DNA from: a virus
Reading direction: 5' to 3' (one strand)
Length of the DNA: 36,488 nucleotides
IMG/VR virus record: IMGVR_UViG_3300032173_000019
Location: 1-36,488 of that record
In this document: positions 1 to 36,488 of the stretch, piece after piece
Layout of the letters: the number at the start of each line of letters is the position of its first letter
Position numbering within the stretch: position 1 is the stretch's first letter
Position numbers and translations under genes: made by a program
Notes under the pieces: model-generated
Told to the model about the DNA's origin: nothing
The model's database searches: none
The model's input: only the letters and a program-made list of their open reading frames with translations

Positions 1-2
1 CA

Positions 3-473
3 AATAACATATTCCAAATTCCTACCGTGGATTATGCCAAGATTGATGATTCTGGAACAGGTGAGGTTTTCATTCCCAACTGGACACGACGGCCAATGAA
101 TACTTGCTTATTTGTTGATGCTGATGGCCGAACAAAAGCAGACCCTGGAACATCCTATACAGCATTTGTTGCGAGCGGTGGGGGGTCTCCTATTGGTGGA
201 ATGAATCTGGGGCAATATAAAGAGGCTCGACTCATAGTTCAAGGAGCAGGAAACGAAGCGGGGGCTGGTAAGGGTGTAGAATTTTTAGGGCCAAGTTCGC
301 TTTGTAGCGTTGAATGGACTGGTTCGTCTCCTGCAACATATACTGGAGATTGGACAACAATTCCCGCAGACTGGAAGACAAGTGATGTTCCAAGCAGTCA
401 ATATTTGAGAGTTAAGGGTTCTTCGGGAACTGAGGATATAACTTTATATTATGTTTTGCTTCAATTTAGATAA
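3..473 (+). CDS. C-terminal part of a virion/fibre-like protein (5' truncated by window edge)
   Basis: The frame is open from the first bases of the window. The first in-frame start is a GTG at 27 with no ribosome binding site, so the gene almost certainly begins outside the window. The visible 156 residues are rich in Gly, Ser, Thr and aromatics with no membrane segment, a composition typical of beta-structured fibre or decoration proteins. It lies immediately upstream of the lysis genes and reads in the same direction as the gene truncated at the right edge (36451), to which it might be joined. No family is recognised. Confidence 0.6.
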   Translation, partial: NNIFQIPTVDYAKIDDSGTGEVFIPNWTRRPMNTCLFVDADGRTKADPGTSYTAFVASGGGSPIGGMNLGQYKEARLIVQGAGNEAGAGKGVEFLGPSSLCSVEWTGSSPATYTGDWTTIPADWKTSDVPSSQYLRVKGSSGTEDITLYYVLLQFR

Positions 474-490
474 ATGATGGAGGATAATCC

Positions 491-730
491 ATGGCTCTTG
501 AGCAAATTGGCTACGGTGGAGTAGGGGGGCTGATAATTGCGGCTATTGGCGTTCTTGGTCTGCAAAAGCGGATCGACAAGAAGCAGGATAAAGACGTATG
601 CGATGCTCTTCACAAGGGGATTGACATGGGATTTAGCAATATTATGAAGGCTCTTGACGAGCAAAACAAGCATATCGAATATATCCGGCAGAGAATCGAC
701 TCCATGGTTAATGGAAAGGTTGAGAAATAA
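491..730 (+). CDS. Small membrane-anchored protein, holin-like candidate
   Basis: 79 residues, with a good GGAGG ribosome site 7 bases before the ATG. Residues 9-24 form one glycine-rich hydrophobic segment. This is followed by a charged, heptad-like helical tail (about 28-75) that could form a coiled coil. It sits directly before the DUF5675-like lysis candidate, whose ATG overlaps this gene's stop codon. The size, single membrane segment, polar tail and position fit a phage holin or a small inner-membrane accessory protein. Sequence alone does not prove it. A second two-segment candidate is at 34536. Confidence 0.55.
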   Translation: MALEQIGYGGVGGLIIAAIGVLGLQKRIDKKQDKDVCDALHKGIDMGFSNIMKALDEQNKHIEYIRQRIDSMVNGKVEK

Positions 731-1137
731 TGCTTTTGCTTCTTCACCGCCGTATTTTCAATGAGGAGAACACCATCGGCGACCTTTACATCGATGGGAA
801 CTGGCAATGCTACACCCTTGAGGACAAAGACAGATACCTGGAGGATGGTGGAGAAAAGGTTCCCAAGAAAACTGCTATTCCACGGGGAACTTATAAGATG
901 GTTTTAGACGAATCAATTCGCTTCAAAAAGGTACTTCCCCGAATTTTAGCCGTTCCCCAGTTTACCGGAATAAGAATCCATTCCGGCAATACTGAAGCAG
1001 ATACGGAAGGATGTATTTTGGTAGGAATGCGTAAGGCTCCAGATTCTAAATCAATTCTCCAAAGCAGATTGGCTCTTGGCTTTCTTATGGATGAGTTGAC
1101 GGCAACAAAAGAGGAATTGCAAATTCAAATTGTTTAG
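730..1137 (+). CDS. DUF5675-like protein, L,D-transpeptidase/endolysin-like
   Basis: 135 residues. The ATG overlaps the preceding stop (TAATG), so the two are translationally coupled. The protein matches the pattern of the phage DUF5675 family: an IPRGTY motif near residue 57, then RIHSGN (about 84-89) and a DTEGCILVG segment (about 92-100). The His-Gly and Gly-Cys pair recalls the catalytic His and Cys of the YkuD L,D-transpeptidase fold. Phage members usually lie beside holins, so a role in remodelling peptidoglycan at lysis or entry is plausible. The activity is inferred. Confidence 0.72.
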   Translation: MLLLLHRRIFNEENTIGDLYIDGNWQCYTLEDKDRYLEDGGEKVPKKTAIPRGTYKMVLDESIRFKKVLPRILAVPQFTGIRIHSGNTEADTEGCILVGMRKAPDSKSILQSRLALGFLMDELTATKEELQIQIV

Positions 1138-1144
1138 ATCAAAC

Positions 1145-1663
1145 ATGACAGAAAATACTCCATATCCGCTCCCTCCCGGGTGGCAGAACTTTGCCGCTAC
1201 CAAGGAGAATATCACCAGGGTCTGGACTGAGATGAACAAGTTCCCTATCCTGTTTGATGACTTCAAACGGGGAGACTTCAAATATTTCATGTCTTTGTTT
1301 ATGGACCCGGATAATCTTATTTTACAGTGTGGAGATTATGGTTTAGCAAGAGCCAGGGGAATACATCCAGGCGGTAATTGCGAAATCCATTTGACCTTCT
1401 GGGATCGTAGGTTTAAGGGTAGGCAGGAAGAATGCAGAATGGGTTTACGGTGGTTGTTTTACCATTTCAGATTGGAAAGGGCTACTATTGTAATTGTGGA
1501 ATCGTCTAAGGCCGCGATACGGTTCATCAAGACCATTGGCTTTCAGCAAGAAGGAGTCTTGCGGAACAGCTTTTTGTTTAAAGGTAAGTATCTAAATAGC
1601 ATCATCTTTGGCATACTGAAGGAGGAGCTCTTCAATGAAAATTTACAGAAAGTTGATAATTGA
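1145..1663 (+). CDS. GNAT-family N-acetyltransferase
   Basis: 172 residues from ATG 1145. An earlier in-frame TTG at 1130 lies inside the previous gene and is less likely; neither start has a clear ribosome site. The C-terminal half has the RimJ/RimL-like GNAT pattern: an alpha-helical 'LRWLFYHF' segment, a 'VIVESSKAAIRFIKTIGFQQEGVL' type stretch (acetyl-CoA-side helix followed by a Gly-Phe turn), then FLFKGKYLNSIIFGIL. It is expected to transfer an acetyl group from acetyl-CoA to an amine on a protein or small molecule. Its 3' end overlaps the next virion gene by 29 bases, so it is embedded in the late operon and may modify a virion protein. The substrate is unknown. Confidence 0.7.
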   Translation: MTENTPYPLPPGWQNFAATKENITRVWTEMNKFPILFDDFKRGDFKYFMSLFMDPDNLILQCGDYGLARARGIHPGGNCEIHLTFWDRRFKGRQEECRMGLRWLFYHFRLERATIVIVESSKAAIRFIKTIGFQQEGVLRNSFLFKGKYLNSIIFGILKEELFNENLQKVDN

Positions 1664-2702
1664 TCTAAAGAGCAATAGGATCATCGAAGAAGATTCGTAT
1701 GACTATAATGGCCCTTTAGTCCTATGTATGCCTGGTGGCGGCGGGACTTCTATCGTTGAGAAATCGCCAATCCCTTCGGAATTCAGTAATGTAGCTACCC
1801 AGCTTGGGCAATTCCTTGGAGGGACTCCTGCGACCGGTGGACATTATGAAAGTGAATGGGTACCTGGAGATGAAGGTCATCCTGGATACTACCTGCCCAG
1901 ATGGGTTGAGGCAACGCCTGGCACTCCTAGTCAAGCCCTAACCCCGTCTCCGTATTCCGGTGCCTATGGCAGTATGTACCAGAACCTCTTGCAAGCCCAA
2001 CAGAACATGCAGTATCCCACGGCGGCAGAGCAGGCTATCCAGTCCGGCGTCCAGACTGGGTACATGTATCCCTATGCCGGACAACTCGATCCTTATGCCC
2101 AGATGTCCCAAAACCAGATGGCGGCTACCGGCGCTCCTTATAACATGACTGCGGCGTTTATGGGTTCCTATCCAGCCTACCAGGCAGCCCTTGATTCCGC
2201 CCTTGCGCAGGCTAAGGAGTCAGCCGGTATGCGGGGGGGATTAAGGGGAAGCACCGGTGCTCAGTACATGGGTCAGGCTGCCGCGGGAACCACTGCCGAT
2301 TTCCTGAAATATTTGAGCGGTGTTGGTCAGCAGTCTTACGAATCTGCACAGGCCAGAAGACAGCAAGCTATCCAGCAATCTGCTGCGCAATCCGCCCAAC
2401 AGCAAGCGGCCTGGGAAACAGCGGCAGGAAGACAGCAACAGTATATCCCAATGGCTTACGAGGCTGCCACTTGGCCAACACAGACCCAGGCTCAGCAATT
2501 ATCCCAAGCTATGCAGTTGGGTCAAGGTCTTCAGACTACAGGGACTTATCCCTGGCTCAGCTTTATCCAGAGCCTCATTGGGACGCCCAAAGCAGAATAT
2601 ATTGCTACTCCAGAAGCTCCCAGTGCTATGCAACAGCTTGCTCCATACGCCGCAAGTGGAGCAACAATAGCAAGTGCAGCTATAATAGCTGCTGCCATGT
2701 AA
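1635..2702 (+). CDS. Internal virion / ejection-type structural protein
   Basis: 355 residues. AAGGAGGAG lies 8 bases before the ATG. The N-terminus (1-37) ends in a Gly-rich turn, followed by a Pro/Gly/Tyr-rich part. From about 120 to 290 the protein is extremely rich in Gln, Ala, Met and Tyr, including repeated AQQ-type runs and an Arg-Gln helix around 230-265. The last 20 residues are Ala/Ile-rich and hydrophobic. Such Gln/Ala-rich proteins beside large soluble late proteins are typical of podovirus DNA-ejection proteins. The assignment rests on composition and neighbourhood rather than a recognised domain. Confidence 0.55.
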   Translation: MKIYRKLIIDLKSNRIIEEDSYDYNGPLVLCMPGGGGTSIVEKSPIPSEFSNVATQLGQFLGGTPATGGHYESEWVPGDEGHPGYYLPRWVEATPGTPSQALTPSPYSGAYGSMYQNLLQAQQNMQYPTAAEQAIQSGVQTGYMYPYAGQLDPYAQMSQNQMAATGAPYNMTAAFMGSYPAYQAALDSALAQAKESAGMRGGLRGSTGAQYMGQAAAGTTADFLKYLSGVGQQSYESAQARRQQAIQQSAAQSAQQQAAWETAAGRQQQYIPMAYEAATWPTQTQAQQLSQAMQLGQGLQTTGTYPWLSFIQSLIGTPKAEYIATPEAPSAMQQLAPYAASGATIASAAIIAAAM

Positions 2703-2717
2703 TACTGGATTGTTATT

Positions 2718-3533
2718 ATGCGTGACAGGCAGGATAACGACAAGGTTGGAAAGTCCCTTGACTTTATATCTTCATCTTATGTTCCGAATGGCACCGTTTT
2801 GCTATGTAGCTTTGGCAAAGATTCAATGGTTTTGCTTCATCTTATAAGAAGATGCTTAGGGAATATCCCAGTTGCATATTACCATTTGCCAGGGCAGAAT
2901 GACAGAAATGAATTTGCAAACAAGGTAATAAGAGAACTCAACTTAATGGTTTACGATTTACAGGCATCAACCAGAGATATTGTTTTTCACCATGAAGACA
3001 AGTTTGATTTAGTCTCTATCGTCCCGATATCGAAAGACAAGTACATATCCTTTTTCCATGAGATTACAGATGACGGGTCTATGCAATGCATATTGAATTT
3101 CCTTAAGGGGCCATTCTATTCGGCAACAAGTATTCCATGGAATGTTTTTTTCCATGCTCATAAGAGCAGCGATATTGATCCCATGTTTGGCCCAGTTCCG
3201 CTCAAATCGGAAATAAAGATGAATGATAGCATAAAGATATGCTATCCGTTAAGAGATTGGACGGATGAAGACATCTGGAATTATGCAGTAAAGAATAATT
3301 TAATGATTAATGAATTGTGCTATAACAAAGACAATAACTTTGCCCCGTTCTTAGACAAGAGATACAATAACAATTACTATTCTGCTTGTACAGAATGCAT
3401 AAATCCGGTAAAGCCGAAATTTGTTAGATGTAGAATAGCTAATAAAGAAGTTCTAAATATTCGATTCGGTGACAAAGAATACTACCATAAGAAATTCAAT
3501 TTTTACAACGACCTTTGTAAGCTAATTCTTTAG
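2718..3533 (+). CDS. PAPS-reductase-like PP-loop (adenine nucleotide alpha-hydrolase) protein
   Basis: 271 residues. The PP-loop motif SFGKDS (31-36) binds the pyrophosphate of ATP or an adenylyl group. PLRDWTDEDIW (177-187) is the signature that follows in phosphoadenosine-phosphosulfate reductase and sulfate adenylyltransferase subunit 2 relatives. A Cys pair, ACTEC (223-227), lies near the C-terminus, with a further Cys nearby. Possible chemistry is nucleotide activation of a sulfur or amide substrate. The gene has no clear ribosome site, is visibly more AT-rich than its neighbours, and sits alone between two virion genes, which suggests recent acquisition. Phage PP-loop proteins are also known in DNA or tRNA thiolation systems; none of their partners is adjacent here. 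Confidence 0.75.
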   Translation: MRDRQDNDKVGKSLDFISSSYVPNGTVLLCSFGKDSMVLLHLIRRCLGNIPVAYYHLPGQNDRNEFANKVIRELNLMVYDLQASTRDIVFHHEDKFDLVSIVPISKDKYISFFHEITDDGSMQCILNFLKGPFYSATSIPWNVFFHAHKSSDIDPMFGPVPLKSEIKMNDSIKICYPLRDWTDEDIWNYAVKNNLMINELCYNKDNNFAPFLDKRYNNNYYSACTECINPVKPKFVRCRIANKEVLNIRFGDKEYYHKKFNFYNDLCKLIL

Positions 3534-3541
3534 GAGGACAT

Positions 3542-5302
3542 ATGCCTGTCACGTATATTCCAAGAGGAAAGACAACGGCAGAAACATATGGAGAAGAATT
3601 TCAACGAACCCTGGAGAATCTTCTTCGTATATTGAGTATGGCCAGTACTGTGCAAGGGCTTGAACAACAACAAACTCTTGCTGCCCAGAAACAATATGCC
3701 GAGCCATACAAGATTGCTACAGCCGAAGGTCCGGAGAAGGCTATTAAAGAAGAAACGGTAACCTGGCCGCAACTTTTGGGAGCCGAAAGAGCATACGGTA
3801 CTCAGCTTACCCGGCCGGTACCGGAAACCATGACGGTTACGCCAGGAGAAAGCGAAGCGGGAGGATTACCAGCACCTTCCGTTGAATCTACGGCTCTTTA
3901 TAGGCGCCCCGGTGGCATTCTAAGCCCGGAGACTGGGCAACTTACCCCAACTTGGCGTCCCCCAGCTCAACAGGAAGGGCTGTTTGCCAGGGCAATAAGA
4001 GGTATAACGGGTGCTCCTGCTCCTACGCCTCCTGCGGAAGTTATGCCCAGGGCGGCAACTTCTGCTGAAAAAGCAAGGATAGCAGCAAATCAGATGGAAG
4101 AGATGAAAGCTAATATTTTAGCAAGGCTTCCAGCAGATAAGATTGAGCAAGTTGTGTATTCCCAGCTTGGTTTGACTATGTCTCCTGCGAAGAGAGAAGA
4201 ATTGGAAACTAGGGAATCTCTTGAGCTGCGCAAGGCTACTGTCAAGGAAATGCTGCAGGAACAAAAGAAGTTTCTTACTGCTCAAGGGCAAGCAGCATCT
4301 GTTCTCCGTGGAGGCTTTATTACCGATCCTCAAACTGGAGTCCAGAGACCGTTGACTAACATAGAGATTACAGAACATTTACAGCGTATCTATGATAAGG
4401 ACGATCCCATTGAAACTGCTACTGGCAAGCTGGAGCAGTTTGCTAAGAAGCCAGCTCTTTCGGGCGTCCAGTTCCCAACGCCAACGGAAATGGAAACCAG
4501 GGAGGTTACCGGTCTTGTTCCTGGGGTTTTGGGGAAGGATGTTGCTAATCTTACTTCTACAGAGCAGAATATCTATCTCCGTGGTCAGAAGGCCGGTCTT
4601 CTTAAGGTAGATGAGTCCGGTAAAATTGTTTATGAAAAGCAAGCACCACTTCCTGAGAAGAAACTTCAAGCTATTCCCAGCCTAATCACACCTGGCGGGC
4701 ATGACATTCTCTTGGGAGGCGAAAGAGGGAAAATGCCGCAATTGGTGGGCACCGCTCCTCCTGCTGCAACAAGAGAAACTTTACACGAGGCCAAACAGAG
4801 TATTACCTCAACTGTAAATAAGCAAATAACAGAGTTGGATAAAAGACATGGGATTGTTCCCGGAGTTACTCCTTCTCCACAATATTTTGAAGACTACTAC
4901 AATACAATACTGGAAGGAAACAGGTTGTTCCTGGAAAGATTCGGTGAGAAGTTACCGTTATACGACATAGAAAAATCGAATTTGAAGAAGTTCGTTCATC
5001 CCCAATTGAGAAGTTATATTGAAGAGCAAATTCAGAAAGGTGTGAAGAGTCCAGCAGATATTGTAAAGAAATTAACTTCTATTCCTACACATCAGCCTGG
5101 TTATAGCACTGTCAGTTTATTTACTCCTGCCGAGATTGCAAATGAGATAAACAGTATTCTTGCTCAAAAAGCCGCAACTACTCCAACTGAGACACCTATT
5201 TTCCCAGAGATAGGAGAAAGATTTAAAAAGATGTATAAGAGATATTTAGCACCCAAACCCTGGCGTCGTAAGGATGAATCATCAACTTATTATCCTTATT
5301 AG
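3542..5302 (+). CDS. Large late protein, probable internal virion protein
   Basis: 586 residues, with TAGGAGGA 5-6 bases before the ATG. It is soluble, with no membrane segment. The N-terminus is Gln-rich and helical (about 20-60), followed by a Pro/Ala/Thr-rich linker (about 85-170). A long charged helical part (about 175-260) contains runs of Glu and Lys, and the C-terminus is basic. No catalytic motif is seen. It is flanked by other presumed virion proteins (355 and 930 residues), and only 8 bases separate it from the next gene. It is probably part of the ejected internal core; no family is recognised. Confidence 0.5.
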   Translation: MPVTYIPRGKTTAETYGEEFQRTLENLLRILSMASTVQGLEQQQTLAAQKQYAEPYKIATAEGPEKAIKEETVTWPQLLGAERAYGTQLTRPVPETMTVTPGESEAGGLPAPSVESTALYRRPGGILSPETGQLTPTWRPPAQQEGLFARAIRGITGAPAPTPPAEVMPRAATSAEKARIAANQMEEMKANILARLPADKIEQVVYSQLGLTMSPAKREELETRESLELRKATVKEMLQEQKKFLTAQGQAASVLRGGFITDPQTGVQRPLTNIEITEHLQRIYDKDDPIETATGKLEQFAKKPALSGVQFPTPTEMETREVTGLVPGVLGKDVANLTSTEQNIYLRGQKAGLLKVDESGKIVYEKQAPLPEKKLQAIPSLITPGGHDILLGGERGKMPQLVGTAPPAATRETLHEAKQSITSTVNKQITELDKRHGIVPGVTPSPQYFEDYYNTILEGNRLFLERFGEKLPLYDIEKSNLKKFVHPQLRSYIEEQIQKGVKSPADIVKKLTSIPTHQPGYSTVSLFTPAEIANEINSILAQKAATTPTETPIFPEIGERFKKMYKRYLAPKPWRRKDESSTYYPY

Positions 5303-5310
5303 GAGTAGAT

Positions 5311-8103
5311 ATGGCTAATTTTTCTGAAGATGAAGATATAACAAAATGGTTTTCCGGAGTTAAGATACCTCAATCAGAAGGAAGAATTATTCCCTTAACT
5401 TCCAGAGAAACAGTTACCCCACCTACTTTGGCAAGTCCAGAGGATGATATTTCAAAATGGTTTGGTAAGGTTAAGATTACCAAAGAAACGATATTGCCTG
5501 CAATGACAGAGGAAAGGCAATCCAAATGGACGGCTCCTCTTACCAAGATATTTGACGTTCTCCAGAGAGGTCAGTATGCCTCGGCCAACGTGGCCAGGGC
5601 ATTACTGGAGGGGAAGTACGATATCGCCTCTGCCGCTTGGAAGGGACTTACGGGCGAGCAGAAGGGCGACTTTATAGACATTGCCAAGGAGATGGGTTTG
5701 CCTTATCCGGAGGTCACGGGGAATATATTAAATATTGGAGCTGATCCTACTACCTGGGCCCCATTTGGTGCTACCCTGAAGGGAATTAAGGCCATTGGCG
5801 GAGCTGTTTCAAGGTTACCCGGGATAGAAAGGGTAGGAACGGCGTTAAAGCCTGTAGCAGAAACCCTTGGTAAGGCTTTCGTTCCCGGTTATGGTTTGCT
5901 TAAAAAATACTACATGAGCAAGGTGTTTGCCAAGGCTTGGCTTGAAGCCCAAAAGGCAAAGACAATCGAGGTGGTTGAAGAGTTTGCCAAAGGAACTACG
6001 CTGGAGGAACGAGTTGCTATATCTTTTGCAAGAACTCATCCCGAAGAAGTAGGCTCGTTACCAGGACATCTTAAGGCCAAGCTTGATACCTTAGCCCAAA
6101 AGCTTGATGAGATAGGTCTTACTTACGTCAAAGAAGGCGAGATGTCCATGGAGACCTTCCTTGAGCATCGAAATACCTATCTGCCGGGATATTATGCCGG
6201 GAAGACAAAGCTTCTAGGCCAGGAAATGATTCCCAATTTCTTGGAAAAGCTGAAGAAGCCGTTTACGTTGAAGTCAAAAACATTCAAAGACATATTCGAG
6301 GCCGAGGATTATGCCAGGGTGATGAACAGACCTGATCTCATACCGGAGAAAGATGCCGCTAAGTTGCTTGGTTTAGCTCTTTATGAGCAGAATATATTCC
6401 TGGCCAGGAAACACTTTATAAATCAGACATTGGAGAATTTCGGGCGGAAAATATCGGCTGCCAATATTCCCAAGGTTAAAGCATCCCTTACGGAAGCCGG
6501 AATGGATGTATATTTGCCCAAAGGAGCACTGAGGTTCTTTCCGGTTGAAGGCTACAGTATAGAAAAGATGGAGAAAATAAGGGAGCAAGTGTCTAAGGTT
6601 ACTGATTTCTTATCTGCCGAGACGGGAGAACTGGTTGACGGAACCAAGTTTTATGATACGTTGTTGAATACAATGCCGGATATCAACGTAGCCGCCATTA
6701 CCAAGAAGGTTCCCGCATATGTCTTGCCCAAGTCCATTGCCGATGATCTAAACAAAATCCAGAAAGTGTTTATTGGTGATCCTGCAACAAGAGGCATCCT
6801 GAAATTCTATGACCAAATACTTGGCCCATGGAAGACAATGGCTACCGTAGTTCGTCTGCCATTCCATATCCGTAACGAAATGAGCAACTGGTTTAACATG
6901 TGGCTTGGCGGTGTATCTCCCCTGGATTTGCCCACAAGACTAAAGCAGGCTCTTGATGTCCAACGGGGAGCGGAAGGATACATTACTACAAAAGCCGGGC
7001 AGAAACTTAATTATAAAGACCTGAAGACCATCTTTGAGGAGAAAGGATTCGGCTCCGGATGGATTGCCTCGGATATAAGGCATCATACTCCCGAGGAACT
7101 GGCTAAAGTTATTGATAAACAATCTTTACCTTCCACTATTTTGAATTGGCCTATTGAGAAAGCAAGGAGCTTTGGTGGCGGACTGGAAAACAATGCTCGG
7201 TATGCTCTTGCTATTGATGAGTTGACAAAGGGAGGTAATATCGAATCCGCCTGGGCGAAAGTCGGCAAGTATCTCTTCCATTACGGCGAGAAGACTCCAT
7301 TCGAACAAAACGTAATGCGTAGGATTATCCCATTCTATTCCTGGTTACGTGGTAATATCCCCTTACAAATTGTTTCTATCCTTGAGCAGCCTGGGAAATA
7401 TGCCACGGTTGGGAAGACTCTGAACATGTTCGACAAGATGATGACGGAGACGCCGGAAGAGAAGAAGTTAAAGCCTCAGTACATGGTTGACATGATGTAT
7501 GGTAAATCTCAGTTTACGGCAACCGATCCGGTAACCGGAGCCAAGCATCCTGTTTATTACTATGCTGATCTTCCTTATACCGACCTCAATCGATTTATGG
7601 ATATCCGAAACTGGCTTTCTTGGCTTACTCCCGCTAAGGCGGCGGCTGAAATAATGTTGAACGTCAAAACGTTCCCGGACGTGTCTCCTCTGGAGAAGCC
7701 TGTCGGCAAGATGGTGCCCGCTCCATTCTGGGCACCTTGGCTGCCGCAAGCGGCCCAGAAAGTTTTAGGGATGGAGATGATCCCCGATCCTCAGAACCCT
7801 GGTCAGAAGATTTACGGCATGCGGGCAAGAGTTAGGCATGCCTTCGATACCGCCTTTCCGTTCTTAAGTGAGCTTGGAAGGCTTAATCCTCAGCCGACCA
7901 GGCTATCTACCGAGAGGTCTCCCTGGAAAGTACTTAGCTATATGACTGGAATTACATTCGAGCCGGTCAATCTCGATATGCAGAGAAGGTATTTTGCAAT
8001 AGAAAGCAGGGGCAGACTGGACGATGTCAGGAAGCTGATGATGAATAGGGGAAGACCGCTAACTATCGAAGAGCTTGAAGACGTCCTCAAATCTCCCAGG
8101 TAA
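5311..8103 (+). CDS. Very large internal virion protein (930 aa)
   Basis: The longest gene of the window, with AGGAGTAGAT before the ATG. It is soluble and mixed helical. Its N-terminus carries two copies of a short motif 37 residues apart: EDEDITKWFSGVKI (6-19) and PEDDISKWFGKVKI (43-56). A central part around 510-545 (FHIRNEMSNWFNMWLGG) resembles the 'RN..SN..N...G' segment common in very large phage virion proteins that are ejected with DNA. The order 355, 586 then 930 residues matches a three-protein internal core as in other podovirus-like phages. This is inference from size, order and composition. Confidence 0.55.
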   Translation: MANFSEDEDITKWFSGVKIPQSEGRIIPLTSRETVTPPTLASPEDDISKWFGKVKITKETILPAMTEERQSKWTAPLTKIFDVLQRGQYASANVARALLEGKYDIASAAWKGLTGEQKGDFIDIAKEMGLPYPEVTGNILNIGADPTTWAPFGATLKGIKAIGGAVSRLPGIERVGTALKPVAETLGKAFVPGYGLLKKYYMSKVFAKAWLEAQKAKTIEVVEEFAKGTTLEERVAISFARTHPEEVGSLPGHLKAKLDTLAQKLDEIGLTYVKEGEMSMETFLEHRNTYLPGYYAGKTKLLGQEMIPNFLEKLKKPFTLKSKTFKDIFEAEDYARVMNRPDLIPEKDAAKLLGLALYEQNIFLARKHFINQTLENFGRKISAANIPKVKASLTEAGMDVYLPKGALRFFPVEGYSIEKMEKIREQVSKVTDFLSAETGELVDGTKFYDTLLNTMPDINVAAITKKVPAYVLPKSIADDLNKIQKVFIGDPATRGILKFYDQILGPWKTMATVVRLPFHIRNEMSNWFNMWLGGVSPLDLPTRLKQALDVQRGAEGYITTKAGQKLNYKDLKTIFEEKGFGSGWIASDIRHHTPEELAKVIDKQSLPSTILNWPIEKARSFGGGLENNARYALAIDELTKGGNIESAWAKVGKYLFHYGEKTPFEQNVMRRIIPFYSWLRGNIPLQIVSILEQPGKYATVGKTLNMFDKMMTETPEEKKLKPQYMVDMMYGKSQFTATDPVTGAKHPVYYYADLPYTDLNRFMDIRNWLSWLTPAKAAAEIMLNVKTFPDVSPLEKPVGKMVPAPFWAPWLPQAAQKVLGMEMIPDPQNPGQKIYGMRARVRHAFDTAFPFLSELGRLNPQPTRLSTERSPWKVLSYMTGITFEPVNLDMQRRYFAIESRGRLDDVRKLMMNRGRPLTIEELEDVLKSPR

Positions 8104-8108
8104 TCCTT

Positions 8109-9416
8109 ATGAAACTGCATTTTAGAAGCGTAGATGGAAGCATCTTATCCGTTGCCTATAAATGCCAGCAGGAGAAGATAGCCGACATCTCCTGCTCTAT
8201 TGTTGAGACTGAGGATAATGCCAGGGAGCAGTACAAAGGGCTTCTCCGGTTTTATCATGACAACTGGCAAAGCAAAATAGACAAGGATACCGTGGTTATC
8301 TATGACCAAGTAAGGCGGGGAGAAGAAGCCGATAGACTAAAGGATGCCGGGTTTGCGGTTATTGGCGCCGGCAAGTTCAATGACCGGCTCGAACTGGATC
8401 GCAAATTTGCTATGGAATGGACTCAGCAGCACGGGATTGGCATTCCGGAAAGCTGGTCGTTTACGGATTACAACGAGGCTACCGAATTCATCAGGGAATA
8501 TCCCGGGCGGCTGGTATTCAAGCCTTCCGGGAATCTTCCTCCCGAGGTAACCTATGTAAGCCAGGACGAGGGGAATGCCGATTTGTTATATCACCTCCAG
8601 AGGCTGGAGCATCTGTCTAAGGGTGCGGAGTTCATTCTTCAGAAAGTGATTGACGGCATAGAGATATCCACCGAGGGTTGGTATTACAGGGGGGAATTGA
8701 TACCGCCTCCCAATGGTACTATGGAAGAGAAGAAGCTGATGACGGGAGGGCTGGGGGCCGCCGTTGGTTGCGCCGGCAATGTCGTCTGGCTCTGGAATTA
8801 CCCGGGCTCCTACATGTACGATCATACGCTGAAGAAGTTGGAGCCGGAGTTGGTTAAGGAGAGCTATACCGGGTGTCTGGACATCAATACCATCTATGTT
8901 CCAGAAGAGAATAAGCTGTACGCCCTGGAATACTGTCCACGGTTTGGCTATGCCGGGATAGAGAACCTCTGCTCCCTTATCCAGGCGAGCGGGTCTCACA
9001 TGTCCGAAGTGTTCTGGCTTTGGGGAATGGGCAAGCTGGAAAGCATACCTGCCGTGCCTTTTATGTCAACTGTCATTATCGTTACGATTCCCAGGTCTAA
9101 AGACGGTAGTGTCCCCAGGCATGAATACATCGGCGGGAGTATAGATTACTCCAAGTTTTACTGGGGAGACGTGCAACTGGACAGGGAATCGGGCAACCTG
9201 GTTTCTGCTGGGGTTGATGGGATTATTGCTACCCTGGTAGAAACTGCTCCAACAATAGACGAAGCATTAGCTAAAGCTTATGCTAACCTTGATGGGTTGA
9301 TACTGTCCAATAAGCAGTACCGGACGGATATTGGGTGCAGGTACAAACAGCAGTTCCCAATTATTGAGAGGGTAGATAAGAGGTATAGACAAGCAGCCCA
9401 GAACTCTACTTCTTAA
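8109..9416 (+). CDS. PurD-like ATP-grasp ligase
   Basis: 435 residues. An N-terminal alpha/beta part with VVIYDQVRRG (62-71) is followed by ATP-grasp elements: LVFKPSG (135-141, the ATP-binding Lys), QKVIDGIEISTEG (178-190), KKLMTGGLG (208-216), GCLDIN (255-260) and LEYCPRFG (273-280). The order and wording match phosphoribosylamine-glycine ligase (PurD), which joins glycine to phosphoribosylamine using ATP. The usual Asn of the E-Y-N-x-RFG metal site is Cys here and the following Asp-Pro is missing, so the substrate may differ. No other purine gene is present. As the last gene of the rightward unit, next to virion genes, it may form an amide bond on a virion or host molecule. Confidence 0.72.
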   Translation: MKLHFRSVDGSILSVAYKCQQEKIADISCSIVETEDNAREQYKGLLRFYHDNWQSKIDKDTVVIYDQVRRGEEADRLKDAGFAVIGAGKFNDRLELDRKFAMEWTQQHGIGIPESWSFTDYNEATEFIREYPGRLVFKPSGNLPPEVTYVSQDEGNADLLYHLQRLEHLSKGAEFILQKVIDGIEISTEGWYYRGELIPPPNGTMEEKKLMTGGLGAAVGCAGNVVWLWNYPGSYMYDHTLKKLEPELVKESYTGCLDINTIYVPEENKLYALEYCPRFGYAGIENLCSLIQASGSHMSEVFWLWGMGKLESIPAVPFMSTVIIVTIPRSKDGSVPRHEYIGGSIDYSKFYWGDVQLDRESGNLVSAGVDGIIATLVETAPTIDEALAKAYANLDGLILSNKQYRTDIGCRYKQQFPIIERVDKRYRQAAQNSTS

Positions 9417-10392
9417 GACAGATAACATCCTCGTAATCAATCCGAGGACTGCCCTTCTTCTCGGCCAACCGTCGGAAGAAGGATTTCCTTTCCGTAGTGA
9501 TCTTTTCGTCTTCTCCCATAATGGTTGTCTGGATTCCATAGTTTTCGACTAACATAGCCTGATGACGGCATACTAACCCAAATCCGACTGATTCACAGAG
9601 GGCAAGCCAGCGATCAGAGAAGGGGACACGCTTTTTATTTTTGACGTAATCCTTTGTTACCCAGATCGCATGGCCACCAGGTTTGAGTAGGTCAAAACAC
9701 TGCTGAACTATCTTACGGGAGGCAGACCAAAAGCTGTCATTGGTGGTGTTACCGAGGTTAGACGGATTGCTTCGGTTGTAATGATCTCCTTTTTCAGTCA
9801 TAAGATTCTTACATCCACCACGTTGTTGGCCACCTTGGTTTTGTGCACCACATCCTTCATACGGTGGGCTGCTTATCACGGCATCTATCGAGCTTTCCTT
9901 CATGTTGGCGAGGTTGCCGGGAGTGTGGCCATAAGTAGATTGGTCTCCATGAAATTTCCAAGCATAATTAGGGTCTCCTGCGGTGGGAGTGCCCAATTGG
10001 AATGGCGGAGAGTTAATCACAATATCCGCTTTCTTAATCACGGCTTTTAGATTTCTACTATTCCCCTGCACAATCCTTGCCATCCCAAGATTAGGCCAAT
10101 CCTTGAATTGACGTTGCCAGAGTTCGATGTTTTGCTCACCAAGCTTGACGAACTTTTCTTCAAGTTCTACGCCTATCCAGTTAAAACCCATCTCCAAGGC
10201 TTCCAGCCCACCAAGAGCCACTCCCCCAAATGGATCAAGTACCCAATTTCCAGGCTTAACCCATCCCTTTTCTTTCGCATGCTGATAGATTCGGTAGATA
10301 AGCCCTCGACTAAATTTCGCCGGATGGCTAAACGCTTCGGGAACAATCAAGCCTTGCCAGCTTTTGTTATAGCATCTCTCCCAGCGATCCAT
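9406..10392 (-). CDS. Class I DNA methyltransferase (N4-cytosine/N6-adenine type)
   Basis: 328 residues, with AAGGAG 7 bases before the ATG. VLDPFGG (51-57) is SAM-binding motif I. Two catalytic-type motifs follow: NSPPF (127-131) and SSPPY (174-178). LLKPGG (235-240) leads into a beta strand. SPPY-type motifs are usual for amino-methyltransferases acting on cytosine N4 or adenine N6. Motif I precedes the catalytic motif here, the reverse of the beta-class order. It is the last gene of the leftward operon and its stop overlaps the convergent ATP-grasp gene by 11 bases. No restriction partner is adjacent, so it is probably an orphan enzyme that protects phage DNA. Confidence 0.85.
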   Translation of the reverse strand: MDRWERCYNKSWQGLIVPEAFSHPAKFSRGLIYRIYQHAKEKGWVKPGNWVLDPFGGVALGGLEALEMGFNWIGVELEEKFVKLGEQNIELWQRQFKDWPNLGMARIVQGNSRNLKAVIKKADIVINSPPFQLGTPTAGDPNYAWKFHGDQSTYGHTPGNLANMKESSIDAVISSPPYEGCGAQNQGGQQRGGCKNLMTEKGDHYNRSNPSNLGNTTNDSFWSASRKIVQQCFDLLKPGGHAIWVTKDYVKNKKRVPFSDRWLALCESVGFGLVCRHQAMLVENYGIQTTIMGEDEKITTERKSFFRRLAEKKGSPRIDYEDVICLKK

Positions 10393-10438
10393 TTAAATCT
10401 CCTTATTCGGTATCCTTCTGATTATCCACTTATCCATG

Positions 10439-11677
10439 TTACCATCCCACTACCGAACTTGCCTCCTTTTTCTTTATCTTGCTTTGCTTGACAGGAACAT
10501 CCAAATCCAGAATCCCTGTTTCGCGTATCTGGTTATAAATCTTGTCGGTCAGAGTCCATAGTAAATCTCCACCGACATTCATCGAACTTGTTATTCCGGC
10601 GATTTGGTAATCTTCCAGGATATTTTTAGCCGTCTTTTCCGGAATGTTAAGGTTTCTTGCCAGTTCAATGGTCATTATTCGTCCATCTCCCAATTTATAC
10701 AGTTCCCTTAGAATATCAGTTCCAAGAGCGGGCAGGCTGTAAACTGCCGATCTCTTCACAAGATCGACGATGTCCTTGTTAACCTTCTGATTGGAGATGA
10801 TCGAGAGGCACATGGCAAGCTGGGTGTAGTATCTCGTTATCCTTGCTGGGGATTCTACATAGGGCTTGTATGCCAAGTCTCTCGTGTAGAAATTCCTTCC
10901 TACAACCATCTTAAGGTTGCTGGTTAGGATAGCCACCTTTCTGATTTCCTCTGACCATTCCGAGTCCGTGTCAAATCCTCGATCTTCATCCCGTTTGCCG
11001 TTGTATCCCCTGATTATGCCGTCCAGGAACTCGATGGTGGCATCGGTAATTCTCAGCCTCAAAGAACCTTCCCGTCCGACGTTGGACTGGGCTTTCTTTG
11101 CTATCTCGTTTGGGGACGGCATATGTTGTGGCTCCAGTCTCCAGTATATCCACCTTTCTCCCAGCTCTCTGATAATATCTATATTGGCATCGATCTGAGG
11201 GGTGGCCATGGCAATGAAGCCGAGTTTGCCTTTCCAGCTGAATGACATCCTGTTTCCCACGACTCTTGACAACTGCCCGTCGGAGATACGCCTCATCTGG
11301 CTTATCAAATCCCTTTTGGCGTCGTTGTTCATGCCCAGTAGCGTGCTCATATCCTTGAATATGAGGATTCTCTTATTTTGTTGCTTGAGGTCGTTGAGAA
11401 GGGATACCTGCATGGCTTTCCGTTTGGACTCCTGGTATCCGGAGATGAAAGAATGGGCACTGATATTATCGGCGACATAGACGGCTGGATGCCTATCTAT
11501 AAAATTGGCCATCTCCGTCTTACCACTTCCCGGCGGCCCTATCAGCATCAGATTGAGGGATTCCCAGCTCATCAAGTTGGAGATGACTACGGCAAGGAAT
11601 ATGTCTACTACGGAGGTATTTTTAAACAACAGAAACCCTCCCCATGTCTCTTTCAACTGTTCGATAGTCAAGGTCAA
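10439..11677 (-). CDS. AAA+ ATPase, possible helicase loader or remodeller
   Basis: 412 residues if TTG 11677 is used. A second TTG six bases later (11671) has better spacing from the upstream AGGG and may be the true start. GPPGSGKT (47-54) is Walker A, ILIFKDM (104-110) a Walker B-like strand and FIAMATPQID (154-163) a sensor 1 region with polar residues. LGERWIYWRL may carry the arginine finger. The C-terminal 90 residues look like a winged helix (ELARNLNIPEKTAKNILEDY). The fold fits ATPases that open or load at DNA. It sits downstream of the ERCC4 nuclease, so it probably serves phage replication or recombination. The exact role is not recognisable. Confidence 0.72.
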   Translation of the reverse strand: MTLTIEQLKETWGGFLLFKNTSVVDIFLAVVISNLMSWESLNLMLIGPPGSGKTEMANFIDRHPAVYVADNISAHSFISGYQESKRKAMQVSLLNDLKQQNKRILIFKDMSTLLGMNNDAKRDLISQMRRISDGQLSRVVGNRMSFSWKGKLGFIAMATPQIDANIDIIRELGERWIYWRLEPQHMPSPNEIAKKAQSNVGREGSLRLRITDATIEFLDGIIRGYNGKRDEDRGFDTDSEWSEEIRKVAILTSNLKMVVGRNFYTRDLAYKPYVESPARITRYYTQLAMCLSIISNQKVNKDIVDLVKRSAVYSLPALGTDILRELYKLGDGRIMTIELARNLNIPEKTAKNILEDYQIAGITSSMNVGGDLLWTLTDKIYNQIRETGILDLDVPVKQSKIKKKEASSVVGW

Positions 11678-11680
11678 ACC

Positions 11681-12184
11681 CTATGAATTTCTTTTATGGT
11701 TGTAATAGCGGATGAAGCGGTCGAGAATCCACCTTTCGGCCTTATGCCTATCGGGCTGGTAGCAGACTCCTATCCCGTACCTGATTTCCAGCGATACCAG
11801 GAAGCCCCTGGCTACGTTGGGATGGAGCGTGGAGAATTCTTGCCAAGATAGAACCTGGTCTTCTGTCGCCTCGATCAGCAGCCATTTCCTTTCGTACTTA
11901 GCCAGCTCTTCCAGTTCCGCCTTGAATCTCTCCCGTCCTTTTCCTATCGATCCGTAGAGATCGCTTAGGTTTTTTCTCTCAATGGCTATTTGGCTTTCAA
12001 ATCCCCTGATTGAGTAGTCTCCATATTGTAGCGTATCCCTAACGATCACCAGTCCTTTTCGGGGGTGCTTGAAGAGCATATCTTGTTCCCTGGTATCGAT
12101 TACCAGGATGAAATCCGCGGGAAAGACGAATTCAAACTTGATCGGCTTTCTTTCCACGTCTGAATTCCAAACTTTTATTTTCAT
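11681..12184 (-). CDS. ERCC4-domain nuclease
   Basis: 167 residues, with AGAGG upstream of the ATG. LVIDTREQ (27-34), QYGDYSI (53-59) and IAIERKNLSDL (66-76) are the successive conserved blocks of the ERCC4/XPF nuclease domain (metal-binding D..., GD..., ERK...D). Phage versions of this size contain the catalytic domain only and are thought to cut branched or flapped DNA during recombination or replication. It lies just before the AAA+ ATPase gene in the same operon, separated by three bases, suggesting joint expression. Confidence 0.85.
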   Translation of the reverse strand: MKIKVWNSDVERKPIKFEFVFPADFILVIDTREQDMLFKHPRKGLVIVRDTLQYGDYSIRGFESQIAIERKNLSDLYGSIGKGRERFKAELEELAKYERKWLLIEATEDQVLSWQEFSTLHPNVARGFLVSLEIRYGIGVCYQPDRHKAERWILDRFIRYYNHKRNS

Positions 12185-12211
12185 TTGTCATTTGCCTCTG
12201 TTATCTACAAC

Positions 12212-12274
12212 TCATTTTCCTTTGTAGTGGTTTCGTTCTGCGCCCATTCTTTTACACTTTGGACACTGTTCCAT
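12212..12274 (-). CDS. Possible 20-residue CPKC peptide
   Basis: A short frame, ATG 12274 to TGA 12214, encodes 20 residues with one CPKC knuckle and a basic tail. No Shine-Dalgarno sequence is visible. It may be a remnant of a zinc-ribbon gene or chance. It fills the gap between the ERCC4 gene and the gene at 12316. Confidence 0.2.
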   Translation of the reverse strand: MEQCPKCKRMGAERNHYKGK

Positions 12275-12315
12275 ATTATTTATCTTGACAGGAGCAAGCC
12301 TTTCCGGTGATCTAC

Positions 12316-12606
12316 TTATTGGGGCTTTTCTGGGAACCTGTTTGAAAATGCATCGTCAATCACGTTCCAGTAACAGCACATTGAAAATCCGTTGGCCTTC
12401 AACGCCTCAAGCAACTGATCGTTGTCTGCATCTGGCCAAGTTTTCAAAATATCCAGCAACTTCGCTGGCGTGGTCACGCTGACGCCCAATCTCATTGAAA
12501 GCCCTACGGCGCAAGATGGGCAAAGCGTGCCTTTAGAATCTGCACTTAAATCGTAGTAGCATTTATCATCACAACAAGCGCAACAAGCGTAATCTGCATG
12601 TGCCAT
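12316..12606 (-). CDS. Small Cys-rich protein, zinc-ribbon-like
   Basis: 96 residues from ATG 12606, chosen because TTAGGAGGG lies 6-7 bases upstream; a TTG at 12624 lies before this site and is less likely. The N-terminus holds CCACC, then DDKC and CPSC, enough Cys residues for a zinc ribbon. The remainder is helical and acidic. It is one of several small cysteine-knuckle proteins in the leftward operon, probably host-takeover or nucleic-acid-binding proteins. The function is unknown. The gene starts directly after the attC-like element. Confidence 0.65.
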   Translation of the reverse strand: MAHADYACCACCDDKCYYDLSADSKGTLCPSCAVGLSMRLGVSVTTPAKLLDILKTWPDADNDQLLEALKANGFSMCCYWNVIDDAFSNRFPEKPQ

Positions 12607-12612
12607 CGTCGC

Positions 12613-12668
12613 CCTCCTAACCAATTGTTCAACCGGACGCTAAGAGCACCGGTCAACCTTATCGTTGG
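12613..12668. repeat. Integron attC-like imperfect inverted repeat
   Basis: On the plus strand this 56-base segment begins TCCTAACCAATTGTTCAA and continues CCGGACGC, a short loop, CACCGGTCAACC and GTTGGC. Outer boxes CTAAC and GTTGG pair with one wobble, and an inner ACCGG/CCGGT stem is flanked by unpaired bases. The order CTAAC..TTCAA.C.GACGC..CGG...GTTRG is close to that of short integron attC sites. Each outer box departs from the RYYYAAC/GTTRRRY consensus by one base. No integrase is present. Resemblance by chance remains possible. Confidence 0.35.
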
Positions 12669-12713
12669 CTTGAAATTAACCACATAGTCATTAAATAACC
12701 GAAAATTCCCCCA

Positions 12714-12938
12714 TCAACCTCTCTTTCCTTTTTTGACATGTAGCAATGTCTTGGGACATTCAGTCCCTGCCCACTTATCCATATCAATGGATATTGTTTC
12801 ATCTTTTCCCTCCAGCCAACAGAATCTTAAAAATATTACTCTAAGGAAACGAAGATGACCCCATCTCCTAAGCCCAATCCAGTCTTTAAAGGGATTTATT
12901 ATGCTGATCTTCGGCCTGTACCACTTTGGAAAAGACAT
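12714..12938 (-). CDS. Small hypothetical protein with WAGTE motif
   Basis: 74 residues; AAAGGAGA lies 7 bases before the ATG. The N-terminus is basic and aromatic. The C-terminal part contains DMDKWAGTEC (53-62) and a Lys-rich end. The protein at 13738 carries a matching NEWAGTE segment near its own C-terminus, so the two may be paralogues. No known function. Confidence 0.6.
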   Translation of the reverse strand: MSFPKWYRPKISIINPFKDWIGLRRWGHLRFLRVIFLRFCWLEGKDETISIDMDKWAGTECPKTLLHVKKGKRG

Positions 12939-13096
12939 TTTCTTTCTCCTTTCTTAATTGCCCCCATATCGGATTCCCCACCCGATTCCCCATTCACGGG
13001 CCTCTGTATGGCCTTGGTAGAGGAGTAATGTCCAGAGGGCCTCTCACAACCGGTGCTACCACGCCGATGGGGGCGAAGGATTATTCTTTTCCCTTT

Positions 13097-13315
13097 CTAC
13101 CCAAACCAATCCCAGGATACCGCGGATGGTTTTTCTGGACTGAACCATCCGATGGTTTGCAATACCATGAAGCTCATTCCATAGTTATTCAGTGCAAATT
13201 GTTTTGCCTCTTCCATCGCAGCCTCCAGTGTTTCATATCTCTTACTGGTTGTGCTGGCTCCGTCCGCAGCCACCACCATCCAAAACTGCTTTGGTGTCCA
13301 TTGGCGGTTTGTCAT
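13097..13315 (-). CDS. Small hypothetical early protein
   Basis: 72 residues from ATG 13315, preceded by AAAGGAGG with 9-base spacing. A longer frame to 13354 overlaps the preceding gene. The protein starts with a charged segment followed by FWMVVAADGAST, a helix rich in Glu/Ala and an aromatic end. It looks like a small single-domain alpha/beta protein. No family recognised. Confidence 0.6.
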   Translation of the reverse strand: MTNRQWTPKQFWMVVAADGASTTSKRYETLEAAMEEAKQFALNNYGMSFMVLQTIGWFSPEKPSAVSWDWFG

Positions 13316-13337
13316 CAAATCATACCTCCTTTCTTTA

Positions 13338-13559
13338 TTATTTATCTTCTTCATCAGGCATCACGCGTTCAAATGCCAGCAGCATTGCCTGCACACATTT
13401 ATCATAAGTCTCGGCCCATTCCCTGTAAATTGCTTCGCGTTCTTCATGTGGTGCGAGGTAGATGTAGGGTGATGCGTATTTCCATGGTGCTATATAACCA
13501 CTCATAATATGGAACGCTTCGGCCTCTACCTCAAATTTCGTAATGTTGTCCAGTTTCAT
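13338..13559 (-). CDS. Small helical early protein
   Basis: 73 residues, with AAGGAAACAG before the ATG. It is predicted mostly helical and acidic, with an EREAIYREWAETYDKC helix in the C-terminal half. It follows the gene at 13590 with a 30-base gap and has its own ribosome site. Function unknown. Confidence 0.65.
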   Translation of the reverse strand: MKLDNITKFEVEAEAFHIMSGYIAPWKYASPYIYLAPHEEREAIYREWAETYDKCVQAMLLAFERVMPDEEDK

Positions 13560-13589
13560 CTGTTTCCTTTTTGTATAACATCGTAAAGG

Positions 13590-13760
13590 TTAGTTAAGCA
13601 GTAACAGTTCTTCTTTTGTAAATTCCCCAGGAATCGTGTCAACATACCAGGCTCCGCAGTCACAGCTAAAAAGGATATGAGTCCAAAGCCGTTCTTTGAT
13701 CGTCTCGGTGTGACTGGCGAGAACCTTGTAATCATGTTTATGTTTGTCCCATATAACCAT
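13590..13760 (-). CDS. Small Cys-containing early protein
   Basis: 56 residues from ATG 13760, chosen for AAGGAGAAGG just upstream; a longer frame to 13874 lies inside the previous gene. It contains SCDCGAWYVDT, a single Cys-x-Cys knuckle followed by an acidic tail. Its start overlaps the end of the previous gene by 23 bases. No function recognised. Confidence 0.6.
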   Translation of the reverse strand: MVIWDKHKHDYKVLASHTETIKERLWTHILFSCDCGAWYVDTIPGEFTKEELLLLN

Positions 13761-13995
13761 TTTCCTTCTCCTTTTCGGTCCCTGCCCATTCATTGATTCG
13801 ATCTCTGTTCCAATCGGGGTGAAATATATAGCAGTCTGGTATCTCACCTTTCCATCCGGTCGGGACTTGTGCAAAACACTCTTTGGAAAATCGTATCAAA
13901 GTCCAACCAGATGAAAGGCGCTGAACAACCGGCTGCACTTGACCGTCACCATCAATAGTTTTCTTTTTCGTGCTGACATTGATTCTCGTACTCAA
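13738..13995 (-). CDS. Small hypothetical protein with WAGTE motif, TTG start
   Basis: 85 residues. The start is taken as TTG 13995, because AAAGGAGG lies 5-6 bases upstream and the upstream gene ends in the same TTGA overlap. The protein has a central SSGWTLIRFS strand pair, then DCYIFHPDWNRDRINEWAGTEK in the second half. The WAGTE motif recurs in the gene at 12714. The function is unknown. Confidence 0.6.
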   Translation of the reverse strand: MSTRINVSTKKKTIDGDGQVQPVVQRLSSGWTLIRFSKECFAQVPTGWKGEIPDCYIFHPDWNRDRINEWAGTEKEKENGYMGQT

Positions 13996-14231
13996 ATAGT
14001 GCCTCCTTTCGCATTTTCGGGAAGTGCGCATCTGTAAAGATAAATTCTCGATGCAATCCACCATGCTTCTTGCAGGGAGACTCTATGGTTGATTCGATAT
14101 GGTTCAGGGATACCACAAGACTTAGGTTCCCATTCACGCCAAAGGATGCGGAAAAATAAAGAAAAACACCAAAAAACAGATAACCAGTCATTCGAGCGGA
14201 CGGGCAAAGACCCGTCCTTTTTATCAGTCAT
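13992..14231 (-). CDS. Hypothetical Trp-rich protein
   Basis: 79 residues; GGAGG lies 5 bases before the ATG and the stop overlaps the next start (TTGA), both supporting translation of this frame. The first codons contain the stem of a perfect hairpin (see the terminator at 14198). The protein has a hydrophobic aromatic stretch (about 16-30) and a WWIASR segment. Another frame (13952-14191) is also open across this stretch but lacks a ribosome site, so frame choice is uncertain. Confidence 0.45.
   Translation of the reverse strand: MTDKKDGSLPVRSNDWLSVFWCFSLFFRILWREWEPKSCGIPEPYRINHRVSLQEAWWIASRIYLYRCALPENAKGGTI
14198..14222 (+). terminator. Rho-independent terminator on the plus strand
   Basis: GGACGGG (14198-14204), a 6-base loop and CCCGTCC (14211-14217) form a perfect 7-bp GC-rich stem followed by TTTTT (14218-14222). 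It points rightward although every gene here is leftward, so it would stop antisense or read-through RNA. In the leftward RNA the same hairpin falls just after the start codon of the gene at 14231. Confidence 0.75.
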
Positions 14232-14463
14232 TTTTACCTCCGCCGCTCAATTCTACGTTAGGAGCGTAATCAAACGGCTTTGCATCTGGTTTTGGTTTTT
14301 CGGCCAGATCAAAGCACCATTCCACAAATTGCGCGCTCTCAATATGGTCAACAGACCACCCGCATGTTTTCACTGCCAACCTGAGTGTTTCTAAAAACTC
14401 ATCGGTCAACAACGGTTTTAATTTTTCTTCTGCTTGCCTAGCATTTTCATCGTATGTGCTCAT
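14224..14463 (-). CDS. Small acidic helical early protein
   Basis: 79 residues from ATG 14463, with AGGAGG 6 bases upstream; a GTG at 14469 is too close to the ribosome site. The protein is helical (LLTDEFLETLRLAV), with CGWSVDHIESAQFVEWCF in the middle and a Pro/Lys-rich end. The stop overlaps the next gene by 8 bases. No family recognised. Confidence 0.65.
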   Translation of the reverse strand: MSTYDENARQAEEKLKPLLTDEFLETLRLAVKTCGWSVDHIESAQFVEWCFDLAEKPKPDAKPFDYAPNVELSGGGKND

Positions 14464-14478
14464 TTCCACCTCCTGCGC

Positions 14479-14601
14479 CTAACCAATTGAAGAGCGGGTT
14501 CCAGAAAAACAAGGATTGAAACCCAGTGTATTACCATGGCGCTTGGCCTTTTTTTCTTCTTTCTTGCACCGTAGCCACAGGCCTCTCATCCAAGGTGTCA
14601 T
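14479..14601 (-). CDS. Possible 40-residue basic protein
   Basis: ATG 14601 follows GGAGAGGG. It encodes 40 residues starting MTPWMRGLW, with a Lys-rich middle and a Gly/Ser end. Its last codons form the CAATTGGTTAG sequence that also precedes the gene at 12606. It fills the space between two clear genes. Moderate ribosome site, no family. Confidence 0.35.
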   Translation of the reverse strand: MTPWMRGLWLRCKKEEKKAKRHGNTLGFNPCFSGTRSSIG

Positions 14602-14628
14602 TAACCCTCTCCCGGAAAAAGCTCATAG

Positions 14629-14820
14629 TTATTTCACCAATCCTTCCGCTTTTGCCAACTCATTCATTTCCTTGAAGAATATCCTATTCCAAGAATCACC
14701 CCATTTCTTTTTAGCTAAATCGCCTTTTATTGACGGGGTAATTCCAGCTACTTCATTTGTTTTCCTTACTGCTAAGGGAATTAGCAAATTCCTAAGTTTC
14801 TCGTATTCTTTGTTGGTCAT
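14629..14820 (-). CDS. Small basic helical early protein
   Basis: 63 residues; AAAGGAAC lies before the ATG. It is highly charged and helical, with a KKKWGDSW segment. Its start overlaps the end of the preceding gene by 29 bases. It may be a small nucleic-acid or host-protein binder; nothing specific is recognised. Confidence 0.6.
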   Translation of the reverse strand: MTNKEYEKLRNLLIPLAVRKTNEVAGITPSIKGDLAKKKWGDSWNRIFFKEMNELAKAEGLVK

Positions 14821-14980
14821 GTTTGTTCCTTTCGATCTCTTTTTTAAGCAGGTTTTTGCAAACAGAACATGTTACCTGCGTTGTTACAAGAGTGAAAAGT
14901 CTTGCTGATTTATTGCCGCATTTAGGGAAATTGGTTGAAAATAGCGGGTCAAAGACAGCATAGTGGACTTTGGGCTTCAT
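14792..14980 (-). CDS. Small zinc-ribbon protein
   Basis: 62 residues; AAAGGAGGAAC lies before the ATG. Cysteines occur as FPKCGN (around 20) and VTCSVCKNLL (around 37-45), the spacing of a short zinc ribbon that recurs in small phage and plasmid proteins of the form 'H...CG...TCxxCxxLL'. The tail is basic. Probable metal-binding early protein. Confidence 0.7.
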   Translation of the reverse strand: MKPKVHYAVFDPLFSTNFPKCGNKSARLFTLVTTQVTCSVCKNLLKKEIERNKHDQQRIRET

Positions 14981-15165
14981 TGTTCCTCCTTTTTGGAGTT
15001 CTTTTCCGGGAAAGGTTCGTTATACGTAGCCCCAGGCCCCATGTCCTTCCGGTAGAACTCCAAGACGGCCCTATGTTCCTTTTCGTCCCGGCATTTCAGG
15101 CAGTTGCAGAAGTTGGGCTTGCCATGATCCTCGTATAGTTTCCTGATGCAGATGTATTCGGTCAT
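14977..15165 (-). CDS. Small Cys-rich early protein
   Basis: 62 residues. FCNCLKC (19-25) gives three closely spaced Cys residues after an early ICIRK; the C-terminal half is charged. The ATG overlaps the preceding stop (AATGA), indicating coupling. No strong ribosome site of its own. The frame is open further upstream without a good start. Function unknown. Confidence 0.6.
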   Translation of the reverse strand: MTEYICIRKLYEDHGKPNFCNCLKCRDEKEHRAVLEFYRKDMGPGATYNEPFPEKNSKKEEQ

Positions 15166-15374
15166 TTGTAGAACATTCCCGAAAGTGCGATTACCCGGAC
15201 ATGTAGTGGCAATCGTAGGAATTGAAGTTCTGCTCGATGTTGGGTTCTCCTTGCGGCCCTTTGCGTGTATCGCAGCATAAACGGGCTGACTGGTCTTGTT
15301 GATTTTGACTTGCGTTTAGAGAAGAGGTATCCAACGCAAAATATGAAACCTATTATCAAGATTGTCAAGGACAT
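15162..15374 (-). CDS. Small membrane protein
   Basis: 70 residues; AAGGAG lies 6 bases before the ATG. Residues 3-19 form a hydrophobic membrane segment followed by KRKSK, a pattern placing the tail in the cytoplasm. The remaining basic tail overlaps a second open frame (15191-15334, TTG start) that codes for a more protein-like Cys/Gln/Asn-rich 47-residue product. Both may be translated. Function unknown. Confidence 0.5.
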   Translation of the reverse strand: MSLTILIIGFIFCVGYLFSKRKSKSTRPVSPFMLRYTQRAARRTQHRAELQFLRLPLHVRVIALSGMFYK

Positions 15375-15383
15375 TGGGGCTCC

Positions 15384-15605
15384 TTAAATGTAGGAATGAT
15401 CGGCTATCAGGATGGGAGCACAGGAATGTCCGTAATGGCATACCCATCGTGCTACCCATCCATCGCGTTCATGTTGTAACTCGAAGTGGACGAATCCGCC
15501 GCAGCCACGGAAGCTATTTCCTGGACACTTCCTGCGGAATACAGATTGCGGCCAGACGTAGGAGCAGTGGTCTATGATTTCTCTTTTTGCTTTAGGCCCA
15601 ATCAT
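15384..15605 (-). CDS. Small Cys/His/Trp-rich early protein
   Basis: 73 residues; the start overlaps the end of the SSB-like gene by 14 bases, suggesting coupling. Pattern: DHCSYVWPQSVFRRKCPG, FRGCGGF, then RWVCHYGHSC at about 54-63. The Cys and His clusters suggest one metal site. No family recognised. Confidence 0.6.
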   Translation of the reverse strand: MIGPKAKREIIDHCSYVWPQSVFRRKCPGNSFRGCGGFVHFELQHERDGWVARWVCHYGHSCAPILIADHSYI

Positions 15606-16101
15606 CTTTTTCGGATTCTTCCTTGTTTGCAGGAACGGCCGGCTTAGCTTTTTGACTGCCGAATTTAAAGGAAGATGCCAAACTCGTTGCAGCCTCTTTA
15701 CTGGTGTAAAACGCCACGGAGTTTGACATCACATTCCCCTGGTTGGTTTTCTTATGGATGATTTTGGCTCCGTAAGTCTTGCCAACCAGTTTCTCTTTGA
15801 TACGGTTTCTGAACGCTTCGCTTTCGAAAAGGTCGGTGTCGCACTTCTCGGGTGGAACGGCTCCGATTTTGACCAGGAACCCAGCAAATTTCTGGATGCC
15901 AAACTCGTCGGAGCCGGTGCTCCAGCCGAAGTTCTCGAAGTGGAGAATGCCGTCACTCGGCCCCCCTTCGGCCCTGGCCGTGATTTTGGCAAGGTACTTG
16001 CCGTCGTCTTTTGCCTTGACCATGGCATCCTCAATGACAAACAGGTGGATGCCCTCTTCAACGGTTGGGAATTCCGACTCGAACTTTGGTACGATCTTCA
16101 T
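15592..16101 (-). CDS. DUF669-like single-stranded DNA-binding protein candidate
   Basis: 169 residues, with AAAGGAGGAAG before the ATG, which overlaps the previous stop (ATGA). A beta-rich central part contains DGKYLAKITARAE (33-45) and DGILHFENFGW (50-60). The C-terminus is a flexible Lys/Ala/Pro segment ending in an acidic, aromatic tip (KDDWA), a feature shared with SSB proteins. It stands in a recombination cluster beside a Sak4-like ATPase, where phages usually carry a DUF669-type SSB. The assignment is by pattern and context, not proven. Confidence 0.6.
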   Translation of the reverse strand: MKIVPKFESEFPTVEEGIHLFVIEDAMVKAKDDGKYLAKITARAEGGPSDGILHFENFGWSTGSDEFGIQKFAGFLVKIGAVPPEKCDTDLFESEAFRNRIKEKLVGKTYGAKIIHKKTNQGNVMSNSVAFYTSKEAATSLASSFKFGSQKAKPAVPANKEESEKDDWA

Positions 16102-16658
16102 ACTTCTTCCTCCTTTGTTGTATTTGACGCCTTTATGGCGTCATTGTACTGATCTTTGTTATTGGCCGGATTTAACGCTTTGATAATCGAACCTTGTAAT
16201 TCTGGAATTTTATCCATATGCTTCAATTGAATATGCTCTTTTGTTGCCACTGTTTTTCCTACCAAATCTGTTTTTATTCTTCTGAAGTCTAATTCTTCCA
16301 TTGCTATTCCGCCATATTTCCATTGAGGATCAATTGAAATACAAGCAATCCTTCTTCCGCCATCGGTTAACGCCCAGTAGAACTTGCAAGTATATTTCTC
16401 TTGGGCGTATTGAATAGCATAGTAAAGCTGATGTTGTACAATTTTACTCCATTCCTTGAAAATTCGCTTGCGTTCCCGTATTGGGAAATCCTGTATCGCT
16501 TCTGTTAGTTCATAGGCAATCGCTTGCGAAATTGTCTGGGGTTGTGCCTTACCGTAACTTTTACCATCAAGACTAACTGCTCCTTCATCCCTACATTTTG
16601 CCCAAATAACATCCCCAATTTTCTTGTACCATGCCAGTTGATTGTTCCTCTTATTCAT
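16098..16658 (-). CDS. Hypothetical protein in recombination cluster
   Basis: 186 residues, with GGGAGGAAG before the ATG. The N-terminal half is helical and basic, with aromatic helices around 65-90. The middle has a strand-rich stretch (CKFYWALTDGGRRIACISID) and the C-terminus is charged. The stop overlaps the SSB-like start, so it is coupled with it. It may be an annealing-accessory protein given its place, but I do not recognise a family. Confidence 0.6.
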   Translation of the reverse strand: MNKRNNQLAWYKKIGDVIWAKCRDEGAVSLDGKSYGKAQPQTISQAIAYELTEAIQDFPIRERKRIFKEWSKIVQHQLYYAIQYAQEKYTCKFYWALTDGGRRIACISIDPQWKYGGIAMEELDFRRIKTDLVGKTVATKEHIQLKHMDKIPELQGSIIKALNPANNKDQYNDAIKASNTTKEEEV

Positions 16659-16660
16659 TG

Positions 16661-17632
16661 TTACTTCCTCCCTTCCAGCAACTTGTTCTTCTCTGGAATT
16701 TTCTCCAGCAGATTCTTAATACCTCCTATCTCCGAATAGAAATCATACAATAGATGTCGCTGGGCAAACTGCAGGTAATCGGTTAACCGAGAAAGATATG
16801 TCCTAACCTGGGCCATTAATTTTACCAGCTCTTCCAGTCTTACATTTAGGTCTGGAGGCTGTTCAGGCTTCTTTTTTGGGGTTGGCTTAAGAACCGCTAC
16901 CGTATCTGTAATATAATCTTTGATGTGATCTCTACCAATTTCTTCAGTAATAATCTTTTGGGCTAACTGCTTTTGACGATGCTTGGGTATATCATGTTCT
17001 TTAACAGCATCTCTAAACTCTCTTGCTTGGCTAAGTCTATCAAACACCTTTACCGCTTCAATATCTATCTTGCCCTTTTCACTGTCCTCTAAGGCACTCA
17101 ATGCCTCTTGAACCATCCATTGCTTCCAGGGGGAGCCGAGGAATTTGAGAATTGTATCTCGACCAACACCTTTTGCTTTAATGCTTCTAAACGCAGGCTC
17201 AGAATCAACCTCTGGAAAGTTAGGTCTGATACATTTATCAGACCTAAATTCCTCGTAATTATTACATTTTGCCAATTCACCATCCAGGAATTCCTTGACG
17301 GCCCTTACCGTCTCGATGACCACGGCTGGAGCCGTTTTCCAGGAATCCAGGTTCTCGTTAGCCATGATACGGATCATTGTGGCATCGTCAATGTCCCGCA
17401 CTGGAAGTTCGGCCTCCTTAATGTTCAACTCCTTCAGTGCCATCAGCCGGTGATGACCATAGGCAATCTGGTAGTTGCCTTTTTCCTCCGGTTTGGGCCG
17501 TACAAGGAGATTATCCCAAAAGGATGTTTGGGAGATTGATTGTTTCAATGATTCGACCTTTTCCCTGTTAATGGGATAGTCTTTTATGTTTCGGAACGGG
17601 TTGGGTTCGAGATGGTTTATTGGTATCCTCAT
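16661..17632 (-). CDS. ParB/Spo0J-type protein
   Basis: 323 residues. The N-terminus has NPFRN (11-15) and the ParB box variant YGHHRLMAL (58-66), the CTP-binding/nuclease-like domain of ParB. A middle helical part around 125-215 could be a helix-turn-helix; the C-terminus (about 265-323) is heptad-like and could dimerise. In phages, ParB-domain proteins occur near replication genes as DNA-binding or nuclease factors. No ParA is present, so plasmid-style partition is unlikely. Only 3 bases separate it from the ATPase gene. Confidence 0.8.
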   Translation of the reverse strand: MRIPINHLEPNPFRNIKDYPINREKVESLKQSISQTSFWDNLLVRPKPEEKGNYQIAYGHHRLMALKELNIKEAELPVRDIDDATMIRIMANENLDSWKTAPAVVIETVRAVKEFLDGELAKCNNYEEFRSDKCIRPNFPEVDSEPAFRSIKAKGVGRDTILKFLGSPWKQWMVQEALSALEDSEKGKIDIEAVKVFDRLSQAREFRDAVKEHDIPKHRQKQLAQKIITEEIGRDHIKDYITDTVAVLKPTPKKKPEQPPDLNVRLEELVKLMAQVRTYLSRLTDYLQFAQRHLLYDFYSEIGGIKNLLEKIPEKNKLLEGRK

Positions 17633-17635
17633 ATT

Positions 17636-18445
17636 TTACTTTCCTTTCCCCTGTAGGATTGACATTATTTTTGCAAAGTCTAAAGGGGCTGGGCCGTACT
17701 TCGCGGTCTTTTCGTAAATATCGCTTGAGCTACAGCGTGCCAGGAAGGTATCTCCTTCTTGGTCTTCCAGGGATACGAATCCTACCCGGGCTTGAATGGG
17801 TTTCCCATCGGAATAGGTGAATGGCTTGGTGACATACCCGATGAAGTCGAAGAGGCCGTGGAGTAGGCGGGGGAATGCGGCGCCCTGGAGGTAGGGGGCG
17901 GTTCTGATGCCTCCGCCATACCTTCGGTAGCCTTCCTGGGTATCAATGGACGTGGCTACCACTACCAGGCCATACTTGGTGAATGATGTTAGTAGCCTCG
18001 TGGTTCTGAGCATGAGGCTGTTGAGCACGTCCCAGTCTGGCTTTTCCAGCCTTGTTCGGTCAATGATTCCCCGGTAATCATCCTTGGATACCCGTTCGGC
18101 CTTCCTTGCGTCTTCCAGCTCGGCCTTGAAGTTGGATTGGCCAAAGGTCAAGCCGTCGAAGAAGATGGTCTTGTAGGGCAACTTGCCTTCCTGGGCTTGG
18201 CCAAGCAGGTCATTCAGGAATTCCCCGAGGTCATCGAAAGAATCGGGCTGGTAGTAATCGATTTTCAGACCTTCTGGGAGCCCGATTTGCAAATGCACCA
18301 ATCTCGGGTCTTTCTCCTCCACGTTGATGAAGCAGATAGGCCCTGGGCATGTCAGGGTTGATCCAGTCTTGCCGCACCCGGTGGGGCCGTAGATTAGGAA
18401 GCTGGCCCCTATGTTGCTTTGGTCTAATTGCTCAAGCTTTTTCAT
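17636..18445 (-). CDS. Sak4-like RecA-fold ATPase (recombination mediator)
   Basis: 269 residues from ATG 18445, chosen because GGAAGGAGAC lies 5-6 bases upstream; a longer open frame reaching 18703 runs over the nuclease gene. GPTGCGKT (20-27) is Walker A and IFFDGLT (94-100) is Walker B; a VVVATSID strand follows at about 170-177 as sensor. Size, motifs and the adjacent exonuclease and SSB-like gene fit Sak4, the phage RecA-core annealing or strand-exchange ATPase. The start overlaps the nuclease stop by 14 bases. Confidence 0.75.
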   Translation of the reverse strand: MKKLEQLDQSNIGASFLIYGPTGCGKTGSTLTCPGPICFINVEEKDPRLVHLQIGLPEGLKIDYYQPDSFDDLGEFLNDLLGQAQEGKLPYKTIFFDGLTFGQSNFKAELEDARKAERVSKDDYRGIIDRTRLEKPDWDVLNSLMLRTTRLLTSFTKYGLVVVATSIDTQEGYRRYGGGIRTAPYLQGAAFPRLLHGLFDFIGYVTKPFTYSDGKPIQARVGFVSLEDQEGDTFLARCSSSDIYEKTAKYGPAPLDFAKIMSILQGKGK

Positions 18446-19400
18446 TACTTGTCTCCTTCCTTTTATATAATTCCTCGCTGATTGCTCCCGATTCGCAAGC
18501 CGGCAGGAACTCGCAGGGGCCTGGCATGAAGCAGGCCGTTCGGTATGATGTTGGGTAAAAGAGCCTTTCGGCATCGATCTCCTCGGTGATCCTGGTAATC
18601 CTGTCACGGTGGGCGTCAAGATCGAACTCGTTCCTCCAGTAGTTGACATCATTGATATAATGCCGTGGTCTTCTGCCAACGTCAATGCTGATCCGCTTAG
18701 CATACTCTTCGATGGGTTCTTTTTTCCCCAGTCTAATAGATGGTACAGTGATTAGCCTGACCGTAATTCTTTGCAGCTCCCGGAGCATCAGGAAATAGGT
18801 TGACAGTTGATCTTCCAAGACCCATTTGCTATAGCCATCCGGCCTCCCCGTATATTTGAACTCGTATGCTATAGCATCAATGTACAAGTCCAGCTTGCCG
18901 GTAAGATACCATCCATTGTCCAAGTCCAGGTTGGCTTCCTTCTGAGCGATTCCTTTCATCTCGCCGTAGGCGGATGCGGAGTAATACTCCAGGAGGCTGT
19001 ACAGCCCGGTCAGCTCCTGGAGCTTGTAGCTATCCTCCTCGTCTTGGACGTGTAGGCCTTGGATATAGGACGTGATGATAGGCTTCCAGCCATCTCCGGT
19101 ATGTATGGCATCGAAGCATTGGGAAGCAATATCTCCCATCATCATACGGATTGGTTTCTCGATCATCTCGTATTCCCTGGACAGCTTCCATCTCTTCCGG
19201 CAGGCCGTCCAGGTCACAAGCTGGCTGTAGCTGATATGCTTGGCAATGCTTTCCTGGGTTGCCTCCACGTTATTGACAGTACCCATTTTCCTCTGGAGGT
19301 ATTCGGGACAGACAAACTCGCTACGGAGTTTGCATGTACCACCCTTGATGTAGTGTCTACAGGGCTTTACGCTCCTATCTATCTTGGGACAGATGTCCAT
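18432..19400 (-). CDS. PD-(D/E)XK exonuclease (Cas4/RecB-like)
   Basis: 322 residues from ATG 19400, with AAGGAGG 4-5 bases upstream. ISYSQLVTWTACRKRW (56-71) is the typical start of the RecB-like fold. GKLDLY (168-173, D171), YEFK (179-182) and QLSTY (198-202) give the D...ExK and Q-x3-Y motifs. An N-terminal Cys/His cluster (C14, C23, C31) and two or three C-terminal Cys residues could hold a metal site, as in Cas4/AddB-like nucleases. With the Sak4-like ATPase it probably forms a recombination pair that resects ends for annealing. Confidence 0.82.
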   Translation of the reverse strand: MDICPKIDRSVKPCRHYIKGGTCKLRSEFVCPEYLQRKMGTVNNVEATQESIAKHISYSQLVTWTACRKRWKLSREYEMIEKPIRMMMGDIASQCFDAIHTGDGWKPIITSYIQGLHVQDEEDSYKLQELTGLYSLLEYYSASAYGEMKGIAQKEANLDLDNGWYLTGKLDLYIDAIAYEFKYTGRPDGYSKWVLEDQLSTYFLMLRELQRITVRLITVPSIRLGKKEPIEEYAKRISIDVGRRPRHYINDVNYWRNEFDLDAHRDRITRITEEIDAERLFYPTSYRTACFMPGPCEFLPACESGAISEELYKRKETSNEKA

Positions 19401-19570
19401 CAATCCTCCTTGCTGGCCTTATAGCCTGTCGATGTTGCGGTGTGTCCACGTTTCGGCGTCGTCGCGTATTTGCGACAGCGGCGATCCCGTCGACAGAGCC
19501 ATGTCACGCGGCGACAACCAATGCACGTTCCTTTCAACCGGTAGTAGGCGTCAGGATTCTCGACATTCAT
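19400..19570 (-). CDS. Small Cys-rich basic protein
   Basis: 56 residues from ATG 19570, with AGGA 8 bases upstream; in-frame ATGs at 19576 and further upstream have poorer spacing. CIGC and C-x5-C elements (CIGCRRVTWLCRRDRRC) suggest a small zinc knuckle on a strongly basic protein. The stop shares a base with the nuclease start, so translation is coupled. Confidence 0.6.
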   Translation of the reverse strand: MNVENPDAYYRLKGTCIGCRRVTWLCRRDRRCRKYATTPKRGHTATSTGYKASKED

Positions 19571-19628
19571 AAGCATATTCCTATCAGGTTTACAATTCCC
19601 GGAATCGAGTCGCAAGTGACCCATGGAA

Positions 19629-19904
19629 TTATTCTTCTTCCTCGCTCTCTTTTTGCTTCAGGAGCTTTTTTACATTTTCCTCGCATTCCATGGAACATAC
19701 CCAAATATCATCATCCCCATCTTTTATCCAGTATCCTTCATATTCATACATACTATCTTCTCCACAGTATTTGCAGAGTCCCATCTTAGCCATTTTATCC
19801 TCCATTAGCTCCTGGAGCAGTTCTCTTTTCCTTTGGCCGGCTTCCAGGGCCAGTCTCCGAAATTCCTTTTGTACCTCGTTTTTGAAAAATTCCATGGCGT
19901 TCAT
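19629..19904 (-). CDS. Small zinc-ribbon protein with helical flanks
   Basis: 91 residues; GGAGG lies before the ATG. A helical N-terminus (MEFFKNEVQKEFRRLALEAG) is followed by LCKYCGEDS (about 43-51) and WVCSMECEE (about 67-75), two C-x2-C / C-x3-C knuckles. The tail is Lys/Glu-rich. Probable metal-binding regulatory or host-interaction protein. Confidence 0.7.
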   Translation of the reverse strand: MNAMEFFKNEVQKEFRRLALEAGQRKRELLQELMEDKMAKMGLCKYCGEDSMYEYEGYWIKDGDDDIWVCSMECEENVKKLLKQKESEEEE

Positions 19905-19925
19905 ATTTGTCCTCCCCGTATCCCT

Positions 19926-19991
19926 TCAGAATATCTCCCAGAATTGGATCAGGCCATACAGTATTGCTCCTCCTACCATCACGCCGATCAC
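19926..19991 (-). CDS. Possible 21-residue hydrophobic peptide
   Basis: GTG 19991 overlaps the stop of the preceding small gene (GTGA), and AAGG lies 4-5 bases upstream. It encodes IGVMVGGAILYGLIQF followed by WEIF, one complete hydrophobic span. It ends 21 bases before the start of the next gene. Coupling and composition favour translation, but it is too short to be certain. Confidence 0.4.
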   Translation of the reverse strand: MIGVMVGGAILYGLIQFWEIF

Positions 19992-20095
19992 AAATCCTTC
20001 TCCCCATGCTTGGCGCAGATGCAGAGTCCGGCGATGAGAAGTCCCAGGAAAGCTCCTATGAAAATGCCAATTATGATTCCCGTTATGATTCCCAT
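19988..20095 (-). CDS. 35-residue single-span membrane peptide
   Basis: ATG 20095, with GAAGG about 9 bases upstream. It encodes a glycine- and isoleucine-rich helix (residues 2-27) with GxxxG-type spacing, two Cys residues, and the tail CAKHGEKDL. It is a plausible small inner-membrane effector or toxin-like peptide. The gene lies between two zinc-ribbon genes and overlaps both neighbours. Confidence 0.5.
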   Translation of the reverse strand: MGIITGIIIGIFIGAFLGLLIAGLCICAKHGEKDL

Positions 20096-20268
20096 TCCCG
20101 TTCACCTTCTCTCTCCTTTCCAGTGAGGAAGAAATAGTCCTCGGCCATCAGACTATCGATCCTCTGGCATTGAGGACAGAAAAAAGACACGGCTACAAGG
20201 ACACCGTGATTTTCTGTCCTGGCGATTATTTTCATTGGATTGCCGCATTTAGGGCATGGAATCTTCAT
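20083..20268 (-). CDS. Small zinc-ribbon protein
   Basis: 61 residues; GAGGGTGT precedes the ATG. CPKCGNPM (5-12) and FCPQCQRI (30-37) form a classic C-x2-C...C-x2-C ribbon, followed by a Glu/Arg-rich tail that overlaps the start of the next tiny gene. Probable metal-binding early protein. Confidence 0.7.
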   Translation of the reverse strand: MKIPCPKCGNPMKIIARTENHGVLVAVSFFCPQCQRIDSLMAEDYFFLTGKEREGEREWES

Positions 20269-20274
20269 ACACCC

Positions 20275-20475
20275 TCAATTCTGTATTTTATCGCCCTCTA
20301 CACGATTGATTTTGCCCCTAAAAACCCTCTTTGGGTTGGGGTACGGGTCTTTGCCTTGCCTGAAATCGTATAGGGCGCATTTGGGGGCTGTGCAACTCAG
20401 CACTTCCTGCCTATTGCCACCCATACAATCAAGGCAAAACATGCGGATTTGTTTTAGAATTTTAGCTTTAGTCAT
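20275..20475 (-). CDS. Small Cys-rich phage protein
   Basis: 66 residues; AAAGGAAAC precedes the ATG. The pattern IRMFCLDCMGGNRQEVLSC, then PKCALYDFRQGK, is a widespread small phage protein type ('IRxxCxxC.GG....V..C....CpLY.fR.G'). It probably binds one zinc ion. The function is unknown, usually early. Confidence 0.75.
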   Translation of the reverse strand: MTKAKILKQIRMFCLDCMGGNRQEVLSCTAPKCALYDFRQGKDPYPNPKRVFRGKINRVEGDKIQN

Positions 20476-20516
20476 TGGGTTTCCTTTGACCTTTGCCTCC
20501 CCGTTGTTATGAATCT

Positions 20517-20575
20517 GGCCCCCCTGTTGCAGGTGGGGAGAACCTCCCTGGCTGGATGCCAGGGTCAGGGGGGCC
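20517..20575 (-). ncRNA. Structured intergenic RNA element
   Basis: GGCCCCCCTG (20517-20526) pairs perfectly with CAGGGGGGCC (20566-20575). Inside it, CCCTGGC (20546-20552) pairs with GCCAGGG (20558-20564). An alternative hairpin, GGGAG (20536-20540) with CTCCC (20544-20548), shares bases with that inner stem. There is no T-run on the minus strand, so it is not an ordinary terminator. It lies in the leader of the downstream gene at 20475. It may be an attenuator, processing site or small RNA. Confidence 0.55.
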
Positions 20576-20596
20576 AGGGAATTTGGTCGATCACCC

Positions 20597-20806
20597 TCAT
20601 TTTCCTTCCTGAACGATTTTCTTCAACCGCAGATAGGCTTCTTGCGGCGTCGCGAAAAATTCAGGCAGGATTTCGTAGTCTGTCGTGAACCTGATCGTTG
20701 AGCCGAATGCCAGGTTCACTCCTCTGGAAGATATGAAGTCCTGGGCTATCTCCCACTTGTCCGTGCCACTCTTTTTTACGAGCCTATAATCTCCGTATGT
20801 CGCCAT
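20597..20806 (-). CDS. Small hypothetical early protein
   Basis: 69 residues; GGGGAGGGGAG lies before the ATG. Beta-rich start (YGDYRLVKKSGTDKWEIAQD), then a helix at the end (TPQEAYLRLKKIV). Looks like a small single-domain alpha/beta protein. No family recognised. A 5-bp CCTGG/CCAGG hairpin precedes its ribosome site. Confidence 0.6.
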   Translation of the reverse strand: MATYGDYRLVKKSGTDKWEIAQDFISSRGVNLAFGSTIRFTTDYEILPEFFATPQEAYLRLKKIVQEGK

Positions 20807-20849
20807 TTTTTTCTCCCCTCCCCTTTACCCTGGGGGCCAGGTGATTGGA

Positions 20850-21239
20850 TTAGAACTCGGTTGCGACGATGTCGATGAAGGATGACATACTGTCCCTCTT
20901 CCCTTTGGCTATTTTTATCTTTTCTCCTTCAGGGGAAAGACGATATGCAGAAATACTATTGTCGCAAACCTCTACGATCACGCTCCCCGCGGGTAGCTTG
21001 TGCTCGGCTTCGATTTTGAGGAAGTCTCCCTGGAAGGCGTAGCCATTGGTTTGGGTCGTGTCTACGCCGGTGACCACCTTGGCCCAGTGCGCATACTTCC
21101 GAAGGTGGTAACTAGCACTACCCTTGCAGCTGTGTGTGTATAGCACTAGTTGATTTTTTTGTCTGTTCGCAATCTCTTCTGAGATTGTCATTTTTAGCCT
21201 ATTAAGCTCTTCCATACTCATGGTTTGCAGATTTTCCAT
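20850..21239 (-). CDS. Hypothetical early protein
   Basis: 129 residues; AAAGGGGG lies upstream of the ATG. The N-terminus (1-28) is a charged helix; the remainder is beta-rich, with HSCKGSASYHLRKYAHWAK and SVIVEVCDNS segments. No recognised family. Being near the start of the leftward operon, it is likely among the first proteins made. Confidence 0.6.
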   Translation of the reverse strand: MENLQTMSMEELNRLKMTISEEIANRQKNQLVLYTHSCKGSASYHLRKYAHWAKVVTGVDTTQTNGYAFQGDFLKIEAEHKLPAGSVIVEVCDNSISAYRLSPEGEKIKIAKGKRDSMSSFIDIVATEF

Positions 21240-21267
21240 TTTATTTTATCCCCCTTTCGTTTGATGG

Positions 21268-21489
21268 TTACTGATCTTCCCATTTCCCCTCCTCAGAAAG
21301 AACGGTTTCTTCGCCGGCATGAAGTCTGCCGTAACAGTTGCAGGGCATGTCTGGCGGGTGGCCGCACCGAACATATCTCCCGTTTTTCACCCATGCCTGG
21401 CGAATGTCATCATATCCCTCCCATAGCCGAAAGCAATCATATCCCGTCCAGGCCCTTGCGTTTACATATATTTCTCTTGATGTTCTCAT
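21268..21489 (-). CDS. Small Trp/Tyr/Cys-rich early protein
   Basis: 73 residues from ATG 21489, preceded by AGGGTAGGA and overlapping the previous stop (ATGA). It contains WTGYDCFRLWEGYDDIRQAW and RCGHPPDMPCNCYGRLH; the Cys/His residues could form one metal site. No family recognised. Confidence 0.6.
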   Translation of the reverse strand: MRTSREIYVNARAWTGYDCFRLWEGYDDIRQAWVKNGRYVRCGHPPDMPCNCYGRLHAGEETVLSEEGKWEDQ

Positions 21490-21710
21490 TTTCCTACCCT
21501 CTCCCCTTCTTCGCTCAAAGAAACAATACATTCTGGATTCAGCTCCTGGATTTTCTTCAGAACATTCATGGCTGGCATCGCCGCCGTGTATGGCGTCGGA
21601 AGAATCGTACTTCCGAACAGAGATTGGATGGTGGGGTCATCTACGAACTCTACCGCCCATCCCTGAGCGTTCCTAAAGATCCGAAGCGACTTCTTTTTTC
21701 TTGTATCCAT
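21486..21710 (-). CDS. First protein of the leftward operon, hypothetical
   Basis: 74 residues from ATG 21710, preceded by GGGGGGAAG; a longer frame reaching 21737 is less well placed. Basic N-terminus, then WAVEFVDDPTIQSLFG and a helical C-terminus. It has no recognised function. It is the first clear gene after the leftward promoter, about 345 bases from the predicted transcription start. Confidence 0.55.
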   Translation of the reverse strand: MDTRKKKSLRIFRNAQGWAVEFVDDPTIQSLFGSTILPTPYTAAMPAMNVLKKIQELNPECIVSLSEEGERVGK

Positions 21711-21854
21711 TATTTTTCTTCCCCCCTTCTCTTCCATCTCTTTTTCCCCCTTTCGTTTTTGCAGGATTTTTTTGACCTTCTATAACGGAGAGGTGAGAAA
21801 TTCGTGCCAAAACCTGTGTATATCTCCACCACAACCCTTGAAATTCATGTTGAA

Positions 21855-21887
21855 TTCCTGTGGAAATCCTGTGGAATTCCTGTGGAA
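21855..21887. repeat. Three tandem 11-bp iterons with DnaA-box-like core
   Basis: Three head-to-tail copies of (T/A)TCCTGTGGAA with an exact 11-base period. Read on the minus strand each contains TTCCACA, matching 7 of 9 bases of the DnaA box consensus TTWTNCACA. A separate ATATACACA (minus strand, 21815-21823) matches 8 of 9. The 11-base period places copies on the same face of the helix. Confidence 0.6.
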
Positions 21888-21909
21888 TTTAGTCTGCAAT
21901 GATTGAAAA

Positions 21910-21993
21910 CTATTGGCTTTTTTGAAATTGTCCACCAACTTTAGCTATATTTTTTCCCCATGCCAAAAATATTTTTTCCCCAATGATTTCCAT
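21910..21993 (-). CDS. Possible 27-residue leader peptide
   Basis: ATG 21993 to TAG 21910 in the leftward leader. It encodes a 27-residue amphipathic, lysine-rich peptide (starts MEIIGEKIFLAWGK). Only a weak GGA ribosome site. It could be a leader peptide or chance. Confidence 0.22.
   Translation of the reverse strand: MEIIGEKIFLAWGKNIAKVGGQFQKSQ
21947..21982. repeat. Direct repeat ATATTTTTTCCCCA, 22-bp period
   Basis: Identical 14-base copies at 21947-21960 and 21969-21982, starts 22 bases apart, i.e. about two helical turns. They lie in the leader downstream of the leftward promoter and beside the iterons. Possible protein-binding sites. Confidence 0.5.
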
Positions 21994-22017
21994 ATCTTGT
22001 TCCAATCCCTGTTTTTA

Positions 22018-22061
22018 CGGAACCCGCCCTTCACCAAATTCCAAAAACCCCAGCGGGCTCC
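22018..22061 (-). promoter_or_regulatory. Stem-loop at the 5' end of the early leftward RNA
   Basis: GGAACCCGC (22019-22027) faces GCGGGCTCC (22053-22061). In the leftward RNA all nine positions pair, one as a G-U wobble, around a 25-base loop. It would begin at or very near the predicted transcription start and could protect the transcript 5' end or control leader translation. Confidence 0.45.
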
Positions 22062-22089
22062 ATAATAATAATGATGACGAAAAAGTCAA
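22062..22089 (-). promoter_or_regulatory. Leftward early promoter
   Basis: On the minus strand: TTGACT (22084-22089), a 16-base spacer, then TATTAT (22062-22067). Each hexamer matches the sigma70 consensus at five of six positions. It faces the long leftward operon; predicted start near 22055. Confidence 0.6.
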
Positions 22090-22229
22090 TGATTTCAGGG
22101 AAACTATGAAAACTAACTCTATGATATTATTAGAGGTATGCTACTATTATGATATTATTGAAGAATTTAAAAGGACCCCCTAAAAAGATATATATACTAT
22201 CTATTTTTTTTTTAATAATATTATAATAG

Positions 22230-22473
22230 TTATAAATATGTAGTTATATTATAATGTTATATATATGTTATATAGTATGTTATTGATATTATTATATAAT
22301 CTGTAAAAATGTATTAGATACCCTATATATTACCTCCCCCCCCCCTCTAAAAACGATAGCCTAAAGAAAACAACAAGATATAGTTTTAACTATAAAATCA
22401 ATAATGATATATTCCTATTATATAGTATGTTATTGATATTGTTATATAATTTATAAATATGTAGTTATATTAT
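22230..22473. repeat. Long direct repeats in AT-rich region
   Basis: A 33-base unit at 22268-22300 recurs at 22418-22450 with one mismatch. A second unit containing TATAAATATGTAGTTATATT occurs at about 22230-22252 and 22451-22473. The units appear in different order in the two places, so the region looks like rearranged modules rather than a simple tandem duplication. Confidence 0.7.
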
Positions 22474-22633
22474 CACGATAGGGATATACCTTTAAAATCA
22501 ATAGGATAATGATATAGCTTAAATATTATTTTAAACAATAAAATCAATATGTAAACTACAGCATAATAATCATTACGCTATTTTTTTTACTTGACAAATC
22601 AAAAAGGAATGATTATAATATAAAAAATCAATA
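22394..22633. repeat. Four copies of AAAATCAATA
   Basis: Exact 10-base copies at 22394-22403, 22494-22503, 22540-22549 and 22624-22633, all in the same orientation. The last overlaps the predicted start of the rightward transcript, directly upstream of a gene encoding a tandem ribbon-helix-helix protein. Candidate operators. Confidence 0.5.
22591..22619 (+). promoter_or_regulatory. Rightward consensus sigma70 promoter
   Basis: Perfect TTGACA (22591-22596), 17-base spacer, perfect TATAAT (22614-22619). Predicted start about 22626, leaving a 25-base leader with GGGAGG before ATG 22651. Candidate operator AAAATCAATA overlaps the start point. Confidence 0.85.
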
Positions 22634-22650
22634 GAATAGGGAGGTAAGCC

Positions 22651-23013
22651 ATGGAACGATTATATCTTACGGGGAAAATGAGCGAGATCATCAACCGGGT
22701 TGCCGAGTCAAGGGGAATCCATCCGCATCAATTGTTGAGATCGATACTTGTTGGCTATTTACAAAGATATCATTTGATGCCTGAGAATTTAGGGATGATC
22801 GAGGTATCTGCGGATATGGGTACACAACTACAACGGATCGCAGAGCATGGACGGATGTCTATCCCTCAACTATTATCCAAGATGATAATCTGCTATCAAG
22901 CCAGGCAGAAAAGCCAACGGGACGCCGGCGGTCTCCCCGCAACCTACACGGCCCCGGCTCCATACGCTCCGGAACCAGAATCTCCGGGCCCGGGCCAGGA
23001 CGGGTGGCAATAG
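22651..23013 (+). CDS. Tandem ribbon-helix-helix DNA-binding regulator
   Basis: 120 residues; AGGGAGG is well placed before the ATG. Two similar units follow each other: residues about 3-40 (strand RLYLTG, helix SEIINRVAES, helix HQLLRSILVGYL) and about 48-87 (strand MIEVSA, helix GTQLQRIAEH, helix IPQLLSKMIICY). Strand-helix-helix is the Arc/MetJ/CopG fold, which normally dimerises; two units in one chain would form a self-contained DNA-binding module as in TraY. The C-terminal 30 residues are Pro/Gly-rich and flexible. It lies directly behind the strong rightward promoter and probably represses it, perhaps through AAAATCAATA sites. Confidence 0.65.
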   Translation: MERLYLTGKMSEIINRVAESRGIHPHQLLRSILVGYLQRYHLMPENLGMIEVSADMGTQLQRIAEHGRMSIPQLLSKMIICYQARQKSQRDAGGLPATYTAPAPYAPEPESPGPGQDGWQ

Positions 23014-23361
23014 CAGAAACCAGATCCTCTACACGCTCCCAAATGCCCAGAAACACCACCAATCCCACCACCCACTATCCTACCCTTCCCCATCCCACGA
23101 TCCCATGCCTACGGCTCCCACGCCTCGCCAGGACGCCATGCCTGGGCCATGCCTGGGGGGAGGGGGGGGCCGCGTTCTTGAGGATTTGCATTACCCCTCG
23201 ATCATGCCCGCCACAAACACCAACTATAAGACTATTCTACAGTTGGGGATTTTAATTTAGGTATTGGGTTTGTTGGGGGTATTTGTGTTATTTTTAGTAA
23301 AGTTATGGGGGTGTTAATTTTTTACTTGACATTGGTATTGGGTTAGTGTAGAGAGGTTGGT
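23014..23361. other. Intergenic region with strand-composition switch
   Basis: No convincing gene. About 23020-23140 is C-rich with very few G. It passes through GGGGGGAGGGGGGG around 23155-23168. About 23226-23400 is G/T-rich with very few C. CCAACT (23220-23225) and AGTTGG (23241-23246) form a 6-bp stem followed by T-rich sequence, a weak terminator candidate. The open frame across the C-rich part has Pro/Thr-rich random composition. Confidence 0.5.
23326..23354 (+). promoter_or_regulatory. Possible promoter for the terminase genes
   Basis: TTTTTTACTTGACA repeats the sequence around the -35 of the promoter at 22591, giving a perfect TTGACA at 23326-23331. The -10 at 17-base spacing, TAGAGA, is weak (three of six). 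It may need an activator. It lies just before the gene at 23362. Confidence 0.35.
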
Positions 23362-23931
23362 ATGGGGATTAATCGGGATAGTGATGTTCCGGCCACGATG
23401 GAGGTTAATGATTGTGTGGTGGAGATGTGTAATCTGGCTGGGATAGATATTGGGAGTAGGCAGGGGATAGTTCATGCGGTTATTTGCATGCTTAGTCTTG
23501 GTTGGAATAAAGATGACATTATCAACAAGACCAGGACGCTTCGGGTAACTAAGAGGACGATCAGGGGAATTCAGCTACGCAAAGACTATGCCAGGTGGTT
23601 TAACCATTACGAAACCCTACCTGACAGAAGCTTGGAAGTAGCCAGGAGATTGCAGGCAATTGGGGCGCCCCGAGCCGTAGCCAGGCTTCTAAAATCCGCA
23701 ACAAGCGAGTTTGATTCTATTTCCAACAGGGCCGCCATGGAGATTGTCAAAGGCAGCGGAGCATCGGCAAACGTCGAAAACAAACCCATTATCAACGTCG
23801 TGATAAGCAACGACCTCGCCAGACGCCTTAACGAATCGGCAAAACTTGTTTACAAAGACATCGGCAAACCCGAACCTCTCCAACTCCCGGTAGACGATAA
23901 TGCAGAAATTGTCGCAGGACAAAATAACTGA
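23362..23931 (+). CDS. Probable terminase small subunit
   Basis: 189 residues; GAGAGG is close to the ATG. A helical N-terminal half contains a possible helix-turn-helix (about 50-75: GWNKDDIINKTRTLRVTKRTIRG), as expected for a DNA-recognising small terminase. A middle helical part could oligomerise, and a Val/Ile strand segment lies at about 141-150. It overlaps the large terminase by 32 bases. Assignment rests mainly on position and the predicted HTH; the sequence itself is not one I recognise. Confidence 0.6.
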   Translation: MGINRDSDVPATMEVNDCVVEMCNLAGIDIGSRQGIVHAVICMLSLGWNKDDIINKTRTLRVTKRTIRGIQLRKDYARWFNHYETLPDRSLEVARRLQAIGAPRAVARLLKSATSEFDSISNRAAMEIVKGSGASANVENKPIINVVISNDLARRLNESAKLVYKDIGKPEPLQLPVDDNAEIVAGQNN

Positions 23932-25405
23932 ATGCAGGGAGTACTGTCAGGGCAGCCTCTATCACCTCGCTGAAGCACTCGGCTTCAATAGGCTATACCC
24001 CCCACTTCATTACCAACTATGCCAAGAAATCTCCAATCTTAACAACATCCATGGCCTCTTCCTCCTCCCCAGGGGCGTATTCAAGACTACCCTCGGAAGC
24101 ATAACATTCTGCATCTGGCTAATCATCCAAGACTACCTCAAGACCATCGGTAAACCAGGACGCGAAATCCGTATCCTCCTCGCCAAGGAAAACGCCACCC
24201 TCGCCGAACACGACCTCTCCTCAATCGAGTCCATCATGGATAACAGCGAAATCATCAAGGGATTCTTCCCCGATCTCGTCCCATCCCCAACTACAAGATC
24301 ACGGTGGAACCGACAAGAAATGACGGTCAACAGAAAATCCAACTGGCCAGAGGCAACAATAACAACCATCGGCGTAGGCGGCGCTGCCCAGGGTCAACAT
24401 TTTGACGTCTGTATTTTTGATGACGTCATAGGAGACGATGCCAAGAATTCCGACACTGTCATGCAAAGAACCATCGAGTGGTTTGACTATGCCCAATCCC
24501 TCTTGATATCCCCAACCCAATCCATCGTCAGAATCTACGGCACCAGATGGTCTAAACGCGACGTCTACCACCATATCATCGACAACTATCCCAGAGTCAA
24601 GACATACACCAGAAGCATTATCGAAGATAATCAATCCATCTTCCCAAGCCTCTACCCCATCCATGTCCTTGACGAGATGCGCGAACGTAACCCAGTCCAT
24701 TATTACGGCCAACTCTGCAATAACCCAATCGACCCCGGCAAATGCGAATTCAAGCCGGAATGGCTCAAGAAATACGAACTCCAAAGAGGCAAAAACGACG
24801 AGCTTCTCATCAAACTGGAAGACGACCCATCGCCTCTCGATATCCGTAACTTCGACATCGTTGGAGCATACGACCCCAGCGTTGACGAATCCTCCAGAGC
24901 CTCAAGACGAGCCATTGTCTATACCGCCATGGACAGCAAACAAAGAGTCGTTATCCTCGACTGCTACGCCTCGAGAGAGTCCGTAAACTCCGTTCTGGAT
25001 AAAATCTTCACCATGTTCCATAAATGGCATCCCAGAAAATTCAGCATCGAGTCCGTAGCACTGTCCAGGATATACATAGACCTCGTCCAGAAAGAAGCCA
25101 AGATCAGAAATACCTGGATTGCCGCCCAACCCTTCAAGGTCAGCTCACGGCAATCAAAAGACAGCAGGATCAGGGATTCCATCCAGCAGGTAGCCGCAGA
25201 AGGCAGGCTATACGTCTTTCCAGCATTACGCGACCTCCAACAAGAGTTTATTGACTTCCCTAACGGCAAAACCAAGGACATCCTCGATGCCCTGTCCATG
25301 TGCATCCAGACCCATCAACCTCCAATCAGCGAGGAAGATAGGAAGTACGCAGACGACTATGACGATTACATCCTGATGTCCAGGAACAAAGTTACAGGAT
25401 ATTAG
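23900..25405 (+). CDS. terL: Terminase large subunit
   Basis: 501 residues. LLPRGVFKTT (55-64) is the terminase variant of Walker A (PRGxxKS/T type); FDVCIFDDVIG (168-178) is Walker B with the catalytic acidic residue next to it; YGTRW (213-217) is the coupling region. The C-terminal RNase H-like nuclease shows AYDPS (323-327, D325), SIES (382-385) and DILDALS (460-466). It powers DNA packaging into the prohead and cuts the genome. Its length is typical. It begins inside the end of the small subunit gene. Confidence 0.92.
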   Translation: MQKLSQDKITECREYCQGSLYHLAEALGFNRLYPPLHYQLCQEISNLNNIHGLFLLPRGVFKTTLGSITFCIWLIIQDYLKTIGKPGREIRILLAKENATLAEHDLSSIESIMDNSEIIKGFFPDLVPSPTTRSRWNRQEMTVNRKSNWPEATITTIGVGGAAQGQHFDVCIFDDVIGDDAKNSDTVMQRTIEWFDYAQSLLISPTQSIVRIYGTRWSKRDVYHHIIDNYPRVKTYTRSIIEDNQSIFPSLYPIHVLDEMRERNPVHYYGQLCNNPIDPGKCEFKPEWLKKYELQRGKNDELLIKLEDDPSPLDIRNFDIVGAYDPSVDESSRASRRAIVYTAMDSKQRVVILDCYASRESVNSVLDKIFTMFHKWHPRKFSIESVALSRIYIDLVQKEAKIRNTWIAAQPFKVSSRQSKDSRIRDSIQQVAAEGRLYVFPALRDLQQEFIDFPNGKTKDILDALSMCIQTHQPPISEEDRKYADDYDDYILMSRNKVTGY

Positions 25406-25487
25406 AGAGGAAACATATCGGTTTTGAATGATGACAAATAGCCCTAAAGATTCCCATGGAATAGCCTGGCAAGGCCGGGATTGCTAA

Positions 25488-26396
25488 ATGGTGGATATTG
25501 GTATAGCTATTACAACATATTCCGGTTATGAAAGACCTGAAGTTCCATTTCATGCCGATGGACGTGTAAGATGTCTTCTGTCTACTATTTGTCAAGACTG
25601 CTTTTCCAAGGAGATTGAAATTTCCGTGTTTGATGACGGAAGCAATAATTATAAAGGGCAACAGGCCCTTAAAAATGTTTGTGATAGTTTCAATGTCAAA
25701 TATTATTGTTCTCCTGTTTGGAAAGGTATAAGTGGAAACTATAACTTTGCATGTTCAAATATGCACCATAAATGGATTGCTGTTCTCAGTGATGATACTA
25801 TCTTTTCCAAAGGGGCTATCGAACCGATGTTATATTTCTTAGAAAATAACCAAGACAAGAAAATAGCTTCTGCTGGATGGTCGGTAGTAAATGCCTTCGA
25901 TCTTGTTAAAGATGGATTTCTTGTTAGCCTGGAATCATTTTATACTGCTTTTCCATCCTGGATGAGTAAAATTGATTTAAATAAATTATCAAATAGACCG
26001 GAACAGGGTACATGGGAATGCCATAAATTTCCAGTTCTATGTAGATGGAGTAGCGGGCCGGCATTGGTAGTTAATAGAAATATCTGGGAAAAGAAAGGCG
26101 GCTTCTTCGAGAAGGTATTGTGTTTTGAGGAAGACTTCTGTGACTGGGTGTGGAATCATACTGATTATTTTTGTGTCAATATTGCAAGTCCCCCTATATA
26201 CCATCTGGTTAATGGTTCTACAATAGGACTTCATGAAGATGCAGACTGTTATAAGAACAATGCCGCAAACTGGGCCTTGCGTCTTGGTGGAGTAGGAGAG
26301 ACGTTTGATAATAGAGGAACAAAGGCGCTGAAGAAAATAGAAAGTATCGGGCAAGTGACTTTTAAATATCTTAGTTGGATAAGGGAGACAACATGA
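25488..26396 (+). CDS. Family 2 glycosyltransferase
   Basis: 302 residues. The N-terminus IGIAITTYSGYERP and SVFDDGS (46-52) is the GT-A nucleotide-sugar site; LSDDTIF (100-106) is the DxD-like metal motif; CFEEDFCDW (212-220) supplies the late acidic pair of the acceptor site. It is expected to move a sugar from a nucleotide donor onto a glycan or protein. The gene is visibly more AT-rich than terminase and portal on either side. It lacks a strong ribosome site, is preceded by a 19-codon open frame (25428-25487), and shares ATGA with the next gene. It looks like an inserted accessory gene. Confidence 0.82.
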   Translation: MVDIGIAITTYSGYERPEVPFHADGRVRCLLSTICQDCFSKEIEISVFDDGSNNYKGQQALKNVCDSFNVKYYCSPVWKGISGNYNFACSNMHHKWIAVLSDDTIFSKGAIEPMLYFLENNQDKKIASAGWSVVNAFDLVKDGFLVSLESFYTAFPSWMSKIDLNKLSNRPEQGTWECHKFPVLCRWSSGPALVVNRNIWEKKGGFFEKVLCFEEDFCDWVWNHTDYFCVNIASPPIYHLVNGSTIGLHEDADCYKNNAANWALRLGGVGETFDNRGTKALKKIESIGQVTFKYLSWIRETT

Positions 26397-26557
26397 GCAG
26401 ATCAGCAAAATCCCAAAGGAATAAAGTTCATAAGGTTATGGGAGAATTCAAGAGGGGGCAGCTATACTCCGGATCGGGGCATAAGGTTACATCTCGTAAG
26501 CAGGCCGTTGCGATATCGATGTCCGAGGCTGGCCTCAGCCGCAAGAAAAAGAGGTAA
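26393..26557 (+). CDS. DUF6496-like small basic protein
   Basis: 54 residues from ATG 26393, with AAGGGAG upstream and overlapping the previous stop (ATGA). The sequence pattern VMGEFKRGQLYSGSG, then VTSRKQAVAISMSEAG and a Lys/Arg tail, is a common small phage and bacterial protein type (DUF6496). It is strongly basic and may bind nucleic acid. It sits next to the portal gene. Confidence 0.75.
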   Translation: MSRSAKSQRNKVHKVMGEFKRGQLYSGSGHKVTSRKQAVAISMSEAGLSRKKKR

Positions 26558-26559
26558 GC

Positions 26560-28512
26560 GTGATCAAGCAACTTAAAATCCCCGACGAGAAGCAGAAGAA
26601 GATTGTAGACTTCTTTAACCAGGAAATCCAGTCTGCGTTGCGTTCCAGAGCCGAGCTTGAACGTCATTGGACAAAGCAGTACGGGATGTTTGAAGGGAAG
26701 CCGTCCCAGGAAGTCAAGACTTTCCCCTGGCCCCAGGCCAGCAACGTCGTTATCAATATCTTGTCTATCACAACCAACGCCTTTATCGCTCGGCAGATGA
26801 ATAGCATGTTCCAGTACCGCCCCTTCTGGACGGTTACCGCCCTGAGCAAGAAGTGGACTGACCACGCCGTCCCTACCCAACGCCTTCTCGAATACGCCCA
26901 GCGTTTTGAAATGAAGCTGGTCAAGAACATCGTTAACTATTTCTACGACATGGCCCTCTACGGCACCGGCATCGCCAAGATTCCCTGGCTCTTAGAAGTA
27001 AAAGAAGATAAGAAATACAACGATTCCGGCGATATTACCAAGTCAATGGTTAACTCGGCAGACGGCCCCAGGTTTATCCCTGTTTCAATCTACGATTTTA
27101 TCGTTCCCATCCAATACGCCACCGATATTCAATCCGCTCCCTGGATTGCCCACCGGTTCCGGCTCCGTTACCCCCAGATCAAGGAGCGTGAACGGCTGGG
27201 ATTCTACATGAATGCCGACAAGGTAGAAAAGGCTTTTAAAATCCATGCCGATTCCATCCAGACGGAAATCGAACGAACTCGCTACCTTGAGCATTCCCAG
27301 ACCGCGGAGGAGTATGAAATCTTTGAAATATGGGCGGATTACGACTACGATGACGACGGCATAGAAGAAAAGTGTGTCTTCACGATCAACTTCGATTCCA
27401 ATACCATTCTTCGCGCCGTCCTCAATCCGCTTAATCATCGTTTACGCCCATTCATTGCAACCCAATGCTTCCCCAGGCCACACAGCATCTACGGTATCGG
27501 CTTCGGGCAGAAGCTGGAAAGACTTCAGGAAGCCATCACAACCCAGGCTAACCAGGCTATTGATAACGCGACAATAGCCAATACGAGATGCATAACCTAT
27601 ACCGCGGGCTCTGGAGTAAAACCTCCCCTGAAGATATATCCCGGCAAGGCTTTTAAAATAACAAATCCCGGCGATCTTGGCTCATTCCAACTTGGTGACA
27701 TCTATCCATCAGCCAACCTGATCATCAACTTTCTCCGCGACGTCTGTGAAAGAGAAACGGGAATCAGCGATTATTCCCTCGGCAAGGAGTCTTCAGTTGT
27801 CAAGAGCGGAGCTACGGCCACTTCTACCTTGGCCCTGATCCAGGAAGGCTCCAGGCTCTTTGACTTCCTCTTGAAGAATCTCAGGCAGGATATGTCTGAC
27901 ATCGCTTACCAAGTCTATAGCCTGTACTCCCAGTTCAAACCATCCGGCCTGGTTTTCAGCTTGCTTGATAAAGATGGCGAGCTGGTTCAAGAAACATGGA
28001 ATGCCGCTCCGGAAGACACTCGCCGGTGCCTACTATTCGAGCTTACGGCATCCAGCATCTACACCAACCAGATGCTGGAAAGAGAGTCCTGGGTTCAGCT
28101 TCTTAACATGATCATGGGGTATTATAACCGTATCTTTGAGGCTGCCCAGCTAATCGTCTCTCCCCAAGCGCCCAAGGAACTCAGGGATTTAGTCGGCAAG
28201 ATGGTTACTTCAGGAACCTTTATTATGGATCGAATCATAGACCGCTGGGGCATCCTCGACAAGGAAAGAGTAATCCTACAGCCCGAGGATATTCAGTCCC
28301 TTATCAGTCAGGCCGAAGCGCAAGCTCCGGCAAGAGCGCAGCAACAACAAATGACGGAAATGTTAAAGGAGGCCATGAAACATGGCGGCAGAAGACAAGA
28401 GCCTGGAAGACAAGAGCCTGCTGGCAGGCCGGGAGGAAGGGGAGGGCCACCGCTCCCTGGACCCGCAGGAGTTGGAGGACCTTCAGGACCTCCGCCTCCA
28501 CCCAGGCTATAA
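26560..28512 (+). CDS. Portal protein
   Basis: 650 residues with a GTG start; GAGG lies upstream. FPWPQASNVVINI (55-67) and YDMALYGTG (around 130) are typical early segments of podovirus-type portals, followed by a long 'clip and stem' part (RPHSIYGIGFGQKLERLQ, around 305-322) and a Gln-rich crown helix near 590-605. It forms the dodecameric ring for DNA passage. Residues from about 608 onward are Gly/Pro-rich, overlapped in another frame by the next gene, and probably not part of the folded ring. Confidence 0.82.
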   Translation: MIKQLKIPDEKQKKIVDFFNQEIQSALRSRAELERHWTKQYGMFEGKPSQEVKTFPWPQASNVVINILSITTNAFIARQMNSMFQYRPFWTVTALSKKWTDHAVPTQRLLEYAQRFEMKLVKNIVNYFYDMALYGTGIAKIPWLLEVKEDKKYNDSGDITKSMVNSADGPRFIPVSIYDFIVPIQYATDIQSAPWIAHRFRLRYPQIKERERLGFYMNADKVEKAFKIHADSIQTEIERTRYLEHSQTAEEYEIFEIWADYDYDDDGIEEKCVFTINFDSNTILRAVLNPLNHRLRPFIATQCFPRPHSIYGIGFGQKLERLQEAITTQANQAIDNATIANTRCITYTAGSGVKPPLKIYPGKAFKITNPGDLGSFQLGDIYPSANLIINFLRDVCERETGISDYSLGKESSVVKSGATATSTLALIQEGSRLFDFLLKNLRQDMSDIAYQVYSLYSQFKPSGLVFSLLDKDGELVQETWNAAPEDTRRCLLFELTASSIYTNQMLERESWVQLLNMIMGYYNRIFEAAQLIVSPQAPKELRDLVGKMVTSGTFIMDRIIDRWGILDKERVILQPEDIQSLISQAEAQAPARAQQQQMTEMLKEAMKHGGRRQEPGRQEPAGRPGGRGGPPLPGPAGVGGPSGPPPPPRL

Positions 28513-28684
28513 GATTTACCTTTCGCTTCTCCACGAGATGTCTGACGAGTGGCGTAGTATAGCTATGTCAGCCAAAGATTGGGAATCCTTTGTTGCCGCT
28601 CGTAAAGTTTACGAAGTCATCAATTACTCCATTATCCCATTGATATTTGGAGATTTAGAGGAATTAGAGATTCCTCGAAGATAA
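28382..28684 (+). CDS. Small late protein overprinting the portal tail
   Basis: 100 residues; AAAGGAGG (28365-28372) lies 9 bases before the ATG, an excellent site inside the portal gene. The first 43 codons are read in a different frame over the portal's last 131 bases. The protein is acidic at first (LEDKSLLAGREEGEG, DPQELEDLQDL), then aromatic and helical (residues 45-95). It is followed directly by the scaffold gene. Role unknown; perhaps head assembly. Confidence 0.7.
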   Translation: MAAEDKSLEDKSLLAGREEGEGHRSLDPQELEDLQDLRLHPGYKIYLSLLHEMSDEWRSIAMSAKDWESFVAARKVYEVINYSIIPLIFGDLEELEIPRR

Positions 28685-28698
28685 AAGGAGGATTAGAT

Positions 28699-29421
28699 AT
28701 GCCAGCAGTAAAAATCCAAGGAGTAGAAACTCCGGAGGATCAGAAGAAAGATGACCAGGAGAAAGCTGTAGATCAGCAACCTAAAGAGGTCATCCTGGAT
28801 GGCGACAGTATCCCCGAATCGTTTCGGGGCAAGCCGGCCAAGGAAGTTGTTGACAAGCTTCTTGAGACCAACTTAGAAGTTGAGAAACTCAAGTCACAGC
28901 TTGAGCAAGAGAGAGCCGCCAAACAGCAGGCGGTTTCTGCTAAAACTGTAGATCAGTTGTCTGAGGAAGAACGCAGAGCCCAGATGGAGAAGGAGTTCTT
29001 TTCCGACCCCATCAATTTCCAGAACAAGCTTTTTCAGGAGAGATTGAAACCTCTCGTTACTCAGTTCTATCAATCCCAGGAACAAACCCAAAAGGAGTTT
29101 GCTCGGAAGAGATTGGAGGATTTCGACGAGCACGAGAAGGAAATAGACAATGTCATGAAGAGCGTCCCTTCTGAACTTAAAGCTAATCCTCAGGCGTGGG
29201 ATCTTGCTTATAACCTTGTTCTGGGACAGAAGTACAGAAAGCAGATCAAGGAAACTAAGGCCAAATCAGGAATGCTGACTGAAGTCGGCTCTGCTCCCAA
29301 GGTGCCTTCTGCTAAACCTGTCCTTACTGACGAGGAGCATAATGTAGCCGCCAAGTTCGGGATGACCGAAGAGGAATGGTTTAACTGGAAAGGCAGTAAG
29401 GATGTCTTTAGTAAGGAGTAG
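28699..29421 (+). CDS. Scaffolding protein candidate
   Basis: 240 residues; AAAGGAGG lies before the ATG. Highly charged and mostly helical: a Gln/Lys/Glu-rich N-terminus, a heptad coiled-coil around 50-90 (LLETNLEVEKLKSQLEQE), a long helical middle, and a helical C-terminus with FGMTEEEWFNW. Position between portal and capsid and this composition are typical of scaffold proteins that organise the procapsid and leave before packaging. Confidence 0.75.
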   Translation: MPAVKIQGVETPEDQKKDDQEKAVDQQPKEVILDGDSIPESFRGKPAKEVVDKLLETNLEVEKLKSQLEQERAAKQQAVSAKTVDQLSEEERRAQMEKEFFSDPINFQNKLFQERLKPLVTQFYQSQEQTQKEFARKRLEDFDEHEKEIDNVMKSVPSELKANPQAWDLAYNLVLGQKYRKQIKETKAKSGMLTEVGSAPKVPSAKPVLTDEEHNVAAKFGMTEEEWFNWKGSKDVFSKE

Positions 29422-29471
29422 CATAAGGCCCGGAATGTCTTCTAGGCTGATCCTGAAGCAAAGGAGGATTT

Positions 29472-29879
29472 ATGGCAGAGGAAAAACACAGGATTGAATC
29501 CGTCAATCCTACTCCCAAAGAAGCTAAGAATGCCGCAATAGACCATTCCCATATCGATATGTTTGCGGTTGAGGGGAATGCGGAGATGGAGTATTACTGG
29601 GCCAGGAATACCAGCTCTTCCGCTTCTGGAGGAGTTGAGTGGGAGACGCTACACAGGAAGTTCGAGACGTGTAACGATCCCAAGATCAAGGCCCTGGGTA
29701 AGCGTCCTGACGGTACTTACCAGGTAGGGGACGCCATTCTCATGCAGCGTTCAAAGGCAGTTGGGGAGAAAGAACGTGCGGAAATCGCCGACATGGAAAT
29801 GCGAAGATTACGGAAAGTCGAAGAAGGACTCCGCGAGGCCGCAAGGAAGACCGGAGTCAAAATTTATAAATCAGATTAA
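29472..29879 (+). CDS. Late hypothetical protein in capsid cluster
   Basis: 135 residues; AAAGGAGG precedes the ATG. Middle part: MEYYWARNTSSSASGGVEW and YQVGDAILMQRSK; C-terminal third is a charged helix (KERAEIADMEMRRLRKVEEGLREAARK). Probably a minor head or assembly protein. Not recognised. Confidence 0.55.
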   Translation: MAEEKHRIESVNPTPKEAKNAAIDHSHIDMFAVEGNAEMEYYWARNTSSSASGGVEWETLHRKFETCNDPKIKALGKRPDGTYQVGDAILMQRSKAVGEKERAEIADMEMRRLRKVEEGLREAARKTGVKIYKSD

Positions 29880-29907
29880 GAATCAGATCAAGACAGGAGG
29901 TTAAAAC

Positions 29908-30405
29908 ATGGCAACTATAACGTTGACAAGAGCCGTTTTGGCCAAGACGGAGTCGGGCAACGAGCCGATGGTAATCGATTACCCTGAAGCCGCAAGCCAG
30001 ACGTTCGTCAAGGGCGAATTTGTTTATTTGTCTGGCGGGTACGTAACGGAGTGCAGTGATAACCCTACCGCAATTCTGGGGATGGCCGAGGATGACGCCC
30101 ACAATTCAACTGCCGGTGCTTACAAGGTTGGTGTTTCTATCTTCAGCGATAACACCATCTTGGAGATAAACAAGGTAGATACTTCCGATGCTGCGGTAGC
30201 TACTGCGGTAACCGATGTCGGCAAGACCTTTGGACTCTATCGGGATACTACCGATAACCAAGTCCATGCGGCGTATAATTCAACCAGCCCTAGGTTGATC
30301 TGCATCGGTATTAGCGGAAGTGATCTCGTTGGCGACACCGGTGGCCGTCTACTGTTTCGGGTTATTGGAACTTACCGCCAGTTGGCTTCCACTTCTGGTG
30401 GTTGA
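29908..30405 (+). CDS. Capsid decoration-type protein
   Basis: 165 residues; AGGAGG precedes the ATG. Beta-rich, with small and Thr-rich residues (KGEFVYLSGGYVTEC, GRLLFRVIGTYRQL), no catalytic motif and no membrane segment. It is encoded directly before the major capsid protein, the usual place of decoration or head-stabilising proteins. Confidence 0.65.
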   Translation: MATITLTRAVLAKTESGNEPMVIDYPEAASQTFVKGEFVYLSGGYVTECSDNPTAILGMAEDDAHNSTAGAYKVGVSIFSDNTILEINKVDTSDAAVATAVTDVGKTFGLYRDTTDNQVHAAYNSTSPRLICIGISGSDLVGDTGGRLLFRVIGTYRQLASTSGG

Positions 30406-30422
30406 TAAGGAGGAATTGAACT

Positions 30423-31334
30423 ATGCCTACTACAAGAACATCAAACCTTTCAGCCTTATTGTATCCGGGGCTGAACAAGGTGTTTTTCAACGAATACAAG
30501 GGAATCCTCACCCAGACGGAATACGACAAGATTTTCAACGTCGAGAATTCCGGTCAGAGCTACGAGAAGACCTACGAAATGACGATGCTGGGCGGGAGTA
30601 TTCCGGAAGTCGGCGAGGGAGAGCAGATCATATACGTCGATCCCGTTGGGGGCAATACCAAGACGTTTACCCATAAGAAATGGGGACGGGGGTTTGCCAT
30701 CACGGAGGAAGCGTATGACGACGATCTGTACAAGACTATCGGCGTGAATGCTACCAAGGCGCTTAGCAAGGCGTCTGCCAATACTATTGAAGTCCAGGCG
30801 GCAAGCGTGCTAAACAACGCCACCAGCACGACTTACTACACCGGCTTCGATAGCTTGGCTCTTGCCAGCACGGCGCATACGGTGTTGTTTACCGGTGGAA
30901 CCTATGCCAACCGTCCAAGCACCCTCGGCTCTCTTGGCATTACCACTCTTCAGGCCGCAGTTCTGCGCGTTGAGAAATGTCCCGATCAGGATGGAGTGAT
31001 TGCCGGCCTTCGGGCCAAGCTTCTGGTCATTCCCCCCGATCTCCGGTTCATCGCTCATGAAATCCTGAAGAGCGAGTACAAACCCTTCAGCACAACAAAC
31101 GAGGTCAACGCTCTTGCCTCAGAAGGACTCAGCTACTTCGTCTGCCATTATCTCTCCAGCACGACATTCTGGGCTGTACTGGCCGACAAGCACAATCTGA
31201 AGTTCTTTTGGAGACGGAAACCAAGATTCGATTCCAGCGATGACCATGCTACCGGCAATGCGCTGTTTAAGGTGACGCAGAGGATGGTGGTGGGTTTCGA
31301 TGATTTTAGAGGTTTCGATCTCGGCAACACATAA
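30423..31334 (+). CDS. Major capsid protein (gpT-like HK97 fold)
   Basis: 303 residues; AAGGAGG precedes the ATG. The segment FAITEEAYDDDLY (90-102), then TKALSKASANTIEVQAASVLNN (110-131), LASTAHTV (147-154) and a C-terminal WAVLADKHNLKFFWRRKP / VTQRMVVGFDDFRG part follow the pattern of the Mu gpT-type major capsid family. Hydrophobic strands and no signal peptide. It builds the head shell. The gene is among the most conserved-looking in the window. Confidence 0.82.
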   Translation: MPTTRTSNLSALLYPGLNKVFFNEYKGILTQTEYDKIFNVENSGQSYEKTYEMTMLGGSIPEVGEGEQIIYVDPVGGNTKTFTHKKWGRGFAITEEAYDDDLYKTIGVNATKALSKASANTIEVQAASVLNNATSTTYYTGFDSLALASTAHTVLFTGGTYANRPSTLGSLGITTLQAAVLRVEKCPDQDGVIAGLRAKLLVIPPDLRFIAHEILKSEYKPFSTTNEVNALASEGLSYFVCHYLSSTTFWAVLADKHNLKFFWRRKPRFDSSDDHATGNALFKVTQRMVVGFDDFRGFDLGNT

Positions 31335-31354
31335 GGAGATTCTTAGCACTTGAT

Positions 31355-31386
31355 CCCTGGCGTATGCCGTTTGGGCTATGCCAGGG
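31355..31386. promoter_or_regulatory. Hairpin after the capsid gene
   Basis: CCCTGGC (31355-31361) pairs with GCCAGGG (31380-31386), with inner GCC/GGC pairs. No T-run follows. It could be an RNA processing or attenuation site between the abundant capsid message and downstream genes. The same 7-base stem sequence occurs at 20546-20564. Confidence 0.5.
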
Positions 31387-31405
31387 AGTAGTAAGGAGGT
31401 TATCT

Positions 31406-31642
31406 ATGGCCCAGTACACAGCGGAAGGTTCAGGAAACAAGTTCCTGATTAAGGATGCTGCCGGTAATCCTGTCTTTGGCGTGGACTTTGTAGGCGAGGG
31501 AGGAACTACCTCGTTTCCGGTCTTGGTTATGGATGTTAGCGGGGTTAGTTACTATTATTGGCCAAACAGCTCCGGTGTTCTCAGGTATGGGACAACGGCG
31601 CCTACTACGTCAACCCAGGATACGGCTGGCAGCGCCGTATAA
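31406..31642 (+). CDS. Small late Gly-rich protein
   Basis: 78 residues from ATG 31406, with AAGGAGG 5-6 bases upstream; a longer frame from 31364 covers the hairpin and is not needed. Beta-rich (AEGSGNKFLIKDAAGNPVFGV, SFPVLVMDVSG) with a Thr/Ser-rich tail. Resembles small head-fibre or decoration domains. No catalytic residue. Confidence 0.6.
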   Translation: MAQYTAEGSGNKFLIKDAAGNPVFGVDFVGEGGTTSFPVLVMDVSGVSYYYWPNSSGVLRYGTTAPTTSTQDTAGSAV

Positions 31643-31649
31643 GGTTCCC

Positions 31650-32309
31650 ATGACTGACTTGATGGGTCGAAAGCCATCTGTCAACGGTTGTGTTTTTGGG
31701 GATGACATTGTTATTGTCTCCAAGAAGATACAGAACCTCTATCCCTTTCTGAAATATAACCACATGCCATTCCTTCCGGAGAGGGATAGAGAATACAAGT
31801 ATCTCTTGACCGAGGAATACAGGCGGGGTTATGCCTGCTTCAAGCATGCCGTGGCAAGTATTCTTCAACCAAAAGTTATTGTTGAGATAGGCATCGGCGC
31901 CGGTACTGGCGCCCTTGCCTTTATGCATGCCGTTCCCGGAGCTATGTATATCGGCATAGATAACAATTCCAAATGCAGGATTGATGGTTGGGATTTTACC
32001 GGTTTTGTCAAAGATTGGATGGAGAAACTGGGATTTAGTTATAAATTCATCATCGAGGATACGAAGAAGATGAGCAGCCTTCCCCAAGGAGACTTAATCC
32101 ATGTTGACGGGGATCATAGCTTTGGTGGCGCCTACAACGATGTCAGGCTGGCTATCAAGTCCCAGGCTCCCTGGGTATTGGTTGACGACTGCCGGGATCG
32201 GGCTGTTATGGCAGCGACTTTCGCTTACTTGAACGATAGCGATGCAGATTACGACTGGTCTTACTTCGAGGATACCTGGACTGGAAATTTGCTACTGAAG
32301 AAGAAGTGA
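31650..32309 (+). CDS. SAM-dependent class I methyltransferase
   Basis: 219 residues from ATG 31650 (AAGG upstream); an in-frame start at 31533 would overlap the previous gene. VEIGIGAGTGAL (78-89) is the SAM-binding loop, IGID (101-104) the acidic strand end, and DLIHVDGDHSF (148-158) the motif of the Methyltransf_24 group. Members are usually small-molecule or sugar O-methyltransferases. The stop is overlapped by the next start (GTGA), so it is made together with the radical SAM enzyme. Confidence 0.8.
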   Translation: MTDLMGRKPSVNGCVFGDDIVIVSKKIQNLYPFLKYNHMPFLPERDREYKYLLTEEYRRGYACFKHAVASILQPKVIVEIGIGAGTGALAFMHAVPGAMYIGIDNNSKCRIDGWDFTGFVKDWMEKLGFSYKFIIEDTKKMSSLPQGDLIHVDGDHSFGGAYNDVRLAIKSQAPWVLVDDCRDRAVMAATFAYLNDSDADYDWSYFEDTWTGNLLLKKK

Positions 32310-33643
32310 GGTTGATCTTGGCAAAGGTGTTACTAACCGGCAAGTATAGCGCTATCGAACCTCTGGGATTGATGTATCTTGCGGGAGCGTTAAAAGAAGA
32401 CAACCACGAGGTGAATATTCATCTTCTGGAAGACGACTACAAGATCGATTTCTCCAAGTTGGTTTATTACGGTAAGCCGGATTATGTCGGCTTTGCCGCC
32501 TATACCGGCTTTCATAAGGAGATATTCGAGAAAGCCAATATAGTTAACAATGGATCAAAGACCATAGCAAAGACCATAATCGGCGGCCCCCATGCCACGT
32601 TTTTCGCCGATGACTGCATCTTGCATGCCCATTACGTAGTAAAAGGAGAAGGGATACAGGCTATCAAGGACATCTGCAATGGGAATGCAAATCCCGGGAT
32701 CGTATTTAATCCCAAATTAGTTCATCCCGATGATATTCCCATGCCCTGCCGGGACACGCTTTACGAAGATTACAGGTTTAGAGACAACAGAATCAAAAGC
32801 GTGATGACGTCTTTTGGCTGTCCAGGTAATTGCTGTTATTGTTACAACGATTCTTATCGTAAATTGTACGGCGATAATTTCAAGGTTCGCCAGCGATCCG
32901 TTGACTTGGTAATCGAGGAATGCCTGGGCCTGAAGAAATATCCTTTGGATTTGATCTTCTTCCAGGACGATTGTTTCGGCATTTCCCCGGATTGGTTGAG
33001 TGATTTCGCCGCAAAGTACAGGGACAAAGTCGGCGTCCCATTCCATTGCCAACTGCGTCCCGAGGTTATAAATGACGATAGAATTGAGTTATTAAAGACA
33101 GCCGGATGCCATGGCGTGACAATGGCGATTGAGAGCGCTTCTGAGAAGGTTAGGAGACGTTACTTAAATCGCAAGATGTCAAACGATCAAATCCTGGATG
33201 CTTGTCGGAAGATAAAAGAAGCGGGATTCCGGCTGAGGACGGAACAAATGCTCGGACTGCCTGGGACTACCATTGATGATGAACTTGAGCTGTTACGTAT
33301 GAATATCCGTATCCAGCCGGATATTGCTTGGGTTTCCATGTTTACTCCATACCTGGGGACTACGTTGGGCGACTGGTGCAAGGATCGAGGCTTGTACAAC
33401 GGGACGAATGATGACTTGACCGGGACGTTCTTTTCCGATTCCAAGTTGAACTTTTATCCTGGCAGGATAGCTATGACGAATATGCTTCTCAGGATATTCT
33501 CGACTTGTGCCAAGATGCCTCATGGCGACAAGTTGGCTCAGTCCTGTTTACGCAACGGTGTTTCAGACATGGATGGTTGGTTTCATGCAGTCAAAGATCA
33601 TCTTTATGATTCCTTATTATATAACACGAGGGGGATTTTATAA
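32306..33643 (+). CDS. B12-type radical SAM enzyme
   Basis: 445 residues, GTG start overlapping the methyltransferase stop. The N-terminal ~150 residues have the cobalamin-binding Rossmann pattern (PLGLMYLAGAL, 19-29; IIGGPHAT, 91-98). GCPGNCCYC (171-179) provides the CxxxCxxC 4Fe-4S motif at C172, C176 and C179. Later segments FFQDDCFG, CHGVTMAIESASEKV and EQMLGLPGTT follow the radical SAM barrel. Such enzymes methylate or rearrange unactivated carbons of natural products, sugars or lipids. The next gene starts at its stop (TAATG). Confidence 0.87.
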   Translation: MRLILAKVLLTGKYSAIEPLGLMYLAGALKEDNHEVNIHLLEDDYKIDFSKLVYYGKPDYVGFAAYTGFHKEIFEKANIVNNGSKTIAKTIIGGPHATFFADDCILHAHYVVKGEGIQAIKDICNGNANPGIVFNPKLVHPDDIPMPCRDTLYEDYRFRDNRIKSVMTSFGCPGNCCYCYNDSYRKLYGDNFKVRQRSVDLVIEECLGLKKYPLDLIFFQDDCFGISPDWLSDFAAKYRDKVGVPFHCQLRPEVINDDRIELLKTAGCHGVTMAIESASEKVRRRYLNRKMSNDQILDACRKIKEAGFRLRTEQMLGLPGTTIDDELELLRMNIRIQPDIAWVSMFTPYLGTTLGDWCKDRGLYNGTNDDLTGTFFSDSKLNFYPGRIAMTNMLLRIFSTCAKMPHGDKLAQSCLRNGVSDMDGWFHAVKDHLYDSLLYNTRGIL

Positions 33644-34521
33644 TGAGCAGTCAAGAGACAGTTAAGATTTGTCTTCCATCGGGAATTGGAGACTGCTCGT
33701 GGGCCGTCTCAAAATTGATTAATGCCCCCGAATGGCCAAGAGTAGAGATTGAAGTAGCAAGTGGATGGCCATTTAGAACCCATCCGTATTTCGAGATGCT
33801 TGGGAAGAAGTCAACGTATGGTCAGTTTGGATTTGATGATATTGTCGCTTTTGAGAAGGTTAACCCATACAGAACATGGAAAGAGCTTGTTTCAAGAGGA
33901 TATGGCTGTTACTACATTCAGCCAAATATACATCTTGAAACCAGGCCTCTTCATGAGTATCTTCCCGATCTTCCAACCAACTATCATTATCCATTGGATA
34001 TTCCAGACCTAAAATCATCCAGGTTGTATAAGAAATACTTTCAGCCCCTGGAAGAATATCCTCGCTGGGTTGGAATTAGCGCGGCATCCTACCGGGGTGC
34101 CAAGGCCTGGAATACCTGGGAGTTGGATTCCTGGGCCGATCTTTGCCTAAAGCTCATTGCCGATGGCTACCATATTTGCCTTATGGGAGGCAAATGGGAT
34201 GACCTGACGGATGAGCTTGAATTCCATCTTCCCGTGTCCCCCGATGACGTTCTGAACATCGTTGGCAAGACAACTTTCCCGGAAGCCTGCGCAGTCCATA
34301 AGCTCTGCAAGTTCTATATCGGCTTCTCTTCTGGCCTTGGCATTATCAGAACCGTAATGGAACTTCCGACAATTATGTTGTGGCCAGACCATCAGCAGTT
34401 GCTTAGTACTTCTTGGGCTGACCCAGAGGACTTAGAAAGCAAGAAATATATTGCCTTGCCTTACACTACACCCGATGATGTATACAGGGCATTTTCTATA
34501 CAGGCAGGAAAATATTCTTAA
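33643..34521 (+). CDS. GT9-like glycosyltransferase
   Basis: 292 residues, ATG overlapping the previous stop; AGGGGG lies upstream. SGIGDCSW (13-20) is the N-terminal Gly-Asp loop, GISAASYRGAKAW (144-156) and CLMGGKWDD (179-187) the nucleotide-sugar domain, and FYIGFSSGLGIIRTVMELPTIMLWP (about 224-248) the heptosyltransferase-type acceptor-side motif. Family members (GT-B fold, ADP-heptose transferases) add sugars to cell-surface lipopolysaccharide. It probably adds or exchanges a sugar on the target of the upstream radical SAM and methyltransferase. Confidence 0.78.
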   Translation: MSSQETVKICLPSGIGDCSWAVSKLINAPEWPRVEIEVASGWPFRTHPYFEMLGKKSTYGQFGFDDIVAFEKVNPYRTWKELVSRGYGCYYIQPNIHLETRPLHEYLPDLPTNYHYPLDIPDLKSSRLYKKYFQPLEEYPRWVGISAASYRGAKAWNTWELDSWADLCLKLIADGYHICLMGGKWDDLTDELEFHLPVSPDDVLNIVGKTTFPEACAVHKLCKFYIGFSSGLGIIRTVMELPTIMLWPDHQQLLSTSWADPEDLESKKYIALPYTTPDDVYRAFSIQAGKYS

Positions 34522-34535
34522 GGAGGTATAATAGT

Positions 34536-34736
34536 ATGATTATTTGGTTAAAAGGCGTACTGTCTGGAGCAATATCTGGTATAGCTACAGTATTACTTCT
34601 TTACTTTAGTAACTTACTGGACATAGAGAAACTGAAAAACTGGCGTAATGTGCTTTTGGTAATTGCCATAGGAGCACTTGTCGGTGTGTCCAATTACTTA
34701 AAACAAAGTCCATTACCCAAGGAGGGAGGACAATGA
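34536..34736 (+). CDS. Two-span membrane protein, holin candidate
   Basis: 66 residues; AAGGAGGTATAATAGT precedes the ATG. Two hydrophobic spans: about 4-27 (Gly/Ala/Ile/Leu-rich) and 37-55 (VLLVIAIGALVGVSNYL), joined by a charged loop, with a Gly/Pro/Lys tail. This is the class II holin pattern. The stop overlaps the next gene (ATGA). Alternatively an anti-holin or other membrane protein. Confidence 0.55.
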   Translation: MIIWLKGVLSGAISGIATVLLLYFSNLLDIEKLKNWRNVLLVIAIGALVGVSNYLKQSPLPKEGGQ

Positions 34737-35086
34737 AGCTACTGTTAATAATACTGACAATACTGTTTCCAAGTGTAGTACTTGCTGCTCCGTATCTTGT
34801 CTGTGATCCGTATTCGTCAACCGATGTTCAACCAACCGACTTCGAGCTAGTGATTGACGGCGGTTCAGTTATCATTTCTCCAGCAGTAGATGTAACTGGT
34901 GGCAAAGCACTTAAGTATGACATAGGCGGTGTATCTGTTAGCAGTCATACTGTATCTGTCAAGGCTTGCAAGGACTACGATGTATGGGGGAGGGCTTGCA
35001 GTTCAGCTGTAAATTTTACCTTCGTAAAACCTGCTTCGGCGGTGGCTCCAAATGCACCTACGACTCTGCGGATAATAAGCCCGTAA
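34733..35086 (+). CDS. Secreted beta-rich protein
   Basis: 117 residues; GGAGGGAGGA precedes the ATG. Residues 1-18 (MKLLLIILTILFPSVVLA) form a signal peptide, with cleavage expected at ALA-AP. The mature part has three Cys residues and a beta-rich fibronectin/Ig-like pattern (LVIDGGSVIIS, SSHTVSVKACKDY). It may act at the host surface or periplasm. Unusual for a late phage gene. Confidence 0.6.
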   Translation: MKLLLIILTILFPSVVLAAPYLVCDPYSSTDVQPTDFELVIDGGSVIISPAVDVTGGKALKYDIGGVSVSSHTVSVKACKDYDVWGRACSSAVNFTFVKPASAVAPNAPTTLRIISP

Positions 35087-35128
35087 GATGGCCGTGTATC
35101 TGGCCTTTTGGGCGGTAGGGAAATAGCT

Positions 35129-35374
35129 ATGGATGTAACGGTAAAGATTAATAAACTTCCTTGTTCTCATGTGATATTGACCTATACGTCTGGCGCAAAA
35201 ACCATGACTAAAGTTACAGTGATTCAGGAACTAAGGAAAATCTTGGTTCCTGATTCTTTTGATGAAGTGGAACAGTTATTATTTGGGCAGGTAAGAAAGA
35301 TAATTGTCGAAAATCCAACAGCTTCACTTTCGGATTTAAAAACTTTGATTGAAGGAACGGTATTTAAAGTATGA
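35129..35374 (+). CDS. Small late hypothetical protein
   Basis: 81 residues from ATG 35129 (TAGGGAAA upstream). Beta-rich N-terminus (DVTVKINKLPC), then SHVILTYTSG, a charged helix and a final LKTLIEGTVFKV. The stop overlaps the next start. Role unknown; between fibre-like genes. Confidence 0.55.
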   Translation: MDVTVKINKLPCSHVILTYTSGAKTMTKVTVIQELRKILVPDSFDEVEQLLFGQVRKIIVENPTASLSDLKTLIEGTVFKV

Positions 35375-36447
35375 CTCTTCAAGTAATTAATCCGCCTATA
35401 CTGATTCCTGGTTTGGTAGATTATTGCCATGGTTATTATTATAACTCCCTGCTTATAGATGCTGCTGCTGAGAAAGCGGCATTCATAACCTACGTCCCCA
35501 AGACAGGAACAATTTCAAAGGTTGGATTTAGGACTGGAGTGGTTACTACAGGCGACACTTTAAAGGTATCTCTTCAGGGTGTTAATGCTTCAGGCGATCC
35601 TGATGGAACAATACTTGCGAGTGGGAGTGCTTACCAGACACAGGTTGTTGCAGATACTGATGATAATACATGGTTTCTTGTTACCCTTGTTGCTGGAGCC
35701 TCAGTTACAAAAAATGATCCAATAGCTATCGTTATTGAATTTAACTCCTGGGTAGCAGGGAACTTAAATATTGCAGCAGGTGCGATGGGGCTTGCAACTT
35801 ACCAATTATATAATTGCTATACAGATTTATATACAACTGCGTGGGCTAAAAGTGGCAATTTAATCAATGTAGCTCTCGAATATTCTGATGGCTCTTATGC
35901 CCCTGGTTTTACTCATCCAATGTCTGCTCTATCTTTTTACTCTTACAATTCAGGATCGACTCCAGATGAATATGGAAACTATTTTCAAATTCCTTTTCCT
36001 TGTAGGGCAGCGGGTATAGCTGCTTTTGTTGACCTTGAACAATCTTCTACGTTCACCTTGTATGATTCAGACGGAACTACTGTCTTAGCTTCAAAACAAT
36101 TACTCCCTGCCCAAAGAGTTGCAACAGCCCCTGGTTTATTTTGGGCTTATTTTAGCGCTTCAGTTAATTTATTAAAGGATACTTGGTATAGAATGACGGT
36201 GGTTCCTAATGGAACTACAAGTATAGGTTTAAATTACTTTGCCGTCAATCTTGCTGCCCAGATGGATTCATACGCTTTAGGGCAAAAATGCTATCAAACC
36301 TCTCGAACAGATTCAGGAGCATGGACAGAGAATACTTTGAGAAGAGTAGAAGTAGCTTTAATCGTCGATGCTTTTGACGATGCAGCAGGAGCGGGTGGAG
36401 GAGGACTTCTTACGCATCCAGGAATGGATGGTGGTTGCAGAGGATAA
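35371..36447 (+). CDS. Fibre-like beta-rich virion protein
   Basis: 358 residues; the ATG overlaps the previous stop. The protein is almost wholly beta-rich, with repeated Gly/Thr/Ser/Asn turns and strand pairs such as SKVGFRTGVVTTGDTLKVSLQG (about 49-70) and YRMTVVPNGTTSIGLNYFAV, and a Gly-rich C-terminus. Pattern and position fit a tail fibre, receptor-binding or capsid-exposed jelly-roll type protein. No enzymatic motif is seen. Confidence 0.65.
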   Translation: MTLQVINPPILIPGLVDYCHGYYYNSLLIDAAAEKAAFITYVPKTGTISKVGFRTGVVTTGDTLKVSLQGVNASGDPDGTILASGSAYQTQVVADTDDNTWFLVTLVAGASVTKNDPIAIVIEFNSWVAGNLNIAAGAMGLATYQLYNCYTDLYTTAWAKSGNLINVALEYSDGSYAPGFTHPMSALSFYSYNSGSTPDEYGNYFQIPFPCRAAGIAAFVDLEQSSTFTLYDSDGTTVLASKQLLPAQRVATAPGLFWAYFSASVNLLKDTWYRMTVVPNGTTSIGLNYFAVNLAAQMDSYALGQKCYQTSRTDSGAWTENTLRRVEVALIVDAFDDAAGAGGGGLLTHPGMDGGCRG

Positions 36448-36450
36448 AGC

Positions 36451-36488
36451 ATGAAACTAATTTATAAAAAAGGCTCAACTGACGTAAC
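36451..36488 (+). CDS. Start of a fibre-type gene, cut by window edge
   Basis: ATG 36451 opens a frame of 12 complete codons (MKLIYKKGSTDV) running off the right edge. GAGGATAA upstream is an acceptable ribosome site. The beginning resembles the start of many phage minor tail or fibre proteins. It may join the truncated gene at the left edge. Confidence 0.5.
   Translation, partial: MKLIYKKGSTDV

Follow-up and report, generated by a model that had tools for sequence, protein, structure and literature searches.

To our knowledge, glycosylation of the virion by enzymes that the phage itself encodes has been proven in only a few mycobacteriophages. Corndog carries an O-methyltransferase (gp35), glycosyltransferases (gp36-37) and a GlcNAc transferase (gp38) between its portal and protease genes, and these modification enzymes are made in infected cells and were not found as parts of the virion (PMC4351075). 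Two further publications, which cite Freeman 2023, report virion proteins of Che8, Corndog and Myrna as glycosylated (PMC12363180, PMC11256854). Pelagimyophages carry LPS glycosyltransferase genes in a hypervariable region where two of the genomes are set apart by cassettes of radical SAM genes; the region was interpreted as serving host O-chain modification (PMC7029224). Similar glycosyltransferase sets were taken as host O-antigen modification in a review of jumbo phages (PMC7824862). In PBCV-1, A064R/A061L supply viral glycosyltransferase and methyltransferase domains that assemble the tip of the capsid N-glycan and O-methylate it (PMC9614988). Deoxygenation or C-methylation of sugars is known from AprD4 and GenK/GenD1 of aminoglycoside pathways (PMC5461906). 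Here we describe a viral locus in which enzymes of these kinds lie together behind a capsid gene.

The enzymes behind the major capsid gene

The window that we analysed, 36,488 bases long, is an entire linear IMG/VR virus record. The genes relevant to the analysis are:

23900-25405, terminase
25488-26396, plus strand, GT2 glycosyltransferase (PF00535, 1.6e-11), between terminase and portal
26560-28512, portal (SU10_portal)
30423-31334, plus strand, major capsid protein (PF25209 Phage_capsid_4, 4.6e-16; phrog_371, major head protein), the upstream landmark of the slot
31406-31642, plus strand, small beta/Ser-Thr-rich protein of 78 aa (longest reading 31364-31642, 92 aa), between the capsid gene and the enzymes
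31650-32309, plus strand, class I SAM methyltransferase (MT; Methyltransf_24, PF13578, 5e-6)
32306-33643, plus strand, B12-binding radical SAM enzyme of class B type architecture (rSAM; PF04055, 7.5e-22; PF02310, 3.8e-11)
33643-34521, plus strand, GT9-like glycosyltransferase (GT9; GT-B, heptosyltransferase family; PF01075, 2.1e-9)

The initial annotation had described three consecutive, overlapping enzymes inside the virion operon. MT, rSAM and GT9 are indeed present where it had placed them, and their Pfam families were confirmed, as were the two junctions, a four-base overlap of MT and rSAM (GTGA, 32306-32309) and a one-base overlap of rSAM and GT9 (TAATG, 33641-33645). The location in the virion operon also holds, with the genes of the major capsid protein and of the small protein preceding the enzymes. 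Scans for promoters and terminators did not reveal a clear break, and promoter hits were at chance level. The G+C content of MT, rSAM and GT9 (46-47%) is close to the window average (46.2%) and thus does not indicate a very recent import. Hydropathy revealed no clear transmembrane segment in these three proteins or in the GT2, and no nucleotide-sugar synthesis gene was recognised within the window, so that a host donor has to be assumed.

The MT clears PF13578 narrowly (27.8 bits, cut-off 26.3) and fails the sugar O-methyltransferase subfamily TIGR04371 (11.7 against 44 bits). Most of its 43 relatives come without GT9 and without rSAM, and Methyltransf_24 by itself is therefore uninformative. 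In an unrelated phage (L003), a homologue 44% identical over 120 residues, the core of the MT, lies one gene from a GT9, amid further putative glycosyltransferase and methyltransferase genes.

The rSAM exceeds both of its Pfam cut-offs (PF02310, 43.3 bits against 32.1; PF04055, 78.7 bits against 29.5), and its CxxxCxxC motif is intact (GCPGNCCYC), C172, C176 and C179 being invariant among 13-14 homologues. Its AlphaFold model (pLDDT 78, pTM 0.80) matched AprD4 best in Foldseek (TM 0.75/0.74; 19-20% identity), with MgmA (9ccb), TsrM, CysS and TokK among the other top matches. By domains, motif and fold the protein is classed as a B12-binding (class B type) radical SAM enzyme, for which cobalamin binding and an activity in methyl transfer or as a dehydratase are predicted. 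It was assigned to no named equivalog, since it scores far under the cut-offs of all of them, including the AprD4 diol dehydratase equivalog of NCBIfam (NF033070, 63.2 bits against 500).

The GT9 passes Pfam Glyco_transf_9 (37.5 bits against 22), the match to the GT9 profile and to WaaF (solved relative 1psw) falls in its C-terminal half, and it retains the N-terminal G(I/V)GD motif. It falls under the NCBIfam heptosyltransferase equivalog cut-offs (TIGR02195, 27.1 against 134.6 bits; RfaQ, 24.9 against 467; TIGR02193, 13.2 against 185.3). Orthologues in L001 (79% identity), L002 (77%) and L124 (55%) make the protein alignable from end to end across four phages, and in all four the WaaF donor-site sequence NDSGLMH reads SSGLGII, with D and H replaced by S and I; being conserved, this replacement is not decay. 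The distant GT9 of L003 retains both residues. Family membership therefore does not reveal the identity of the donor, which, judging from this site, likely differs from ADP-heptose. A GT9 AlphaFold model was poor (pLDDT 41) and was left unused. No GT9 homologue was found by tblastn in cultured phages (50,697 phage records), and a GT9 profile scan gave nothing beyond L001 and L002.

The GT2 is a fourth enzyme, outside the trio of the initial annotation. A viral scan with it found no relatives; it shares 39% identity with the N-terminal half of a GT2-methyltransferase fusion in L001, which adjoins the GT9 there. By this similarity the two appear to be the same kind of part in different positions, and the GT2 of the window probably serves the glycan function of the slot enzymes too.

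A post-capsid slot and the association of rSAM with GT9

The same slot holds MT and GT9, with or without rSAM, in the related contigs L001, L002 and L124 and in part in L050, so that chance does not account for the arrangement. The capsids of L001 and L002 are about 88-89% identical to that of the window, and both slots lack the rSAM. In L002 an MT (79%) is followed directly by GT9, and in the DNA alignment with the window the unaligned stretch, 32298-33663, is the rSAM gene between collinear MT and GT9; in L001 the 469-aa fusion overlaps GT9. The more distant L124 (capsid 56%, portal 49%, rSAM 50% identity) has the order capsid, small protein, rSAM, SPASM-type rSAM, Methyltransf_23 MT and GT9, and the start of its rSAM overlaps the stop of the small gene. 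In L050 (capsid 57%) the capsid and small-protein genes are followed by an MT with 68% identity to its L124 counterpart, after which the contig ends. A small protein with a YYYWPNSSGVLRYGTTxPT tail lies between capsid gene and enzymes in the window, L001, L050 and L124, and is divergent in L002; in the window (31406-31642) it is possibly a decoration protein and a candidate acceptor. In distant capsid relatives from cultured phages, the slot is occupied by cement/adaptor and hypothetical genes, with no annotated glycosyltransferase, methyltransferase or rSAM.

The position of the slot is thus fixed and its content modular. GT9 together with some methyltransferase is present in all four phages with a fully sequenced slot, the MT family and the gene order vary, and the rSAM is optional, as the two closest relatives lack it. 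The initial annotation had taken the three genes as one coupled unit, named conservation of the trio and its order in related contigs as the check, and regarded independent occurrence of the genes as speaking against it. GT9 with some MT stood this comparison, whereas a fixed trio did not: the genes are independent to the extent that L001 and L002 do without the rSAM and the MT is swapped for other methyltransferase families.

The coupling that did recur is that of rSAM with GT9. Searched singly, the rSAM protein had no relative among viruses and a single archaeal one (GTDB), and tblastn against the cultured phages (50,697 phage records) found no close relative, giving partial matches of 22-26% identity and a short one of 36%, which covered 19% of the query, from Streptomyces phage SF3, fecal phages and a Microcystis phage. 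The rSAM and GT9 proteins of the relatives gave one 24% match or none among cultured phages. A profile built from the window rSAM aligned with three archaeal relatives reached 80 viral loci and exposed a viral clade, and the view of the rSAM as a one-off insertion was dropped. The nearest viral relatives, 50-36% identical, form a clade that is mostly viral. In a tree of 28 sequences, 12 viral rSAMs cluster (support 90/94), the window with L124 and L125 with L126 are sisters (100/99), and the archaeal L053, L112 and L114 fall just outside, some branches being long and the deep order unsure. Another tree, also with long branches, joins the window rSAM with L053 and L112/L114 (99/99).

Of the nine records whose rSAMs are closest to that of the window among viruses, eight, from three unrelated lineages, also encode a GT9 in the rSAM operon; the contig of the ninth, L131, starts a short way before the rSAM gene, so that the genes ahead of it are unseen. 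Records with more distant viral rSAMs have a GT9 in 0/12 and 5/50 cases (5/62), and in three of these five (L166, L170, L202) the rSAM is included in long glycosyltransferase-rich islands just before tail genes. Fisher's test gives p of about 1e-6 per record and about 1e-3 with the three lineages counted once each, figures that serve as guides only, as the records are metagenomic fragments and non-independent. The module sits behind the capsid gene in the window and L124. In L125-L128 it comes after Ser/Thr-rich repeat proteins, the run consisting of collagen-like and Thr/Pro-rich repeat proteins, rSAM, GT4 with FkbM MT, MT24 and a GT9-domain protein of 701-716 aa, with nearly all genes overlapping. 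In L129, L130 and L132 it lies between Phage_tail_S and tail genes, in the order Phage_tail_S, a further gene, GT4, GT4, GT9, rSAM and tail genes. The additional glycan enzymes in these runs are thus GT4, FkbM MT, MT24 and MT23, and overlapping junctions were seen again in L124, L126 and L129. The rSAM-GT9 association is real and extends beyond the phage family of the window, in keeping with the functional coupling initially proposed, at least for this pair.

Gene neighbourhoods also give clues to the rSAM substrate. A homologue at E <= 1e-25 was present in 48 of the 247 genomes drawn from an archaeal phylum, and the archaeal relatives L053 and L112/L114, in separate genomes, adjoin genes for a HAD phosphatase, a KDO-/PseF-type cytidylyltransferase, an HpcH/HpaI aldolase and an epimerase. 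Among viral relatives, those of L135 and L137 come after HddA-like and HddC-like genes, that of L134 lies within a GMD/GDP-fucose-synthase-like run and that of L133 accompanies PseF-like and epimerase-like genes, with an RmlC-like gene also among the neighbours in L133-L135 and L137; these viral neighbours score below NCBIfam equivalog cut-offs and are read generally as sugar kinase, nucleotidyltransferase and epimerase. The glycan role put forward in the initial annotation gains from these sugar-nucleotide clusters around viral and archaeal relatives alike. Together with the AprD4 fold match, they make a sugar the best-supported substrate class, on which the rSAM may carry out C-methylation or deoxygenation.

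Proposed function and competing explanations

We read the locus as a modular cassette for glycan tailoring and transfer in a late (virion) operon, with a virion protein as the likeliest acceptor, and give this reading a probability of roughly 0.5. GT9, with the help of the GT2, would transfer a sugar from an activated donor, the MT would O-methylate a sugar of that glycan, and the rSAM would change carbon, either by C-methylation, like GenK/GenD1, or by removing a hydroxyl through radical chemistry, as AprD4 does. Translational coupling would hold the enzymes of the cassette together. Late expression and structural neighbours make a virion protein (the capsid, the small post-capsid protein or the tail) the likeliest acceptor; in each of the three lineages the module is embedded in a structural operon, and the repeat proteins directly before the module in L125-L128 contain 21-54% Ser and Thr. 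The overlap of the small post-capsid gene with the rSAM gene in L124, the soluble character of the enzymes by hydropathy and the Corndog precedent point the same way. That the virion is the acceptor has, by our estimate, about even odds.

In the main competing explanation, the same enzymes would instead change LPS, capsule or other glycans of the host envelope and so keep further phages from superinfecting the cell or progeny from re-adsorbing. LPS heptosyltransferases make up the GT9 family, with WaaF as the nearest solved relative, and host modification is the published reading of glycosyltransferase- and rSAM-rich hypervariable regions in pelagimyophages (PMC7029224) and of glycosyltransferase clusters in cyanophages (PMC7824862). 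We nevertheless consider this explanation rather unlikely, though it keeps appreciable weight: the module has a late virion-operon location in three lineages, the cassette is without a transmembrane Gtr-like protein or a flippase, and the virion-type repeat proteins ahead of the module in L125-L128 are plausible O-glycan acceptors.

An explanation without sugars would have the rSAM, and in L124 also the SPASM-type rSAM, act on a virion protein or peptide, while MT and GT9 would make separate decorations. Some B12-dependent radical SAM relatives are C-methylases of proteins, for instance MgmA, one of the top fold matches, and SPASM-type enzymes, of which L124 has an extra one, are known mostly from peptide modification. 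The neighbours of the rSAM clade, which in archaea and viruses are sugar-nucleotide and glycosyltransferase genes, argue against it and render it improbable. DNA modification was dropped: genes for hydroxymethyl-base synthesis were not seen, and we know of no DNA glycosylation by the GT9 family.

Slot content differs among close relatives, the MT family is freely exchanged, and homing endonuclease genes, an HNH gene in the L001 slot and a LAGLIDADG gene inside the L002 capsid gene, may help this exchange. That the three enzymes are unrelated morons, gathered by recombination at such a hot spot and sharing no pathway, is nonetheless hardly probable given the joint occurrence of rSAM and GT9 in three lineages, far above control records, the recurring overlaps in L124, L126 and L129, and the about equal divergence of rSAM, GT9, capsid and portal between the window and L124, which suggests long joint inheritance.

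Returning to the cassette that would modify the virion, a broader proposal is that the virus-specific B12 rSAM clade, GT9 and methyltransferases make C-branched or deoxygenated sugars coating the virion (capsid or tail glycans) in several unrelated lineages. This we advance tentatively, as a possibility that falls short of even odds. If true, such glycans would be a phage use of chemistry so far known from antibiotics. With the rSAM-GT9 module recurring in structural operons of unrelated uncultivated phages, engineering of particle or host-surface glycans would be widespread and would include radical carbon chemistry. The module can serve as a genomic marker for finding such phages, and its enzymes have a directly testable substrate.

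Comparison with described systems

As in systems of the Corndog and Che8 kind, the window has glycosyltransferase and methyltransferase genes inside the virion operon. Corndog (cluster O) shares the placement of a methyltransferase and glycosyltransferases in the head operon, but belongs to another phage family, and neither a radical SAM enzyme nor a GT9 is described there. The pelagimyophage region likewise is a variable, glycosyltransferase-rich part of a phage genome with radical SAM cassettes, yet it belongs to large myophages, lies beside tail fibres and is dominated by GT8, and the pair of B12 rSAM and GT9 is not described in it (PMC7029224). PBCV-1 A064R fuses glycosyltransferases and a methyltransferase much as L001 fuses GT2 and a methyltransferase, whereas PBCV-1 is a eukaryotic virus whose system has no radical SAM step and uses unrelated glycosyltransferase families.

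AprD4 and GenK/GenD1 share superfamily and class of domain architecture with the rSAM, and AprD4, a 1,2-diol dehydratase crystallised with the aminosugar paromamine, is its nearest solved fold; they differ in belonging to secondary-metabolite pathways rather than to phages, and AprD4 in its low identity. WaaC and WaaF resemble the GT9 in the C-terminal donor domain and the N-terminal motif, but the similarity is weak and the donor-site D and H are replaced in the four phage orthologues. Gtr-type O-antigen conversion differs in that its multi-helix membrane proteins GtrA, GtrB and Gtr have, by hydropathy, no counterpart among the MT, rSAM, GT9 and GT2 of the window.

Searches of open-access papers gave us no description of a B12 rSAM-GT9 module. 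Phage methyltransferase and glycosyltransferase sets in virion operons, the proven capsid glycan enzymes of PBCV-1 and radical SAM cassettes in a phage glycosyltransferase region are already known. What is unusual about the present locus is that its B12 radical SAM enzyme belongs to a clade made up mostly of viral members and linked to GT9.

The small post-capsid gene and endonuclease insertions

Immediately 3′ of the capsid gene of the window lies a gene for a small protein:
31406-31642, small post-capsid protein.
In this phage family the protein carries YYYWPNSSGVLRYGTTxPTxSTQDxAGxAV, and a divergent version, YYLWVDSNGDLRIHTAxPTDQDSDGTVVGTQT, stands behind the more distant capsids of L059 and L062. 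It may serve in capsid decoration.

Endonuclease genes were found here in both closest relatives of the window, L001 and L002:
L002, 7486-9033, capsid gene, split by an endonuclease gene
L002, 8183-8743, LAGLIDADG endonuclease gene within it
L001, 7602-8318, HNH endonuclease gene, between capsid and small post-capsid genes
In L002 the capsid homology picks up again at 8794, past the LAGLIDADG gene, and this insert is likely an intron or similar homing element. The HNH insertion falls in the same variable slot that holds the cassette.

Other genes of the window

25488-26396, GT2 gene, flanked by terminase and portal
8109-9416, 435-aa protein with weak PurD-like ATP-grasp (phosphoribosylglycinamide synthetase) similarity, under the Pfam cut-off
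2718-3533, PAPS-reductase-like protein
The GT2 gene is probably a recent arrival, because its third-position G+C (31%) is far below that of the flanking terminase and portal genes (60-62%).

Repeat proteins and glycan genes in other phages

L125:250-7941 and L128:2-2125, Ser/Thr-rich repeat proteins
L124, 9268-10209, second radical SAM gene, SPASM-type
L135, 4721-5908, sugar-epimerase-domain ORF
The repeat proteins, encoded upstream of the radical SAM-GT9 cassette in an unrelated phage group, contain TPSLSISATP and SGTSGSSGT repeats, with Ser+Thr as high as 54%, and are possible O-glycosylated fibres. The SPASM-type gene of L124, a more distant relative of the window, lies within a glycan cassette. 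The L135 ORF, from a viral record with a more distant radical SAM relative, runs through a long GV repeat (GVGVGV...) ahead of its domain, and its start site or assembly is uncertain. Three further such records (L166, L170 and L202), from a phage group distinct from the others, carry long islands mixing glycosyltransferase, methyltransferase and B12 radical SAM genes, inserted immediately ahead of the tail genes.
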